From: Streptomyces tendae
GTDB lineage: Bacteria > Actinomycetota > Actinomycetes > Streptomycetales > Streptomycetaceae
NCBI RefSeq assembly: GCF_014650435.1
Contig: NZ_BMUY01000019.1
Location: 1-64,000 of the forward strand
Reading direction: 5' to 3'
Length of the DNA: 64,000 nt
This document shows, piece after piece, positions 1-64,000 of the stretch. Below the pieces are notes generated by a model. That model searched no databases and was not told where the DNA came from. It worked only from the letters and a program-made list of their open reading frames with translations. Numbering within the stretch: the first letter of the stretch is position 1; each line of letters starts with the position of its first letter. The position numbers were made by a program, and so were the translations under genes.

Positions 1-294
1 GACATGGTCGACCACGTGACCAGCAGGTGGGGCGTCTGGGTGCTCATCTCCCTGCGCCGCAACGACCTCCGGTTCTACGAGCTGCGCGAGAGCATCCAGG
101 GCATCAGCGAGAAGATGCTGGCCCAGACCCTGCGCACGCTGGTCGAGGACGGTCTGGTCTGGCGGAAGGTCGAGCCGACGACGCCGCCGCAGGTCACGTA
201 CGGGCTGACCGAGTTCGGCCGGGACGTCGGCGAGCCGCTGACGGAGCTGTTCGACCGGATCACCCGCCGGCTGTCGGCGCTCGATCCCGCCTGA
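1..294 (+). CDS. HxlR-family winged-helix regulator, 5' end outside window
   Basis: The reading frame is open from base 1, so the start codon lies upstream. The 97 visible residues carry the winged-helix signature of HxlR proteins: a SRWGVWVLISL helix, the RFYELRESIQGISEKMLAQTLRTL helix-turn-helix region, then a wing ending in YGLTEFGRDVGEPL. The missing N-terminus would hold the short segment that often carries the redox-active cysteine of this family, so ligand or redox sensing cannot be judged. It ends 62 bases before htpX and may be unrelated to it. DNA binding is well supported; the target is unknown. Confidence 0.85.
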   Translation, partial: DMVDHVTSRWGVWVLISLRRNDLRFYELRESIQGISEKMLAQTLRTLVEDGLVWRKVEPTTPPQVTYGLTEFGRDVGEPLTELFDRITRRLSALDPA

Positions 295-356
295 CCTTCG
301 GGGCGCCGGGTGCACACTGGACAGCGGGACGAGTGCCCGACTGTGAGGTGGTGGAG

Positions 357-1271
357 ATGCAGAGCCGCTTCCGGAGTGACCGGCGGTTGACCGTGCGCAT
401 GGGGATCACCCTGTTCCTGCTCGGCCTGTTGTACGTGGGGTTCGTCGCCGCGCTGATCGCGCTGCTGAAGTCCTGGGTCCTGGTCGTGGTGATCGTGGCG
501 CTGGTGTTCGGGGCGCAGTACTGGTTCTCCGACCGGATCGCGCTGTTCGCGATGCGCGGCCGGATCGTGGAGCGGGACGAGTATCCGGAGCTGCACGGGG
601 TGGTGGACCGGCTGGCGGCGATGGCCGACATGCCGAAGCCGGTGGTCGCGGTGTCGGAGATGGAGATGCCCAACGCCTTCGCCACCGGCCGCAATCCGGA
701 CAACGCGGTGGTCTGCGTGACCACCGGGCTGTTGCGGCGGCTGGAGCCCGCGGAGCTGGAGGGGGTGCTGGCGCACGAGTTGTCGCACGTCGCGCACAAG
801 GACGTCGCGGTGATCACGGTGGCGTCGTTCCTCGGCGTGATCGCCGGGCTGATCGTGCGGTTCGCCTTCTACTCCCAGCTCTTCGGCGGGCGCCGGGACC
901 AGAACACGATGGCGGTCCTGGCGGTGGTGATGGGCGTCTCGGCGGCCGTGTACGCACTCAGTTTCCTGCTGATCCGGGCCCTGTCCCGGTACCGGGAGCT
1001 GGCGGCCGACCGGGCCGCGGCCCTGCTCACCGGGCGCCCCTCGGCCCTGGCGGCGGCCCTCACCAAGGTCACCGGCGACATCGCCCGCATCCCGACCAAG
1101 GACCTGCGCACCGCCCAGGCGTTCAACGCCTTCTACTTCACCCCGGCCTTCGGCAGCGAGCCCGGCCTCGGCCGGTTCTTCGCCACCCACCCGAGCCTGG
1201 AGCAGCGGCTCGACCAGCTGGGCCGGATCTCCGCCGAGCTGGGTGAGGCGACGGCCCCCGGCCATGCCTGA
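357..1271 (+). CDS. htpX: HtpX-like M48 zinc metalloprotease, membrane-bound
   Basis: Membrane protease that degrades damaged membrane proteins. The 304-aa product has two hydrophobic segments near residues 15-60, then the catalytic helix VLAHELSHVAHKD with the HExxH zinc motif, two more membrane segments, and the downstream RELAADRAAALLTG stretch that supplies the third zinc ligand (E/D region) in M48 enzymes. The ATG at 357 was chosen because the product then starts just before the first membrane helix and a GAGGTGG ribosome site lies six bases upstream; the frame stays open further upstream but with non-coding-like residues. It is followed 45 bases later by pspAB, a pairing known from the actinobacterial phage-shock/envelope-stress system. 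Confidence 0.9.
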   Translation: MQSRFRSDRRLTVRMGITLFLLGLLYVGFVAALIALLKSWVLVVVIVALVFGAQYWFSDRIALFAMRGRIVERDEYPELHGVVDRLAAMADMPKPVVAVSEMEMPNAFATGRNPDNAVVCVTTGLLRRLEPAELEGVLAHELSHVAHKDVAVITVASFLGVIAGLIVRFAFYSQLFGGRRDQNTMAVLAVVMGVSAAVYALSFLLIRALSRYRELAADRAAALLTGRPSALAAALTKVTGDIARIPTKDLRTAQAFNAFYFTPAFGSEPGLGRFFATHPSLEQRLDQLGRISAELGEATAPGHA

Positions 1272-1316
1272 GGCACGGGAAGTCACGGGACGTCGCGGGA
1301 GGACGGGCGCACGGGC

Positions 1317-1895
1317 ATGAGACTGCTGGACATCCTGCTCGGCAGGTCCCGGGCCGTGGGCCCGGATCTCGACCGGCTCTTCGCGCTGCCCTCGGCGGCG
1401 GTGGGCCTGGAGGCCGCGGCCGGGTTCCGGCCGACCGGGCAGGGGGCGGTGTGCTTCGCCACGGTCGAGGGGGCCGCCTTCGAGCGCACGCACCGCGAGA
1501 TCCGCGCCCTGCTGGACGCGGACGCGGGGCGCACCCCGGTGGAGCTGACCCACGACTCCTACGGCTACTCCTGGCTAGTCTCGCACCGCTCCCCGGAGGA
1601 GCTGCCGGTCCTGGTGAACGACCTGCACGCGGTGAACAGCACCCTGGAGGCGGCCGGCTTCGGGCCGCGGCTGCTGTGCTCGCTGGCCGGTTTCGCGGCC
1701 GAGGACGGGCGGCGGCTCGCCCTCGTCTACCTCTACAAGCGCGGCACGTTCTACCCCTTCGCGCCCCTGCCCGGCGGGCGGCAGCAGCGGGACAACGCGC
1801 TGGAGCTGCGGATACGGGCGGCGCTCGCCGACGAGCTGCCGGTGGAGGACGACCTGGGCCGCTGGTTCCCGGTGTGGGGTGCGCCCGGACTCTGA
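1317..1895 (+). CDS. pspAB: PspA-associated protein PspAB
   Basis: 192-aa cytoplasmic protein without signal or membrane segments. The opening MRLLDILLGRSRAVGPDLDRLFALPSA, the central VNDLHAVNSTLEAAGFGPRLLCSL and the terminal DLGRWFPVWGAPGL are the conserved blocks I recognise from PspAB, a partner protein found beside PspA or HtpX in actinobacteria. It follows htpX by 45 bases on the same strand, so the two probably form one operon for envelope stress. No pspA gene lies in the window. Biochemical activity is unknown; the name describes genomic association only. Confidence 0.8.
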   Translation: MRLLDILLGRSRAVGPDLDRLFALPSAAVGLEAAAGFRPTGQGAVCFATVEGAAFERTHREIRALLDADAGRTPVELTHDSYGYSWLVSHRSPEELPVLVNDLHAVNSTLEAAGFGPRLLCSLAGFAAEDGRRLALVYLYKRGTFYPFAPLPGGRQQRDNALELRIRAALADELPVEDDLGRWFPVWGAPGL

Positions 1896-1935
1896 GCGCC
1901 GGGTGCCGTGCAGGACACGGCACCCGGCGCCGACG

Positions 1936-2256
1936 TCACCGCGAGTACCGCATCAACGCCCGCACCATGTGGCAGGTCGTGTCCGACGGCGGATGAACGC
2001 CGATGGTCAGGGCGGCGCTCCGTATCCTCTCGTTGCGCGCCTGGTTGGGCAGGTAGACGCCGGAGTCGAGCAGGGCGATGGCGAGGCGCATCGCCTTGAG
2101 CCGGCGGTTGTGCGTCACGTACCACTCGCGCGGGCGGCCCGCCGGCAGCGGACGCTTCTCCACGGGTTCGTACGGCAGGTCGAGCAGGACGGGCCGCTTG
2201 GCGGTGGACTGGGTGGGCAACGGCTTCGGCTTCAGTGCGGCAGCGGGCACGGGCAT
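1936..2256 (-). CDS. Conserved small protein, probably DNA-damage-inducible
   Basis: I do not recognise a named family. The roughly 106-aa product starts with a Pro/Lys-rich stretch (MPVPAAALKPKPLPTQS), then a basic helical core with REWYVTHNRRLKAMRLAIALLDSGVYLP, and ends MVRALMRYSR. It has no signal, membrane segment or cysteine pair (a single Cys near the C-terminus). The start is ambiguous: AGGAGG abuts the ATG at 2256 directly but lies six bases before a GTG at 2250, so the GTG is probably the real start (104 aa). A near-perfect RecA-independent damage promoter lies about 60 bases upstream, which suggests a role in the DNA-damage response. The basic composition would suit nucleic-acid contact, but that is inference. 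Confidence 0.75.
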   Translation of the reverse strand: MPVPAAALKPKPLPTQSTAKRPVLLDLPYEPVEKRPLPAGRPREWYVTHNRRLKAMRLAIALLDSGVYLPNQARNERIRSAALTIGVHPPSDTTCHMVRALMRYSR

Positions 2257-2317
2257 CCTCCTGTCGCGGTCAGGGCGCCGTCCGGACCTCCCGGCGACAC
2301 CCTCGAACACTGCTTCT

Positions 2318-2340
2318 ATTTTACTGCCCACCACTGACAA
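2318..2340 (-). promoter_or_regulatory. RecA-NDp/PafBC-type DNA-damage promoter
   Basis: Read on the minus strand this is TTGTCAGTG, eight bases, then TAAAAT. It matches fully the tTGTCRGtg-N8-TAnnnT motif described for LexA/RecA-independent DNA-damage promoters of mycobacteria and Streptomyces. Transcription would start near 2311, giving a leader of about 55-60 bases before the small conserved gene. The A/T-rich -10 stands out sharply from the surrounding GC-rich DNA. Confidence 0.75.
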
Positions 2341-2424
2341 AAGCCCCTGCCCACAAGGCATTTCGGGGCCGCTGGGACCCACGTGGTGAACGAGTTCCGC
2401 CGCCCTCCGGCTACCGTGTGCGGC

Positions 2425-2784
2425 ATGGAGATCTGGATCAATCCGGCCTGCTCGAAGTGCCGCAGCGCGATCAGCCTGCTCGACGCGGAAGGGGCCGACT
2501 ACACCGTCCGCCGCTACCTGGAGGACGCGCCGAGCGCGGACGAGATCCGCGAGGTGCTCACCCGGCTGGAACTCGAACCGTGGGACATCACCCGTACCCA
2601 GGAGGCGGCCGCCAAGGAACTGGGCCTGAAGGACTGGCCCCGTGACGAGGCGTCCCGCGACCGCTGGGTCACCGCGCTCGCCGAACACCCCAAGCTGATC
2701 CAGCGCCCGATCATCACGGCGGACGACGGGACGGCCGTGGTGGGCCGCACCGACGAGGCGGTCCGGGACGCCCTGTCCCGGTAG
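2425..2784 (+). CDS. ArsC/Spx-family thioredoxin-fold protein (arsenate reductase-like)
   Basis: 119-aa protein of the ArsC/Spx fold. The N-terminal INPACSKCRSAISLLD carries a CxxC pair on the first helix, and IQRPIITADDGTAVVGRT near the C-terminus is the conserved RPI block of the family. This resembles the glutaredoxin-coupled arsenate reductase/YfgD type; with a second cysteine in CxxC it could equally be a general thiol oxidoreductase. No arsenic-resistance genes lie nearby, so the substrate is unproven. The ATG at 2425 is chosen over the upstream in-frame ATG because family homology starts at MEIWINPAC. A TACCGT element ends eight bases before it, so the transcript may be leaderless. Confidence 0.8.
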   Translation: MEIWINPACSKCRSAISLLDAEGADYTVRRYLEDAPSADEIREVLTRLELEPWDITRTQEAAAKELGLKDWPRDEASRDRWVTALAEHPKLIQRPIITADDGTAVVGRTDEAVRDALSR

Positions 2785-2901
2785 GCCGCCCTGCGGAATG
2801 TGACGCAGGTTACGGGCGCGCGTCGACGCGACCGGTGAGTAACTCCGTTCGGTATCTCGTACATAGCGGCGTACGCTCCCCTACCTCTTCAGGAGGCGCG
2901 G

Positions 2902-3585
2902 ATGTCGCGCAGGAGAACTCTCGGTACGAAGAAGAAGATCGCGCTACTGGTCGGCGCCGCCACGGTGGCCGGTGGCGGCGCCTTCGTCATGGCGAACGCC
3001 TCGAACGCCGCGCAGACCACGCAGGACGCGCGGACGAAGGCGGCCCAGGACTCGGGTGTCTGCCAGGGTCTGGCCACCGCGCTCGGCAACAACCAGCGGT
3101 TCATCGAGGGCCAGCGGGCCAATCCCGACGCGCAGTCGCAGGCGCGGATCGAGAACCGCGAGGCCGTCGTCGCGGAGATCGAGCGCAAGCAGGCCGCCTC
3201 GGGGTGCGCGGTCGGGGAGTCGGCTCAGGACTCCCAGACCCCGCAGCCGCCGCAGGCCGGACAGGAGGCGGGCCAGGACACCGGGGACCGGACCGGCGAC
3301 CAGGCGGGCGACCAGGCAGGGGGCGCCGGGCAGGCCGGCGAGCAGGTCTGCGCCGGCTCCACGGTCACCCTCTCCGGCGAGGGCGGTGCGCCCGCCGCCT
3401 CCAGCAACCAGTTCCCGGTGGGCACCAAGCTCAGGGTGACCAACCTCGACAACGACAAGTCCACGACCGTGGAGGTGAACTCGGTCTCGGGAAGCTGTGC
3501 GCTGCTCAACAACGCGGCGTTCGAGCAGGTCCGTGAGGAGGGCAAGTTCCTGATCCGGCGGGCGCTGATCGAGAAGGTCGGCTGA
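2902..3585 (+). CDS. Secreted protein: helical N-domain, Gln/Gly/Asp linker, RlpA-like C-domain
   Basis: 227 aa. The N-terminus (RRRTLGTKKKIALLVGAATVA then small residues) is a signal peptide with an AxA-like site near residues 33-36. A charged helical segment follows, flanked by cysteines (GVCQ, ASGC), then a low-complexity linker rich in Gln, Gly, Asp and Thr (about residues 108-148). The C-terminal 75 residues (CAGSTVTL, GTKLRVTNLDNDKSTTVEV, FEQVREEGKFLIRRALIEKV) look like a double-psi-beta-barrel/RlpA-like domain found in cell-wall proteins. AGGAGG sits five bases before the ATG. Likely exported and wall-associated; enzymatic activity unproven. The same architecture with another C-domain recurs at 11419. 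Confidence 0.7.
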   Translation: MSRRRTLGTKKKIALLVGAATVAGGGAFVMANASNAAQTTQDARTKAAQDSGVCQGLATALGNNQRFIEGQRANPDAQSQARIENREAVVAEIERKQAASGCAVGESAQDSQTPQPPQAGQEAGQDTGDRTGDQAGDQAGGAGQAGEQVCAGSTVTLSGEGGAPAASSNQFPVGTKLRVTNLDNDKSTTVEVNSVSGSCALLNNAAFEQVREEGKFLIRRALIEKVG

Positions 3586-3588
3586 GGC

Positions 3589-4470
3589 TCACTCGCCCGG
3601 CACGCCCGGTGCGGCCAGGAAGTCGCCGAGGCGGCGGCCGAGACCGGGCGGCGCGGACTGCGGCAGCGCGTGGTGGGACACGTCCGGCAGGACCGCGGTC
3701 TCCACGTGCGGCAGCAGGGTCCGCGCCCGGGCCGCCACCTCGGCGGGGTCGTGCGTCCTGCTGTTCCCGGCCAGGAGCAGCAGGACCGGCACGTCCAGGG
3801 CGCGCAGCGCCTCGGGGGCCGGGCGCGGTCCGGTGACCGGCCTGCGCTCCGGGAAGCCGACGGCGGCCTCCTGGAGGGCGAGCCAGTCGGCGTCGAGCGG
3901 TGTCGCCCCGGTCTCCCAGTCCAGGAAGGCGCGGACCCGGCGGGGCGTGGGCCGCAGCAGCATCGGCAGCGCGCGCAGCAGGTAGGCCGCTTTGAACCCG
4001 GCGAAGCACTGGGTCGGGTCCAGGAGGAACAGGCGGCGTACCCGCTCGGGCGCGTGCAGGGTGTGGTGCAGGGCGATCCAGGCGCCGTAGGAGTGCCCGC
4101 CGAGGTCGGTCTCCGCGATGCCGAGGCCGTCGAGGAGCGCGTCCAGCCAGCCGGCCAGGTCGGCGACCGTACGGGGGTGGCGGTCGCCGGCCGGTGTGCT
4201 GCGGCCGGGGGCGCCGATCAGGTCGACGGCGTGCACGCGGTGGGTACGGGACAGCTCGGCGGCCTGGGCGTACCAGGACGCGGAGGTCGCCGCTCCGCCG
4301 CCCGGCAGCAGGACGAGGGGACGGCCGCCGGCCGGGCCGGTCACGTTGACGTGCGTCTCACCGAAGGGCGTGGGCACGGTCACCGCCTCGGTGCCCGCGG
4401 GCCACTTGGCCAGCACCTTGTCGTAGGCGTCCCGGAAACGGCCGGCGTCGTACGGACCGCGAGCGCTCAT
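3589..4470 (-). CDS. Alpha/beta-hydrolase
   Basis: 293-aa alpha/beta-hydrolase. Visible landmarks are the oxyanion strand PLVLLPGGGAATSASW, the nucleophile elbow GGHSYGAW (Ser within GHSYG), and the C-terminal VSHHALPQSAP where the catalytic histidine falls; an acid lies in the LLAGNSRTHDPAEV region. It resembles carboxylesterase/epoxide-hydrolase-like members, but the substrate cannot be read. It is divergent from the MarR gene, and a perfect 19-bp palindrome sits between them, so it is probably the MarR target, as is common for MarR-controlled detoxification enzymes. Its 3' end nearly abuts the secreted protein gene on the other strand. Confidence 0.85.
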   Translation of the reverse strand: MSARGPYDAGRFRDAYDKVLAKWPAGTEAVTVPTPFGETHVNVTGPAGGRPLVLLPGGGAATSASWYAQAAELSRTHRVHAVDLIGAPGRSTPAGDRHPRTVADLAGWLDALLDGLGIAETDLGGHSYGAWIALHHTLHAPERVRRLFLLDPTQCFAGFKAAYLLRALPMLLRPTPRRVRAFLDWETGATPLDADWLALQEAAVGFPERRPVTGPRPAPEALRALDVPVLLLLAGNSRTHDPAEVAARARTLLPHVETAVLPDVSHHALPQSAPPGLGRRLGDFLAAPGVPGE

Positions 4471-4521
4471 GAGCGGTACCCCCTGTTTCGTTCACTCCCC
4501 TGATGCCTGCTTCCCCGGTAT

Positions 4522-4540
4522 TATCTCGCCCAACGAGATA
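4522..4540. promoter_or_regulatory. MarR-type operator palindrome
   Basis: Perfect inverted repeat: TATCTCG (4522-4528), spacer CCCAA, CGAGATA (4534-4540). It lies 51 bases upstream of the divergent hydrolase start and 68 bases before the MarR start. Length and symmetry are those of a MarR dimer site. It probably controls both genes. Confidence 0.7.
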
Positions 4541-4608
4541 CTTGTCGAGCGAGGCGATCGCGGGACACGAGCGGGACGATCGCCGCAGGGACCGAAGGGA
4601 GCGCCCCC

Positions 4609-5085
4609 GTGTCCGACCCGGAACCGGAGATGGAACTCGTCCACCTCCTGCGCGCGGTGGCCGTCGAACTGGGTGCGCACAGCGCCCGGTTCGCCCAGCG
4701 CAACGGCATGCACCCCACCGACGTCCGTGCGCTCATCGCGCTCATGGACGCCGCGCGGGCCGGCGAGGCGATGACCGCCGGGCGCCTGGGCGGCGCGCTC
4801 GGCCTGAACTCCGCGGGCACGACGGCACTGGTCGACCGGCTGGAGCGGGCCGGCCACGTGCGCCGGGTTCGCGACGGACGGGACCGGCGCAGGGTCACCG
4901 TCGAGGTGGACGAACGGGCCGTGACGCTGGGCTGGTCCCACTTCGGACCGCTGATCGGACGGGCGGTGGAGCTGCTGCGCGGATACGACGAGCGGGAACT
5001 GGCGGCGATCCGGGGCTTCCTGACCGGCGTACGGGAGGCCGCCGCGGACGACGGACGTGAACCGCACCACAACGAGCCCGGGTAA
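4609..5085 (+). CDS. MarR-family transcriptional regulator
   Basis: 158-aa winged-helix regulator. The pattern is typical for MarR: an N-terminal dimerisation helix, HPTDVRALIALMDA, the recognition region TAGRLGGALGLNSAGTTALVDRLERAGHV, the wing RRVRDGRDRRRVTVEVDE, and a C-terminal dimerisation helix. The GTG start has a GAAGGGA ribosome site. It is divergent from the alpha/beta-hydrolase gene, with a 19-bp palindrome between them that it very likely binds. Its stop codon overlaps the GlnR box of glnII, so the glnII control region begins inside this gene's last codon. Confidence 0.9.
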   Translation: MSDPEPEMELVHLLRAVAVELGAHSARFAQRNGMHPTDVRALIALMDAARAGEAMTAGRLGGALGLNSAGTTALVDRLERAGHVRRVRDGRDRRRVTVEVDERAVTLGWSHFGPLIGRAVELLRGYDERELAAIRGFLTGVREAAADDGREPHHNEPG

Positions 5086-5119
5086 CACGGGGTTCACATA
5101 CGGGCAACGGTCGGGAAAT
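5082..5119 (+). promoter_or_regulatory. GlnR box of glnII
   Basis: Two tandem GlnR sites: GTAAC-n6-TTCAC (5082-5097) and GCAAC-n6-GAAAT (5104-5119), fitting the gTnAc-n6-GaAAc pattern known for Streptomyces GlnR operators. The first base triplets overlap the MarR stop codon (5083-5085). A TTGACA -35 element follows at 5126-5131; I could not settle the -10 (TAGACG at 5145 is too close for ideal spacing). The arrangement fits nitrogen-dependent activation by GlnR. Confidence 0.8.
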
Positions 5120-5221
5120 CGCCTGTTGACACGCTGCACGGCAGTAGACGCGGTACCCCTGCCGCCCCAGCGCCGCCGCACCCGCACGTGCGCCGAGACC
5201 CACCCCGAAGGATGTGGCCCC

Positions 5222-6253
5222 GTGACCTTCAAGGCTGAGTACATCTGGATCGACGGCACCGAGCCGACGGCCAAGCTCCGTTCCAAGACGAAGATCATCA
5301 CGGCTGCCCCCGCGGGCCTGGACGCCCTGCCGATCTGGGGCTTCGACGGCTCCTCCACCAACCAGGCCGAGGGCAGCTCCTCGGACTGCGTGCTCAGGCC
5401 GGTCTTCTCCTGCCCCGACCCGATCCGCGGCGGCGAGGACATCCTGGTGCTGTGCGAGGTCCTGGACACGGACATGACGCCGCACCCGAGCAACACCCGT
5501 GCCGCGCTGGCCGAGCTGTCCGAGCGCTTCGCCGCGCAGGAGCCGATCTTCGGCATCGAGCAGGAGTACACCTTCTTCAAGGGCGCCCGCCCGCTCGGCT
5601 TCCCCGAGGGCGGCTTCCCGGCCGCGCAGGGCGGCTACTACTGCGGTGTCGGCTCGGACGAGATCTTCGGCCGCGACGTCGTCGAGGCGCACCTGGAGAA
5701 CTGCCTGAAGGCCGGTCTCGGCATCTCCGGCATCAACGCCGAGGTCATGCCCGGTCAGTGGGAGTTCCAGGTCGGCCCGCTGGCCCCGCTGGAGGTCTCC
5801 GACCAGCTGTGGGTCGCGCGCTGGCTGCTCTACCGCACCGCCGAGGACTTCGAGGTCTCCGCCACCCTCGACCCCAAGCCGGTCAAGGGCGACTGGAACG
5901 GCGCGGGCGCGCACACCAACTTCTCCACCAAGGCGATGCGCGAGGGCTACGCCGCGATCATCACCGCCGCCGAGTCCCTCGGTGAGGGCTCCAAGCCGAT
6001 GGACCACGTCAAGAACTACGGCGCCGGCATCGACGACCGCCTCACCGGCCTGCACGAGACCGCCCCGTGGAACGAGTACTCCTACGGCGTGTCCGACCGC
6101 GGCGCCTCGGTGCGCATCCCGTGGCAGGTCGAGAAGGACGGCAAGGGCTACATCGAGGACCGCCGTCCCAACGCCAACGTCGACCCGTACGTCGTGACCC
6201 GCCTGCTCGTCGACACCTGCTGCACGGCGCTGGAGAAGGCCGGCCAGGTCTGA
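5222..6253 (+). CDS. glnII: Glutamine synthetase type II (GSII)
   Basis: Eukaryote-like, heat-labile glutamine synthetase that makes glutamine from glutamate, ammonia and ATP in the cytoplasm. The 343-aa length is standard. Diagnostic stretches are WGFDGSSTNQAEG, FGIEQEYTFF (metal-binding glutamates), NAEVMPGQWEFQVGP and KGDWNGAGAHTNFSTKAMR. GSII is not controlled by adenylylation, unlike GSI. The GTG at 5222 follows a GAAGGA site nine bases away; translation upstream of it does not look coding. A GlnR box and a TTGACA element precede it, so it should be induced under nitrogen limitation. Confidence 0.97.
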   Translation: MTFKAEYIWIDGTEPTAKLRSKTKIITAAPAGLDALPIWGFDGSSTNQAEGSSSDCVLRPVFSCPDPIRGGEDILVLCEVLDTDMTPHPSNTRAALAELSERFAAQEPIFGIEQEYTFFKGARPLGFPEGGFPAAQGGYYCGVGSDEIFGRDVVEAHLENCLKAGLGISGINAEVMPGQWEFQVGPLAPLEVSDQLWVARWLLYRTAEDFEVSATLDPKPVKGDWNGAGAHTNFSTKAMREGYAAIITAAESLGEGSKPMDHVKNYGAGIDDRLTGLHETAPWNEYSYGVSDRGASVRIPWQVEKDGKGYIEDRRPNANVDPYVVTRLLVDTCCTALEKAGQV

Positions 6254-6280
6254 GACGTGCCGGGTCCCGTCCGGGGCGCG

Positions 6281-6303
6281 TTGTCAGTGGCGCGTGCGAG
6301 GGT
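6281..6303 (+). promoter_or_regulatory. RecA-NDp/PafBC-type DNA-damage promoter
   Basis: TTGTCAGTGGC (6281-6291), six bases, then GAGGGT (6298-6303). This matches the Streptomyces damage motif TTGTCAGTGGC-N6-TAGggT with one mismatch, the first base of the -10. Only six bases separate it from the ATG at 6310, so the transcript would be leaderless or nearly so. Confidence 0.7.
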
Positions 6304-6309
6304 GGGGTC

Positions 6310-7239
6310 ATGGAGATCGACGGGGACCTCGCCATCAGGGTCGAGACGGAGAACTGGCAGACGCACACCCGGATTCGGGCGGAGCGGCTGCGCGAGCTGG
6401 TGACGCGTATCGGCCACACCGGCGACCGCTTCCTGGTGATCCAGCGGATACCGGACGTCCCCGACGTGTTCGCGCAGGTCTGGCACGAGCACGGCGGGGA
6501 GTACCGGCTGGAGTACCGCAGCGCCGCTGACGCGTTCTTCGGTACCGACATCGGCGACCCCCACCGCGTGGCCGACCTCCTGACCGGCTGGGCCCGCCAG
6601 GAGCCCGGCTGGGACGCGGGCGCCGTCTGGGAGCCGATCCCCGTCCCGCCGCCGGAAGAGGTCCCGGACCTGCCGGACGCGGTCCGCGAGCAGGTCGAGC
6701 GGCGGGTGCGCGAGCAGCTCCGCTGCGGCTACGACGGCCGCGGGACGCTCACCGAGATCGCGGAGGATTACCTGGTCGGCGGCGAGTACGGCGAACGGCC
6801 GGTGTCCCGGGCCCAGGCCCGGCGGCTGGTGGACCGGCTGTGGCTGGAGCGGCTGGCCGAGCAGGAGTCCTGGGGCGCGGAGACCACCGACCCGGACCGG
6901 CTCACCCGGGTCTTCCGAGCCCTGGACGCGGCCGGCCTCACCGCCCGGGAGAACTTCGCGTGCTGCCGGGGCTGCGGCACGGCGGAGATCGGCGCGGAGC
7001 GCGAGGGCGCCCGGGGCTTCGTCTTCTTCCACCGGCAGAGCACCGAGGCCGCCGCCGAGGGGCACGGGCTCATGCTGCACTACGGCGGTTTCGACGGCTC
7101 CGAGGAGACGACCACGGCCGTCGGACACGAGGTCGTGGCGGCGTTCACGGGGTCCGGGCTGTCCGCCCAGTGGGACGGCGATCCGGGCAGAGCCATCACC
7201 GTCGCCCCGCTGAACTGGCGCAAACGGCTGGTGGGATGA
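6310..7239 (+). CDS. DUF6891-like protein, probably DNA-damage-inducible
   Basis: 309-aa soluble protein. The C-terminal half has the block NFACCRGCGTAEIGAERE followed by GFVFFHRQSTEAAAEG and LMLHYGGFDG, which I associate with the DUF6891 family of Streptomyces; the CCxxC cluster could bind a metal. The N-terminal 110 residues form a separate acidic domain of unknown role. No catalytic motif is recognisable. The ATG at 6310 follows a damage-type promoter by six bases and has no clear ribosome site, which supports a leaderless start there rather than further upstream. Promoter context suggests a role after DNA damage. Confidence 0.7.
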   Translation: MEIDGDLAIRVETENWQTHTRIRAERLRELVTRIGHTGDRFLVIQRIPDVPDVFAQVWHEHGGEYRLEYRSAADAFFGTDIGDPHRVADLLTGWARQEPGWDAGAVWEPIPVPPPEEVPDLPDAVREQVERRVREQLRCGYDGRGTLTEIAEDYLVGGEYGERPVSRAQARRLVDRLWLERLAEQESWGAETTDPDRLTRVFRALDAAGLTARENFACCRGCGTAEIGAEREGARGFVFFHRQSTEAAAEGHGLMLHYGGFDGSEETTTAVGHEVVAAFTGSGLSAQWDGDPGRAITVAPLNWRKRLVG

Positions 7240-7281
7240 CCGGGCCGGGGACCGGTTCACGCCAAGCGGCGTCCACGCACT

Positions 7282-7298
7282 GAGAGGAGTCTCCTCTC
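7282..7298. terminator. Short perfect hairpin after the DUF6891 gene
   Basis: GAGAGGA (7282-7288), loop GTC, TCCTCTC (7292-7298), followed by a C/T-rich stretch. It may end the DUF6891 transcript or act as an operator for the small ORF at 7327. No T-run follows, so the terminator role is uncertain. Confidence 0.4.
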
Positions 7299-7326
7299 CC
7301 CCTCCGTCGTCTGCTTCAATGGGCCC

Positions 7327-7449
7327 ATGGCCAGCTTCCGGAAGTACGCAGCGACGGGTCGCCATGACCTCGAGCCCTTCTGGCCTTCCCGTCAGCACGA
7401 CGACTTCGACCGGGTGTGTTGCCGCGCGACGATCGCGCCGGCCCGCTAG
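7327..7449 (+). CDS. Possible 40-aa peptide upstream of an orphan winged-helix regulator
   Basis: Small ORF starting MASFRKYAATGRHDLEPFW and ending DRVCCRATIAPAR. It contains a CC pair near the C-terminus, and its composition is varied (Trp, Phe, Tyr, His, Lys) unlike random GC-rich translation. A TTCAAT element lies six bases before the ATG, fitting a leaderless transcript. It precedes the winged-helix gene by 131 bases in the same direction. It may be a small regulatory protein or leader peptide; no homology could be checked. Confidence 0.45.
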   Translation: MASFRKYAATGRHDLEPFWPSRQHDDFDRVCCRATIAPAR

Positions 7450-7580
7450 GAAGCCGCACATCCCAGGCATTCTGTGCCTTCTGCCGGTGCGCACGACGTA
7501 CGTCCCGCGACGCGCCCGACCACGAACTCGCGCCCGTCGCCCCTACCGACGAACCTCTCGCGCGAAAGAGCTGACGTCTC

Positions 7581-8192
7581 ATGGCGACCACCCGTTCCCT
7601 GTCCACCGTCACCCTGGACTCCCCCACCGTCCGCCCCGACTCCGGCGGGCCCCGGCACCGGCTGCGCGCCGTGGACCGGGACGAGGTGGTGGACGTCTCC
7701 GATCTGCTGCCGCCCGGCGCCACCTGGCTGCCCGCACCCCCGCACACCCTGCCCCCGCTGCCCGGCCGTCCGCCGATGGTCGGCTACCTGGTGCTCGTCC
7801 CGGCCGACCAGCAGCCGCCGTTCCGCCCGCAGGGCGTGGCCGCGCCGCCACCCGAGGGCCGCGACGACGGCGACGACCAGGACCGGGCCCGGGACGAGGC
7901 CCCGCTCGTCCGGATCGACTCCGCCCGGCGTGTCGCGGCCGTGGAAGGACGCGAACTCGACCTGACCTACCTGGAGTTCGAACTGCTCGCCCACCTCGTC
8001 ACCCATCCGCACCGGGTGCACACCCGCGACCAACTGGTGACCACGGTGTGGGGCTACGGACACGTGGGCGACGGCCGCACCGTCGACGTGCACGTGGCCC
8101 GGCTGCGCCGGAAGCTCGGCGCCGAGCACCGGCACACGATCCAGACAGTGCGGCGCGTCGGCTACAAGTACACGCCGCCCACGGGACGCTGA
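7581..8192 (+). CDS. Orphan OmpR-type winged-helix DNA-binding protein (no receiver)
   Basis: 203 aa. The C-terminal 95 residues form an OmpR/PhoB effector domain: GRELDLTYLEFELLAHLVTHPHRVHTRDQLVTTVWG, TVDVHVARLRRKLG, then the wing IQTVRRVGYKY. The N-terminal 100 residues are Pro-rich and disordered-looking and show no receiver fold: there is no phospho-acceptor aspartate and no switch residues. It is therefore not a normal response regulator and has no kinase next to it. Regulation would have to be by protein level, a partner or autoregulation. A 5-bp inverted repeat (AGGCA-n5-TGCCT) lies between the upstream small ORF and this gene. Confidence 0.85.
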   Translation: MATTRSLSTVTLDSPTVRPDSGGPRHRLRAVDRDEVVDVSDLLPPGATWLPAPPHTLPPLPGRPPMVGYLVLVPADQQPPFRPQGVAAPPPEGRDDGDDQDRARDEAPLVRIDSARRVAAVEGRELDLTYLEFELLAHLVTHPHRVHTRDQLVTTVWGYGHVGDGRTVDVHVARLRRKLGAEHRHTIQTVRRVGYKYTPPTGR

Positions 8193-8262
8193 GCCGCCAC
8201 CGCCCTTCTGCTGACGGCAGAGGGGCGTTCCCCGCAGCCGCCGCGCCCGGCACAGTGGCGGC

Positions 8263-9291
8263 ATGAGGCTACTGGTGCTGGGCGGTACGGAGTTCGTGGG
8301 GCGGGCCGTGGTCGAGGCGGCGCTCGGCCGCGGCTGGGAGGTGACCGTCCTGCACCGCGGACGGCACGCCCCGCCCCCCGGAGTGCGGGCGCTGCACGGC
8401 GACCGCACCGCGCCCGACGGGCTCGACGCGCTGGCCGAGGGCGCCTGGGACGCCGTCGTCGACACCTGGTCGGCGGCGCCCCGCGCGGTGCGGGACGCGG
8501 CCCGGCTGCTGCGGGGCCGCGCCGGACGGTACGTGTACGTGTCGAGCTGCTCGGTGTACGCCTGGGCCCCGCCCGCCGGGTACGCCGAGGACGCCCCGCT
8601 CGTCGAGGGCGCCTCGGCGGACGCCGGGCAGGTCGACTACGCCCGGGACAAGCGGGGCGCCGAGCTGGCCGTCCTGGACGCCTTCGGCGCCGACCGCTCG
8701 CTGCTGGTGCGGGCCGGGCTGATCCTCGGCCCCCTCGAGAACGTCGGCCGGCTGCCGTGGTGGCTGAACCGCATGGCCCGCGGCGGCCCGGTCCTCGCGC
8801 CGGGACCGCGGGACCTGCCCCTGCAGTACATAGACGTGCGCGACCTCGCCGACTGGATGCTCGGCGCGCTGGAGCGGGAGCTGAGCGGGCCGTACAACCT
8901 GGCCTCCCCGCCGGGGCACACCACGATGGGCGGCCTGCTCGAAGCCTGCGCGGCGGTCACCGGCGGCACCGCGCAGCTGCGCTGGACCGCCCCCGAGACC
9001 GTCCTGGCCGCCGGCATCGAGCCGTGGGGCCAGTTGCCGGTGTGGACCCCGCCGGGCAGCGACCTGCACGACGCCCTGCAGAGCGCGGACGTCTCCAGTG
9101 CCCTGGCGACGGGCCTGGTCTGCCGGCCCGTGGGCGACACCGTGGCCGACACCTGGGCCTGGCTGCGGACCCTCGGCGGCACGGCACCCCAACGCCCGGA
9201 CCGGCCACCGGTCGGCCTGGACCCGGAGGCGGAGGCGAAGGCCCTCGCCGCCGACGGCCCCGGCGGTGGTGTACCTGGCACCACCCCCTGA
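8263..9291 (+). CDS. NAD(P)-dependent epimerase/dehydratase-like SDR
   Basis: 342-aa extended short-chain dehydrogenase. The dinucleotide-binding start MRLLVLGGTEFVGRAVVEAAL gives the GxxGxxG motif at residues 7-13. YVYVSSCSVYAW supplies the serine region, and DYARDKRGAELAV the YxxxK pair. A LPLQYIDVRDLADWM block is typical of NAD-epimerases that act as reductases or atypical SDRs. The substrate is unknown and no sugar-biosynthesis genes are nearby. A CACAGT element lies six bases before the ATG, suggesting a leaderless mRNA. Confidence 0.85.
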   Translation: MRLLVLGGTEFVGRAVVEAALGRGWEVTVLHRGRHAPPPGVRALHGDRTAPDGLDALAEGAWDAVVDTWSAAPRAVRDAARLLRGRAGRYVYVSSCSVYAWAPPAGYAEDAPLVEGASADAGQVDYARDKRGAELAVLDAFGADRSLLVRAGLILGPLENVGRLPWWLNRMARGGPVLAPGPRDLPLQYIDVRDLADWMLGALERELSGPYNLASPPGHTTMGGLLEACAAVTGGTAQLRWTAPETVLAAGIEPWGQLPVWTPPGSDLHDALQSADVSSALATGLVCRPVGDTVADTWAWLRTLGGTAPQRPDRPPVGLDPEAEAKALAADGPGGGVPGTTP

Positions 9292-9343
9292 TCGGGGTGC
9301 CCGGCCCAGTGCCCCGTGTCGTCGCCTCGGCGAGACTGATGTC

Positions 9344-10621
9344 ATGAGCATCGAGACGAAGAGCGGCACAGGGCGGCCACAGACAACCGGGCGGACGCGG
9401 GGCTTGGCGTTGTCGGCCGTACGGGGACTGGCGCTGGCGCTCATCTCCCTGCCGGGCGCGGTGATCTGCTTCTGCCTGACCGTGGTGTCCGTCGCCCTCA
9501 TCCCGATCGGGGTCGGCATCGTCACCACGTCGTGGGTGCTGACGGGGGTACGGGCGTTCGCGGACTGGCGGCGGCTGCTCGCCGCCGAGTGGGGCGGGGT
9601 GCGGATCCCGCGGGCGTACCGGCCGCTGCCCGAGGGCGCCAATCCGTGGGCCCGCACCTTCGGGATGCTCCGTGACCCGGCGACCTGGCGGGACGTCCTG
9701 TGGCTGCCGGTCGACATGACGGCGGGCTTCGTCAGCGCACTGCTGGCCTTCGCGCTGGTGTTCTACCCGCTGGAGGGCTTCGTCATCGCGGCCGGGCTGT
9801 GGCGGGCCTGGGACGACACCTACTGGTACGGCTTCGTGCCCGTGACCGGCCAGATCACCGCGCTGTACGCCGCCGCCCTGGGCGCCGCCCTCCTCGTGGC
9901 AGCCGTCCGGCTCAGTCCTCTCGCACTGAAGGCCCACTTCCGGCTCACCGGCGCGCTCCTCGGCTCCGGCCAGGGCGAACTCGCCGAGCGGGTACGGGTG
10001 CTGACCGAGACTCGGCGCGACGCCGTCGACACCTCCGCCGCCGAGCTGCGCCGCATCGAGCGCGACCTGCACGACGGGGCACAGGCCCGGCTGGTAGCCG
10101 TCGGCATGGACCTGGGGACCATCGAGGCACTGCTGGAGAAGAACCCGGCGAAGGCCAGGGAACTGCTCGCGCAGACCCGGCAGTCCTCCGCCGACGCCCT
10201 CACCGAGCTGCGCGAACTGGTGCGCGGCATCCATCCACCGGTGCTCGCCGAACGCGGTCTCGGCGACGCGGTGCGGGCCCTGGCCCTGCGGCTGCCCATC
10301 GCCGTCGAGGTCGAGGTGGACCTGCCCGGCCGCGCCGACGCCCCCGTGGAGTCGGCCGCGTACTTCGCGGTCAGCGAGACCCTCACCAACGCCGTGAAGC
10401 ACTCCGGTGCCGACCGGATCTGGGTCGACATGCACTACACGGAGGGGCGGCTGCGCGTCTGTGTCACCGACAACGGCAAGGGCGGTGCCGTGGTCGGAGC
10501 GGGCTCGGGCCTGGCCGGCCTGGAGCGCCGACTGGGTACATTCGACGGCGTCCTGGCCGTCAGCTCGCCCGCGGGCGGCCCCACCATGGTCACCATGGAG
10601 ATCCCTTGCGCGTTGTCCTAG
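9344..10621 (+). CDS. Sensor histidine kinase, NarL-type, with membrane sensor domain
   Basis: 425 aa. The N-terminal 200 residues hold four hydrophobic segments (around residues 25-50, 55-70, 120-150 and 165-190), resembling the membrane 'sensor' domain common in Streptomyces kinases. The phospho-acceptor histidine is in IERDLHDGAQARLVAVGMDL (HisKA_3), followed by the HATPase domain with SETLTNAVKHSGA (N box) and DNGKGG/GSGLAGLERRLG. The C-terminus overlaps the regulator start by 16 bases, so the two are translationally coupled. The signal is unknown. Confidence 0.95.
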   Translation: MSIETKSGTGRPQTTGRTRGLALSAVRGLALALISLPGAVICFCLTVVSVALIPIGVGIVTTSWVLTGVRAFADWRRLLAAEWGGVRIPRAYRPLPEGANPWARTFGMLRDPATWRDVLWLPVDMTAGFVSALLAFALVFYPLEGFVIAAGLWRAWDDTYWYGFVPVTGQITALYAAALGAALLVAAVRLSPLALKAHFRLTGALLGSGQGELAERVRVLTETRRDAVDTSAAELRRIERDLHDGAQARLVAVGMDLGTIEALLEKNPAKARELLAQTRQSSADALTELRELVRGIHPPVLAERGLGDAVRALALRLPIAVEVEVDLPGRADAPVESAAYFAVSETLTNAVKHSGADRIWVDMHYTEGRLRVCVTDNGKGGAVVGAGSGLAGLERRLGTFDGVLAVSSPAGGPTMVTMEIPCALS

Positions 10622-11259
10622 CCGAAGACCTGTTCCTGCTGCGCGACGGACTGGTCCGGCTTCTGGAGGCCCACGACTTCGAGATCGCCGCGGCCGTCGA
10701 GACCGGCCCCGAGCTGTCCCGGGCCCTGGCCGAACTGGAGCCGGACGTCGCCGTGGTCGACGTCCGGCTCCCGCCCACGCTCACCGACGAGGGCCTGCAG
10801 TGCGCGTTGCAGGCCCGCCGCGACCGGCCCGGGCTGCCGGTGCTGGTCCTCTCCCAGCACGTGGAGCAGCTGTACGCGCGCGAGTTGCTGGCCGACGGGA
10901 GCGGCGGGGTGGGGTACCTGCTCAAGGACCGGGTGTTCGACGCGGAGCAGTTCATCGACGCCGTACGGCGGGTGGCATCGGGCGGCACGGCGATGGACCC
11001 GCAGGTCATCCAGCAGTTGCTCAGCCGGCGCGCGGCGGAGGACCGCCCGCTGGAGCGGCTCACCCCGCGCGAGCTGGAGGTGCTGGAGCTGATGGCGCAG
11101 GGCCGGACCAACGCGGCGATCGCCGGGAAGCTCGTCGTCACCGAGCGGGCGATCGCGAAGCACACGGCGAACATCTTCGCGAAGCTGAGCCTGGAGGTCT
11201 CGGACGACGACAACCGCCGTGTCCTGGCGGTTCTGGCGTATCTGGACCGCGGCCGCTGA
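10606..11259 (+). CDS. LuxR/NarL-family response regulator
   Basis: 217 aa. The receiver domain starts [25 protein letters not shown] with acidic pocket E-D, phospho-acceptor Asp in DVAVVDVRLPP and Lys in GYLLKDRV. The C-terminal LuxR helix-turn-helix is LTPRELEVLELMAQGRTNAAIAGKL with VTERAIAKHTANIFAKL. The start is a TTG at 10606, five bases after a GGAG site inside the kinase gene, overlapping the kinase stop by 16 bases; no ATG or GTG closer to the receiver start exists. It is the cognate partner of the preceding kinase. Confidence 0.93.
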   Translation: MRVVLAEDLFLLRDGLVRLLEAHDFEIAAAVETGPELSRALAELEPDVAVVDVRLPPTLTDEGLQCALQARRDRPGLPVLVLSQHVEQLYARELLADGSGGVGYLLKDRVFDAEQFIDAVRRVASGGTAMDPQVIQQLLSRRAAEDRPLERLTPRELEVLELMAQGRTNAAIAGKLVVTERAIAKHTANIFAKLSLEVSDDDNRRVLAVLAYLDRGR

Positions 11260-11418
11260 CCCTGTGACGCGTCCCCGGGGCCCCAGGGACCCCAGCAATT
11301 CCCGAGACGGGTGAACACCTCAGGAGCGGCTTCCGTATGGATGGGAGCCGCTTCACTCCTGTCGGGCGCCCTCGATGCCCCGCAAGCGATGCCCCCGCAA
11401 GGAAGTTTGAGGAGTTCC

Positions 11419-12933
11419 ATGGGACGCAACACGAGAAAACGCCGTACGCCGCTGGCCACCAAGATCGTAGCCGGGGCGGCGGCCCTGGCGGTCGGCGGGG
11501 GCGGGCTGGTCTGGGCCAACTTCTACGCTTCGGCGCACGAGGACCACGGGGGTCACAACCGGACCAGGTCGGCCGGCGCGCAGGTCGCGACGATCGACTG
11601 CCCCGACGTCGGCCAGAAGATCCGTGACGTGCCGGACCGGGCGCGCGGCGAGGTGGACGGCGAACTGGCCACGATGGACAGCCAGATCACCAACGCCTAC
11701 CAGCGCCTCGCCACCACGCGGCGGGCGCAGGCGGGTGACTCGCAGTTCGTCCAGAACTCCATCCTGGGCCCGCTCAAGGACCGGCGGAAGGCGATCATCG
11801 ACCGGATCCAGCTGGAGATCAACCGGGCCGGCGGCAAGGCCGACGACAACCTGGACGAGCTGGCGGGCTGCCAGGGACGTCCCGCGGACCAGCAGAACGG
11901 CGGCGGCCAGGACGACGGCCAGAACGACGACGGCCAGAACGGCGACGGTCAGAACGGCGGCGGTCAGGACGGCGATGGCCAGAACCAGGACGACAACGGC
12001 AACGGTGTCGCCGGTCCGGTCGCCGACGACTTCATCGACATCAACGACGTCCAGCCGAACTCCCGCAACAGCCGCAACGGCCTGGCCGCCAACGGTGACG
12101 GGGGTTCCACCGGCACCTTCAGCACGGACTGCGGCGTCAACGAGAACAACCTGTTCAACAGCGACAACCTGATCGCCGCCCCGGGCGTCGACAACGGCGC
12201 GCACCACACCCACGACTACGTCGGCAACCAGGACAACGACGCCTTCTCCAGCGACGAGGACCTGGCGAACGCGGACACCTCGTGCCAGAACCAGGGCGAC
12301 AGGTCCACGTACTACTGGCCGGTGCTGCGGCTCCAGGACGGTACGCAGGAGTTCGACGCGAACGACCAGGGCGGCGGCGCCGAGGGCAACATCGGCAAGA
12401 TCCTCAAGCCGGCCCAGGCCGAGCTGAAGTTCGTCGGCAGCCAGCAGGGCGACGTGGTCGCGATGCCGAAGTTCCTGCGCATCATCACCGGTGACGCCAA
12501 GTCGTTCACCAACGGCGACGCGAACGCCAACACCTCGTGGAGCTGCTCGGGCTTCGAGGACCGGCAGGTGACGGACAAGTACCCGCTGTGCCCCGAGGGC
12601 AGCCAGGTGCTGCGGACGACCAACTTCCAGAGCTGCTGGGACGGCCAGAACATCGACAGCGCCAACCACCGGGACCACATGGCGTTCGTCCAGCAGGACG
12701 GCAGTTGCCCGGAGGGCTTCCAGGCCGTTCCCCAACTCCAGGTCCGGCTCGCGTACGACATCCCCACCCCGACGGTCGACAACGGCCAGGTGCAGAACCC
12801 GTACGCCGTGGACAGCTTCCCGGAGCAGTTGCACAAGCCGATCACGGATCACAACGACTTCATCAACGTCATGGACGAGGACCTGATGAACGAGGTGGTC
12901 GACTGCATCAACCGCGGCGAGGACTGCCAGTAG
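11419..12933 (+). CDS. Secreted DUF1996 protein with helical N-domain and Gln/Asn/Asp/Gly linker
   Basis: 504 aa. A twin-basic signal peptide ([21 protein letters not shown]...) leads into a His-containing stretch and a helical domain (about residues 55-150) bounded by cysteines (DCPDVGQKI and AGCQGRP). Next comes a [15 protein letters not shown]-like linker (about residues 155-200). The rest is DUF1996: [22 protein letters not shown] and [11 protein letters not shown], with His and Cys residues that may bind metal. Members are exported actinobacterial and fungal proteins of unknown activity. TTGAGGAG precedes the ATG by about six bases. The helical N-domain plus linker recalls the protein at 2902. 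Confidence 0.88.
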
Positions 12934-12954
12934 CGGTCCCGGCCCGTGGCAAGG

Positions 12955-12990
12955 AGGGGGCCGGTGACGGATTTCCGTCACCGGCCCCCT
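12955..12990. terminator. Strong bidirectional terminator
   Basis: Perfect 16-bp stem: left arm 12956-12971, a TT loop, right arm 12974-12989, with one more A:T pair at 12955/12990. It sits between the convergent DUF1996 gene and the lipoprotein gene and can serve both. Confidence 0.9.
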
Positions 12991-13008
12991 TCGCGCGTCC
13001 GCGTCCGG

Positions 13009-13455
13009 TCAGCCGGAATGTCCGGCGTGTTCGCCGTGCCCGGCCGAGTGCCCGGCGCCGCCGCCCCCGTGCTGGACGCCCTGCTCCAGGTCGCCGCCGA
13101 GCCGGCCGCGCAGGTCCGCCACCACCTCCTCGTGGCCGACGGCGACCCATTTGCGGCCGACGAGGTAGTAGCCGCCGTAGTCCTTGGCGGTGTTGATCCA
13201 CTCGCGCTGGCCGCGGTCGGTGGAGAAGGTGGCGAGGACGTACTTCCCGTCGCCCTTGCCGCACAGGGCCTGGCGGATGGTGTCGGCGTCGGTCTGCATG
13301 TTCGGGGTGCACTCGGCCTCGGCGGCCAGGTGTTCCAGGCTGCCGGTCGCCGTCGCGGGCACGGCGTCCGCGCCGTCCCCGTCGGCGCCGCAGCCCGTCA
13401 GCGCCAGAACCGCCGCAAGGGCGGCCGGGGCGAGCATCGGTCGGGTCAGCCTCAT
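13009..13455 (-). CDS. Lipoprotein with His/Gly-rich C-terminal tail
   Basis: 148-aa exported protein. The signal peptide ends in lipobox LTGC (Cys22), so it should be lipid-anchored on the outer face of the membrane. The mature domain contains two further cysteines (AECTPN, ALCGKG) that may form a disulfide, and FSTDRGQREWINTAKDYGGYYLVG. The last 22 residues are Gly and His (six His, for example GHSAGHGEHAGHSG), suggesting metal binding. I do not recognise a named family. It converges on the DUF1996 gene across a shared terminator. Confidence 0.75.
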   Translation of the reverse strand: MRLTRPMLAPAALAAVLALTGCGADGDGADAVPATATGSLEHLAAEAECTPNMQTDADTIRQALCGKGDGKYVLATFSTDRGQREWINTAKDYGGYYLVGRKWVAVGHEEVVADLRGRLGGDLEQGVQHGGGGAGHSAGHGEHAGHSG

Positions 13456-13589
13456 GTGTTCCTCCGGTCCGCTGTGGCGACATGCCGCGCGGAGCCCCGG
13501 CGAGGGGCCCCGTCATCGATACGGGCGCGGGGCGCGAAGTACTCAGGAGCCCGGGTGCCGTTGTGCGGGCTCCGTGCGAGAGTGGGCCC

Positions 13590-14099
13590 GTGGACCAGGA
13601 CTGGGAAGAGCGCGTGAGGGCCGCCTGGGCGGCATTCGAGGACTACGCCGAGGAGGATGCCGCCGACTTCCGGGCGGTCGTCGACGCCCTCGCCGACGAG
13701 TTGCCCGCCGACAGCCCGCTGGGCCTTTTCGAGCGGGCCTGCGCCTGGGACTCGACGGGCCACTCCGACCGGGCGGTGCCGCTGTACCGCGAGGCGCTGG
13801 AGCGCGGGCTCGGCGAGGTCAGCGCCTACAAGGGGCGCCGGGCGAAGATCCAGCTCTCCAGCTCGCTGCGGAACACCGGGCACCCGGAGGAGGGCGTGAA
13901 GCTGCTCTCGCCCGAACTGGTCGCCCCGTCCGACGAGTTGGACGACGCCGTGCGCGCCACGCTCGCCCTCTGCCTGTCCAGCATGGGCCGCGACCGCGAG
14001 GGCCTGTCCCTGGTGCTCGGCGCCCTCGCCCCCCATCTGCCGCGCTACCAGCGGTCGATGGCCGCCTACGCACGGCTCCTGGTGGAACCGGAGGACTAG
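13590..14099 (+). CDS. Tetratricopeptide-repeat protein
   Basis: 169 aa, all-helical and acidic. Residues 45-155 contain TPR-like pairs: PLGLFERACAWDSTGHSDRAVPLYREALERG, RRAKIQLSSSLRNTGHPEEGVKLL, ATLALCLSSMGRDREGLSLVLGAL. Such small proteins are usually interaction scaffolds; no partner is evident. The GTG at 13590 was chosen because MDQDWEERVRAAWAAFEDYA is where sensible helical sequence begins. A GAGAGT element six bases upstream suggests a leaderless transcript. Confidence 0.75.
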   Translation: MDQDWEERVRAAWAAFEDYAEEDAADFRAVVDALADELPADSPLGLFERACAWDSTGHSDRAVPLYREALERGLGEVSAYKGRRAKIQLSSSLRNTGHPEEGVKLLSPELVAPSDELDDAVRATLALCLSSMGRDREGLSLVLGALAPHLPRYQRSMAAYARLLVEPED

Positions 14100-14160
14100 G
14101 AGGCCCCCGCCCGGGCGGGTCGTACGGTGACCATCGCCGCGTTCGCTCGTTCTGCTGAAC

Positions 14161-16092
14161 GTGCAGCCACAGGATGTCGCCCCGCGCCCCGCACCGTCCT
14201 CCGCCTCGTCGGCCGACCCGGTCGTGGACGTCGAGCAGGCCGAGGCCGCGCTCGTCGAGCACTATCCGCGCCTGGCCCGGCTGGCCTATCTGGTACTGCC
14301 GCCGGGACTCGGCCGGGGCCGCCGCGTCCTGACCGCGCACGCCCTCACCCAGCGCGCCCTGCCCCGGAACCGGACGACGACCCCGGTGATCCCGGCCCAG
14401 TCCGCCGGCCGCGAGGTCGACCCCGGGTACGCGCTGGTCCGGCTGCGGGTGGTGCGTACGGCGCTGGAGGCGGGGCTCCCGCTGCGGCGGCGGGCGTGGC
14501 CCCGGCGGTCCCAACTGCCGCCGCTGCTGCCCCACGTACGGGGCCTCAAGCTCTTCCCGCGCTCGGGCGGCGCCGATGAACTCGCCCTGGACCAGCGGCT
14601 GTCCGCGCTCTCCGGTCCCGGCCGGGCGGCGTACGTGCTGCGCGGTCTGGAGCGGCTGCCCGACGACGGCGTGCGGCAGGTGCTCGCGGCCGCCCAGGTC
14701 GCCGACGTGGACGCCGCGCTGCGGGAGGCCGACGGGGTGCCGGGGCAGTACGGGCTGCTCGGCTCCCCCGAGTTCGACCCCTGCTCGTTGCAGGCCCGGC
14801 CGACCGATCTGCTGCGCCGGCGCCAGCACACGCGGGCCGCGCTGGTTGCCGGGGCGGCGCTGGTGGTGTGCGGGGCGCTGCTCGGCCTGCCCGGGGACGG
14901 CTGGGGACCGGACGGTGCCGCCGCCCCGCCGTACGCGCGAAACCCCGCGGCCGAGGCCGCGCTCGACCCCGGCAGGCTGACCAAGGCAGCGCCCGCCGCG
15001 TGGGAGACGTCCGCGCGTACGGACTTCTCGGTGTGGCCGGCCCGCGGTGACCTCACCGGAGACGAGGAGTTGCTGCGCCGCGCCCTGGCCGTCTGGGCGC
15101 GGCCCGGCGAGAGCGTAGGGGTGTCCGCGACGCCGGGGACGGCGACCGGCGGTCCGGCCGGGCCGCCGCAGCTGCTGTACGCGGGGGACGTCGACACCGC
15201 GCGGGTGGTGATCCTGCACGACGGTCTGCGTCTGGTCCGGTACGCCGAGCCGAAGGACGGTTCCGCCGGTGCCGCCCTGGACTTCGCGCGGACCGACGGA
15301 GCCGACCGGGCCGCGGCGACCGCGGTGGTGCTGGGGCGCGCCGACGGCAACGTCCGCTATCTGACGGCGCCCTGGGTGACCGGGGCGGCGGCGCGCGATC
15401 TCGCCCGGCCGGACTCCGCCGCCGAGGAGCTGACGCTCACCGACGGCGTGACGTCGCCGCTGGCCAGCCCGGTGCAGCAGCAGTCCGGGGCGTGCACGTC
15501 GTGGAACGCGCTGGAGCTGACCGACGGTTCGGACACCCGGGTGGTGACCGACCTGGGCGAGCTGGTGCCGGCCCGGCTCACCACCGGGCGCCCCGGTTCC
15601 GCGAAGGACGCCTCGGGCGCGAAGGCGCTGGACGCCTGGGCGCCGTACGCCTGCTCGCTGGGCGCGGTGCGCGGGCAGGGGGTGCGCTCGGTGAACGCCT
15701 GGGAGTTCGCGACGCAGCCGCTGCCCGACGGAACGGGGTCGGGCGCGTGGGTGTGCACCCGCGCCGAGACCTGGCGCGGCGAGGGGGCCCGGGTGCTGGC
15801 GCAGTTCCGGACGCCGGGCGGCGTGCAGGGCGCGGTGGCGGCGAAGGCGCAGGACGTGCCGGCCTGCGGGGAGCGCGACCCGCAGGTGCTGGCCGGGGTG
15901 CTGTGGAAGTCGGAGGGCGGGCACTGGTACCTGCTCGCGGCAGGCGGCCGCGACACCGAGTCGATCGAGGCGACGGGCGGCATCAGCGACTCGGCCGAGG
16001 GCAACCTGCTGACCGCGAAGGCCGACCAGGGCGCGCGGGCCGAGCTGAAGGGCACGCTGGACAGCGGCCGGACGATCGGCGGACTGCGCTAG
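14161..16092 (+). CDS. Membrane-anchored protein with sigma-factor-like N-terminus
   Basis: 643 aa. Residues 20-75 (DVEQAEAALVEHYPRLARLAYLVLPPGLGRGRRVLTAHALTQRALP) resemble the region-2 helix of ECF sigma factors, and residues 145-190 (LDQRLSALSGPGRAAYVLRGLERLPDDGVRQVL) resemble region 4, but the DNA-reading residues look eroded. One membrane helix (AALVAGAALVVCGALLGL, about residues 224-241) follows, then about 400 exported residues with several cysteines and no known fold. An inside sigma-like/outside sensor layout suggests signal transduction, but the function is unknown. The GTG at 14161 gives the first sensible sequence; no clear ribosome site is seen. Confidence 0.7.
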   Translation: MQPQDVAPRPAPSSASSADPVVDVEQAEAALVEHYPRLARLAYLVLPPGLGRGRRVLTAHALTQRALPRNRTTTPVIPAQSAGREVDPGYALVRLRVVRTALEAGLPLRRRAWPRRSQLPPLLPHVRGLKLFPRSGGADELALDQRLSALSGPGRAAYVLRGLERLPDDGVRQVLAAAQVADVDAALREADGVPGQYGLLGSPEFDPCSLQARPTDLLRRRQHTRAALVAGAALVVCGALLGLPGDGWGPDGAAAPPYARNPAAEAALDPGRLTKAAPAAWETSARTDFSVWPARGDLTGDEELLRRALAVWARPGESVGVSATPGTATGGPAGPPQLLYAGDVDTARVVILHDGLRLVRYAEPKDGSAGAALDFARTDGADRAAATAVVLGRADGNVRYLTAPWVTGAAARDLARPDSAAEELTLTDGVTSPLASPVQQQSGACTSWNALELTDGSDTRVVTDLGELVPARLTTGRPGSAKDASGAKALDAWAPYACSLGAVRGQGVRSVNAWEFATQPLPDGTGSGAWVCTRAETWRGEGARVLAQFRTPGGVQGAVAAKAQDVPACGERDPQVLAGVLWKSEGGHWYLLAAGGRDTESIEATGGISDSAEGNLLTAKADQGARAELKGTLDSGRTIGGLR

Positions 16093-16171
16093 CCGGTACC
16101 GGGTGGGCAGACACCGGGCCGGCCGACACCGGCCTAGCTGACACTGGCGTCAACAAGTCTCGGCAGGAGGG

Positions 16172-16200
16172 TTCCGCCGGGCCGTACCCGTCAGTACATT
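16172..16200 (+). promoter_or_regulatory. Promoter of the PF10118-reductase operon
   Basis: TTCCGC (16172-16177), 17 bases, TACATT (16195-16200), six bases before the ATG at 16207. A HrdB-like -10 with weak -35; the transcript is probably leaderless. Confidence 0.5.
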
Positions 16201-16206
16201 GACGCC

Positions 16207-17097
16207 ATGTCTAACAAGCATGTCCCGCTCAAGGCCCGGAAGGTGTCCTTCGCCTGGGAGGACACACCGCTGCACTGGGTGCCGGGGGACCCGTTCACGA
16301 CCCACACCATCAACGTGCTGCACCTGCTGCTGCCCGCCGGGGAGCGGTGGTTCGTGCACGTCTACAAGCAGGTGCTGCCGTACATCCGGGACGAGCGGCT
16401 GCGCGAGGACGTCATCGGGTTCATCGGGCAGGAGGCGATGCACTCCCAGGCCCACGACGAGGTGTTGCCGCACCTGCGGGACCAGGGGCTCGACCCGACG
16501 CCCTACACCGCGCAGGTCGACTGGCTCTTCGAGAAGCTGCTCGGCGACCGCACCCTGCCGCCGGGCCGCCCGCGGCGGTGGTGGCTGCTGGAGCGGGTGG
16601 CGCTGATCGCGGCGATCGAGCACTACACCGCCTTCCTCGGCGACTGGGTGCTGAACGCCGAGGCGCTCGACCGGCGGGGCGCCGATCCGACCATGCTGGA
16701 CCTGCTGCGCTGGCACGGCGCCGAGGAGGTCGAGCACCGGTCCGTCGCCTTCGACCTGTTCGTACACGTGGACGGGGACTACGCGCGGCGGGTGCGGACC
16801 TGGGCGACCGCGTTCACCGCGCTGGTGTTCCTGTGGCAGCGCGGGACCCGGTTCTTCATGGCGAACGACCCGACGCTCGCCGACGGCAGGGCCACCTTCC
16901 GGGACTTCCACCGGCGCGGCCGGCAGGGCCTGCTGCCCTCGACCGGCGCGATCACGCGTTCCATACCCGGCTATCTGAGCCGCGCCTACCACCCGTCCAA
17001 GGAGTGTTCCACCGAGCAGGCCGTCGCCTATCTCGCCACCTCCCCCGCCGCCGTGGCCGCCTCGGCCGCCGAGAAGTCCCAGGAAGGTGCCGCATGA
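16207..17097 (+). CDS. PF10118 'metal-dependent hydrolase', ferritin-like, putative di-iron protein
   Basis: 296 aa, mostly helical. Two ExxH motifs are visible, in GFIGQEAMHSQAHDE (about residues 77-91) and WHGAEEVEHRSVAFD (about residues 171-185), with a further Glu-His at AAIEHYTAF between them. That E..ExxH..E..ExxH spacing is the ligand pattern of ferritin-like di-iron carboxylate proteins. The family is annotated as predicted metal-dependent hydrolase, but the sequence looks more like an oxygenase or desaturase. It overlaps by four bases (ATGA) with a ferredoxin-type reductase that could deliver electrons, supporting an oxidative role. Substrate unknown. Confidence 0.85.
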   Translation: MSNKHVPLKARKVSFAWEDTPLHWVPGDPFTTHTINVLHLLLPAGERWFVHVYKQVLPYIRDERLREDVIGFIGQEAMHSQAHDEVLPHLRDQGLDPTPYTAQVDWLFEKLLGDRTLPPGRPRRWWLLERVALIAAIEHYTAFLGDWVLNAEALDRRGADPTMLDLLRWHGAEEVEHRSVAFDLFVHVDGDYARRVRTWATAFTALVFLWQRGTRFFMANDPTLADGRATFRDFHRRGRQGLLPSTGAITRSIPGYLSRAYHPSKECSTEQAVAYLATSPAAVAASAAEKSQEGAA

Positions 17098-18188
17098 GCC
17101 CGAACCCGAGCCCGAGGCCGACTCCGAGGCGGACGACGGCCCTGCTCCTCGCGGCCGGTACGGCCGGTGCCGCGCTCGTCGTCCGCCGGGCGCTGCGGCG
17201 CCGCGTCCAGGGCTCGCCGCTGTGGCCGCTGCCCGCGCTGGACCCGCCGGTCTCCGGGCGGCCCCGCTCCCGCGCGCTGACGCTGCTGGTGACCGCGCAC
17301 GAGCGGCTGGCCGACGGGGTGGTGCGGCTGCGCCTGGAGGGGACCGACCTGCCGCGCTGGGAGCCGGGCGCCCACCTGGACCTGGTGCTGCCCTCGGGGC
17401 TGGTACGCCAGTACTCGCTGTGCGGCGACCCGGAGGACACCTCGTCGTACACCGTGGCCGCGCGGCTGGTCGAGGACGGGCGGGGCGGCTCGCGCGAGGT
17501 GCACGAGCAGGTGCAGGAGGGGACGGAACTGGAGGTGCGCGGACCGCGCAACCGCTTCCCGCTGGTCGAGGCGCCCTCCTACGTGTTCGTCGCCGGGGGC
17601 ATCGGCATCACGCCCGTGCTGCCGATGCTCCGGGCGCTGCCCGAGGGCACCGACTGGCGGCTGCTGTACGGCGGGCGGACGCGGGCGTCGATGCCGTTCC
17701 TGGAGGAGATCGAGAAGCTGGACCCGGACGGCGGGAGGGTCACCGTCGTCGCCGAGGACGAGGACGGGCGGCCCGGCCTCGACGCCTTCCTCGCGGACCT
17801 CCCCGAGGGCGCGGCCGTGTACTGCTGCGGTCCGGAAGGCCTGATGGCGGCCGTCGCCGAACGCCTACCGGAGGGCGCCGCGCTGCACCTGGAGCGGTTC
17901 GCGCCGCGTACGACGGCCGACGGCGACGCGGAGTTCGAGGTGGAGCTGCGCCGCAGCGGGCGGACACTGACCGTGCCCGGCGACTCCTCGGTGCTGGCCG
18001 CCGTGCGCACCGAGCTGCCGAACACCCCGTACTCCTGCGAGCAGGGCTGGTGCGGGACCTGCCAACAGAAGGTGCTGGAGGGCGAGATCGATCACCGGGA
18101 CGAGTTGCTGACCGACTCGGAGCGCGGCGACTCGATGCTCATCTGTGTGTCCCGGTGCCTCGGCACGCGACTCGTGCTCGACATGTGA
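17094..18188 (+). CDS. Ferredoxin reductase-like flavoprotein with C-terminal [2Fe-2S] domain
   Basis: 364 aa of the phthalate-dioxygenase-reductase/VanB class. After a hydrophobic N-terminal segment (LLLAAGTAGAALVV, possible membrane anchor) come the FMN/FAD domain (RQYSLCGDPEDTSSYTVAA), the NAD domain (YVFVAGGIGITPVLPML, LLYGGRT, YCCGPEGLM) and the plant-type ferredoxin with CEQGWCGTCQQKVLEG and a fourth Cys in LICVSRCLG. It passes electrons from NAD(P)H to a partner. Coupling by a four-base overlap to the putative di-iron protein suggests that is the acceptor. Confidence 0.93.
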   Translation: MSPNPSPRPTPRRTTALLLAAGTAGAALVVRRALRRRVQGSPLWPLPALDPPVSGRPRSRALTLLVTAHERLADGVVRLRLEGTDLPRWEPGAHLDLVLPSGLVRQYSLCGDPEDTSSYTVAARLVEDGRGGSREVHEQVQEGTELEVRGPRNRFPLVEAPSYVFVAGGIGITPVLPMLRALPEGTDWRLLYGGRTRASMPFLEEIEKLDPDGGRVTVVAEDEDGRPGLDAFLADLPEGAAVYCCGPEGLMAAVAERLPEGAALHLERFAPRTTADGDAEFEVELRRSGRTLTVPGDSSVLAAVRTELPNTPYSCEQGWCGTCQQKVLEGEIDHRDELLTDSERGDSMLICVSRCLGTRLVLDM

Positions 18189-18254
18189 ACGCCGATGAAG
18201 GCCGATGCCCGGTCCGGCCCGTTCGGGGCCGGATTCGATCGGTAAGGTGTTCGT

Positions 18255-18944
18255 ATGACTACCGGGGTACGCCGCAGAATGGGCGTCGAGGAGCGGCGGC
18301 AGCAGTTGATCGGCGTCGCGCTCGATCTGTTCAGCCGCCGCTCGCCCGACGAGGTCTCCATCGACGAGATAGCGTCGGCGGCGGGCATCTCGCGCCCGCT
18401 GGTCTACCACTACTTCCCCGGCAAACTCAGCCTGTACGAGGCCGCGTTGCAGCGTGCCTCGGACGATCTGGCCGCCCGGTTCGTGGAGCCCCACCAGGGC
18501 CCGCTGGGCGCGCGGCTGCTGCGCGTGATGGGCCGCTACTTCGACTTCGTCGACGAGCACGGCCCGGGTTTCTCGGCCCTGATGCGCGGCGGCCCGGCCG
18601 TCGGGTCCTCCACGACCAACGCGCTGGTGGACTCCGTACGGCAGGCCGCGTATGTCCAGATCCTTTCGCACCTGGACGTCACCGAGCCGCCCGCACGGCT
18701 GGAACTGGTCGTCCGTTCCTGGATCTCGCTCGCCGAGTCGACGGCGCTGCTCTGGCTGGACGGGCGCCGCATCCCGCGCGCCGAGCTGGAGTCGCAGCTC
18801 GTGCACGACTTCGCCGCGCTGCTGGCGGTGAGCGCCGCCTACGACGAGGAGATGGGCGCCCTCCTGCGCCGCGTCCTCGCGGACGAGCCGGCCGACGGCC
18901 CCTTCGGGGACCTGGTCGGCCGGCTGATCGCGCTCGCCGGTTAG
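18255..18944 (+). CDS. TetR-family transcriptional regulator
   Basis: 229 aa. The N-terminal DNA-binding domain is RRQQLIGVALDLFSRRSPDEVSIDEIASAAGISRPLVYHYFPGKLSLYEAAL, followed by an all-helical ligand domain. It lies 66 bases downstream of the reductase on the same strand and has its own TAAGGT -10 element six bases before the ATG, so it is probably transcribed separately as a leaderless mRNA. It may control the di-iron/reductase pair. No clear palindrome was found next to it. Confidence 0.92.
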   Translation: MTTGVRRRMGVEERRQQLIGVALDLFSRRSPDEVSIDEIASAAGISRPLVYHYFPGKLSLYEAALQRASDDLAARFVEPHQGPLGARLLRVMGRYFDFVDEHGPGFSALMRGGPAVGSSTTNALVDSVRQAAYVQILSHLDVTEPPARLELVVRSWISLAESTALLWLDGRRIPRAELESQLVHDFAALLAVSAAYDEEMGALLRRVLADEPADGPFGDLVGRLIALAG

Positions 18945-18952
18945 GGCCTGCC

Positions 18953-19309
18953 CTAGCTCTCGAACTTCCGGTACGACGGGTCCAGGTCGCGGACCTCGGC
19001 GGAGGCGTGCAGGGCGAGGCCGTCGCCGGGCTTGGCGTACTGCCGCAGCAGTTCCAGGACGGCCTCGGTCAGCCGCACCTTGGTCTCGTCGGTGCGGCCG
19101 GCGAGCAGCCCGAGCGTGACGTGCACGACGGCGTGCCCCTCGGCGTCGGGGCCGACCACGGTGTCCTCGGTGCGGCGGAACTGCGTCTTGCACGCCGGCG
19201 GCTTCGCGGCCGCGATCTCGACGACGGCCTCGTGCAGGGCCCGCGCGAAAGCGGGCCGGTCGAAGTCGCCGACGAGCCGGTCGGAGTAGTCGACGGTGAT
19301 CTGCGGCAT
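18953..19309 (-). CDS. 5-carboxymethyl-2-hydroxymuconate isomerase-like tautomerase
   Basis: 118 aa. After removal of Met the product begins with Pro (PQITVDYSD), the catalytic base of the tautomerase superfamily; MPQITVDYSDRL, ALHEAVVEI, FRRTEDTVVG and HVTLGLLAGRTDETKVRLTEAVLELL match the CHMI (HpaF-like) branch. No other homoprotocatechuate genes are nearby, so the physiological substrate is uncertain. The start at 19309 has GGGAGGG about three to nine bases upstream and leaves Pro at position 2; a longer in-frame start would bury it. The 3' end converges on the TetR gene. Confidence 0.85.
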   Translation of the reverse strand: MPQITVDYSDRLVGDFDRPAFARALHEAVVEIAAAKPPACKTQFRRTEDTVVGPDAEGHAVVHVTLGLLAGRTDETKVRLTEAVLELLRQYAKPGDGLALHASAEVRDLDPSYRKFES

Positions 19310-19365
19310 GAGCCCTCCCGTTGGCATGGACAGCAGGGCTCACCCTAACCGCAGACCTCCTGCCG

Positions 19366-24780
<5,415 letters not shown>

Positions 24781-24843
24781 AGGCGTGAGCTCCTTGCGAG
24801 TACGGCTCGTTCGGGTCCGACCCCGGCGAGACCGTAACGCCGT

Positions 24844-24868
24844 CGCAAGTCTTGCGGCAAGACTTGCG
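24844..24868. promoter_or_regulatory. MalR-type operator: perfect 25-bp palindrome
   Basis: CGCAAGTCTTGC (24844-24855), central G, GCAAGACTTGCG (24857-24868). A further CTTGC lies at 24896-24900. The GCAAG/CTTGC half-sites are the same as those upstream of malE and malR in this window. It is 64 bases upstream of the amylase-pullulanase start. Confidence 0.75.
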
Positions 24869-24941
24869 AAAGTAACGGAAAGGATTTTCACAGGACTTGC
24901 CCGGATCACCGGGACAGGCCGGGCGGACGCGCGAGGACCCG

Positions 24942-24965
24942 CCGCTCCCCCGGGGGAAGCAGCGG
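24942..24965 (-). terminator. Possible terminator of aglA
   Basis: CCGCT (24942-24946) pairs with AGCGG (24961-24965) around an inner CCCCC/GGGGG. It lies just beyond the aglA stop in the direction of transcription. The inner stem has no proper loop, so folding is uncertain. Confidence 0.35.
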
Positions 24966-24990
24966 GCCCTTCAACGGTCCGCAGAGAGCG

Positions 24991-26676
24991 TCAGGCGCGG
25001 GTCCACCACACCGTGGTGTCCGCCGGTACCTTCGCCTCGCCGGCCGCCGTCTCGGTGATCTCACCGCTGGCCAGCAGGACACGCCCGTGTGCGGGCACCG
25101 CCACCGACTCGCCGGTGGTGTTGGCGACGCACACGAAGTCCCCGCGCCGGAAGGCGACGACGCCCTCCGGGGCGCGCAGCCACTCGACCGCGTCGCCCGC
25201 GCCGAGGTCGGCGGTGGAGCGGCGGACGGCCAGGGCCTCGCGGTACAGCTCCAGGGTGGAGCCGGGCTCGCCGGTCTGCGCCTCGACGCTCAGCTCGCCC
25301 CAGCCCGCCGGCTGCGGCAGCCAGCTGCCGCCGTCGCCGAAGCCGTACGAGGAGCCCTCGCGGGTCCACGGGATCGGCACCCGGCAGCCGTCACGGAAGC
25401 CGTCCTGGCCCGCGCCGCGGAAGTAGGCCGGGTCCTGGCGGACCTCGTCGGGCAGGTCGACGACGTCCGGAAGGCCGAGCTCCTCGCCCTGGTAGACGTA
25501 GGCCGAGCCGGGCAGGGCCAGCATGAGGAGGGTGGCGGCGCGGGCGCGGCGCAGGCCCAGGGCGCGGTCGCCGGCCAGGCGGATCTGGGTGCCGAGGCCC
25601 GCCGGGTTGGCGAAGCGGGTGGCGTGCCGGGTGACGTCGTGGTTGGACAGGACCCAGGTGGCGGGGGCGCCGACCGGGCGCATGGCGTCCAGGGTGCGGT
25701 CGATGACCGTGCGCAGTTCCTCGGCGTCCCAGTGGGTGCCCAGGTACTGGAAGTTGAACGCCTGGTGCAGTTCGTCGGGGCGGACGTAGTTGGCGGTGCG
25801 CTCGACGGTCGGGGTCCATGCCTCGGCGACGAAGATGCGCTCGCCGGAGTACTCGTCGAGGATGCGGCGCCACTGCCGGTAGATGGCGTGCACGCCGTCC
25901 TGGTCGAAGAACGGCATGACATCGTTGCCCAGCAGCTTCAGCTGCTCGTGGGATCCAAGGTCGGGCAGCCCCTCGGCCTTCACCATGCCGTGGGCGACGT
26001 CGATGCGGAAGCCGTCCACGCCCATGTCCAGCCAGAACCGCAGGATGGAGCGGAACTCGTCGCCGACGGCCGGGTGCTCCCAGTTGAAGTCGGGCTGCTC
26101 GGGCGCGAACAGGTGCAGGTACCACTCACCCGGGGTGCCGTCGGGCTCGGTGACCCGGGTCCAGGCGGGGCCGCCGAAGATGGACTCCCAGTCGTTGGGC
26201 GGCAGTTCGCCGTTCTTCCCCTTGCCGGGGCGGAAGTGGTAGCGGTCCCGGGAAGGGGAGCCGGGGCCCTCGGCGAGGGCGCGCTTGAACCACTCGTACT
26301 GGTCGGAGGAGTGGTTCGGCACCAGGTCGACGATGATGCGCAGGCCCAGCGCGTGGGCGTCGCGGATCAGCGCGTCGGCGTCCAGGAGGGTGCCGAACAT
26401 GGGGTCGACGGCCCGGTAGTCGGCGACGTCGTAACCGGCGTCGGCCTGCGGGGAGGCGTAGAAGGGGCTGAGCCACACGGCGTCCACGCCCAGGTCGCGC
26501 AGGTACGGCAGGCGGGTGCGGACACCCTCCAGGTCGCCCATGCCGTCGCCGTTGCTGTCGGCGAAGCTGCGCGGGTACACCTGGTAGATGACCGCGTCCC
26601 GCCACCAGTCGTGGCGCTCGGAGACGGTGGCGACGGCGGAGGTGGGGGCCGGTGCGGCGGAAGGCTGCTGGCTCAT
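24991..26676 (-). CDS. aglA: Alpha-glucosidase (GH13, maltodextrin-degrading)
   Basis: 561-aa cytoplasmic GH13 enzyme that releases glucose from imported maltose and maltodextrins. The four conserved regions are DLVPNHSS, GFRIDVAHG (nucleophile Asp), VAEAWT (acid/base Glu) and LSNHDVTRH, after the typical start WWRDAVIYQVYPRSFADSNGDGMGDL. No signal peptide. The ATG at 26676 has AAGGAC upstream; the long open frame further upstream overlaps malG and is not coding. It lies downstream of malEFG on the same strand, separated by 149 bases with a strong hairpin, so it may be co-transcribed by read-through. Confidence 0.95.
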   Translation of the reverse strand: MSQQPSAAPAPTSAVATVSERHDWWRDAVIYQVYPRSFADSNGDGMGDLEGVRTRLPYLRDLGVDAVWLSPFYASPQADAGYDVADYRAVDPMFGTLLDADALIRDAHALGLRIIVDLVPNHSSDQYEWFKRALAEGPGSPSRDRYHFRPGKGKNGELPPNDWESIFGGPAWTRVTEPDGTPGEWYLHLFAPEQPDFNWEHPAVGDEFRSILRFWLDMGVDGFRIDVAHGMVKAEGLPDLGSHEQLKLLGNDVMPFFDQDGVHAIYRQWRRILDEYSGERIFVAEAWTPTVERTANYVRPDELHQAFNFQYLGTHWDAEELRTVIDRTLDAMRPVGAPATWVLSNHDVTRHATRFANPAGLGTQIRLAGDRALGLRRARAATLLMLALPGSAYVYQGEELGLPDVVDLPDEVRQDPAYFRGAGQDGFRDGCRVPIPWTREGSSYGFGDGGSWLPQPAGWGELSVEAQTGEPGSTLELYREALAVRRSTADLGAGDAVEWLRAPEGVVAFRRGDFVCVANTTGESVAVPAHGRVLLASGEITETAAGEAKVPADTTVWWTRA

Positions 26677-26761
26677 GTCGTCCTTGGTACGTAGCGAAAC
26701 GAAGCGAAACGAAGCTGAACGGAGTGGAGTGGAGTGGAAGCGTCGGTGGCGGAAAGGGCGG

Positions 26762-26802
26762 CCGGCCGCGGTGCAGCGGGGTCGGATGGGCACCGCGGCC
26801 GG
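26762..26802 (-). terminator. malG-aglA intercistronic hairpin (attenuator or terminator)
   Basis: Perfect 13-bp stem CCGGCCGCGGTGC (26762-26774) with GCACCGCGGCCGG (26790-26802), 15-base loop. In the direction of transcription it follows malG and precedes aglA. No clear T-run follows, so partial read-through is likely. The DNA between it and aglA (26692-26735) contains two AGCGAAACGA copies and four GAGTG-like units, giving a pyrimidine-rich aglA leader. Confidence 0.65.
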
Positions 26803-26825
26803 ACGTTTTCCGGGTCGGGCGGCGA

Positions 26826-27737
26826 TCAGCCCTTCGTGCCGCCCGCGGTGAGGCCGGTCACCAGGTTCTTCTGCACGAGGTAGAAGAACGCGGAGACGGG
26901 TATCGCGACGAGCACGGCGGTGGCCGCCATCAGGTTGCGCTGGGCGTCGTGCTCGCTGACGAAGCTCTGCAGTCCGACGGCGAAGGTGTACTTCGTGTCG
27001 CTCAGCATGAACGTCGAGGCGAAGGCGACCTCGCCGAACGCGGTGATGAAGCTGTAGAAGCCGGCGACCGCGAGGCCCGGCCGGGCCAGCGGCAGGATCA
27101 GCCGGAAGAAGGTGCCGAACGGCGTCAGCCCGTCCACCCGCCCGGCCTCGTCGATCTCGAACGGGATGGTGTCGAAGTAGCCCTTGAGCAGCCAGGCGCA
27201 GTACGGTACCGCGGTCGAGCAGTAGACCAGGATCAGGCCGAAGTAGTTGTCGATGAGCTGGAGCTTCGACAGGATCTGGTACATCGGCACGATCAGGACC
27301 GCGATCGGGAACATCTGGGTGACCAGCAGGACCCACATGAGCTTCTTGTAGCCGGGGAAGCGCATCCGGGAGACCGCGTAGCCGGTCGTCGCGGCGACCA
27401 GCACACCGATGACGGTGGTGCCCAGCGAGACGATCAGCGAACTCTTCAGCCAGTCGAAGAAGTTGGTGTCCTGGAGCACGAACGCGTAGTTGTCGAAGGT
27501 CATCTTCGACCAGATGCGTCCGGGGTGCAGGTAGTCGTTCTTGTCCGGGCCGAGGGACAGGTAGACCAGCCAGGCGACCGGGAAGAGCGCGACGAGGCTC
27601 GCGAGGGTCAGCACGCCGTGGGAGGCGAGGGACGCGGCGCGGCTGCGTTCGCCGCGGCCGCGGACCTTGCGCGGCGGCGCGGCGGGCGCGGTGATCTGCT
27701 CGGCGGGGGCCTTGGTGGGCGCGGTGCTTGTACTCAT
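26826..27737 (-). CDS. malG: Maltose/maltodextrin ABC transporter permease MalG
   Basis: 303 aa with six membrane segments. The cytoplasmic EAA loop is FEIDEAGRVDGLTPFGTFFRLILPLARPGLA, the docking site for the ATPase. Sequence such as YLSLGPDKNDYLHPG, MTFDNYAFVL and GYAVSRMRFPGYK is typical of carbohydrate-uptake class 1 permeases. AGGAG five bases before the ATG at 27737 fixes the start; an in-frame start 36 bases upstream would overlap malF. It starts 13 bases after malF. No ATPase gene is present; Streptomyces sugar importers share the distant ATPase MsiK. Confidence 0.95.
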   Translation of the reverse strand: MSTSTAPTKAPAEQITAPAAPPRKVRGRGERSRAASLASHGVLTLASLVALFPVAWLVYLSLGPDKNDYLHPGRIWSKMTFDNYAFVLQDTNFFDWLKSSLIVSLGTTVIGVLVAATTGYAVSRMRFPGYKKLMWVLLVTQMFPIAVLIVPMYQILSKLQLIDNYFGLILVYCSTAVPYCAWLLKGYFDTIPFEIDEAGRVDGLTPFGTFFRLILPLARPGLAVAGFYSFITAFGEVAFASTFMLSDTKYTFAVGLQSFVSEHDAQRNLMAATAVLVAIPVSAFFYLVQKNLVTGLTAGGTKG

Positions 27738-27750
27738 GGCGGCTCCTGCC

Positions 27751-28755
27751 TCAGTTCGCGAGCTGCTGCTCATTGCGGTTCAGCCAGCGGCGGTAGAAGG
27801 AGGTGAAGACGATCAGGATGGCCAGCAGCAGAATGCCGTAGGCCGCGGACTGCGCGAAGTCGCGCGGCTGCTGTCCGAAGCCGAGCTGGTACGCCCAGGT
27901 GACGAGGATCTGCGCGTCGGGGGCGGTGTTGCCGAACAGCAGGAAGATCACGGCGAACTGGTTGAAGGTCCAGATGATGCCGAGCAGCACGACGGTGGAG
28001 CTGACCGAGCGCAGACCGGGCAGGGTGACGTAGCGGAAGCGCTGCCAGGCGTTGGCGCCGTCCATCTCGGATGCCTCGTAGAGGCTGTTGTCGATGGACT
28101 GCAGGCCGCCGAGGAGCGAGACCATCATGAACGGCACGCCGCACCAGGTGTTGACCATGATCGCGGAGAAGCGCTGCCAGAAGGTGTCCTCGAGCCACGC
28201 GGGCGTCGGCAGGTGCAGCCAGTCCAGGGCGGAGTTGATGATGCCCTGGTCGGCGAGCATGAAGCGCCAGCCGAAGACGGTGACGAAGGTGGGCACGGCC
28301 CAGGGCAGGACCAGGATCAGCCGGTAGATGGTGCGGCCGCGCAGCTTCTGGTTGAGCAGCAGGGCGAGGCCGAGGCCGATGAAGAAGTGCAGGCCGACGC
28401 AGACGGCCGTCCACACGATGGTCCAGATGAAGTGCGACCAGAACCGGTCGTAGGCCGTCGGGCCCCACAGGATGTCGGCGTAGTTGTCCAGGCCGACGAA
28501 CTTGTAGGTGGCCTCGATCTCGTTGACGCCGATGGTGCGCGCACTGTTGAGGCTGTTGGCGTCGGTGAGGGTGAGGTAGAGGCCGTAGGCCAGCGGGTAC
28601 AGCACGAGGACGCCGATCACGACGGCCACCGGCGCGATCATGGCGTAGGCGTACCAGTGCTTCTGGTAGCCGTCTTTCAGACGCCGGCCGAGGCCGGGCC
28701 GCGGGGTGCGGTCACCGCGGCGCTTGCCGGTCGCGCGGTCGATGGCGACTGTCAT
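27751..28755 (-). CDS. malF: Maltose/maltodextrin ABC transporter permease MalF
   Basis: 334 aa. After a basic cytoplasmic start, the first membrane segment is WYAYAMIAPVAVVIGVLVLYP, followed by five more. The EAA loop is LYEASEMDGANAWQRFRYVTLPGLR. KFVGLDNYADIL is the usual periplasm-side block of sugar permeases. It forms the channel with MalG. It is separated from malE by 114 bases containing a strong hairpin, which probably lowers its expression relative to the binding protein. Confidence 0.95.
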   Translation of the reverse strand: MTVAIDRATGKRRGDRTPRPGLGRRLKDGYQKHWYAYAMIAPVAVVIGVLVLYPLAYGLYLTLTDANSLNSARTIGVNEIEATYKFVGLDNYADILWGPTAYDRFWSHFIWTIVWTAVCVGLHFFIGLGLALLLNQKLRGRTIYRLILVLPWAVPTFVTVFGWRFMLADQGIINSALDWLHLPTPAWLEDTFWQRFSAIMVNTWCGVPFMMVSLLGGLQSIDNSLYEASEMDGANAWQRFRYVTLPGLRSVSSTVVLLGIIWTFNQFAVIFLLFGNTAPDAQILVTWAYQLGFGQQPRDFAQSAAYGILLLAILIVFTSFYRRWLNRNEQQLAN

Positions 28756-28821
28756 GGTTCGACACCTTCGGGAGCGATCAACGGGAGGATCGGAAGTTCA
28801 GGGGTGCGGCGCACGGCCGGT

Positions 28822-28861
28822 GACCGCCGGGCCCCTCCCCCAGTGCGGGGGCCCGGCGGTC
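28822..28861 (-). terminator. malE-malF intercistronic hairpin
   Basis: Perfect 14-bp stem: GACCGCCGGGCCCC (28822-28835) with GGGGCCCGGCGGTC (28848-28861), 12-base loop. It starts nine bases after the malE stop. Placed after the binding-protein gene of an ABC operon it can stabilise malE mRNA or terminate part of the transcripts, giving more MalE than MalF/G. Confidence 0.75.
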
Positions 28862-28869
28862 GGCTGGAC

Positions 28870-30135
28870 CTACTTGCTGAAGTCCGGCACCAGCTTGGCG
28901 ATCGCGGTCTCGACGTCGCCCAGTCCCTCGTCCAGGGACTTCTTGCCGCCGGCGATCTGCGGCAGCTCGTCGTCCAGCGGCGTCCACAGGGAGCTGTACT
29001 CGGGCAGCGCCGGGCGCGGCTGGGCGGCGGGCAGGACCGTCTGGAAGCCGGCGATGCCCGGGTCGGCCTTGACCTTGGCGGTGTAGGCGTCGTCGCGGGT
29101 CGGCAGCGTGGAGTTCTTCAGGGCGACGGTCTCCTGGGACTTCGCCGAGGTCATGAAGTTCACGAACTTCAGCGCCGCCTCCTGGTGGGCCTTGTCCGAG
29201 CCGGCGTAGACCGAGAGGTTGTGGCCGCCGGTCGGGGCGCCCGCCTTGCCGGTGGAACCGGCCGGGACGGTGGCGATGCCCAGGTTGTTCTTGTCCTTGA
29301 ACGCCGAGCCCTTGTAGAAGTTGGTGATCTCCCACGGGCCCTGGATGATCGAGGCGACCTTGCCGCTGACGAACGCCTCCTGGATGTGGGCGTAGGCGTC
29401 CGCGGTGGTGTCGGCCTTGTGCAGGCCCTTGCCGTCGAAGAGGCTCAGCCAGGTGCCGTAGCCCTTCTTCGCCTCGGCGGAGTCGACGGTGACCTTCTTG
29501 GCGTCGGCGTCGACCGTGTCGGTGCCCTCGCCGTACAGGAACGGCTGCGCGTAGTAGCCGGCGGTGGAGGCCCAGTAGCCGTCGGCGCCGGTCTTGTCCT
29601 TGATGGTGGCGGCGGCCTTCTTCAGGTCGTCCCAGGTCTTGGGGGCCTCGACGCCGGCCTTCTCGAAGAGCGCCTTGTTGTAGACGAAGGCCAGGGTGTC
29701 GGTGACCAGCGGGACGCCGTAGGTCTTGCCCTCGTACTTGGCCTGCTCGATCAGGTTGGGCTGGAACTTGTCCTGCTCGGCGAGGGCCTCGGTGCCGTCC
29801 AGGGGCAGGAAGAAGCCCTTCTTGGCGAAGGCGGGCGTCCAGCCGACCTCGGAGCGCAGCACGTCGGGGGCGCCCTTGGATCCTGCGGCGGTGTCGAACT
29901 TGTTCTGCGCCTGGTCGAAGGGGACGTTGACGAAGTTGACCTTGACGCCCTTGTTGGCGGCCTCGAACTCCTTGACCAGGGCCTTGTAGGTCGGCGCCTC
30001 GTTGGTCGCGTTGGAGGTGTCCCAGTAAGTGATGGTGACCGGTCCGCCCGACTCGCTGTCGCCGTCTCCGCCGCACGCCGTCGCCGCCAGGGCGAGGGAC
30101 GCCACCAGCGCGGTGGCCGCTATGCCACGCCGCAT
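28870..30135 (-). CDS. malE: Maltose/maltodextrin-binding lipoprotein MalE
   Basis: 421 aa. The signal peptide MRRGIAATALVASLALAATACGG ends in a lipobox Cys, so the protein is tethered outside the membrane. The mature protein is a family-1 solute-binding protein: VTITYWDTSNATNEAPTYKALVKEFEAANKGVKV at the start, GVPLVTDTLAFVYNKALFEKAG, IQGPWEI. It hands maltodextrins to MalFG. AAGGAG lies six bases before the ATG. It is divergent from malR across a 391-base region holding MalR-type half-sites, so it should be repressed without maltose. Confidence 0.95.
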   Translation of the reverse strand: MRRGIAATALVASLALAATACGGDGDSESGGPVTITYWDTSNATNEAPTYKALVKEFEAANKGVKVNFVNVPFDQAQNKFDTAAGSKGAPDVLRSEVGWTPAFAKKGFFLPLDGTEALAEQDKFQPNLIEQAKYEGKTYGVPLVTDTLAFVYNKALFEKAGVEAPKTWDDLKKAAATIKDKTGADGYWASTAGYYAQPFLYGEGTDTVDADAKKVTVDSAEAKKGYGTWLSLFDGKGLHKADTTADAYAHIQEAFVSGKVASIIQGPWEITNFYKGSAFKDKNNLGIATVPAGSTGKAGAPTGGHNLSVYAGSDKAHQEAALKFVNFMTSAKSQETVALKNSTLPTRDDAYTAKVKADPGIAGFQTVLPAAQPRPALPEYSSLWTPLDDELPQIAGGKKSLDEGLGDVETAIAKLVPDFSK

Positions 30136-30268
30136 GAGTTCTCCTTGAGGGTGAAAGCCCGTGTGGTGCAGGGTGCGGGCCCGTCCGCCGCTCCTGCCGA
30201 CCGCCGACCGCTTCGTTGCTGCCGTCGGGCGACGTGAACGTAACAGCGTTGAAAGCCCGGCGAAAGGT

Positions 30269-30398
30269 CTTGCTGCAAAAATGTGCAAGAGATCTCCGAA
30301 GTTATCCGGGCGTGACCTCTCGGCGACCGTCATGAGACGCTTGTTTACGGGGGTCGAGCGGTATCGAGCCGGTTGTGCAAGACTCTGCAAGCTCTTGC
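30269..30398. promoter_or_regulatory. malE-malR divergent control region with MalR half-sites
   Basis: The 391-base gap between malE and malR holds no gene. It has an inverted pair CTTGC (30269-30273)/GCAAG (30285-30289), and a cluster GCAAG (30377-30381), GCAAG (30387-30391) and CTTGC (30394-30398), the last 10 and 7 bases apart. These are the half-sites seen in the palindrome at 24844 and are known from Streptomyces MalR targets. One cluster lies on the malE side and one on the malR side. Confidence 0.7.
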
Positions 30399-30526
30399 CG
30401 CCACTTTTTCGAGGGAGCGCGATGACGCAGCAGCCCGCCCCGGGCCGTCCAGCAGGCCGCTCAACCGGCCGTCCACGGCGCCCGATCGGTGTGCAAGGAG
30501 GCGGCCGACAGGTACAGTCCACCCCT

Positions 30527-31561
30527 GTGACCACACGGCTTGCCGACATCGCTGCCCAGGCGGGGGTGAGCGAAGCGACCGTCAGCCGCGTCCTCAACGG
30601 GAAGCCGGGCGTCGCCGCCACCACCCGCCAGTCCGTGCTCGCCGCCCTCGACGTGCTGGGCTACGAGCGCCCCGTGCGGCTGCGGCAGCGCAGCGAGGGC
30701 CTGGTCGGCCTGATCACCCCGGAGCTGGAGAACCCGATATTCCCGGCGCTGGCCCAGGTCATCGGGCAGGCGCTGACCCGCCAGGGCTACACACCGGTCC
30801 TCGCCACCCAGACGCCGGGCGGCTCCACGGAGGACGAGCTGACCGAGATGCTGGTCGACCGCGGGGTCGCCGGCATCATCTACGTCTCCGGACTGCACGC
30901 CGACACCACCGCCGACATGCAGCGCTACGAGCGGCTGCGGGCGCAGGGCGTGCCCTTCGTCCTCGTCGACGGCTTCTCCTCGCGGGTGCAGGCGCCGTTC
31001 ATCTCCCCCGACGACCGGGCCGCGATGAGCCTCGCGGTCACCCACCTCGTCTCGCTCGGCCACACCCGGATCGGACTGGCCCTCGGGCCGAAGCGGTTCG
31101 TGCCGGTGCAGCGCAAGATCGAGGGCTTCGTGCGCACCGTCCAGGAGCAGTTGGGCCTGAGCGCCGAGACGGTGGAGAAGGAGCTGGTCCAGCACTCGCT
31201 GTACACCCTGGAGGGCGGCCAGGCGGCGGCCGCCGCGCTCATCGGGCGGGACTGCACGGCGGTGGTCTGCGCCAGCGACATGATGGCGCTGGGCGCGATA
31301 CGCGCGGCCCGTCAGCAGGGCCTGGACGTGCCCAAGGACGTCTCGGTCGTCGGCTTCGACGACTCGCCGCTGATCGCCTTCACCGACCCGCCGCTCACCA
31401 CGGTCCGCAAGCCGGTGCCCGCGATGGGGCAGGCGGCGGTGCGCACGCTCCTGGAGGAGATCGGCGGGACGCCCGCGCCGCACAGCGAGTTCGTGTTCAT
31501 GCCGGAGCTGGTGGTGCGCGGCTCGACGGCGTCGGCGCCGGGCGAGCGCGGCCGTCCCTGA
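30527..31561 (+). CDS. malR: LacI-family maltose regulator MalR
   Basis: 344-aa LacI/GalR repressor. The N-terminal helix-turn-helix and hinge are RLADIAAQAGVSEATVSRVLNGKPGVAATTRQSVLAALDVLGY; the remainder is a sugar-binding domain (VGLITPELENPIFPALAQVIG, VVGFDDSPLIAFTDPPLTTVRKP). It represses malE and its operon and probably the amylase-pullulanase gene. The GTG at 30527 fits the family start exactly; a TACAGT element (30513-30518) eight bases upstream suggests a leaderless transcript, and AAGGAGG further upstream is too distant to serve as a ribosome site. Confidence 0.95.
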   Translation: MTTRLADIAAQAGVSEATVSRVLNGKPGVAATTRQSVLAALDVLGYERPVRLRQRSEGLVGLITPELENPIFPALAQVIGQALTRQGYTPVLATQTPGGSTEDELTEMLVDRGVAGIIYVSGLHADTTADMQRYERLRAQGVPFVLVDGFSSRVQAPFISPDDRAAMSLAVTHLVSLGHTRIGLALGPKRFVPVQRKIEGFVRTVQEQLGLSAETVEKELVQHSLYTLEGGQAAAAALIGRDCTAVVCASDMMALGAIRAARQQGLDVPKDVSVVGFDDSPLIAFTDPPLTTVRKPVPAMGQAAVRTLLEEIGGTPAPHSEFVFMPELVVRGSTASAPGERGRP

Positions 31562-31648
31562 CTCGGTGGGGGTGGCGGCTCCGGGTCGGATGCGGGTCGG
31601 GTCCACCTGGGGGATGATCGGTGGAAGAGGGCTTTTCTGGCAGACTTC

Positions 31649-32518
31649 ATGCCTATGGGTGACGCGACCGTGAGGACTCGGGAACGCCTGGAGGACAGCG
31701 TTCCGCACCCCGTCACTGGGACGACGGGGAAGGGACTTCTGCGCCGGCTCCGCACCCCGCGCCGGCCCCGCCTCTGGTTCGAGATCCTGCTGATCGCACT
31801 CAGCTACTGGACGTACTCCCTCGTCCGCAACGCGGTGCCGGAACAGCGGACGGCCGCGCTGCGCAACGCCGACTGGATCTGGCGGGTCGAGCAGCAACTG
31901 GGCATCGCCGTCGAGGAATCCGTCAACCACGCGGTGAACTCGGCGACTTGGCTGGTCGTCGGCATGAACTACTACTACGCCACGCTGCACTTCGTGGTGA
32001 CTCTGGGTGTCCTGGTGTGGCTGTTCCGCAGCCATCCCGGCCGCTACGCGGCGACCCGGCTGGTGCTCTTCGCGACCACGGGTGTCGCCCTGGCCGGTTA
32101 CTACCTGTATCCGCTCGCCCCGCCCCGGCTGATGAACGGCGAGCACTTCATCGACACGGTGATGGTCCACCAGACGTGGGGGTCGATGGCGTCCGGGGAC
32201 CTGAAGAACATGTCCAACCAGTACGCCGCGATGCCGTCGATGCACATCGGGTGGTCGGTGTGGTGCGGGCTGACGATCTTCGCGCTGGCGTCGGTGCCGT
32301 GGGTGCGGGTGCTGGGGCTGGTGTATCCGGCGCTCACGCTGGTGGTGATCGTGGCGACGGCCAACCACTTCTGGCTGGACGCGGTGGGGGGTGTGCTGTG
32401 TCTGGCGTTCGGGTACGGGGTCGCTGCGGCTTGGTACGGGAAGCTGCCGTATGCGTTGCCTCGGGTGGTGCCGGTCGCTGCGCGGCGGCGGAGGGTGTGG
32501 TTGCCGGGGCGGGCCTAG
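31649..32518 (+). CDS. PAP2-superfamily membrane phosphatase/phospholipid synthase-like
   Basis: 289 aa with about six membrane helices. The PAP2 signature is partly visible: MPSMHIGWSVWCG (phosphatase motif 2, PSxH) and ATANHFWLDAVGG (motif 3 His and Asp). Arrangement and sequence resemble the inositol-phosphorylceramide-synthase-like branch (PAP2_3), in which the KxxxxxxRP motif is degenerate. It may hydrolyse or transfer a lipid phosphate. Two ATGs (31649, 31655) compete; a CAGACT element just upstream suggests a leaderless start. It ends about 100 bases before the glnE stop. Confidence 0.8.
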   Translation: MPMGDATVRTRERLEDSVPHPVTGTTGKGLLRRLRTPRRPRLWFEILLIALSYWTYSLVRNAVPEQRTAALRNADWIWRVEQQLGIAVEESVNHAVNSATWLVVGMNYYYATLHFVVTLGVLVWLFRSHPGRYAATRLVLFATTGVALAGYYLYPLAPPRLMNGEHFIDTVMVHQTWGSMASGDLKNMSNQYAAMPSMHIGWSVWCGLTIFALASVPWVRVLGLVYPALTLVVIVATANHFWLDAVGGVLCLAFGYGVAAAWYGKLPYALPRVVPVAARRRRVWLPGRA

Positions 32519-32615
32519 CTGCGGGGTGGGGGCCCGGGGAGTGCGCTACCCGGCGGGGCGGGGTGCCGCTGCGCCCACCCGTGCCGCCCCAGCGGCACGA
32601 CTGCCCGCAGCTGGG

Positions 32616-35600
32616 TCAGGTGTAGAACAGGTCCTCCACGACCGTTCTCGCTCTTCGGGCCGTGCGGCGGTATTCGTCGAGCATGTCGCCCGCGTGGCCG
32701 GAGCCGTGGCCCAGGTAGCGGCCGACGGCCGCCAGCTCGCGCGGGTCGGTCGGAAAGGTGTCCCCCGCCCGCCCACGCACCAGCATCACCGCGTTGCGCA
32801 CCCGCGTCGCCAGCACCCACGCCTCGTCGAGCGTGGCGGTGTTCTCCTCCGAGACCAGCCCGGCGTCCCGGGCGGCGACCAGCGCCGCACGCGTCCGGGT
32901 GGTCCGCAGCCCGGCGATCTCGTGCCCGTGCCGCAGCTGGAACAGCTGCACGGTCCACTCCACGTCGGACAGGCCGCCAGGACCCAGTTTGGCGTGCAGC
33001 TTGGGGTCGGCCCCGCGCGGCAGCCGCTCGGACTCCATGCGGGCCTTGAGCCGCCGGATCTCCCGTACGGCGTCCTCCCCGAGCCCGCCCGCCGGGTACC
33101 GCAGGGGGTCGATCAGCTCGACGAAGCGCCGCCCCAGGTCCTCGTCCCCGGCGACGAACTCGGCCCGCAGCAGGGCGTGCGACTCCCACCCCAGCGACCA
33201 GCGCCGGTAGTACGCCTCGTAGGACTTCAGGGTCCGCACCAGCGGCCCGGACCTGCCCTCGGGACGCAGGTCGGCGTCGATCAGCAGCGGCGGGTCGGCG
33301 CTGGGCACCTGGAGCAGGCGGCGCATCTCGGAGACGACCTTGTTGGCGGCGTCGCCCGCCTCCCGCTCGTCCACCCCCTCGCGGGGCTCGTGCACGAAGA
33401 GCACGTCCGCGTCCGAGCCGTAGCCCAGCTCGTGTCCGCCGAAGCGGCCCATGCCGATGATCGCGAACCGGGTCGGCAGGACGTCGCCCCACTTGTCCCG
33501 CACGACCGCCCGCAGCGTCCCCGCCAGCGTCGCCGCCGTCAGGTCGGACACCGCGCCGCCCACCAGGTCCACCAGGGCGCCCTGGTCGGCCTCGACGGGC
33601 TGGGCCTCGGTGCCGTAGGAGCCGACGATGTCCGCGGCGGCCGTGCGGAACAGCTCCCGGCGCCGTACGCCGCGCACCGCGGTGACGGCCTGCACGGCGT
33701 CGTCGGCGCGCCGGACCGCGGCGAGGGTCTCCTGCTCCAGCTGGGCCCGGCCGCGCGGCCGCAGTCCCCCGGCGACGCCGTCGCCGAGCAGCGCGACGGC
33801 CTCCGGGGCCCGCATCAGCAGGTCGGGGGCGAGCCGCCCGGCGGAGAGCACCCGGGCGAGGTTCTCGGCGGCGGCGCCCTCGTCGCGCAGCAGCCTGAGG
33901 TACCAGGGTGTGGTGCCGAGCGCGTCGGAGACCTTGCGGAAGTTGAGCAGTCCGGTGTCCGGGTCGGCGGAGTCGGCGAACCAGCCGAGCAGCACGGGCA
34001 GCAGGGTGCGCTGGATGGCGGCCTTGCGGGTGACGCCGGACGCGAGCGCCTCCAGGTGCCGCAGCGCGGCGGCCGGGTCGGCGTAGCCGAGGGCGACCAG
34101 GCGCTCGCGGGCGGCCTCGGGGCTGAGCCGGGCCTCGCCGGGGGCGAGCTGGGCGACGGCGTCGAGCAGCGGCCGGTAGAACAGCTTCTCGTGCAGCCGG
34201 CGTACGACGGAGGCGTGCCGCTTCCACGCGCGCAGCAGCCCGGCGACGGGGTCGGTGCGCAGGCCGAGTGAGCGGCCGAGGCGGCGCAGGTCGGCCTCGT
34301 CCTCGGGCACCAGGTGGGTGCGGCGCAGCCGGTGCAGCTGGATGCGGTGCTCCATGGACCGCAGGAACCGGTACGCCTCGTCGAGCTGGGCGGCGTCGGC
34401 CCGGCCGACGTAGCCGCCCGCGGCGAGGGCCGCCAGCGCGTCCAGCGTCGTGCCGCTGTGCAGGGAGGTGTCCGCCCGCCCGTGCACCAGTTGGAGGAGC
34501 TGCACGGCGAACTCGACGTCCCTGAGGCCGCCGGGCCCGAGCTTGAGCTGCCGGTCGACCTCGGCGACGGGGATGTTCTCCACCACCCGACGGCGCATCT
34601 TCTGCACGTCCGGGACGAAGTTCTCGCGGTCGGCGGCCTGCCAGACCAGGGGCTGGAGGGCGGCGACGTACTCGGCACCCAGGCCGGGGTCGCCGGCCAC
34701 CGGGCGGGCCTTGAGCAGCGCCTGGAACTCCCAGGTCTTGGCCCAGCGCTGGTAGTAGGCCACGTGGCTGCTGAGGGTGCGCACCAGCGGGCCGTTGCGG
34801 CCCTCGGGGCGGAGGTTGGCGTCGACGGGCCAGATGGAGCCCTCGACGGTGGTCTCGGAGCAGATCCGCATCATGTGCGCGGCCAGCGAGGTCGCGGCCC
34901 GGATCGCCTTGGCCTCGTCGGCCTCGGGGCCCGCGTCCGCCGCCTCCCCCACGAAGATGACGTCGACGTCGGAGACGTAGTTCAGCTCGTGTCCGCCGCA
35001 CTTGCCCATCGCGATCACCGCGAGCCGGCACCGCGCGGCGTCCTCGGGCGCGGCGGCCTCGGCGAGGGCCAGGGCGGCGCGCAGGGTGGCGGTGGCGAGG
35101 TCGGCCAGCTCGGCGGCGGTCTCGGCGAGGTCGATGGTGCCGCACACGTCGCGGGCGGCGATGGACAGCAGGCAGCGCCGGTAGGCGACGCGCAGGGACA
35201 CCGGGTCGGTGGCCTCGGCGAGCTGCCGCTCGAACTCCTCGACGCCGCGGTGCAGGTCGCGCGGCTCGTACGTGACGAGGGCCTGCCAGTCCCCGGCGTG
35301 CCGGGCGAGGTGGTCGGCGAGCGCCTCGGAGGCGCCGAGCACCCCGAGGAGACGGTCGCGCAGCGGCTTGGCGGCTATCAGGGTGTCCAGCAGCTCCTGG
35401 CGGGCGGTGGGGTCGGGCTGCGCCTCCAGGAGCCGGACCAGGCCGTGCAGGGCGAGGTCCGGGTCGGCGGTGGCGCCCAGCGCCTCCAGGAGCACGGGGT
35501 CGGCCCGCAGCTCGGCCAGCTCGGCCCCCTCGAGGAGCCGTTCGGCGGCCGACGGATCCGTGAAGCCGTGCCGCAGCAGCCGCGTGAAGGTACTGCTCCT

Positions 35601-35618
35601 GCGCCCCGGCGCCGTCAT
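32616..35618 (-). CDS. glnE: Glutamine synthetase adenylyltransferase/deadenylase GlnE
   Basis: 1000-aa bifunctional enzyme that adds and removes AMP on GSI in response to nitrogen status. Two nucleotidyltransferase halves are visible: [16 protein letters not shown] (deadenylylation half, about residues 210-225) and [16 protein letters not shown] (adenylylation half, about residues 725-740), each followed by a helical region with [20 protein letters not shown]. Length matches Streptomyces GlnE. AGGAGG precedes the ATG by five bases. It is divergent from yefM. No GlnR-like site was seen upstream. Confidence 0.97.
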
Positions 35619-35766
35619 CTCGGCCTCCTGTCGGACTGCGGGGCACGTGGGCCCGGTCGGATCAAGGTCGTACGGGCTGAGCGTAACCGGGGAACGGCGG
35701 GCTGGCGCCGGGGCGTACCCCTCCCGCTTCCCCGGACTCGCTCTTCCGGTGGCCCGGCACAGACTC

Positions 35767-35782
35767 GTACGATATCTTGTAC
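35767..35782. promoter_or_regulatory. Candidate YefM autoregulatory site
   Basis: GTAC cores at 35767-35770 and 35779-35782, twelve bases apart, flank a GATATC. Known YefM operators are built on TGTACA-like cores about one helical turn apart. The site lies 24-40 bases before yefM. Confidence 0.45.
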
Positions 35783-35806
35783 CAGCCGAGGAAGGGAGGC
35801 ACTGGT

Positions 35807-36070
35807 ATGTCCATCACCGCCAGCGAAGCCCGTCAGAATCTGTTCCCGCTGATAGAGCAGGTCAACGAGGACCACGCCCCGGTGCACATCACCTCCCGCA
35901 AGGGGAACGCCGTGCTCATGTCCGAGGAGGACTTCACGGCGTGGACGGAGACGGTCCACCTCCTGCGCTCGCCCAGGAACGCCCGCCGTCTGCTCGACTC
36001 CATCGCCGAGGCCGAGGCGGGCGACGCACGGCAGCACGAGCTGATCGACCCGGACGCGGAGCGGGCGTGA
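35807..36070 (+). CDS. yefM: YefM antitoxin
   Basis: 87-aa Phd/YefM antitoxin. [46 protein letters not shown] is the DNA-binding N-domain, followed by an acidic, flexible tail that neutralises YoeB. A GAAGGGAGG ribosome site lies close upstream. It overlaps yoeB by four bases (GTGA), giving coupled translation with the antitoxin first. It should repress its own promoter as a YefM-YoeB complex. Confidence 0.95.
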
Positions 36071-36321
36071 GAATCACTTTCACGTCCCACGGCTGGGAGG
36101 ACTACGTCCACTGGGCCGAGAGCGACCGGAAGGTGACCAAGCGGATCAACAGACTGATCGCCGACATCGCCCGTGACCCGTTCAAGGGCATCGGCAAACC
36201 GGAGCCGCTCAAGGGCGACCTGTCCGGCTACTGGTCACGGCGCATCGACGACACGCACCGTCTTGTGTACAAGCCCACCGATGACCTGCTGGTCATCGTC
36301 CAGGCGCGCTACCACTACTGA
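36067..36321 (+). CDS. yoeB: YoeB mRNA-interferase toxin
   Basis: 84-aa RelE-fold ribosome-dependent endoribonuclease. All catalytic positions of E. coli YoeB are present at identical numbering: Glu46 (in GKPEPLKG), Arg65 (in THRLVY), His83 and Tyr84 (C-terminal ARYHY). The toxin therefore looks active. GTG start at 36067 overlaps the yefM stop. A functional YefM/YoeB pair is known from S. lividans/S. coelicolor in this genomic position. Confidence 0.95.
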
Positions 36322-36389
36322 CACCCGCCGCTACGGACCCGGCACCCGCGACCGGCGCAAGCCGAAGCCGAAGCCGAAGGAGTCACGTC

Positions 36390-36836
36390 ATGGACTTCAC
36401 GCTCGAAGTCATCCCACTCCCCGTCACCGACATCGACCGCGCCCGGGACTTCTACCGCGACAAGGTCGGCTTCCACGTCGACATCGACCAGGAGGTCGTG
36501 CCGGGCATGCGGATCGTCCAGCTGACGCCCCCGGGCTCCGGCTGCTCGGTCGCCCTCGGCGACGCCATCTGGGACATGGCGCAGGGCCAGACCCGGCCGG
36601 AACCGGGCTCGTACCAGGGCCTCCAGCTCTGCGTCGCCGACATCAAGGCGGCCCACGCGGAGCTGACCGCGCGGGGCCTGGAGGTCTCGGAGCCGGTGCA
36701 GTACGCCCCGGACGACGGCGCCACATTCATGTACTTCAAGGACCCGGACGGCAACGGCTGGGCGATCCAGGAGTACCGGCGCCGGGTGGCGGAGCCGCTG
36801 CACAAGGTGCTGGCCGACCTCAAGCGCGAGGGCTGA
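36390..36836 (+). CDS. VOC-family (glyoxalase/bleomycin-resistance-like) protein
   Basis: 148 aa, two beta-alpha-beta-beta-beta units: VIPLPVTDIDRARDFYRDKVGFHVD at the start and ADIKAAHAELTARGLEVSEP then FMYFKDPDGNGWAIQEY at the end. One metal ligand is likely the Glu in the QEY block; a full H/E set is not obvious, so catalysis is uncertain. AAGGAG precedes the ATG, at the end of three AAGCCG repeats. It converges on nadE. Confidence 0.85.
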   Translation: MDFTLEVIPLPVTDIDRARDFYRDKVGFHVDIDQEVVPGMRIVQLTPPGSGCSVALGDAIWDMAQGQTRPEPGSYQGLQLCVADIKAAHAELTARGLEVSEPVQYAPDDGATFMYFKDPDGNGWAIQEYRRRVAEPLHKVLADLKREG

Positions 36837-36860
36837 CCGGGCCCGCCGCCGTTGCCGGTC
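36835..36860. terminator. Weak bidirectional hairpin between VOC gene and nadE
   Basis: GACCGG (36835-36840) pairs with CCGGTC (36855-36860), 14-base loop, in the 27-base gap between convergent genes. Confidence 0.35.
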
Positions 36861-36863
36861 CGC

Positions 36864-38636
36864 TCAGTCGCTCTCCCGCCAGCGGTTGGTGACCGGCAGG
36901 CGGCGGTCCTTGCCGAAGCCCTTGGACGAGATCTTGGTGCCCGGCGGGTACTGCCGCCGCTTGTACTCCGCGGTGTCCACCATGCGCAGCGTGCGCGTCA
37001 CCAGCTCCCGGTCGTACCCGGCGGCCACGATCTCGTCCGCGCCGCGGTCCCCGTCGACGTACAGGGCGAGGATCGCGTCCAGCACCGGGTAGTCCGGCAA
37101 CGAGTCGGTGTCGACCTGCCCCGGGCGCAGCTCCGCGCTCGGCGGCTTGGTGATCGAGTTCTCCGGGATCGGCGGGGTCCGGCCGCGGTCCCGGGCCGCG
37201 CGGTTGCGCCACTCGGCGAGCCGGAAGACCCAGGTCTTGTACACGTCCTTGATGGGCCCGTAGCCGCCCACCGAGTCGCCGTACAGCGTCGAGTAGCCGA
37301 CCGCCAGCTCCGACTTGTTGCCGGGGGCCAGGACCAGGTGGCCCTCCTGGTTGGAGAGCGCCATCAGCAGCGTGCCGCGCAGCCGGGACTGGAGGTTCTC
37401 CTCGGCCAGGCCGGTGAGCTCCAGCGCACCCGTGTACGCGTCGAACATCGGCTCGATGGACACGGTGCGGTAGTGGAGGCCGGTGCGCCGGGCCAGTTCG
37501 GCCGCGTCGTCCCTGGAGTGCCCGGAGGAGTACTTGGACGGCATGGAGACGCCGTACACGTGCTCCGCGCCGAGTGCGTCGCAGGCGATCGACGCGACCA
37601 GTGCGGAGTCGATGCCGCCGGACAGTCCGATCAGCACCGAGCGGAAGCCGTTCTTCGTGACGTACGCGCGCAGGCCGGTGACGAGCGCCGAGTAGACCTC
37701 CTCGTCGTCGTCGAGCGGCTCGGCACGGCCGCCGGACCGCCACGGCTCTCCCGCGGGCACCGTGTCCGCCGCCTCCTGCCCCGCTTCGGAGAGCACCACC
37801 CGGTCGATGCGCAGTCCGTCGTCCACGACGCCCGTGGGCGCCTGCGTGTCGGCGGCGGGCAGGTCGAGGTCCAGCACCATGCAGCCCTCGGTGAACTGCG
37901 GCGCCCGGGCCAGGACGGTCCCGTCCCGGTCGACGACGATCGAGTCGCCGTCGAAGACCAGCTCGTCCTGCCCGCCGGTCATCGCCAGGTAGGCGGTGGT
38001 GCACCCGGCCTCCTGGGCGCGCTTGCCCACCAGCTCCAGCCGGGTGTCGTCCTTGTCCCGCTCGTACGGGGAGGCGTTGACGGAGAGCAGCAGTCCGGCC
38101 CGCGCCGAGCGGGCGGCGGGCACCCGGCCGCCGTCCTGCCACAGGTCCTCGCAGATGGCCAGCGCCACGTCCACGCCGCGCACCCGCACCACGGGCAGGG
38201 TGTCGCCGGGCACGAAGTAGCGGAACTCGTCGAAGACCCCGTAGTTCGGCAGGTGGTGCTTGGCGAAGCTCAGCGCCACCTCGCCGCCGTGCAGCACGGC
38301 CGCCGCGTTCTGCGGGGCGCCGGTCGGCTGGCCGTACCTGGGCTGCGCGGTCGCCGAGCGGTCGAGGTGGCCGACGACCACGGGGACCTCGCCGAGGCCC
38401 TCGTTCGCCAGCCGCGCCGCGAGGGAGCGCAGGGCGGCGCGGGACGCCTCGACGAAGGAGGACCTGAGGGCCAGGTCCTCCACCGGGTATCCGGTCAGCG
38501 TCATCTCCGGGAACGCCACCAGGTGCGCTCCCTGCTCGGCCGAGTGCCGGGTCCAGCGCAGGACCGACTCGGCGTTGCCGTCGATGTCGCCGACGGTGGA
38601 GTCGATCTGGTTCAGGGCGAGTCGTAGTCGAGGCAC
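36864..38636 (-). CDS. nadE: Glutamine-dependent NAD+ synthetase
   Basis: 590 aa. It makes NAD+ from deamido-NAD+, ATP and glutamine. The N-terminal nitrilase-like glutaminase domain has Glu in FPEMTLTGYP, Lys in FAKHHLPNYG and Cys in ALAICEDLW; the C-terminal synthetase has the ATP loop IGLSGGIDSALVA and LVLAPGNKSELAVGY. Full two-domain length shows it uses glutamine directly. The GTG at 38636 begins family sequence (VPRLRLALNQIDSTVGDIDGN) and follows a TACAGT element by six bases, so the transcript looks leaderless. Confidence 0.96.
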   Translation of the reverse strand: MPRLRLALNQIDSTVGDIDGNAESVLRWTRHSAEQGAHLVAFPEMTLTGYPVEDLALRSSFVEASRAALRSLAARLANEGLGEVPVVVGHLDRSATAQPRYGQPTGAPQNAAAVLHGGEVALSFAKHHLPNYGVFDEFRYFVPGDTLPVVRVRGVDVALAICEDLWQDGGRVPAARSARAGLLLSVNASPYERDKDDTRLELVGKRAQEAGCTTAYLAMTGGQDELVFDGDSIVVDRDGTVLARAPQFTEGCMVLDLDLPAADTQAPTGVVDDGLRIDRVVLSEAGQEAADTVPAGEPWRSGGRAEPLDDDEEVYSALVTGLRAYVTKNGFRSVLIGLSGGIDSALVASIACDALGAEHVYGVSMPSKYSSGHSRDDAAELARRTGLHYRTVSIEPMFDAYTGALELTGLAEENLQSRLRGTLLMALSNQEGHLVLAPGNKSELAVGYSTLYGDSVGGYGPIKDVYKTWVFRLAEWRNRAARDRGRTPPIPENSITKPPSAELRPGQVDTDSLPDYPVLDAILALYVDGDRGADEIVAAGYDRELVTRTLRMVDTAEYKRRQYPPGTKISSKGFGKDRRLPVTNRWRESD

Positions 38637-38718
38637 GGGTCCACTGTAATCGTCAGAACGACGCAATGGGGCGACGGATGTGTTACCGCCCGATGTCCGG
38701 GACCTCACACACGCCGTC

Positions 38719-39345
38719 TCAGCTCCGCGGTTTCGCGCCCCGCTCGGCCAGCAGGTCGGCCATCAGCCGGATCTCCGACTCCTGGGACTCCACCATCCCC
38801 CGGGCCAGCCGCTTCTCCACGCCGACCGTGCACCTCTCGACGCACCCCTTCGCCATGTGGACGCCGCCCTTGTGGTGCTCGGTCATCAGCTGGAGGTAGT
38901 AGACCTCGGCCTGCTTCCCGTCCAGCGTCCCGAGCTTCTTCATCTCGGCGTCGGTGGCCATCCCCGGCATCAGCGAACCCTCGCCGGCCGAGGCCGCGTC
39001 GCCCATGCCCATCCAGGTCATGGGCGGGTCGGACGACACCTTGGGCAGCGCCCACAGGTCGAGCCAGCCGATCATCATGCCGCGCTGGTTGGCCTGGGTC
39101 TGCGCGATGTCGTACGCGAGCCGCCGCACCTCCTCGTCGTCGGTGCGGTCGCGCACGATGTACGACATCTCCACGGCCTGCTGGTGGTGGACCGACATGT
39201 CCCGGGCGAACCCGGCGTCCGCGGAGTCGGCGGCCGGGACCCGGCTGCCGCCGTCGTCCCCGGCGACCGCGTAGGTGATCCCGCCGGCCGCGACGAGGGC
39301 CGCGGTCGCGGCCCCCGCGATCCAGCCGGCCCGTTTCGGGGTCAC
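38719..39345 (-). CDS. DUF305 membrane-anchored/exported protein
   Basis: 208 aa. One N-terminal hydrophobic segment (WIAGAATAALVAAGGITYAVAG) anchors or exports it. The DUF305 domain is clear: FARDMSVHHQQAVEMSYIVRDRT, ANQRGMMIGWL and LQLMTEHHKGGVHMA, a Met/His-rich ferritin-like fold that may bind metal, perhaps copper. The GTG start overlaps the upstream DUF3105 stop by four bases, so the pair is coupled. DUF3105 and DUF305 proteins are often neighbours in actinobacteria. Confidence 0.88.
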   Translation of the reverse strand: MTPKRAGWIAGAATAALVAAGGITYAVAGDDGGSRVPAADSADAGFARDMSVHHQQAVEMSYIVRDRTDDEEVRRLAYDIAQTQANQRGMMIGWLDLWALPKVSSDPPMTWMGMGDAASAGEGSLMPGMATDAEMKKLGTLDGKQAEVYYLQLMTEHHKGGVHMAKGCVERCTVGVEKRLARGMVESQESEIRLMADLLAERGAKPRS

Positions 39346-40010
39346 TGGGACAGCCCGTTGGTGCACGCGGCCCCCGGCTCGGGGGTCTGCTGTCCCTGCA
39401 CGAACTTCTCGAAGAACTTGTCCACGTTCGGGTCGTCGGCGCCGGTCACCGTGCGCTGGTGCCCCCAGGCGGACAGCACGATCGGGTCCTTCTGCTTGTC
39501 GTCGGGGCTCATCAGCGAGTACGGCGTCTTCTTGACCTTGGCGGCCAGCTTCTCGACGTCGGCCTCGGGAGCCTTGTCGGTGTACGTCACCCAGACGGCG
39601 CCGTGCTCCAGCGAGTGCACGGCGTTCTCGTTGTTCAGCGGCTTGGTGTAGACGTCGCCGTTGCAGTTCATCCAGACCTGGTTGTGGTCGCCGCCGACGG
39701 GGGGCTCGACGGGATAGGTCACCTTCTTGGTGACGTGGTTGCGCCCCAGGTCGCCCTTCCAGGTCCGTACGCCGTCCGCGCCGGTCTCGAACTTGCCGGA
39801 GGTCTTGCCGTCGGAGGCGGTGTCGCCGGAGGAGTCGTCGGACTGCGACCGGACGAGGAGGACACCGCCGACGACGAGACCGGCGACCACCACGGTGCTG
39901 AGCGTGACCGTGAGGATCCGGTTCCGGCGGTTGCGGGCCTCCTCGGCACGCCGCATCTCGGCTATGCGGGCCTGTCGCGCCGTGTTGCTGCTCTTCTTGG
40001 CGGAACCCAT
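39342..40010 (-). CDS. DUF3105 membrane-anchored protein
   Basis: 222 aa. A basic cytoplasmic start (SAKKSSNTARQARIAEMRRAEEARNRRNR) is followed by one membrane helix (ILTVTLSTVVVAGLVVGGVLLV) and an external DUF3105 domain with YPVEPPVGGDHNQVWMNCNGDVY, HSLEHGAVWVTY and ILSAWGHQ. Conserved His and Cys residues suggest metal or thiol chemistry, not demonstrated. The start at 40010 gives the canonical MGSAKKSS sequence. It is coupled to the downstream DUF305 gene. Confidence 0.88.
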   Translation of the reverse strand: MGSAKKSSNTARQARIAEMRRAEEARNRRNRILTVTLSTVVVAGLVVGGVLLVRSQSDDSSGDTASDGKTSGKFETGADGVRTWKGDLGRNHVTKKVTYPVEPPVGGDHNQVWMNCNGDVYTKPLNNENAVHSLEHGAVWVTYTDKAPEADVEKLAAKVKKTPYSLMSPDDKQKDPIVLSAWGHQRTVTGADDPNVDKFFEKFVQGQQTPEPGAACTNGLSQ

Positions 40011-40300
40011 GGGGTGTTGCCCTTCTGGGAAGAATTCGGGAGACGGACGAGCGTGAGGTCCGCTGATCGTAATGGCGCGGGCCCCGTCCTTCGTAGGGCG
40101 GGCACAGGATCCGTCCCGGCCGGATCCCCGGAATGGCCCGATCGAACAGGTGGCCTCTACGCTGCGGTCACGGGGTGGGCCGGCCGACGGAGGTCCGCAA
40201 CGCACACGTAACGGCGCTGTGGTGTGATGCTCAAGTGCCCGACCGCCTCCCGCCGTACCGGAGACAGGCGGCCTGACCAGCAAGGATGGGGAAGCGGAAG

Positions 40301-41662
40301 ATGGACAAGCAGCAGGAGTTCGTGATCCGGACGCTGGAGGAGCGCGACATCCGGTTCGTACGCCTGTGGTTCACGGACGTGCTGGGCTTCCTCAAGTCCG
40401 TCGCCGTGGCCCCGGCCGAGCTGGAGCAGGCCTTCGACGAGGGCATCGGCTTCGACGGCTCCGCGATCGAGGGCTTCGCCCGGGTCTACGAGTCCGACAT
40501 GATCGCCAAGCCGGACCCGTCGACGTTCCAGGTCCTGCCGTGGCGCGCGGAGGCCCCCGGCACGGCCCGCATGTTCTGCGACATCCTCATGCCGGACGGC
40601 TCGCCGTCCTTCGCGGACCCGCGCTACGTCCTCAAGCGGGCCCTGGCCCGCACCTCCGACCTGGGCTTCACCTTCTACACCCACCCGGAGATCGAGTTCT
40701 TCCTGCTGAAGGACAAGCCGGTCGACGGCTCGGTCCCGACCCCCGCCGACAACTCCGGGTACTTCGACCACACCCCGCAGAACATCGGCATGGACTTCCG
40801 CCGCCAGGCGATCACGATGCTGGAGTCGATGGGCATCTCGGTGGAGTTCTCCCACCACGAGGGCGCCCCCGGCCAGCAGGAGATCGACCTGCGCTACGCG
40901 GACGCGCTCTCCACGGCCGACAACGTCATGACGTTCCGCCTGGTCATGAAGCAGGTCGCGCTCGAACAGGGTCTCCAGGCCACCTTCATGCCGAAGCCGT
41001 TCTCGGAGTACCCGGGCTCGGGCATGCACACCCACCTCTCCCTCTTCGAGGGCGACCGCAACGCGTTCTACGAGTCCGGCGCGGAGTACCAGCTCTCCAA
41101 GGTGGGCCGCTCCTTCATCGCGGGCCTGCTGCGCCACGCCGCCGAGATCTCCGCGGTCACGAACCAGTGGGTGAACTCCTACAAGCGCATCTGGGGCGGC
41201 ACCGAGCGCACGGCGGGCGCGGGCGGCGAGGCCCCCTCCTACATCTGCTGGGGCCACAACAACCGCTCGGCCCTGGTCCGGGTCCCGATGTACAAGCCCG
41301 GCAAGACCGGCTCGGCCCGTGTCGAGGTCCGCTCCATCGACTCCGGCGCCAACCCGTACCTGACCTACGCCGTCCTCCTCGCCGCCGGTCTCAAGGGCAT
41401 CGAGGAGGGCTACGAACTCCCGCCGGGCGCCGAGGACGACGTGTGGGCCCTCTCCGACGCGGAGCGCCGCGCCCTGGGCATCGAGCCCCTCCCCCAGAAC
41501 CTGGGCGAGGCCCTCGCTCTCATGGAACGCAGCGACCTGGTCGCCGAGACCCTGGGCGAACACGTCTTCGACTTCTTCCTCCGCAACAAGCGCCAGGAGT
41601 GGGAGGAGTACCGCTCCCAGGTGACGGCCTTCGAGCTGCGGAAGTCGCTGCCGGTGCTGTAG
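40301..41662 (+). CDS. glnA2: GlnA2-type glutamine synthetase-like enzyme (gamma-glutamylpolyamine synthetase)
   Basis: 453 aa of the GSI fold. Metal and substrate blocks are IGFDGSAIEGFARVYESDM, HPEIEFFL, GAPGQQEIDLRY, GSGMHTHLSL, NSYKRIWGG and RVEVRSIDSGANPYLTYA. Sequence and position relative to glnII and glnE identify it as the actinomycete paralogue GlnA2, which in S. coelicolor glutamylates polyamines instead of ammonia. The tyrosine of the GSI adenylylation motif (NLYDLPP) appears conserved as GYELPPGAEDD. The ATG at 40301, with GGGGAAG upstream, is preferred over 40286. No GlnR box was found upstream. Confidence 0.9.
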   Translation: MDKQQEFVIRTLEERDIRFVRLWFTDVLGFLKSVAVAPAELEQAFDEGIGFDGSAIEGFARVYESDMIAKPDPSTFQVLPWRAEAPGTARMFCDILMPDGSPSFADPRYVLKRALARTSDLGFTFYTHPEIEFFLLKDKPVDGSVPTPADNSGYFDHTPQNIGMDFRRQAITMLESMGISVEFSHHEGAPGQQEIDLRYADALSTADNVMTFRLVMKQVALEQGLQATFMPKPFSEYPGSGMHTHLSLFEGDRNAFYESGAEYQLSKVGRSFIAGLLRHAAEISAVTNQWVNSYKRIWGGTERTAGAGGEAPSYICWGHNNRSALVRVPMYKPGKTGSARVEVRSIDSGANPYLTYAVLLAAGLKGIEEGYELPPGAEDDVWALSDAERRALGIEPLPQNLGEALALMERSDLVAETLGEHVFDFFLRNKRQEWEEYRSQVTAFELRKSLPVL

Positions 41663-41675
41663 AGGGCCTCGGCGA

Positions 41676-41695
41676 CCCCGGCGGAGTTACCGGGG
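41676..41695 (+). terminator. Possible terminator of glnA2
   Basis: CCCCGG (41676-41681) pairs with CCGGGG (41690-41695) with an 8-base loop, 13 bases after the stop. Short and without a T-run. Confidence 0.4.
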
Positions 41696-41710
41696 CTCGG
41701 AAACTAGTAT

Positions 41711-41767
41711 CGCTAGACAATGAGGCAACGCTAGCACTGCCAATGCTTCGTTGTCTAGCGGTGCTAG
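41711..41767. promoter_or_regulatory. Nested inverted-repeat operator of the TetR gene
   Basis: CGCTAGACAA (41711-41720) is inverted as TTGTCTAGCG (41751-41760), 30 bases apart. Between them lies GCTAGC, and CTAGC-ggt-GCTAG overlaps the right arm (41755-41767). CTAG is rare in GC-rich DNA, yet four copies are within 60 bases. A TAGGGT (41765-41770) six bases before the ATG looks like the -10 of a leaderless promoter, so binding here would block transcription. Confidence 0.65.
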
Positions 41768-41776
41768 GGTCGAGTT

Positions 41777-42355
41777 ATGTCGGTACAGGAACGCAAGCAG
41801 CGGGAACGGGCGGAGCGCGAGCGCCTCATCGTGGCGACGGCCCGTGAACTCGCCGAGCAGCAGGGCTGGGACGCGGTCACCACCCGTCGGCTCGCCGAGC
41901 GCATCGAGTACAGCCAGCCCGTCCTCTACAGCCACTTCCGCGGCAAACGCGAGATCATCGGCGCCGTCGCCCTCCAGGGCGCCACCGAGATGGCCGTGGC
42001 GATGCGGGCCGCGACGGCCGCCGCCGACGGCCCGCGCGCCCGGGTGCACGCCCTCGCCCGTGCCTACCTCGCCTTCGCCGAACGCAACCCGGCCGTCTAC
42101 GACGCCATCTTCCAACTGGACGGCGGCCTGGCGTACGCGCGGGAGGACACCCCCGAGCCCCTCAAGGACGCCTTCGCCGCACTGCTGGAGAGCCTCGGGG
42201 AGGTCGCCGGGGACGGCGTCGAACCGGGGCTGTTCACCGAGGTGTTCTGGGCGTCCCTGCACGGGGTGACGACCCTGACCCGGTCGGGCCGGCTGCCGCC
42301 GGAGGAAACCGAGCGGAGGGTGCGGCTGCTGGTGGACCGGCTCCCGGTGGTCTGA
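41777..42355 (+). CDS. TetR-family transcriptional regulator
   Basis: 192 aa. DNA-binding domain: ERLIVATARELAEQQGWDAVTTRRLAERIEYSQPVLYSHFRGKREIIGAV, then the WHG-type ligand domain (EVFWASLHGVTTLTRSGRLP). The ATG is six bases after a TAGGGT -10 element with no ribosome site, hence probably leaderless. The strong inverted-repeat array immediately upstream suggests autoregulation. No divergent target gene is present: the upstream gene glnA2 reads toward it. Its 3' end converges on the kinase gene. Confidence 0.93.
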   Translation: MSVQERKQRERAERERLIVATARELAEQQGWDAVTTRRLAERIEYSQPVLYSHFRGKREIIGAVALQGATEMAVAMRAATAAADGPRARVHALARAYLAFAERNPAVYDAIFQLDGGLAYAREDTPEPLKDAFAALLESLGEVAGDGVEPGLFTEVFWASLHGVTTLTRSGRLPPEETERRVRLLVDRLPVV

Positions 42356-42379
42356 TCCGGGGGCAGGGGCGGGGCCCGC

Positions 42380-44458
42380 TCAGTGAGCGGTCTGAGCCGG
42401 GACCTTCCACAGCCGTACGCCGCTGTCCTTGGCGGCCTCGGCATCGGTGGTGGTGCCCGGGGCGGCGGTCTCCTCGGGGGCGCCGCCGCCTTTGGTGGTG
42501 CCCGCGAGGAACCGGCCGTCGGGGCTGAAGGCCAGTTCGCGGATGTCGGCGCCGAAGCCGGTCTCGTCATCGGCCAGGATGGCGCTGGGCTTGCGGTCGG
42601 CCAGGTTCCACAGGAGTACCCGGCCGTCGGCGGTGACGGCGAGCGTCCTGCCGTCCGGGCTGAATGCCACGTCCCGGGCCTTGGTGACGAAGCGGTGACT
42701 GAGGGTGGCCTTCAGGCGGCCGGTGGCCACGTCCCACAGCCGTACGCCGCCGTCCTGGCCGCCGGTGGCGAGGGTCTTGCCGTCGGGACTGAAGGCGACC
42801 GCGTAGGTGATGTCCTCCAGGGCGAGGTTGTGGCGCGGGTCGCCCTGGCCGTAGGGCCGCGGGTCGAGCCGGGTCAGGTCCCACAGCTTGGCCGGTTCGT
42901 TCTCCACCTGGTAGCGCTGGTCGGAGAAGTCGCCGACGGAGGCGAGCGTCCTGCCGTCGGGGCTGAACGCCATGTCCGCCACGTGCAGGTTCTGCGACAG
43001 GTGGGCGCGCGGGTCCTCACCGCGGCTGCCGAGGTCCCACAGGTTGGCACCCGCGCTGTCGCCCAGGGCGATCCACTTGCCGTCGGGGCTGAGGGCGAGG
43101 GAATAGGCCGATTCCTCGATACGGCGGACCTCCCGGCGCCGGGCCACGTCCCAGACGCCGACCAGGTGGGTGCCGGTCCTCGTGGCCAGGGTCTTCCCGT
43201 CGGCGCCGAACGTCACGTCGAGGATGCTCAACGGCTCCCCCCGCCAGTCCTTCTCGGTGAGCGTGGCACGCACCTTGCGGGTGGCGGCGTTCCACAGCCG
43301 CACCTTCCCGTCCTCGCCGCCGGTGGCGAGCGTCTCACCGTCCGGGCTGAACGCGACGCCGCTGGTCCCCTTGGCGAAGATGTCGGTCGCCGCGACCACG
43401 GGGTACGGCTGTTTGTTCTTCGGGGGCTTCTCGGACGAGGGCAGCAGCGTCACGACCAGGACGACGACCAGGGCGATGGCACCGACTGCGCCGAGCAGGG
43501 CGGCGTACGGCGGTGTGGACGGGGGCGCGGGGTCGGCGTCCGGGGCGGGGGTGCGCGCCGGGGCGGTGGCGGTGGGCGCGTCCGGGCCGGTCGCCGGGGG
43601 CGTGGAGACGACGGTGGGGGTGCGGCCGTCGTCGAAGTCCCCGTTCGCGGCCCGGCCGCAGAGCCGGATCACCTCGGCGGGCGTCGGCCGCCGGGCCGGG
43701 TCCTTCTCCAGGCAGAGCGCCACGACGCCGCGCACGGACGCGGGACAGCCGTCGAGGTCGGGGTCTGCTTCCAGGATCCGGTACGCCACGCCGTGGTCAC
43801 TGCCGCCGCCGAACGCGAGCCGTCCGGTGGCGGCGAAGTGGGCGACGAGGCCCAGCGCGAAGACGTCACCGGCCTCGGTGACCTCCTGCCCCCGGATGTA
43901 CTCGGGTGCCATGTAGGCGGGCGTCCCGGCGCGCATGCCCGTGGCGGTCAGGGCGGTGACGTCCGCGGCCCGGGCGATGCCGAAGTCGATGACCTTGGGT
44001 CCGTCGGCGGTGAGGACGATGTTGGAGGGCTTCAGGTCGCGGTGGATCACCCCGGCGGCGTGGATCGTCTCCAGCGCCTCGGCGACCCCGGCCGTCAGCG
44101 CGAGCACCTCGGCGGCGGGCAGCGGTCCCCGTTCGCCGACTGCCTGCTGGAGGGAGGGCCCGGGGGCGTAGGCCGTGGCCAGCCAGGGCTCGTCGGCGTC
44201 CAGGTCCGCCGCGACGACGGGCACGGTGTAGAGCCCCTGCACGCGCCGGGCCGCCGCGACCTCCAGCGCGAACCGTCTGCGGAACTCCGTATCGGCGGCG
44301 TACGCCCGGTGGACGACCTTGACGGCCACGGCGCTCCCGGCGGGTGTGCGCCCGAGGTAGACGCGGCCCATCCCGCCCTCGCCCAGCAGCCTCTCCAGCC
44401 GGTAGGGACCGATCTCGGCCGGTATGTCACCGGCGGGGCGTGACATACGGTCAGTCAT
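42380..44458 (-). CDS. Membrane serine/threonine kinase with extracellular seven-repeat WD40 propeller
   Basis: 692 aa. The cytoplasmic kinase domain (residues 17-275) has [15 protein letters not shown] (Lys), [17 protein letters not shown] and YMAPEYI, all intact. A Pro/Ala/Thr-rich juxtamembrane linker leads to one membrane helix ([20 protein letters not shown], about residues 325-345). The outside carries seven WD40-like units, each with a FSPDGxTLA/xLW pattern, enough for a complete propeller. Its ATG overlaps the end of a decayed DUF397 fragment upstream. The ligand is unknown. Confidence 0.93.
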
Positions 44459-44568
44459 CCCGCGAGCGCCGCCGCTTCGACGCGGTCGCCGAGGTTGCCG
44501 GTGTCGCCGAAGCTGCCCCTGGACCGGGTCAGGTCGGCGCGGTGTCGGGATGTGTCCTTACGGCTCAT
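44455..44568 (-). pseudogene. DUF397 gene fragment fused to the kinase start
   Basis: 37 codons: [19 protein letters not shown] then [17 protein letters not shown] and stop. The order matches the beginning of DUF397 proteins (compare WFKSSYSSSGDGNDCVEVAI in the intact copy at 49582), but the conserved Trp and Cys are replaced (LTRSRGS, GDRVEAA) and the second half with the HIRDSK block is missing. The stop overlaps the kinase ATG by four bases, so if translated it could couple to the kinase. A GGGGGAG ribosome site survives upstream. Confidence 0.6.
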
Positions 44569-44650
44569 GTCTCCCCCAGCAGTCGTTGGACGAAGGCCGC
44601 TGACTCCCCTGGCGGGCAGCGCCTCGGCCCGGATACTGCCACAACGCGGT
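44565..44650 (-). pseudogene. C-terminal remnant of an XRE/DUF5753 regulator
   Basis: One frame reads SIRAEALP, then after a one-base shift PPGESAAFVQRLLGET and stop. The intact regulator at 49800 ends MIRAQALTPRESRAVIEQMLGES, clearly related. As in the intact pair, the stop overlaps the following DUF397 ATG (ATGA). Nothing convincing of the N-terminal domain remains further upstream. Confidence 0.55.
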
Positions 44651-45177
44651 CCGGGGAACCGTGGCCGCCGGGGATTCCGCGGGGCCGGCGTCGCCCGGAT
44701 CGCCACGTGCGGGGACTGCACCAGCAGGTGTCGGACATCGTCAACGGCTCTCCGTGCGCGGGTGCTCGATCGAATTCGGTCGCGCGGTGGCGTCGACGGG
44801 ACTAGTCTGTCCGGGATTTCGCGTGGCGGGTTCCCTGCCACCCCGCTCGGCGCGCTCGGCGTCGACACGCACCGCGTGCCCTGCCCGGAAGGAGGCGAGA
44901 GACATGGACCGTGCCGAATGCGTTGCGGCCATAGTTGCCTCCGGCCGTGTGCCCTCCCTCCTCTGCGGCGCGCGGTAGCTCTTCCCCCCTTTCGTTTCCT
45001 GTCTTCGGCACCTTCCTGAGGTGTCGCGTCACGAGACGTCCTGACCTGTGCGGTTAGCCACCGCGCGGGCCGCGGGGGCGTGTCCCCGTGCTCCGTACCC
45101 CCGGCCCGTCGTCGCCACCGCGACCGCCCCGGCCGGCTGTCTCGTCAGCACTTCGACACGAAACGTGCGTGATCGCC
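44651..45177. other. Mostly non-coding stretch before the MFS exporter
   Basis: 527 bases with no long plausible gene. It holds one small ORF with a good ribosome site (44904-44978), listed separately, a pyrimidine-rich run (44980-45010) and scattered short repeats. Promoters for the exporter must lie here but no convincing -35/-10 pair was found. Confidence 0.5.
44904..44978 (+). CDS. Possible 24-aa upstream peptide
   Basis: MDRAECVAAIVASGRVPSLL ending CGAR. AAGGAGG lies eight bases before the ATG, the best ribosome site in this gap. It precedes the MFS exporter by 199 bases and could be a translated leader. Coding evidence is weak beyond the ribosome site. Confidence 0.35.
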   Translation: MDRAECVAAIVASGRVPSLLCGAR

Positions 45178-46719
45178 ATGAGCAAGAAACGTCCCGGAGG
45201 GGAATCCCTCCCGTCCGCCCCCTCCACGGCCACCGGCCCTTCCCCGGACCACGAGGTCCCCGCCGCGACTCCGGAACCGGATCCGAAGCGCTGGTGGGCG
45301 CTGGCCGTCATCGCCCTCGCCCAGCTGATGGTGATCCTCGACGGCACCGTCGTGAACATCGCGCTGCCCTCCGCCCAGCGCGCCCTCGGCATGTCGGACG
45401 CCGACCGGCAGTGGGTGATCACCGCCTACACGCTGGCCTTCGGCGGGCTGCTGCTGCTCGGCGGCCGGATCGCCGATCTGGTGGGCCGCAAGCGCACCTT
45501 CGTCATCGGCCTGGCCGGATTCGCCGCGGCCTCCGCGCTGGGCGGCGCGGCGGCCGGTCCCGGGATGCTGTTCGCGGCGCGGGCCCTGCAAGGTGCGTTC
45601 GCGGCGGTCCTGGCGCCCTCGGCCCTGTCGCTGCTGGCGACGACGTTCACCGACCCCAAGGAGCGGGCCAGGGCGTTCGGGGTCTACGGTGCGCTGGCCG
45701 GCGGCGGCAGCGCGGTCGGGCTGATCGTGGGCGGTCTACTGACCGAGTACCTGAACTGGCGCTGGTCCCTGTACGTCAACGTGCCCATCGCGCTGGCCGC
45801 CCTGCTCGGCGCACCCGCCTTCCTGCGCGACCGCTCCGGCCGCCGGAGCGGGCACCTGGACGTGCCGGGCGCGCTGCTGGGCTGCGGCGGGCTCGTCGCC
45901 CTCGTGTACGGCTTCAGCGAGGCCGAACCTCGCGGCTGGTCCAGCCCGTCCGTGCTCACGCCGCTCGTGGCCGGAGTGGTCCTGCTCGCCGCCTTCGTGT
46001 GGTGGCAGAGCCGCGCGGCGAGCCCGCTGCTGCCGCTGCGCATCGTCAGGGACCGCGTCCGGGCGGGATCGCTCGCGACGATGGGCCTGGCCACCATCGG
46101 CATGTTCGGCGTCTTCCTGTTCCTGACGTACTACCTCCAGGTCGTCCTCGGCTACCCGCCGGTGCGGACGGGTCTGGCCTTCGTGCCGATCTCGGCCGGC
46201 ATCGTCATCGGCGCGACCCAGATCGCGGCCCGTCTGCTGCCACGCACGGCGCCGCGCACTCTGATGTCGTCCGGCATGGTGCTGGCCGCCGCCGGCATGG
46301 TGCTGCTCAGCAGCCTGACCGTGCACGCGCAGTACGTCACGCACGTGCTGCCCGCCCTGCTGCTGCTCGGTCTGGGCATGGGCCTGACCTTCATGCCGGT
46401 CTACGCGACGGCCACCGCAGGCGTACCCGCTCAGGACGCCGGTGTGGCCTCGGCCGTCCTCAACACCGTTCAGCAGATGGGCGCTTCGCTGGGCACCGTA
46501 CTGCTCAACACCATCGCCACCGGCGCCACCGGCCGTTACCTCCACTCGCACGTGCGCGGTCCGGACGCCGACGGCGCGACCCTCGACCAGGGCATGGTGC
46601 ACGGCTTCTCCGTCGCCTACCGGTGCTCGGCGGGCGTCCTGCTGCTCGCCGCGCTGGTAGCGGGCCTCACTGTTTGGCACAGGACGCCGAAGCACGCCGG
46701 ACACGACGCACCGGCCTAG
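45178..46719 (+). CDS. MFS exporter, DHA2 (14-helix, EmrB/QacA) family
   Basis: 513 aa with about 14 membrane helices. Family motifs: LDGTVVNIALPSAQRALG in helix 1 (motif D1), GGRIADLVGRKRTFVIGL (motif A), ALQGAFAAVLAPSALSLL, and GGSAVGLIVGGLLTEYLNWRWSLYVNVP (motif C). It should export drugs or metabolites by proton antiport. The ATG at 45178 starts a basic, Pro-rich tail before helix 1; its ribosome site is poor. A small ORF lies upstream, and an FBP protein gene follows after 52 bases. Confidence 0.92.
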   Translation: MSKKRPGGESLPSAPSTATGPSPDHEVPAATPEPDPKRWWALAVIALAQLMVILDGTVVNIALPSAQRALGMSDADRQWVITAYTLAFGGLLLLGGRIADLVGRKRTFVIGLAGFAAASALGGAAAGPGMLFAARALQGAFAAVLAPSALSLLATTFTDPKERARAFGVYGALAGGGSAVGLIVGGLLTEYLNWRWSLYVNVPIALAALLGAPAFLRDRSGRRSGHLDVPGALLGCGGLVALVYGFSEAEPRGWSSPSVLTPLVAGVVLLAAFVWWQSRAASPLLPLRIVRDRVRAGSLATMGLATIGMFGVFLFLTYYLQVVLGYPPVRTGLAFVPISAGIVIGATQIAARLLPRTAPRTLMSSGMVLAAAGMVLLSSLTVHAQYVTHVLPALLLLGLGMGLTFMPVYATATAGVPAQDAGVASAVLNTVQQMGASLGTVLLNTIATGATGRYLHSHVRGPDADGATLDQGMVHGFSVAYRCSAGVLLLAALVAGLTVWHRTPKHAGHDAPA

Positions 46720-46771
46720 CAGCCGGGGTCGTCCCGCCGCCACCGTCCACCGCACTTCCCGAAGGATCCTC

Positions 46772-47269
46772 ATGAAACCCCTGACCGAGCACGACATCCG
46801 TACCTCGTTCGTCAACTGCTCGAAGGGCGCGGCCAAACGCCTCCCGCTGCCCAAGGACCTGGCGGACCTCGACCACTGGGACGACCTGGACTTCCTGGGC
46901 TGGTCCGATCTGTCCGCGCCCGACCGCAGCTATCTCGTCCTCGAACGCGCCGCCGGACCCGTCGGCCTGACCCTGCGCTCCGCTTCCGGCAACCGCGGCT
47001 TCCTGCGTCGCAGCATGTGCTCGCTGTGCCTGACCACGCATACCGGCGGCGGCGTCTGCCTCATGACCGCCCCCAAGGCAGGCCCGGCCGGCCGCGAAGG
47101 CAACTCGGTGGGCCTCTACGTCTGCGCCGACCTGGACTGCTCGCTGTACGTACGGGGGAAGAAGAAGGCGGCACCGGGCGGGCGGATGGAGGAGTCGCTC
47201 ACCGTCGAGCAGCAGATCGAGCGCCTGCGGGGCAACCTCGACGCGTTCGTGGAGCGGATCCTCCACTGA
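46772..47269 (+). CDS. FBP-domain protein (EF-G-binding-type treble-clef zinc finger)
   Basis: 165 aa. The C-terminal half has the zinc-finger cysteines: CSLCLTTHTGGGVC then YVCADLDCSLYVRGKKK. This is the FBP_C fold related to FusB/FusC proteins that bind elongation factor G and protect translation from fusidic acid. Whether this member confers resistance or helps ribosome recycling is unknown. GAAGGA lies close to the ATG. It sits 52 bases after the exporter, possibly one operon, and ends at a clear terminator. Confidence 0.82.
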   Translation: MKPLTEHDIRTSFVNCSKGAAKRLPLPKDLADLDHWDDLDFLGWSDLSAPDRSYLVLERAAGPVGLTLRSASGNRGFLRRSMCSLCLTTHTGGGVCLMTAPKAGPAGREGNSVGLYVCADLDCSLYVRGKKKAAPGGRMEESLTVEQQIERLRGNLDAFVERILH

Positions 47270-47274
47270 GGCCG

Positions 47275-47303
47275 ACGGGGGTGCTGATGTGTCACACCCC
47301 CGT
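47275..47303 (+). terminator. Terminator of the FBP gene
   Basis: Perfect 9-bp stem ACGGGGGTG (47275-47283) with CACCCCCGT (47295-47303), 11-base loop, six bases after the stop codon. Confidence 0.75.
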
Positions 47304-47669
47304 GGGCCGGGGCCCGCCCGCGGATCGGTCCCGGAAAAGCCGTGAATCTCCACAGTGTTCATCGCTCGGTCGCACCGTCGCGACGCGGTCACCGCTCACT
47401 GGGCGGACCGCGCGCGCCGGGGCGCAGAAGAGCCCTTTGCCCCAGGGGATGGCGTGAAGATCCGGACGCTTTCTCCGACCGCATTCACACACCGGTGAAG
47501 TCGGCGGCGCCGGGCCACGGCGGGCAACGGCTCGGCGATGGTGGGCCGTTCGGCCCCGTGCTTTGATCAATGCGCGCGGCACGCCGACGGCCCTCGCCGG
47601 AGCCCCAACTCCGGTCGACGGACGTGCGTACCGCACCGCTCCCCTTCCCCACGAAAGGAAAGACCTGCC
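47304..47669. other. Non-coding stretch upstream of the double-glycine peptide gene
   Basis: 366 bases between a terminator and the peptide gene. I see no plausible gene on either strand. It must contain the promoter for the peptide gene; no convincing -35/-10 pair could be assigned. Confidence 0.5.
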
Positions 47670-47894
47670 ATGAACACTGTCCCCCAGGTCGAAACGGCCG
47701 AGATCTCCGACGCGGACCTGGACCAGGTGTCCGGCGGCGTCGGCCTCACCGCGGGCACGGCCCTCGTCGCGGGCGACGGCGCGTTCGCCGCCGGCCTCCA
47801 CGCGGAGTCCGGCCCGTTCTCCCTCACCGGCGGCCTCGGCGTCTCGGCCCCCTTCGGCGGCGCGGCGGCCCACGCCCACACGACGAGCGTCTGA
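47670..47894 (+). CDS. Double-glycine-leader peptide precursor (bacteriocin/RiPP-like)
   Basis: 74 aa. The N-terminal 23 residues (MNTVPQVETAEISDADLDQ then VSGG) look like a leader ending in a double-glycine site, with the acidic-hydrophobic ISDADLDQVSGG pattern seen before cleavage by bacteriocin ABC-transporter peptidases. The 51-residue core is Gly/Ala-rich with several GxxxG-like spacings, no cysteine, and a His-containing end (AAHAHTTSV). No cysteine argues against a lanthipeptide. No peptidase-transporter or modifying enzyme lies nearby. An AAGGAA ribosome site precedes the ATG and a strong terminator follows, so it is a single-gene unit. Confidence 0.7.
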   Translation: MNTVPQVETAEISDADLDQVSGGVGLTAGTALVAGDGAFAAGLHAESGPFSLTGGLGVSAPFGGAAAHAHTTSV

Positions 47895-47918
47895 GCCGAC
47901 CGCAGCCCCGCACCACAC

Positions 47919-47950
47919 CCGGGCCCCGGACCAGTGCGTCCGGGGCCCGG
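47919..47950 (+). terminator. Terminator of the peptide gene
   Basis: Perfect 12-bp stem CCGGGCCCCGGA (47919-47930) with TCCGGGGCCCGG (47939-47950), 8-base loop, 25 bases after the stop. Confidence 0.85.
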
Positions 47951-48050
47951 TTCGCGCGCTAGGCAACCGGGTTGTCCAAAGGGCTGCGTTGCCCGAGTGT
48001 CCGGAACTACCGTCTCGGCAAGGGTTTGCAGGCTGATGTGAGGAGACCTC

Positions 48051-48878
48051 ATGCTGACGCCGGTCGCGGACGGTGTGCTGGTACACCAGAGCGAGTTGCT
48101 GCGGAACAACACCGTTGTCGTGCAGGGCGAGGCCGGTGTGCTGGTCGTTGATCCCGGGTTGACGACCGGCGAGATGGGCTGCCTGGCGGAGGACCTTCGC
48201 CAGTTGGGTCAGCCCGTCGTGGCAGGTTTTGCGACGCATCCGGATTGGGATCACGCGTTGTGGCACCCCGAGCTCGGGCAGGTGCCCCGTTACGGCACGG
48301 CCCACTGTTCGGCGTACCTGCGAGAGCTCCGCTCCGAGGAGGGGTGGCAGGCTCGCGTCGCAGCAGGGCTGCCTCCGGAAATCGCCGACGAGACACCGTT
48401 GGAACTGTTCGGTCTCATCGTGGGGTTGCCCGCTGGAGCAGAGCTGATTCCGTGGAACGGGCCTGAGGTACGGGTGATCGAACATCCGGCCCATGCTCCG
48501 GGCCATGCGGCGCTGTTGGTCGAGGATCGCGGGGTGCTCGTCGCCGGCGACATGCTGTCCGATCTTTTCGTTCCGATGCTCGACGACACGGAGCATCCGG
48601 TTGAGGACTATCTCACCGGGCTACGGCTCCTGGAGAAGGTGGCGGACGACGTCGAAGTGCTCGTGCCGGGGCACGGATCCGTCGCCCTCGCCGATCAGGT
48701 CCGGGTGCGGATCGACCAGGACCGGGAGTATCTGCACGCGCTGAGGGACGGCCGCGCTCCGGACGACCCGAGGCTCGGGTCTTCGGTCGAGCCCGGCTGG
48801 GAGTGGGTGAACGACATCCACGAAGGCCAGGCCGCGAGGATGGCTCGACGAAGCGAACAGAACTGCGCCGACCGCTAG
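48051..48878 (+). CDS. MBL-fold metallo-hydrolase
   Basis: 275 aa. Metallo-beta-lactamase-fold ligands: THPDWDHALWH (HxxxDH), HPAHAPGHAALLVE, the Asp of VAGDMLSD, and VLVPGHGSVA (final His). Members hydrolyse thioesters, lactones or nucleic acids; the substrate is unclear. It uses TTG and GTT codons somewhat more often than its neighbours, which could hint at a different origin. GAGGAG precedes the ATG by about five bases. Convergent or co-directional partners give no clue. Confidence 0.88.
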   Translation: MLTPVADGVLVHQSELLRNNTVVVQGEAGVLVVDPGLTTGEMGCLAEDLRQLGQPVVAGFATHPDWDHALWHPELGQVPRYGTAHCSAYLRELRSEEGWQARVAAGLPPEIADETPLELFGLIVGLPAGAELIPWNGPEVRVIEHPAHAPGHAALLVEDRGVLVAGDMLSDLFVPMLDDTEHPVEDYLTGLRLLEKVADDVEVLVPGHGSVALADQVRVRIDQDREYLHALRDGRAPDDPRLGSSVEPGWEWVNDIHEGQAARMARRSEQNCADR

Positions 48879-48920
48879 TTGGCAGGGTCGGTTCGGCGCG
48901 GCGGCCGGGGGAGGGAACGC

Positions 48921-49598
48921 GTGGTGCGGGAGTGCTGGTTCTGCGGGGAGGAGACTCCACCGTCGTGGCACGACCACGTCCTGGGGTTGCACAGGGACGC
49001 GGACACCACCATGACCCCGTTCATCATCGTCCTGCGCTCCACCTGGCGGATGGAAACCGTGTCCGTGCCCCGCTGCGCCCGCTGCCACACCGGGCACCAG
49101 CTGGAGCGGACCGCGGCGGTACTCTCCCTGGCCGCGTTGATCGCCTACGCCGCCAGCGGCCAGCTGGACCGGCTGCTGGGCATCCTGTCGCCTACGCCCG
49201 GGGAGCGGGTGGTCGCGGCCGTCTGGGCGGCCGTCGCCTGTCTGCCGGGGCTCGTATGGATCGCGATCCGCCTGGGCCGCCTGCCGTGGCAGCGCCTGGC
49301 GCCCCGCCGCAGGGGCTACGCCCGCCACCACCCGGAGTACTTGGAACTCCGAGCGGACGGCTGGAAGCCCCGGGCGGGCCCTCTCCACTACTGGCGAAGC
49401 CCGCCCAACCCCCATCACCCTCCGCCCGCGAATCGCCCCCGGCGGCTGATCGGGGGCTCCTTCGAGCTGCTCGGAGCAGCCTGCGGGCTCGCCGTCCCCG
49501 TCGCCTATTTCACCGGTTACGAAGAACTGGCCGGAGTCCTCATCGCGGCAACGGCCGGGCTGCTCTTCGTGGCCTCGAAGGTCAAACCCGAGGACTGA
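48921..49598 (+). CDS. Zinc-ribbon membrane protein of unknown function
   Basis: 225 aa, no recognised family. The N-terminus has two CxxC pairs (ECWFCGEE and PRCARCHTGH) likely to bind zinc, then membrane segments (AAVLSLAALIAYAAS, VVAAVWAAVACLPGLVWIAI, and two near the C-terminus LLGAACGLAVPVAYF, LAGVLIAATAGLLFV). GTG at 48921 follows a GGGGGAGGG ribosome site; a second GTG at 48924 is possible. The 3' end overlaps the convergent DUF397 gene by 17 bases. Confidence 0.7.
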   Translation: MVRECWFCGEETPPSWHDHVLGLHRDADTTMTPFIIVLRSTWRMETVSVPRCARCHTGHQLERTAAVLSLAALIAYAASGQLDRLLGILSPTPGERVVAAVWAAVACLPGLVWIAIRLGRLPWQRLAPRRRGYARHHPEYLELRADGWKPRAGPLHYWRSPPNPHHPPPANRPRRLIGGSFELLGAACGLAVPVAYFTGYEELAGVLIAATAGLLFVASKVKPED

Positions 49599-49803
49599 CC
49601 GCGCCCGGCCAGGCCACGAACGTCGTCCACGTCGCCGATTCGACGGCGAGGCGGGGGCCGTCGGGGCGCTTGGAGTCGCGGATGTGGATGGTGGCGGGGG
49701 TTATCGCGACCTCGACGCAGTCGTTGCCGTCTCCGCTGCTGCTGTAGCTGCTCTTGAACCAGACGGGGCCGGGGGCTTCCGAGGCTGAGGTGACGCGGTT
49801 CAT
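49582..49803 (-). CDS. DUF397 protein
   Basis: 73 aa. WFKSSYSSSGDGNDCVEVAI, then IHIRDSKRPDGPRLAV and WTTFVAW are the complete DUF397 signature. These small proteins accompany XRE/DUF5753 regulators in Streptomyces and are thought to bind them. Its ATG overlaps the regulator stop by four bases, so it is coupled. The second, decayed copy of such a pair is at 44455-44650. Confidence 0.95.
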   Translation of the reverse strand: MNRVTSASEAPGPVWFKSSYSSSGDGNDCVEVAITPATIHIRDSKRPDGPRLAVESATWTTFVAWPGAVSPRV

Positions 49804-50654
49804 GACTCTCCAAGCATCTGCTCGATGACGGCCCGCGACTCTCGGGGCGTGAGAGCCTGGGCCCGGATCATGCCATAGCGCAGCTCAAGGATCCGGAGCT
49901 GCTTCGGGTCGGACACCGGCCGCCCGTTGAACGCTCCTTCGGAGCGCCCCACCGCCGTACCGTCCGGAAACTTCAGGACCTCGATCATGCCGCCCGTGCC
50001 GAAGTGCTCCTCGCAGTCGGTCGGCATCACCTGAATCGAGACGCTTCGCAACTCGCCCAGCTCGAGCAGTCGTTCGAGCTGCCCACGCCACACCATTCTG
50101 CCCCCTACCGGTCGGCGAAGCGTCGCCTCCTCCTGGACAAAACTGAGGGTCGGCGCCGGGGACCGCTCGAACACCGACCGGCGTGCCAGTCGTGCCGCAA
50201 CCATGCTCTCGGTCTCTTCCTCGGTGTACGCGGGCAGCCACGTGTCGAAGAGCGACCGCATGTGTTCCTCGGTCTGCAACAGCCCGTGGACGTTGTGGTT
50301 GGCGTACAACGAGACCTCCACCGCTGTCGCCTCCAGCTTGGCGAGTTCCCGCACCTGCTTGGGATACCGGACCCTCTTCACGTCCTCCCAAGCCGCAGCG
50401 ATGAGACCGCCCGCGTCGAGGACCTGGTCCGCCTTCTCCAGGTACTCCCGCCGGGGAATCCGCTTCCCGCCCTCCACCTTGTAGACGAGATCCTCGCCGT
50501 AGCCGACCGCCACCCCGAAGTCGCCCGCCCGCATGCCCACCGCCTCGCGGCGCAGCTTCAGCTGCCTGCCCACGGTGGTGAGGACGGCCACGCCCCACTC
50601 GTCGTCCGGGTCGACCTCCCAACCCGGCTCGTCCGCCTCGCCGTTCACCGGCAT
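49800..50654 (-). CDS. XRE-family regulator with DUF5753 domain
   Basis: 284 aa. The N-terminal helix-turn-helix is VGRQLKLRREAVGMRAGDFGVAVGYGEDLVYKVEGGKRIP, and the remainder is the DUF5753 ligand-like domain (YANHNVHGLLQTEEHMRSLF through IRAQALTPRESRAVIEQML). Such regulators, with their DUF397 partner, affect development or antibiotic production in some cases. The ATG at 50654 follows GGAGG by seven bases; a GTG six bases upstream is less well spaced. Coupled to the downstream DUF397 gene. Confidence 0.94.
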   Translation of the reverse strand: MPVNGEADEPGWEVDPDDEWGVAVLTTVGRQLKLRREAVGMRAGDFGVAVGYGEDLVYKVEGGKRIPRREYLEKADQVLDAGGLIAAAWEDVKRVRYPKQVRELAKLEATAVEVSLYANHNVHGLLQTEEHMRSLFDTWLPAYTEEETESMVAARLARRSVFERSPAPTLSFVQEEATLRRPVGGRMVWRGQLERLLELGELRSVSIQVMPTDCEEHFGTGGMIEVLKFPDGTAVGRSEGAFNGRPVSDPKQLRILELRYGMIRAQALTPRESRAVIEQMLGES

Positions 50655-50698
50655 CCGCACCCCTCCGTCACACGCGTCCTATCGCGATGCGCGTCACG

Positions 50699-51610
50699 TT
50701 AGACGGAGTGGCGACGCAGGGTGACGGGATGCGGGCCTCCTGTCACCCGGACGTGCGTCAGCGACGTCAGGATCTCCTCGGCGTGCGTCCACAGCAGGGC
50801 CCCGCCGATGCCGGGGACGACGCGGCGGCGGGCGCCGGGGATGCGGGAGGCGAGCAGGGCGCCGTTGTCGGGCGAGTGGGCGGTGTCCTGCTCGCCGTAC
50901 CAGATGTCGACGGGCAGGGTGAGGGAGCCGAGGGCGAAGGGCCACCGTCCCATGGCCAGAACCGTGTCACGGGCGTAGCCGGCCGCCGCGCCCCGGGCGA
51001 ATCCCTCGGCGAGGGCGCGGCGGTAGGCGGCGGAGAAGCCCGGGTCCCGGTACACGGCGAGGTCGCAGTCCGGGCTGCCGGCCATGACCAGGTCCCACAT
51101 CCTCTCGGCGTCGAACCCCGCGAAGAACTCCTCGGCACCCGAGGGGTCGTGCACCGCGCGTTCGGTCAACGCACGCAGTTCGGCGGGCAGTACGGCGGCG
51201 AACTCGGGGGCCGCCACCTCGTCGGCGGCCGACACCAGGGCCAGCGCGGAGACGAGGCCCGCCTCCGCGCAGGCGAGGGCGAACGGAGCGCCCTGCGAGT
51301 TGCCGACCACGGCGGGACGGTCGAGGCCGCGCCGGGTACACAACTCCCGCACGTCGGCGGCGAAGTCCGCGAAGGTTCGGCCGGGTGCGGGCGTGGACGC
51401 GCCCAGGCCGGGCCGGTCGACGGAGACGAGGCGGATGCCGAGGGCGGCCACGGCGTGGGGGCCGAAGCCGAGGCTTCGGCTGGTGGCCGCGCCGGGGCAC
51501 AGCAGGACCGGCGTGCCTTCCTGCGGGCCCCACTCGGCCCAGCCGAGCAGGCGGCCGTCCGGCAGCCGCGTCTCACCGAGGCGGGCGGGGGTGGTGGTGT
51601 GGACGGTCAT
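50699..51610 (-). CDS. Alpha/beta-hydrolase
   Basis: 303 aa. The substrate-pocket strand is TPVLLCPGAATSRSLGFG; the nucleophile elbow is VVGNSQGAPFALACAEAG (Ser in GNSQG). The acid lies in the DIWYGEQDTAHSPDN block. The catalytic histidine is not clear in the C-terminus (GALLWTHAEEI may supply it). Similar Streptomyces proteins are annotated as hydrolases of unknown substrate. An ATG at 51622 is also possible; 51610 has GGGGG upstream. It is followed in the same direction by the XRE gene after 44 bases. Confidence 0.85.
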   Translation of the reverse strand: MTVHTTTPARLGETRLPDGRLLGWAEWGPQEGTPVLLCPGAATSRSLGFGPHAVAALGIRLVSVDRPGLGASTPAPGRTFADFAADVRELCTRRGLDRPAVVGNSQGAPFALACAEAGLVSALALVSAADEVAAPEFAAVLPAELRALTERAVHDPSGAEEFFAGFDAERMWDLVMAGSPDCDLAVYRDPGFSAAYRRALAEGFARGAAAGYARDTVLAMGRWPFALGSLTLPVDIWYGEQDTAHSPDNGALLASRIPGARRRVVPGIGGALLWTHAEEILTSLTHVRVTGGPHPVTLRRHSV

Positions 51611-51683
51611 GGCCCCCATCATGCTGCGGGGGCGGGCCGCTCCGCACCGCCCTTTCCGCCGACGCGCTCCGGGCGGGCGCCCG

Positions 51684-52910
51684 TCACCGCCGTACCGCCT
51701 CCACCGGCTCCGGCACGTGCCCCGCGATCACGCGCTCGCGGCTGGGCGCCGGTGCGGTGACGGCGCGGCGGCGGTCCACCGCCCGTGCCGTCGCCGCGAC
51801 CGCGAGGCCGAGGACGGCCAGGGCCGCGCCCGCCGTCGCCGGGGAGGTGGCCCCGAATCCGGCGGCCAGGGCGAGGCCGCCGATCCAGGCGCCGCCCGCG
51901 TTGGCGAGGTTGAAGGCAGCCTGGTTGGCGGAGGAGGCAAGGGAGGGGGCCGCGGCGGCCTTCTCCATGACCATCAGCTGGAGGGGAGAGCCGGTGACGA
52001 AGGCGGCCATGCCGAGCAGGGCCACCGACACCGCGGCCGTGACGGGCGTGCGCATCAGCAGGGGGAACGACGCCAGCACGACGACCAGGGAGGCGAGGCC
52101 GCCGAAGAGGGTGCCGCGCAGGGAGTGGTCGGCCAGGCGGCCGCCCAGCAGGTTGCCCGCGGTGGCGCCGACGCCGAAGAGGGCCAGCAGCAGCGTCACG
52201 CTGGTCTCGGCGAACCCGGCGGCGTCGGTCAGCATCGGCGTGATGTAGCTGTAGGCCGCGAAGAGCGCGCCGAAGCCCGCGACCGTCGTGCCGAGCGCCA
52301 GCCAGACGGGAAGGGAACGCAGGGCGGCCAGTTCGCCGCGCAGGCCGGTGGTGGGGGCGGGGGCGCTGTCGCGCGGGATGAGGAAGGCCAGCGCCGCTAT
52401 CGCCGCCACGCCGATCGCGCTCACGCCGAGGAAGGTGGCCCGCCAGCCGAGCTGCTGGCCCATGGCGGTGGCGGCCGGGACGCCGACGATGTTGGCGACG
52501 GTGAGGCCGAGGAACATCAGGGAGACGGAGCGGGCCCTGCGTTCCGGCGCGACCATGCCGGTGGCGACGACCGCGCCGACGCCGAAGAAGGCGCCGTGCG
52601 GCAGGCCGCTGACGAAGCGGGCGGCGAGCAGGGAGATCTCGCCGGGGGCGACGGCCGAGAGGGCGTTGCCCACCACGAACAGCGCCATCAGGGCGATCAG
52701 AACCGCGCGGCGGGACATCCGGGTCGTCGCCGCCGCGAGCAGCGGGGCGCCGATGACGACACCGAGCGCGTAGGCGGAGACGAGGTGGCCGGCGGTGGGG
52801 ATGGAGATGCCCAGGTCGTCCGCGACGTCGGGCAGCAGGCCCATCATCACGAACTCGGTGGTACCGATGCCGAAGGCGCCCACGGCAAGGGCGAGCAGGG
52901 CCAGGGGCAT
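51684..52910 (-). CDS. MFS exporter, DHA1 (12-helix, AraJ/Cmx-like) family
   Basis: 408 aa with 12 membrane helices. GIGTTEFVMMGLLPDVADDLGISIPTAGHLVSAYALGVVIGAPLL in helices 1-2 and GLPHGAFFGVGAVVATGMV in helix 4 mark the AraJ/chloramphenicol-efflux-like subgroup. It should export small molecules. The ATG at 52910 starts the first helix directly; an upstream start would add a basic tail. A perfect TGTTCC-n5-GGAACA palindrome lies 70 bases upstream, but no repressor gene is adjacent. Confidence 0.92.
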   Translation of the reverse strand: MPLALLALAVGAFGIGTTEFVMMGLLPDVADDLGISIPTAGHLVSAYALGVVIGAPLLAAATTRMSRRAVLIALMALFVVGNALSAVAPGEISLLAARFVSGLPHGAFFGVGAVVATGMVAPERRARSVSLMFLGLTVANIVGVPAATAMGQQLGWRATFLGVSAIGVAAIAALAFLIPRDSAPAPTTGLRGELAALRSLPVWLALGTTVAGFGALFAAYSYITPMLTDAAGFAETSVTLLLALFGVGATAGNLLGGRLADHSLRGTLFGGLASLVVVLASFPLLMRTPVTAAVSVALLGMAAFVTGSPLQLMVMEKAAAAPSLASSANQAAFNLANAGGAWIGGLALAAGFGATSPATAGAALAVLGLAVAATARAVDRRRAVTAPAPSRERVIAGHVPEPVEAVRR

Positions 52911-52979
52911 GAGGGGTCTCGCCTTTCGAGAGCGGGGTCGCGTACGGGAGGCCGGGAGGGCCGGGCGGGGACGACTGTA

Positions 52980-52996
52980 TGTTCCCGTACGGAACA
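52980..52996 (-). promoter_or_regulatory. Operator-like palindrome upstream of the MFS exporter
   Basis: TGTTCC (52980-52985), spacer CGTAC, GGAACA (52991-52996). The spacer GTAC is itself symmetric. It resembles TetR-family operators in size. It lies 70 bases before the exporter start. Confidence 0.55.
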
Positions 52997-53030
52997 AAGA
53001 CTCTCAGGGCGGGTATTCCGCAGACGAATT

Positions 53031-54083
53031 CTAGGAAGCCGTTGTGTCGACCTTCACACGCGCGGCGATCGGCAGGTGGTCGCTGCCGGTCGCCGGGAGG
53101 GTCCAGCTGGTCGTCGGTTCCACGCCGGTGACCAGGATCTGGTCGATGCGGGCCATCGGGAAGGACGCCGGCCAGCTGAAGCCGAAGCCGTCGCCCACGG
53201 CGCCCTGCGGGGAGCGCAGCTGGGAGGTGATCGCGGTGAGCGAGCGGTCGTTCATGGTGCCGTTGAGGTCGCCCAGCAGGATCTTGCGGGGCAGCTTCTC
53301 GTCGGCGATGGCCTCGCCGAGGGCGTCGGCGCTCTTGTCCCGCTGCCGCGCGGTGAAACCGGCCTCGAGCTTCACCCGTACGGAGGGCAGGTGGGCGACG
53401 TAGACGGCGATCGGTCCGGAGGGCGTGGCGACGGTGGCGCGCATCGCGCGCTTCCAGCCCAGCTCGATGTCGACCGGCTTCACCCCGCTGATCGGGTACT
53501 TGCTCCACAGCCCGACGGTGCCGACCACCGCGTGGTGCGGGTACTTGGCCGCCAGCGCCTTCTCGTACGTCGGTACGGCGGACGCCTTCAGTTCCTCCAG
53601 GGCCATCACGTCCGCGCCGGCGGCGGCGACGGCGCGGGCGGTGCCCGCCGGGTCGGCGTTGTCCGCGTTGACGTTGTGCGTGGCCACGGTGAGGTCGCCG
53701 CCGGAACCGGTCTTGTCGAAGAGCAGGCCGCCGAAGAGGTTGAGCCACACGCTCACCGGCACCACCAGCGCGATCAGCGCCGTCGCCGACTTGCGCACCA
53801 GGGCGATCACCAGCAGGACCGGAATCAGCAGGCCGAACCACGGCAGGAAGGTCTCGGTGAGGCTGCCGAGGTTGCCGATGGCGTTCGGGATGTGCGAGTG
53901 GGCCGCCATGACCGCCGCCAGGAGCAGCGCGACCACGGCCGTGACCAGGCCCCGGCGCCAGATCCGCCGGTCACCGCGCCAGCCGCTGACGGCCCGGTCG
54001 AACAGGCGCCGAATCCGGGGTTCCCGGCGCTCGGGATCCGAGCCGCCGCCGTCCGTCTCCGTCATGTACGCCTGCTGCGCCAT
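53031..54083 (-). CDS. Endonuclease/exonuclease/phosphatase-family membrane protein
   Basis: 350 aa. Three N-terminal membrane segments (about residues 45-62, 77-95 and 98-120) precede an extracytoplasmic EEP domain: VATHNVNADN, ALEELKASAVPTYE (Glu metal ligand), YVAHLPSVRVKLEAG, ILLGDLNGTMND (D-N pair) and GSDHLPIAARV (catalytic Asp-His). The fold suggests a phosphodiesterase acting outside the cell, perhaps on nucleic acid or phospholipid head groups. It is divergent from panB. Confidence 0.9.
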   Translation of the reverse strand: MAQQAYMTETDGGGSDPERREPRIRRLFDRAVSGWRGDRRIWRRGLVTAVVALLLAAVMAAHSHIPNAIGNLGSLTETFLPWFGLLIPVLLVIALVRKSATALIALVVPVSVWLNLFGGLLFDKTGSGGDLTVATHNVNADNADPAGTARAVAAAGADVMALEELKASAVPTYEKALAAKYPHHAVVGTVGLWSKYPISGVKPVDIELGWKRAMRATVATPSGPIAVYVAHLPSVRVKLEAGFTARQRDKSADALGEAIADEKLPRKILLGDLNGTMNDRSLTAITSQLRSPQGAVGDGFGFSWPASFPMARIDQILVTGVEPTTSWTLPATGSDHLPIAARVKVDTTAS

Positions 54084-54402
54084 ACCGTTGCCTCACTGCC
54101 TGCTGTGCACACCGTCGCCCCCTGTGACTCAGCACCATAGGGGATGATCGGTTCCGATCCCGCCGCCCTGGACGGCCGTACGGGCACGAGGACGTACGGG
54201 CCGTCCCGCGGAGTTCCGCACTGTGCCGGGACGGGCGGCTCTGTGACACAACGGGCACATTTGACCCCATGAGCCGCACTCCGACCCCGGACGGGGTACG
54301 TGACGGGGGTCCCCTAGCCGCCGGGGCGCGACAAGTGCCACCATGGAAGGGATCCGGGGACGCCGTCAGGGCGCCTCGAGATGACATGAAGGAGCCGTTG
54401 CC
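54084..54402. other. Divergent intergenic region between the EEP gene and panB
   Basis: 319 bases. It holds a bulged hairpin: GGACGGCCGTACG (54170-54182) pairing with CGTACGGGCCGTCC (54193-54206, one unpaired G). A 13-codon ORF (ATG 54343) has no ribosome site and is not called. No GlnR-like or other recognised operator was found. Confidence 0.5.
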
Positions 54403-55278
54403 ATGACGCAGCTTTCGGCTGCCCAGACGCCGCAGCGCACCCCCGCCGACGGGAGCAGGGCGCTGTACGGGGGCAAGATCAACCGCCGTATCACCGTCCG
54501 GGACATCACCGCCGCCAAGGAGCGCGGCGAGAAGTGGCCCATGCTCACCGCGTACGACGCGATGACCGCGTCCGTCTTCGACGAGTCCGGCATCCCGGTG
54601 ATGCTCGTCGGCGACTCCGCGGGCAACTGCCACCTCGGCTACGAGACCACCGTGCCCGTCACGCTGGACGAGATGACGATGCTCTCGGCCGCGGTCGTCC
54701 GGGGCACCAGCCGCGCCCTGATCGTGGGCGACCTGCCCTTCGGCTCCTACCAGGAGGGCCCGGTGCAGGCGCTGCGCTCGGCGACCCGGCTGGTCAAGGA
54801 GGCCGGGGTCGGCGCGGTCAAGCTGGAGGGCGGCGAGCGCTCGCACCGGCAGATCGAGCTGCTGGTGGAGTCCGGCATCCCGGTGATGGCGCACATCGGC
54901 CTCACCCCGCAGTCGGTCAACTCCATGGGCTACCGGGTGCAGGGCCGCGGCGAGGAGGCGGCCCAGCAGTTGCTGCGCGACGCCAAGGCGGTGCAGGACG
55001 CGGGCGCCTTCGCGGTCGTCCTGGAGCTGGTGCCGGCCGAGCTGGCCGCCGAGGTGACCCGGACGCTGCACATCCCGACGGTCGGCATCGGCGCGGGCCC
55101 GGACACCGACGCCCAGGTGCTGGTGTGGACCGACATGCTCGGGCTGACCGGCGGGCGGATGCCGAAGTTCGTCAAGCAGTACGCGGACCTGCGCAAGGTC
55201 ATGGGCGACGCGGCGAAGGCGTACGCCGAGGACGTCGTCGGCGGCACGTTCCCGCAGGACGAGCACTCGGTGCACTAG
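54403..55278 (+). CDS. panB: 3-methyl-2-oxobutanoate hydroxymethyltransferase PanB
   Basis: 291 aa. It makes ketopantoate from 3-methyl-2-oxobutanoate and methylene-tetrahydrofolate, the first step of pantothenate synthesis. Motifs: MLTAYDAMTASVFDESGIPVMLVGDSAG (metal Asp), YETTVPVTLDEM, VKLEGG, MAHIGLTPQSVN and VLELVPAELA (catalytic Glu). It has a Streptomyces-type N-terminal extension of about 30 residues. AAGGAG is followed by the ATG at nine bases. Other pan genes are not in the window. A strong terminator follows. Confidence 0.97.
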   Translation: MTQLSAAQTPQRTPADGSRALYGGKINRRITVRDITAAKERGEKWPMLTAYDAMTASVFDESGIPVMLVGDSAGNCHLGYETTVPVTLDEMTMLSAAVVRGTSRALIVGDLPFGSYQEGPVQALRSATRLVKEAGVGAVKLEGGERSHRQIELLVESGIPVMAHIGLTPQSVNSMGYRVQGRGEEAAQQLLRDAKAVQDAGAFAVVLELVPAELAAEVTRTLHIPTVGIGAGPDTDAQVLVWTDMLGLTGGRMPKFVKQYADLRKVMGDAAKAYAEDVVGGTFPQDEHSVH

Positions 55279-55309
55279 CTCCACCAGCAGACCATCGCGG
55301 TACGACCGC

Positions 55310-55343
55310 CGGCCCCGCCGATCTTCCCCCGTCGGCGGGGCCG
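55310..55343 (+). terminator. Terminator of panB
   Basis: Perfect 12-bp stem CGGCCCCGCCGA (55310-55321) with TCGGCGGGGCCG (55332-55343), 10-base loop. It separates panB from the repeat-controlled ABC transporter operon. Confidence 0.85.
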
Positions 55344-55361
55344 AGTGGTTCCCGGGCGCGG

Positions 55362-55436
55362 TGTCGGCGGGAAGTCGGTGGCGCCGGCCGGCTGTCGGTG
55401 GGATGTCGGTGCTTTGTCGGTGCCCCCTGCCATCGT
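55362..55436 (+). promoter_or_regulatory. Helically phased TGTCGGTG repeats before the ABC transporter
   Basis: Five copies of an 8-base unit start at 55362 (TGTCGGCG), 55373 (AGTCGGTG), 55393, 55404 and 55415 (all TGTCGGTG): spacings 11, 20, 11 and 11. The last ends 8 bases before CATCGT (55431-55436), a -10-like element, and the ATG is at 55444. Eleven-base heptamer repeats ending 8 bases from the -10 are the known layout of SARP binding sites. The last unit with its spacing also fits a PafBC-type promoter (TTGTCGGTG-N8). Confidence 0.65.
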
Positions 55437-55443
55437 CTGGGGC

Positions 55444-56475
55444 ATGAAGCGAATCGACGACATCCCCCGGGCCGCGGACAGCGCGGTCACCGTGCGGGGG
55501 CTGGTCAAGCACTACGGCGAGACCAAGGCGCTGGACGGCGTCGACCTGGACGTGCGCGAGGGCACCGTGATGGGCGTGCTCGGTCCGAACGGCGCCGGCA
55601 AGACCACCCTCGTACGCATCCTGTCCACCCTCATCACCCCCGACTCCGGCCAGGCGCACGTCGTCGGGTACGACGTCGTACGGCAGCCGCGGCAGCTGCG
55701 CCGCGTCATAGGGCTGACCGGGCAGTACGCCTCCGTGGACGAGAAGCTCCCCGGCTGGGAGAACCTCTACATGATCGGCCGGCTGCTCGACCTGCCCCGC
55801 CGGGACGCGCGCACCCGCGCCGACGAGCTGCTGGAACGCTTCTCGCTCACCGAGGCGGGCAAGCGGCCCGCGGCCACCTACTCCGGCGGCATGCGGCGCC
55901 GGCTCGACCTGGCCGCCTCCATGATCGGGCACCCGGCCGTCCTGTTCCTGGACGAGCCCACCACCGGCCTCGACCCGCGCACCCGCAACGAGGTGTGGGA
56001 CGAGGTCAAGCGCATGGTCGGCGACGGTGTGACCGTGCTGCTCACCACCCAGTACATGGAGGAGGCCGAGCAGCTCGCCTCCGAGCTGACCGTCGTGGAC
56101 CGCGGCAAGGTGATCGCGAACGGCGGCATCGAGGAGCTGAAGGCCAAGGTCGGCGGCCGCACCCTGCGGGTCCGCCCGGCCGACCCGCTGCAGCTGCGCC
56201 CGCTCGCCGCCTACCTGGACGAGCTGGGCATCACCGGGCTCGCCAGTTCCACCGTGGACGCCGAGCGCGGTGCCGTGCTGGTGCCGATCCTCAGCGACGA
56301 GCAGCTGACGGCCGTGGTCGGCGCGGTCACCGCGCGCGGTATCACCGTCTCCGCCGTCACCACCGAACTCCCCAGCCTGGACGAGGTCTTCCTGTCCCTC
56401 ACCGGCCACCGCGCCAGTGCCCCGCAGGACCCGGCCCCGGCCACCGACGACACCCGTCAGGAGGTCGCCGTATGA
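55444..56475 (+). CDS. DrrA-like ABC transporter ATP-binding protein
   Basis: 343 aa. Walker A GPNGAGKTT, Q-loop GLTGQYASVD, signature YSGGMRRRLDLAASM, Walker B AVLFLDEPTTGLDPRTRNEVW and H-loop VLLTTQYMEEAEQL are all present. The C-terminal extension with LRVRPADPLQLRPL and LPSLDEVFLSLTGH is that of the daunorubicin-resistance (DrrA) family. It powers export through the next gene, with which it overlaps by four bases. The ATG is seven bases after a -10-like element with no ribosome site, so probably leaderless. Direct repeats upstream suggest control by the nearby SARP. Confidence 0.95.
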   Translation: MKRIDDIPRAADSAVTVRGLVKHYGETKALDGVDLDVREGTVMGVLGPNGAGKTTLVRILSTLITPDSGQAHVVGYDVVRQPRQLRRVIGLTGQYASVDEKLPGWENLYMIGRLLDLPRRDARTRADELLERFSLTEAGKRPAATYSGGMRRRLDLAASMIGHPAVLFLDEPTTGLDPRTRNEVWDEVKRMVGDGVTVLLTTQYMEEAEQLASELTVVDRGKVIANGGIEELKAKVGGRTLRVRPADPLQLRPLAAYLDELGITGLASSTVDAERGAVLVPILSDEQLTAVVGAVTARGITVSAVTTELPSLDEVFLSLTGHRASAPQDPAPATDDTRQEVAV

Positions 56476-57317
56476 GCGCCACCACCACTCCAGCCACTCC
56501 AGCCGCCACCGCCGCCCCTGCCGCGCTCGCTCCCGACGCGCGGATCTCGCTGCGGGCGCACGTGCGGCACACCGGCGCCCTGGTCCGCCGCAACCTGCTG
56601 TGGATCCGGCAGGACCCGGAGTCGATGTTCGACGCCCTGCTGATGCCGATCGTCTTCACCCTGCTGTTCGTGTACGTCTTCGGCGGGTCGATCGGCCAGG
56701 CCCTGGGCGGCGGGCAGGACGGCTATGTGCAGTACGTGATCCCCGGCATGATCGCGATGATGAGCATGACCCTGTCCCAGGGCGTGGGCACCGGCTTCAG
56801 CCAGGACTTCAACTCCGGTGTCATGGACCGCTTCCGGTCGCTGCCGATCGGGCGCGGCTCGGTGCTCTTCGCGAAGATCGCGGTCGAGATGGCCCGGATG
56901 CTGTTCGCCACCACGGTGCTGATGATCGTCGCCGTCCTGGTCGGCTTCGACATCGACCACTGGGCCGGACTGTTCGCGGCGGTGGGCCTGTCCGCGGTGT
57001 TCGCCTCCTCGATCATGTGGGTGTTCCTCACCCTGGGCGTGGTCCTGAAGAACGCGCAGTCCGTGCAGGCGATGGGCTTCATGGTGCTGTTCCCGCTGCA
57101 GTTCGGCTCCTCGATCTTCGCGCCGACGCAGTCGATGCCGGGCTGGCTGCAGTCCTTCACCGACTACAACCCGCTGTCCACGCTCGCCGACGCGGCGCGC
57201 GGGCTGATGGTGGGCGGCCCGGTCGCGCACGACCTGTGGATCACGCTCGGCTGGTCGGCGGCGATCACCGCGGTGATGGCGCCGATCGCCGTCCACAAGT
57301 TCCGTACGAAGACCTGA
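56472..57317 (+). CDS. DrrB-like ABC-2 transporter permease
   Basis: 281 aa with six membrane segments. SLRAHVRHTGALVRRNLLWIRQDPESMFDALLMPIVFTLLFVYVFGG and GFSQDFNSGVMDRFRSLPIGRGSVLFAKI are typical of the DrrB branch of ABC-2 permeases. With its ATPase it should export a hydrophobic compound, likely an antibiotic or lipid. ATG overlaps the ATPase stop (ATGA). It ends 21 bases before the stop of the convergent SARP gene. Confidence 0.94.
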   Translation: MSATTTPATPAATAAPAALAPDARISLRAHVRHTGALVRRNLLWIRQDPESMFDALLMPIVFTLLFVYVFGGSIGQALGGGQDGYVQYVIPGMIAMMSMTLSQGVGTGFSQDFNSGVMDRFRSLPIGRGSVLFAKIAVEMARMLFATTVLMIVAVLVGFDIDHWAGLFAAVGLSAVFASSIMWVFLTLGVVLKNAQSVQAMGFMVLFPLQFGSSIFAPTQSMPGWLQSFTDYNPLSTLADAARGLMVGGPVAHDLWITLGWSAAITAVMAPIAVHKFRTKT

Positions 57318-57338
57318 ACCGCGCACGTGCGGCACGCG

Positions 57339-60300
57339 TCAGACGAGGGCGACGGCCTCCTGCGGGGAGAGCCGGGCGCCCTCGGCGTACGCGGCGTCGT
57401 ACGCCTCGCCGCCGAGCGCCTCGCGGACCCGCTCGACGGCCCTGCCGCGCGCGTCGCGCTCCATGCCCGTCGACACGTGCCCCGGCGGCAGCATCGCCTC
57501 GGCGGCGCCCAGGCACCGGGCGCCGTCCGCGGCCCGCTCTCCGCCGTCCAGGCGGGCCAGGGCCATCGCGCCGATGGTCAGGTACGCCGAGCGCATGTGC
57601 GGGGCGATGGCCGCGGACAGCGGGTCCTCGGCCCGCTCCAGCGACTTGCGGATCCGGGTCAGGCAATCCTCGTGCCGGTCCTCCAGCGTGGCGAGCCACG
57701 CCTCGGCGGCGAGGATGAAGGCGTCGAAGACGACGAAGTGGGCGATGGAGAACTCCTCGCGCAGCAGCCGCAGTTGCTCGCTCGCTTCGGCGGTGCGGCC
57801 GGTCATGCCCAGGTGTCCGGCGAGGAACAGCCTGGCGGCGGGCATCGCGCCGTTGTGGCCCGTCCCCGCCGTACGGTCGAGCACCTCGCGCAGGACGCGC
57901 TCGCCCCGCTCCGTGTCGCCCGCCTCCAGGAGCACGCGGCCCAGGCGGGCGTCGAGGATGTCCACCTGGGCGTGGGCGCCGAGCCGCTTGGCGTGCTGCG
58001 CGGCGGCCCGGTAGTCGGCGGCGGCCAGCCGGTACTCGCCGACGCGTTCGCGGGCCTCGGCCCGCCCGGAGAGCGCCTCGGCCATGCCCCAGGCGTCGCC
58101 GAGCCGGTCGTAGATCTCCAGCGACTCGTCGGCGTCGCGGACCGCGTCACCCGCCCAGTCGGTGCGGTTGGCGAGCATCTGGGCGCGCATCTGCAGGCCG
58201 CCGGCCAGCTCCCACTCGTAGCCGGGGGTCTCCCGGCAGGTGCGCAGGGTGGCGTCCATGATCTCGCGCAGCCGGTCCATGTCACCGGTGAGCATCACGG
58301 AGTAGAACCAGAGCAGGCCGGGGCTGGAGCAGGTCTGCGGCATCCCCGGCTCGTAGGTGCCCGCGATGATGCGCAGCTTGCGCTGGGCCGCCGGGTTCTG
58401 CCACGCGTCCAGCTCCGTGTCCATGCAGGCCAGATGGGCCAGGTGCACGCCGCGCCGGGCCTCGGCGAGGACCTCGCCGGTCATCGGGGGCGGGGCGGAC
58501 GTGCACCGCTCCCACACCGGCCGGGCGGGGGTGCCCGGTTCGGCGAAGGGGTCCGGGCCCAGTGCCATCACCTCGACGAACCAGTTCCGGGCCTCCACCC
58601 GCAGGTCGCGCATCTGCCAGTACCAGACCAGCGACAGCGCCAGGCACAGCGCCTCCTGCTCGTCGCGCTCGGCGACGGCGTGGCGCAGGGCGGTGCGCAG
58701 GTTCTCGTACTCGCGCTCCAGCCGCTCGATGGCGGCGAGCTGCCGCGGACCGCGCAGCAACGGGTCGGTGGTGCGGGCGAGTTCGCGGTAGTACGTCAGG
58801 TGGGCGCGGGCCGCGGCGGCGCGGCCGCCGGTCTCGTCGAGGCGCTCGCCCGCGTACTCGGCGACGGTCTCCAGGAGCCGGTAGCGCATGCCGTCGCCGG
58901 ACAGGCGGTCCGTCACCGGCGCGGCCACGACGAGGGACTTGTCGACGAGGGAGCCGAGGGCGTCCAGCGCGGCGGGCCCGCACACGGCCTCGGCGGCGGC
59001 GAGGTCGCAGCCGCCCGCGAAGACGGACAGCCGCCCCAGCACCTCGCGTTCGTCGGCGTCGAGCAGGTCCCAGGACCAGTCGACGACCGCGCGCAGCGTC
59101 TGCTGGCGGGGCAGGACGGTGCGGCTGCCGGAGGTGAGCAGACGGAAGCGGTCGTCGAGCCGGTCGGCGATCTGGCGCGGGGTGAGCATCCGCAGCCGGG
59201 CGGCGGCCAGTTCGATGGCCAGCGGCAGGCCGTCGAGGCGGCGGCAGATCTCGGCGCAGGCGGCGGCGGTCTCCTCGTCGGCGTCGACGCGGAAGCCGGG
59301 GCGGGCGGCTGCTCCCCGGTCGGCGAGCAGCCGCAGCGCGGCGGGCTCGGACAGCGGCTCCACGGGGCGCAGCGACTCGCCCCGTACGCCGAGGGGTTCG
59401 CGGCTGGTGGCGAGGACGGTCAGGTGCGGGCAGCGGGCGAGGAGTTCCTCCGTGAGGCGGGCGGCGGCGTCGACGACGTGCTCGCAGTTGTCGAGGACGA
59501 TCAGCATGCGGCGCCGGCCGCAGTGCTCGACGAGCCGCTCGACGGCGGTGTCCTGCCCCTCGGAGGCGGTGACGGCCCGCATCTCCTCGGCACCGGCGCG
59601 GTAGAGCACGGTCTCGCGGGCGCCGACGGCGGTCAGGACGGCCTCCGGTACGTCGGCGGGGTCGTCGACGGGGGCCAGCTCGGCCAGCCACACCCCGTCC
59701 CGCGCCGTGTCCCCGGCCCCCTCGGCGGCCTCCTGCGACAGCCGGGTCTTCCCGGCGCCGCCGGGCCCGAGCAGGGTGACCAGCCGAGTGGTCGCCAGAT
59801 CGGCACGCAGCGCCTCCACGTCGCCGTCCCGCCCGACGAAGGAGGTGAGCCGGGCACGCAGGTTGCCGCGGGGGCGGAAGCCCTCCGGGACGGGTGCGGC
59901 GGCGGACCCGGGCGACACGGCGGCGGATTCCGGCGGCACGGGCGCACCGGGCGCGGAGGTCGCACCGGGCACGGGGGACGTGGTCGGCTGCGGTCCGGTG
60001 GCGGACGTGCCCGCCGGGTGGGAGGCGGGCGCCGGGCCGGACGCAGGTCCGGTACTGGAGGCGGGCGCCAGGCCGGAGGCGGGTCCGGTACTGGAGGCGG
60101 GCGCCAGGCCGGAGGCGGGTCCGGTACTGGAGACAGGTCCCGTACCCGACGCAGGTCCCGCGCCGTGCATCGGCCCGGCGGGGGCCCCCGGTGCCGTCTC
60201 GGATGCTGCCCACCTGCCCGGGGCAGGACCCGTGCCGTGGGCAGGCGCGGCGGCGGGCCCCGCGGCAGGACCGGACGCCGGGCCCGTGCCGGACGGCCGG

Positions 60301-61043
60301 CCGGGGGCGGGTGCCGGGGCGGGCGAAGGGCTCAGCAGCTCCGCGTGGAGTGCTCGCAGCTCACGCCCCGGGTCGGCGCCCAGGCGGTCGGCGAGGACGC
60401 GGCGTACGGACTCGTAGGCGGCCAGTGCCTCGGCGGTGCGGCCGGTGTCGCGCAGGGCGCGCAGCCGCAGCGCCTGGAGGGGCTCGTCCAGGGGGTGGCC
60501 GTCGCACAGGGCGGTCAGCTCGGGCAGGGCGTGCTCGGCCTGCCCGAGGTCCAGGGCGGCGGTGTGGCGGGCGCGCAGGGCTTCGAAGTGCCGGGTCTCC
60601 CAGCGGGCCGCCTCGGCGGTGCGGTCGGGCAGGTCGGCGAGGACGGGCCCGCGCCACAGCGCGAGCGCGTCGTCGAGCACGACGGCGGCCTTGGCCGGGT
60701 CGCCGTCGGCGAGGGCGCGGGCGCCCTCACCCGCGAGCCGGTCGAAGCGGTGCAGGTCGACGTCGTCGGGCGCGGCGGCGAGCCGGTAACCGCCGTCGGC
60801 CGAGGCGACCGAGTCCGCGCCCAGCGCCCGGCGCAGCCGCCCGACCAGCGCCTGCAGGGCGCCCGGCGCGTCGGCGGGCGGGTCTCCGTCCCAGACCTCC
60901 TCCACCAGCAGTCCCGTGGGGACGGCGCGGCCCGCCCGGAGGGCGAGCACGGTCAGCAGGGCACGCAGCCGCGCCCCGCCGAGCGGGACGGCCGTGCCGT
61001 CGGGACGGAGTACCTGTGTGGTGCCGAGGATGCGATAGCGCAC
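57339..61043 (-). CDS. AfsR/SARP-family regulator: wHTH, BTAD, NB-ARC, TPR
   Basis: 1234 aa. Order: winged-helix DNA-binding domain (RYRILGTTQVLRPDGTAVPLGGARLRALLTVLALRAG, residues 1-95), bacterial transcriptional-activation domain (about 95-245), an Ala/Pro/Gly/Thr linker with 12-residue repeats (about 250-405), an NB-ARC ATPase (LLGPGGAGKTRLSQ P-loop; LIVLDNCEHV; LATSREPLG; GLPLAIELAAARL), and a long TPR-like C-terminus. Such proteins activate antibiotic or transport genes by binding direct repeats. The GTG at 61043 follows GACAAT by six bases (leaderless) and gives the canonical start. It converges on the ABC transporter, whose promoter has SARP-like repeats. Confidence 0.95.
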   Translation of the reverse strand: MRYRILGTTQVLRPDGTAVPLGGARLRALLTVLALRAGRAVPTGLLVEEVWDGDPPADAPGALQALVGRLRRALGADSVASADGGYRLAAAPDDVDLHRFDRLAGEGARALADGDPAKAAVVLDDALALWRGPVLADLPDRTAEAARWETRHFEALRARHTAALDLGQAEHALPELTALCDGHPLDEPLQALRLRALRDTGRTAEALAAYESVRRVLADRLGADPGRELRALHAELLSPSPAPAPAPGRPSGTGPASGPAAGPAAAPAHGTGPAPGRWAASETAPGAPAGPMHGAGPASGTGPVSSTGPASGLAPASSTGPASGLAPASSTGPASGPAPASHPAGTSATGPQPTTSPVPGATSAPGAPVPPESAAVSPGSAAAPVPEGFRPRGNLRARLTSFVGRDGDVEALRADLATTRLVTLLGPGGAGKTRLSQEAAEGAGDTARDGVWLAELAPVDDPADVPEAVLTAVGARETVLYRAGAEEMRAVTASEGQDTAVERLVEHCGRRRMLIVLDNCEHVVDAAARLTEELLARCPHLTVLATSREPLGVRGESLRPVEPLSEPAALRLLADRGAAARPGFRVDADEETAAACAEICRRLDGLPLAIELAAARLRMLTPRQIADRLDDRFRLLTSGSRTVLPRQQTLRAVVDWSWDLLDADEREVLGRLSVFAGGCDLAAAEAVCGPAALDALGSLVDKSLVVAAPVTDRLSGDGMRYRLLETVAEYAGERLDETGGRAAAARAHLTYYRELARTTDPLLRGPRQLAAIERLEREYENLRTALRHAVAERDEQEALCLALSLVWYWQMRDLRVEARNWFVEVMALGPDPFAEPGTPARPVWERCTSAPPPMTGEVLAEARRGVHLAHLACMDTELDAWQNPAAQRKLRIIAGTYEPGMPQTCSSPGLLWFYSVMLTGDMDRLREIMDATLRTCRETPGYEWELAGGLQMRAQMLANRTDWAGDAVRDADESLEIYDRLGDAWGMAEALSGRAEARERVGEYRLAAADYRAAAQHAKRLGAHAQVDILDARLGRVLLEAGDTERGERVLREVLDRTAGTGHNGAMPAARLFLAGHLGMTGRTAEASEQLRLLREEFSIAHFVVFDAFILAAEAWLATLEDRHEDCLTRIRKSLERAEDPLSAAIAPHMRSAYLTIGAMALARLDGGERAADGARCLGAAEAMLPPGHVSTGMERDARGRAVERVREALGGEAYDAAYAEGARLSPQEAVALV
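60010..60153 (-). repeat. 36-bp in-frame tandem repeat in the SARP linker
   Basis: A 36-base unit starts at 60046, 60082 and 60118 (partial), with a degenerate copy just before 60046. It encodes a 12-residue Pro/Ala/Ser/Thr/Gly unit (ASSTGPASGLAP). Unit loss or gain keeps the frame, so linker length can vary between strains. Confidence 0.8.
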
Positions 61044-61131
61044 GGGCCCATTGTCCCCGCTGCCGTCGGAGCCGGTCACGGGGTTTTGGCCGCACGGCGT
61101 GGCCGGGCCCGCACCGCCCCGCTCCCGGCGT

Positions 61132-61247
61132 CCCGGAACCGTCCGCCCCGGCCCGGAACCGTCCGCCCCGCGCGAGACGTTCTCCCCGTGCGCCCGGTAC
61201 GGTCGGGCAGTCCCGCACCCCGCGGGTGCCCGTCACGCGTGCCCGAC
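61132..61247. promoter_or_regulatory. Tandem repeat and nested hairpins between SARP and site-2 protease genes
   Basis: A 19-base unit beginning CCCGGAACC and ending GCCCCG occurs at 61132 and 61152 (20-base period). Then GTCGGGCA (61202-61209) pairs with TGCCCGAC (61240-61247), enclosing CCCGC/GCGGG (61212-61226). The gap is 218 bases between divergent genes. The hairpin lies just before the protease ribosome site and could affect its translation. Confidence 0.5.
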
Positions 61248-61261
61248 AGTCAGGGAGTTCC

Positions 61262-62059
61262 ATGTCCACCGCCACCGCCCGTCCCAGCGACCGGAGGATC
61301 AGTCCCGTCTTCCTCGGGATCGTCGCCGTCGCCGCGGTCACGGGCTGGGCCACCTGGACCGGCTTCGCCGAGCAGCCGGGGCTCGCCGTGTTCCTGTTCG
61401 TCACGGCCGCGTGGGTCGTCTCGCTGTGCCTGCACGAGTACGCGCACGCCCGCACCGCGCTGCACAGCGGCGACATCTCGGTCGGCGCGAAGGGCTACCT
61501 CACGCTGAACCCGGTGAAGTACACGCACGCCCTGCTCAGCATCGTCCTGCCCGTCCTCTTCGTGATCATGGGCGGGATCGGGCTGCCCGGCGGTGCCGTC
61601 TTCATCGAGCGCGGGCGGATCAGGGGGCGGTGGCGGCACAGTCTGATCTCGGCGGCGGGCCCGCTGACGAACGTGCTGTTCGCCGTCGTGTGCACGGCGC
61701 CGTTCTGGCTGGACGCGCTGGACGGCGTGCCGCGCGACTTCCGGCTCGCGCTGGCCTTCCTCGCACTGCTCCAGGTCACGGCCGCGATCCTGAACTTCCT
61801 GGCGGTGCCGGGCCTGGACGGCTACGGCGTGATCGAGCCCTGGCTGTCGTACAACGTGCGACGGCAGGTGGAGCCGCTCGCGCCGTTCGGGCTGCTGATC
61901 GTGTTCGCGCTGCTGTGGATCCCGGCGCTCAACGGCGTGTTCTTCGACGCGATCGACGCGCTGCTGCGGGGCCTGGGGATCGGCGAGGTCGACACGTACT
62001 GCGGCTTCGAGCTGTACCGCTTCTGGCAGACCGACCCGCTGTGCACGCCGGGCGGATGA
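61262..62059 (+). CDS. Site-2-protease-family (M50) membrane protein
   Basis: 265 aa with about six membrane helices. The zinc motif HExxH is in WVVSLCLHEYAHARTALHSGD, and the third ligand motif in FLAVPGLDGYGVIEPW (LDG). ISVGAKGYLTLNPVKYTHALLSIVLPVLFVIMGGIGLPGGAVFI is typical of the small M50 subgroup related to SpoIVFB. It may cleave membrane-embedded regulators; no anti-sigma factor is adjacent. GGGAG lies five bases before the ATG. The upstream region has nested hairpins. Confidence 0.9.
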   Translation: MSTATARPSDRRISPVFLGIVAVAAVTGWATWTGFAEQPGLAVFLFVTAAWVVSLCLHEYAHARTALHSGDISVGAKGYLTLNPVKYTHALLSIVLPVLFVIMGGIGLPGGAVFIERGRIRGRWRHSLISAAGPLTNVLFAVVCTAPFWLDALDGVPRDFRLALAFLALLQVTAAILNFLAVPGLDGYGVIEPWLSYNVRRQVEPLAPFGLLIVFALLWIPALNGVFFDAIDALLRGLGIGEVDTYCGFELYRFWQTDPLCTPGG

Positions 62060-62081
62060 GGCCGCTCGGCCGGTGCCGGAC

Positions 62082-62282
62082 TCAGCCGGTGACGGACGTG
62101 GACGAGGCGGCGCGGCGGGCGTCCCGGCCGCGCTTGGCGTAGTACCAGCACATGTTCGACGACAGCCCCGACAGCAGCACCCACACGACGCCGATCACGA
62201 CGCTGCCCTGCACGAAGGAGACGACGGCGGCGGCCACGGCGAGTACGCAGACGACCAGGGCGTAGAGGGCGAGGCGGGGCAT
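62082..62282 (-). CDS. Small two-helix membrane protein
   Basis: 66 aa. MPRLALYALVVCVLAVAAAVVSFV and VVIGVVWVLLSGLSSNMCWYYAKRGR form two membrane helices with a basic tail. No recognised family. AGGAG lies seven bases before the ATG at 62282. It sits between the site-2 protease (convergent) and the F420 reductase gene (same strand, 53 bases apart), perhaps in one transcript with the latter. Confidence 0.75.
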   Translation of the reverse strand: MPRLALYALVVCVLAVAAAVVSFVQGSVVIGVVWVLLSGLSSNMCWYYAKRGRDARRAASSTSVTG

Positions 62283-62335
62283 GGGAACGGCTCCTGTCGG
62301 GGGGACACTGGTACCGACCAGTGTCCCCCATCGCC

Positions 62336-63055
62336 TCATACGTCCGTGACGCGGAGCCCGGCGTGCGCCTTGTAGCGCCGGTTGACGGAGATCAGGTTGG
62401 CGACCAGCGACTCGACCTGGTGGGCGTTGCGCAGGCGTCCGGCGAAGACGCCGCGCATGCCGGGGATGCGCCCGGCGAGGGCCTGCACGATCTCCACGTC
62501 GGCGCGCTCCTCGCCGAGGACCATCACGTCGGTGTCGATCTCGTCGATCTCCGGGTCCTGGAGGAGGACCGCCGAGAGGTGGTGGAAGGCGGCGGCGACC
62601 CGACTGTCCGGCAGCAGGGCGGCGGCCTGTTCGGCGGCGCTGCCCTCCTCGGGCTTGAGCGCGTAGGCGCCCTTCTTGTCGAAGCCGAGCGGGTTGACGC
62701 AGTCGACGACGAGCTTGCCGGACAGTTCACCGCGCAGGGATTCGAGGGTCTTGCCGTGGCCGTCCCACGGTACGGCGACGATCACGACGTCGCTGCGGCG
62801 CGCGGTCTCGGCGTTGTCGGCACCCTCGACGCCGTGCCCGATCTCCTCGGCGGCGGCCTCGGCGCGCTCGGCGGCGCGGGAGCCGACGATCACCTTCTGG
62901 CCGGCCTTGGCGAGGCGGTACGCGAGGCCCTTGCCCTGCGGGCCGGTGCCGCCGAGCACGCCGACGACCAGCCCGGAGACGTCGGGCAGGTCCCAGGGGT
63001 CCTTGGCCGGTGCCTTGGCGGGGGCCTTGTGTGCAGCACTGTCGGTAGAGGTCAT
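62336..63055 (-). CDS. npdG: F420H2:NADP+ oxidoreductase (NADPH-dependent F420 reductase)
   Basis: 239 aa. It transfers hydride between NADPH and coenzyme F420. VVGVLGGTGPQGKGLAYRLAKAGQKVIVGSR is the NADP-binding motif with the R-specific loop; IVAVPWDGHGKTLESL, VVDCVNPLGFDKKGAYAL and FHHLSAVLL are the F420-side blocks of the family. It has a short Ala/Lys/Pro N-terminal extension. A TAGGGT element lies six bases before the ATG, suggesting a leaderless transcript. F420-dependent enzymes are widespread in Streptomyces; none is adjacent. Confidence 0.93.
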   Translation of the reverse strand: MTSTDSAAHKAPAKAPAKDPWDLPDVSGLVVGVLGGTGPQGKGLAYRLAKAGQKVIVGSRAAERAEAAAEEIGHGVEGADNAETARRSDVVIVAVPWDGHGKTLESLRGELSGKLVVDCVNPLGFDKKGAYALKPEEGSAAEQAAALLPDSRVAAAFHHLSAVLLQDPEIDEIDTDVMVLGEERADVEIVQALAGRIPGMRGVFAGRLRNAHQVESLVANLISVNRRYKAHAGLRVTDV

Positions 63056-63186
63056 GGGCCGACCCTACGTCTGTGACGACCGGCCCGGCGGTACGGGTCC
63101 GGCCCGGCGGAGAGCGGTCCCCGGGGCGGGTGAATCCGGGGCGAACGCCGGACCGGGCGGAGGGGGTTGCGGCAGGATGCGACCGC

Positions 63187-63801
63187 ATGGACGCCGTACG
63201 GGTCGCGCTGCTGCGGGAAGTGCTCGCCGGGACCGAGTGGCTGGGGGCCACCCGGCGGTTCGCGGGGGCGCTGCGGGGCTCGGTGGTCCCGCACGGGGGC
63301 GGTCTGCTGCTGGTGGGCACCCCCGGGTTCGAGCCCTGGCACCTGGCGGCGCACCTGGTGGACGAGGCCGCCTGGTCGGGGACGCCGGAGCTGGCACCGA
63401 CGCTGGTCCGGCACGGGGCGCGGCCCTCGGACCCGGCCCACCTCGCGGTCGGCCTCGGGCGGCTGGCTGCGGCCCGGCGCGGCGAGACGCTGCTGGTGGT
63501 CACGCCCGACGACCCCGGCGCCCCGCTTCTGGAGCGGGTACACGACGCCCGCCGGGCCGGTGCGACGGTGCTGGCGCTGGGCACCGACCGCGAGCCCGGT
63601 GAGCGGGAGCTGACGGCGATGGCGCACGAGACGCTGACCGTCCCGGACGGCGCCGAGCTGGACCTGGACACGGTGCAGCACCTGGTCAGCGCCTCGGCCG
63701 GGGAGAACGCGGTGCCGCCGCCCCGGGGCCGCCGCCGCTTCCGCGACCGCCTCTCGCGCCTCGCCGACCACCTGACGGCCCCACCACCGTCGGGCTGGTG
63801 A
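63187..63801 (+). CDS. Conserved protein with sugar-isomerase (SIS)-like core, function unknown
   Basis: 204 aa. Strand-helix units GLLLVGTPGFEPWHLAAHLVDEAAW and ETLLVVTPDDPGAPLLERVHDARRAGATVLALGTD recall SIS-type phosphosugar-binding folds, but the Ser/Thr loops are not clear. The C-terminus is basic (PRGRRRFRDRLSRLADHL). No signal or membrane segments. Divergent from the F420 reductase gene across 131 bases. The longer in-frame start at 63073 reads as low-complexity Arg/Pro sequence, so the ATG at 63187 is used. Confidence 0.65.
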   Translation: MDAVRVALLREVLAGTEWLGATRRFAGALRGSVVPHGGGLLLVGTPGFEPWHLAAHLVDEAAWSGTPELAPTLVRHGARPSDPAHLAVGLGRLAAARRGETLLVVTPDDPGAPLLERVHDARRAGATVLALGTDREPGERELTAMAHETLTVPDGAELDLDTVQHLVSASAGENAVPPPRGRRRFRDRLSRLADHLTAPPPSGW

Positions 63802-63859
63802 CGGGCCTGCCGGAAAACCGGTTGCCCGTGCTCCGGCGGGCGCCGGACGATGGGCCCTC

Positions 63860-64000
63860 GTGACCGACACCTCCCCCGCCGACGCGCCCGCCGACAGACC
63901 CGCCGACGCGCCCGCTGACAGACCCGCGGACGTGCCCGTCGGTGCGCCCACCGGACTGCGGGCGCTGCTGCCCGACCTCGCGCCCTGGCGGGCCTCCCGG
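63860..64000 (+). CDS. Start of a probable MFS transporter gene, cut by the window end
   Basis: 47 codons from a GTG. A 30-residue Pro/Ala/Asp-rich tail with a duplicated unit (ADAPADRP twice, from a 24-base DNA repeat) is followed by LRALLPDLAPWRASR, the segment that precedes helix 1 in many Streptomyces MFS_3-type exporters. GACGAT eight bases upstream and TTGCCC before it suggest a leaderless promoter. Too little is visible to be sure of the family. Confidence 0.45.
   Translation, partial: MTDTSPADAPADRPADAPADRPADVPVGAPTGLRALLPDLAPWRASR

Follow-up and report, generated by a model that had tools for sequence, protein, structure and literature searches.

A conserved small-protein gene of Streptomyces behind a PafBC-type promoter overlapped by an SOS-like box

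Is a small gene of Streptomyces tendae, preceded by what looks like a PafBC-type promoter, a member of the DNA-damage regulon, and does it escape control by LexA? The question is raised by a 64,000-nt stretch of DNA (the window) from a genome of 8.89 Mb in 139 contigs (G000), for which an original prediction had named a RecA- and LexA-independent damage promoter in front of a conserved basic protein with no assigned role. A literature search found no publication on this gene.

Promoter, gene and product

The predicted motif is present, as the 23-mer TTGTCAGTGGTGGGCAGTAAAAT is found exactly at 2318-2340 on the minus strand, facing the ORF. It contains an upstream box TTGTCAGTG of PafBC/RecA-NDp type (2332-2340), a spacer of 8 nt (2324-2331) with bases that differ among orthologues, and the -10 box TAAAAT (2318-2323), and both boxes recur in orthologue promoters. 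The form of RecA-NDp/PafBC promoters, tTGTCRGtg-N8-TAnnnT, is thus found on the correct strand. At zero mismatches, TTGTCRGTG-N8-TAnnnT has this single site in the 64-kb window, and shuffled window sequence gives a mean of 0.03 sites even when up to one mismatch is allowed. From the position of the -10, transcription is predicted to start 6-8 nt after it, at 2310-2312 on the minus strand. No Rfam leader was found at the gathering threshold in window bases 1-6000.

The gene's promoter has a conserved signature of its own, a point beyond the original prediction. The candidate element TGRCCAGSGG sits 5-14 nt upstream of TGTCAGTG in the window and in many orthologue promoters, and the window has it as the variant TGGGCAGGGG (2344-2353, minus strand). 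Strict TGRCCAG is found in 92 of 152 distinct orthologue promoters, with TGGGCAG in its place in the window, and in 10 of the 12 that have no arsC-like neighbour; it precedes 1 of the 50 remaining motif sites of the own genome. The -10 takes the form TARAAT in 73 of 84 orthologue promoters, whereas 1 of 51 own-genome motif sites, that of the window, has it. With a -10 that is unique among the own-genome sites, the gene would make a good reporter.

The coding sequence (1936-2250, minus strand, stop codon counted) starts with GTG and encodes 104 aa. An ATG at 2254-2256 would give 106 aa instead, which fits the ORF of about 105 aa originally described, but the Shine-Dalgarno sequence AGGAGG (2257-2262, minus strand) abuts this ATG and sits 6 nt before the GTG at 2250, so the GTG is preferred. 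The median dN/dS is 0.17 over 59 pairs of orthologous ORFs, drawn from the ORFs with a length of 312 nt (61 of 166) and paired at equal length without alignment, at least one pair (L184, value of 3.3) being misaligned when every fourth value was inspected. This median argues for a real protein-coding gene. An orthologue was found in 86 of 91 genomes of the genus (own included), and the window protein has a pI of 10.9 and a net charge of +11, in keeping with the description as conserved and basic. The lack of an assigned role is borne out by Pfam and NCBIfam, which give no match at E up to 1, and by PHROGs, where one family of unknown function appears at E of 0.088. In one genome (G057, L162) the gene is present twice, at a distance of about 4.7 kb, and the second copy lacks the usual N-terminal arm and the KKPLPAG core start.

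When the window protein and 38 orthologues were aligned, an invariant core appeared behind a short arm of variable sequence; the core reads P-x-G-x-P-R-x(2)-Y ... R-x-L-K-A-x-R ... P-S-x(2)-T-C-x(2)-V-R. All 39 members carry a positive net charge (+5 to +18; pI 9.9-12.0). AlphaFold2 predicts a disordered N-terminal arm and three helices, with pLDDT of 93.4 and pTM of 0.79 for the core modelled alone. No recognised HTH family was assigned to this three-helix core, the window protein having no Pfam match and the fold matches being weak. Among the 39 members, Pfam gives scattered weak matches (MIEAP at E of 7e-4 in two, HTH_IclR at E of 0.1 in two). Fold searches with the whole model and the core gave nothing significant among the matches listed (best Foldseek E 0.89-1.1, best Z 4.9). 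PADLOC, searched with the window protein and with two distant relatives, yielded no family at E of 1 or below. Two further ideas were rejected. Viral relatives were set aside as phages had no match, viral contigs had 17 pattern stretches with none confirmed, and the best BFVD match had E of 0.63. An AT-hook reading of PAGRPR was ruled out, the R of GRP not being conserved.

The gene is found in 280 of 394 Streptomycetaceae genomes (6 of 17 genera), and in a class-level sample in 40 of 394 genomes, two of them outside the family. Distant relatives with about 40% core identity (L235, L236, L237/L261, L238 and L260) lie on linear or circular plasmids or other contigs. One such plasmid, linear and from Streptomyces, has ssb, ParB-like and WhiB genes close to the relative; on another, circular and from Kitasatospora, the surrounding genes are hypothetical.

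That the product binds nucleic acid is our best guess, a tentative one; since no fold match is significant, the idea rests on charge and a common helical arrangement. The protein could more specifically be a DNA-binding regulator or nucleoid protein from a family that also occurs on plasmids, the chromosomal gene perhaps being a domesticated member; this is quite possible, though short of even odds. The plasmid relatives and the high pI of all 39 members are consistent with it, and Fis, Rex and winged-helix entries are among the weak fold matches. However, unrelated folds score equally with these entries, and the plasmid-type relatives lack the damage motif.

The motif in the genome, the genus and beyond

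The motif class is real in the genus Streptomyces. TGTCRGTG-N8-TAnnnT has 51 sites in the own genome versus none for the reversed pattern, and the version with an N9 spacer has none (its reversed control has 1). Strict sites were found in all of the 121 sampled Streptomyces genomes (own included), with 17-85 in each, and the reversed pattern occurs 0-3 times.

For each own-genome site we considered ORFs with GC3 bias that begin 26-400 nt downstream on the same strand as the motif, and took the longest. One site (L257) gave no ORF and the window gene was scanned apart, leaving 49 ORFs for Pfam. By plain count, 17 of these 49 encode repair or replication proteins: RecQ, UvrD, a second UvrD-like helicase, an HhH-GPD glycosylase, DnaX, DnaG, uracil-DNA glycosylase, an Exo_endo_phos nuclease, a PDDEXK nuclease, RuvC, MgsA/RarA, UvrA, UvrB, O6-methylguanine methyltransferase, DnaE, RecA, and a RadA-like protein assigned by reading of its domains. 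WGR, HHH_RecD2 and a DEAD helicase beside the pafBC-like genes are three less certain additions, and the remaining ORFs encode other or unknown proteins. Those without a known repair role (L023, L248, L028, L016, L008, L250, L020, L025, L017, L024 and L244) include two DUF4132 paralogues, a DUF3263 protein of 77 aa, DUF2797, two TerD, SUKH-4 and several Pfam-less products.

Two adjacent WYL genes (C9:167072 and 168065) lie in the Pup-ligase locus of the own genome, where Pup_ligase matches are at C9:156963 and 163511. By position and domain they appear to be pafB- and pafC-like, a place near Pup-ligase-family genes being the known position of pafBC. Two motif sites (L240 and L030, at C9:170869 and 150679 of G000) flank this locus, before the DEAD helicase and PDDEXK nuclease genes.

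The promoter type is not new, because its Streptomyces motif is in print (PMC2375139, PMC5087735). TGTCAGT-type motifs are given for 67 S. coelicolor genes in PMC2375139, where the S. rimosus recA promoter is cited as TTGTCAGTGGCN6TAGggT, and SCO6735 of S. coelicolor is described as having a RecA-NDp promoter and 5-fold induction by UV (PMC5087735; the promoter is repeated in PMC9411070). Regulon and promoter type are already known, and the gene, as a very probable regulon member, is ordinary in kind, with strong evidence for it. PMC9380542 states that in a first search the M. smegmatis PafBC motif seemed not to be conserved in S. venezuelae, and that a RecA/LexA-independent damage response has yet to be demonstrated for Streptomyces. 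Our counts across the genus speak against that motif statement, in a sample of 121 genomes in which S. venezuelae was not searched by name. With strict sites in all 121, the question of such a response becomes directly testable.

At the gene itself, the original prediction would have been undone by a motif that is not conserved upstream of orthologues, but sequence, spacing and strand are kept in 84 of 86 genomes. These are the Streptomyces genomes with the gene (own included), among which 84 have the relaxed form TGTCRGTn-N8-TAnnnT and 74 the full TTGTCRGTG form; of the two misses, L143 has none and L156 has its spacer shortened to 7 nt. A larger set of 166 loci (163 relaxed, 144 full, with misses at L082, L143 and L156) contains duplicate genomes, so the 86-genome count is the one to use. 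None of the 166 loci has the motif on the opposite strand or within a 440-nt window downstream. In column counts, the rows were chosen by the motif pattern, which makes the pattern columns invariant by construction, and only the remaining columns inform: spacer bases are variable, A stands at column 4 of the box in all 38 rows, and the core is preceded by T and followed by G in 37 of 38 each.

Among the 40 genomes of other genera of the family with a match, 25 loci were examined, and 19 have the relaxed motif, 4 near variants and 2 none. TTGTCAGA or TTGTCAGC stands in place of the motif in the near variants (L207, L230, L231 and L233), and the two without motif are L232 and L234, the latter a plasmid-type relative. 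Six loci (L207, L219, L232, L234, L260 and L263) were located by tblastn anchors. Outside the family, the gene is found in two genomes of another family and in a record labelled Nocardia farcinica plasmid 2; all three copies carry the motif with TAGAAT, and two have the leading T. The copy in this 2.66-Mb record (L262, NZ_LN868939.1:1268887-1279123) is unannotated and 72% identical, and has both the motif and an SOS-like box. The motif was not found at the distant plasmid-type relatives (L235, L236, L237, which is the same as L261, L238 and L260) or at a 58% identical plasmid copy (L263). As the motif class is real and the motif is kept at orthologues and at the three outside copies, core membership of the gene in the RecA-NDp/PafBC regulon is very probable.

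An SOS-like box overlapping the -10

The SOS box has the consensus TCGAAC-N4-GTTCGA, also given as TCGAAC-N4-GTTC. The window has a box that agrees with the longer form at 10 of 12 positions, TAGAAGCAGTGTTCGA (2303-2318, minus strand; TCGAACACTGCTTCTA on the plus strand), which begins on the last T of the -10 and spans the predicted start site. Its left half is poor, with TAGAAG where the consensus has TCGAAC, and no exact TCGAAC-N4-GTTCGA exists in the own genome, which has one LexA_DNA_bind gene. When the plus-strand 14-mer TCGAACACTGCTTC is compared with the shorter consensus, it scores 9 of 10, as good as TCGAACATCCATTC, the SOS box of S. venezuelae recA reported as validated in PMC9380542. 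The score of 10 is the best among the 51 own-genome motif sites; a score of 9 is found at two more sites, but at registers other than that of the window box, where the next best site scores 8.

At the fixed register, a score of at least 9 of 12 was found in 25 of 26 genomes with close orthologues (identity of 80% or more) versus 5 of 58 with distant ones. With a half-site spacing of 4, 92 of 97 distinct promoters of the close group score at least 9, as opposed to 9 of 970 shuffled sequences, and with spacings of 0-3 and 5-7, 0-9 of the 97 do so. Nearly all boxes scoring at least 9 (97 of 99) share one register. In the distant group, spacing 2 (as in L173 and L176) occurs in 8 of 58 versus 7 of 58 for spacing 4, with 6 of 580 shuffles each. 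Among other genera of Streptomycetaceae, 1 of 23 loci with a motif-like site (L207) has a box of at least 9 of 12. In the copies outside the family, all three at the register of the window, the scores are 10, 11 and 11 of 12. Against the other spacings and the other 50 own sites, the LexA reading stands for the close clade and the outside copies but not for most distant orthologues.

Per-column conservation in the close group is 98% in the right half-site, about 86% in the next 13 columns and 74% in the next 23. Because the columns after the box are also well conserved, its conservation is partly regional, and in the close clade some of it can be due to shared ancestry or to a leader.

With such a box lying across the -10 and the probable start in the window and nearly all close orthologues, LexA probably also controls the promoter in the window's clade; the poor left half, the lack of the box in most distant orthologues and the common descent of the close clade count against this. 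The original prediction thus stood as to the RecA-NDp/PafBC type of the promoter, on orthologue conservation and a repair-rich motif class, but not as to its independence of RecA and LexA as written; independence of LexA is doubtful with a box of 10 of 12 over the -10 in the window and of at least 9 of 12 in nearly all close orthologues.

Control could nevertheless be by PafBC only, independent of LexA, with the GTTCGA stretch kept as initial transcribed sequence, as leader RNA, or as the operator of another repressor or of the product itself. Such a reading would fit the distant orthologues, which hold the PafBC motif mostly without the box and show spacing 2 as commonly as spacing 4, and it would fit the conservation of the bases after the box. 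We regard it as unlikely, though not strongly so, in view of the close promoters, boxed at spacing 4 and nearly all at one register, and of the outside copies with 10-11 matches at that same register. A bolder version of LexA control, rather improbable in our judgement, would have the PafBC site and a LexA operator fused in one register as a composite promoter that works as an AND gate, driving a checkpoint protein or regulator of a plasmid-shared family.

Small inhibitors such as SulA, SidA and DidA are damage checkpoint proteins, and the product could likewise inhibit division, replication or sporulation. In this case a tight double lock would be needed because the product is toxic, and its small size, a -10 unique among the 51 own sites and the possible double gating fit the logic of an inhibitor. 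We consider this improbable, as the protein is basic and HTH-like and matched no known inhibitor in the libraries searched.

The motif could instead serve the divergent neighbour, an ArsC-family gene (2425-2784, plus strand) whose intergenic region with the small gene is common to many, not all, orthologue loci. An arsC-like gene is adjacent and divergent in 42 of 55 divergent full-length loci and was not found in 13. This reading is rejected as very unlikely because the motif points to the small gene, none of the 166 loci has it on the other strand, and 12 of the 13 loci without the neighbour retain it. On the other side of the gene, window positions 357-1895 hold a gene pair for an M48 peptidase and PspAB (PF22742). 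A chance match of the promoter consensus is excluded for practical purposes by the orthologue conservation, the shuffles, the reversed and N9 controls and the 121-genome counts.

Proposed reading and known systems

Our main reading, to which we give a probability of about 0.6, is that the gene is a DNA-damage-inducible member of the PafBC (RecA-NDp) regulon, probably doubly gated in its clade, with a product that may bind nucleic acid in the damage response. PafBC is the regulator in mycobacteria, where recA, uvrA and uvrC are dual LexA/PafBC genes (PMC8223512), and its activation by single-stranded DNA and sigma adaptation are described in PMC11804915. Upon damage, single-stranded DNA would activate PafBC, and active PafBC would let the housekeeping RNA polymerase use the TTGTCAGTG-N8-TAAAAT promoter. 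Simultaneously, RecA-driven cleavage of LexA would clear the LexA-type operator, which runs from the final T of the -10 across the predicted start site. For this class the -10 comes unusually near to consensus, and such a promoter could leak when unrepressed, which would explain a second lock by LexA. The product, small and basic, with an N-terminal arm predicted to be disordered and an HTH-like core of three helices, would bind nucleic acid and act as a repair accessory, a checkpoint or a regulator. The sequence itself shows the motif and its conservation, the regulon context, the SOS-like box and the coding constraint, while binding by PafBC and LexA, induction, the start site and all function are what we infer from it.

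Because a conserved damage promoter and a likely second damage switch overlap, the gene probably makes an emergency protein for broken DNA. The probable double gating in the window's clade goes beyond the original prediction. If the bolder AND-gate version is true, the protein would be the missing small effector of the streptomycete damage response, and if the SOS-like box works, two damage pathways would be wired compactly into one AND gate. A protein without a family match in Pfam, NCBIfam and PADLOC, and at noise level in PHROGs, is now open to knockout.

How does the locus compare with known systems? The top fold match is the M. smegmatis orthologue of Rv0543c (PDB 3ol3, 3ol4; presumably the family DUF3349), likewise a small actinobacterial protein of unknown function, but the match is not significant (Foldseek E 0.89-1.3, Z 4.5-4.9) and sequence-profile searches did not find it. 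The small damage-induced checkpoint proteins SulA, SidA, DidA and SosA share small size and the damage control predicted here, whereas no similarity to them was found in the libraries searched and the core here is basic and HTH-like. With the RecA-NDp/PafBC class of mycobacteria, S. rimosus recA and SCO6735, the locus shares both boxes, the N8 spacer, the company of repair genes and a pafBC-like locus; it differs in the TARAAT -10, seen at no other of the 51 own sites, and in the overlapping SOS-like box. The mycobacterial genes under LexA and PafBC (recA, uvrA and uvrC; PMC8223512) are alike in having both site types in one promoter region. At the locus described here, the SOS-like box shares its first T with the -10 and keeps one register.
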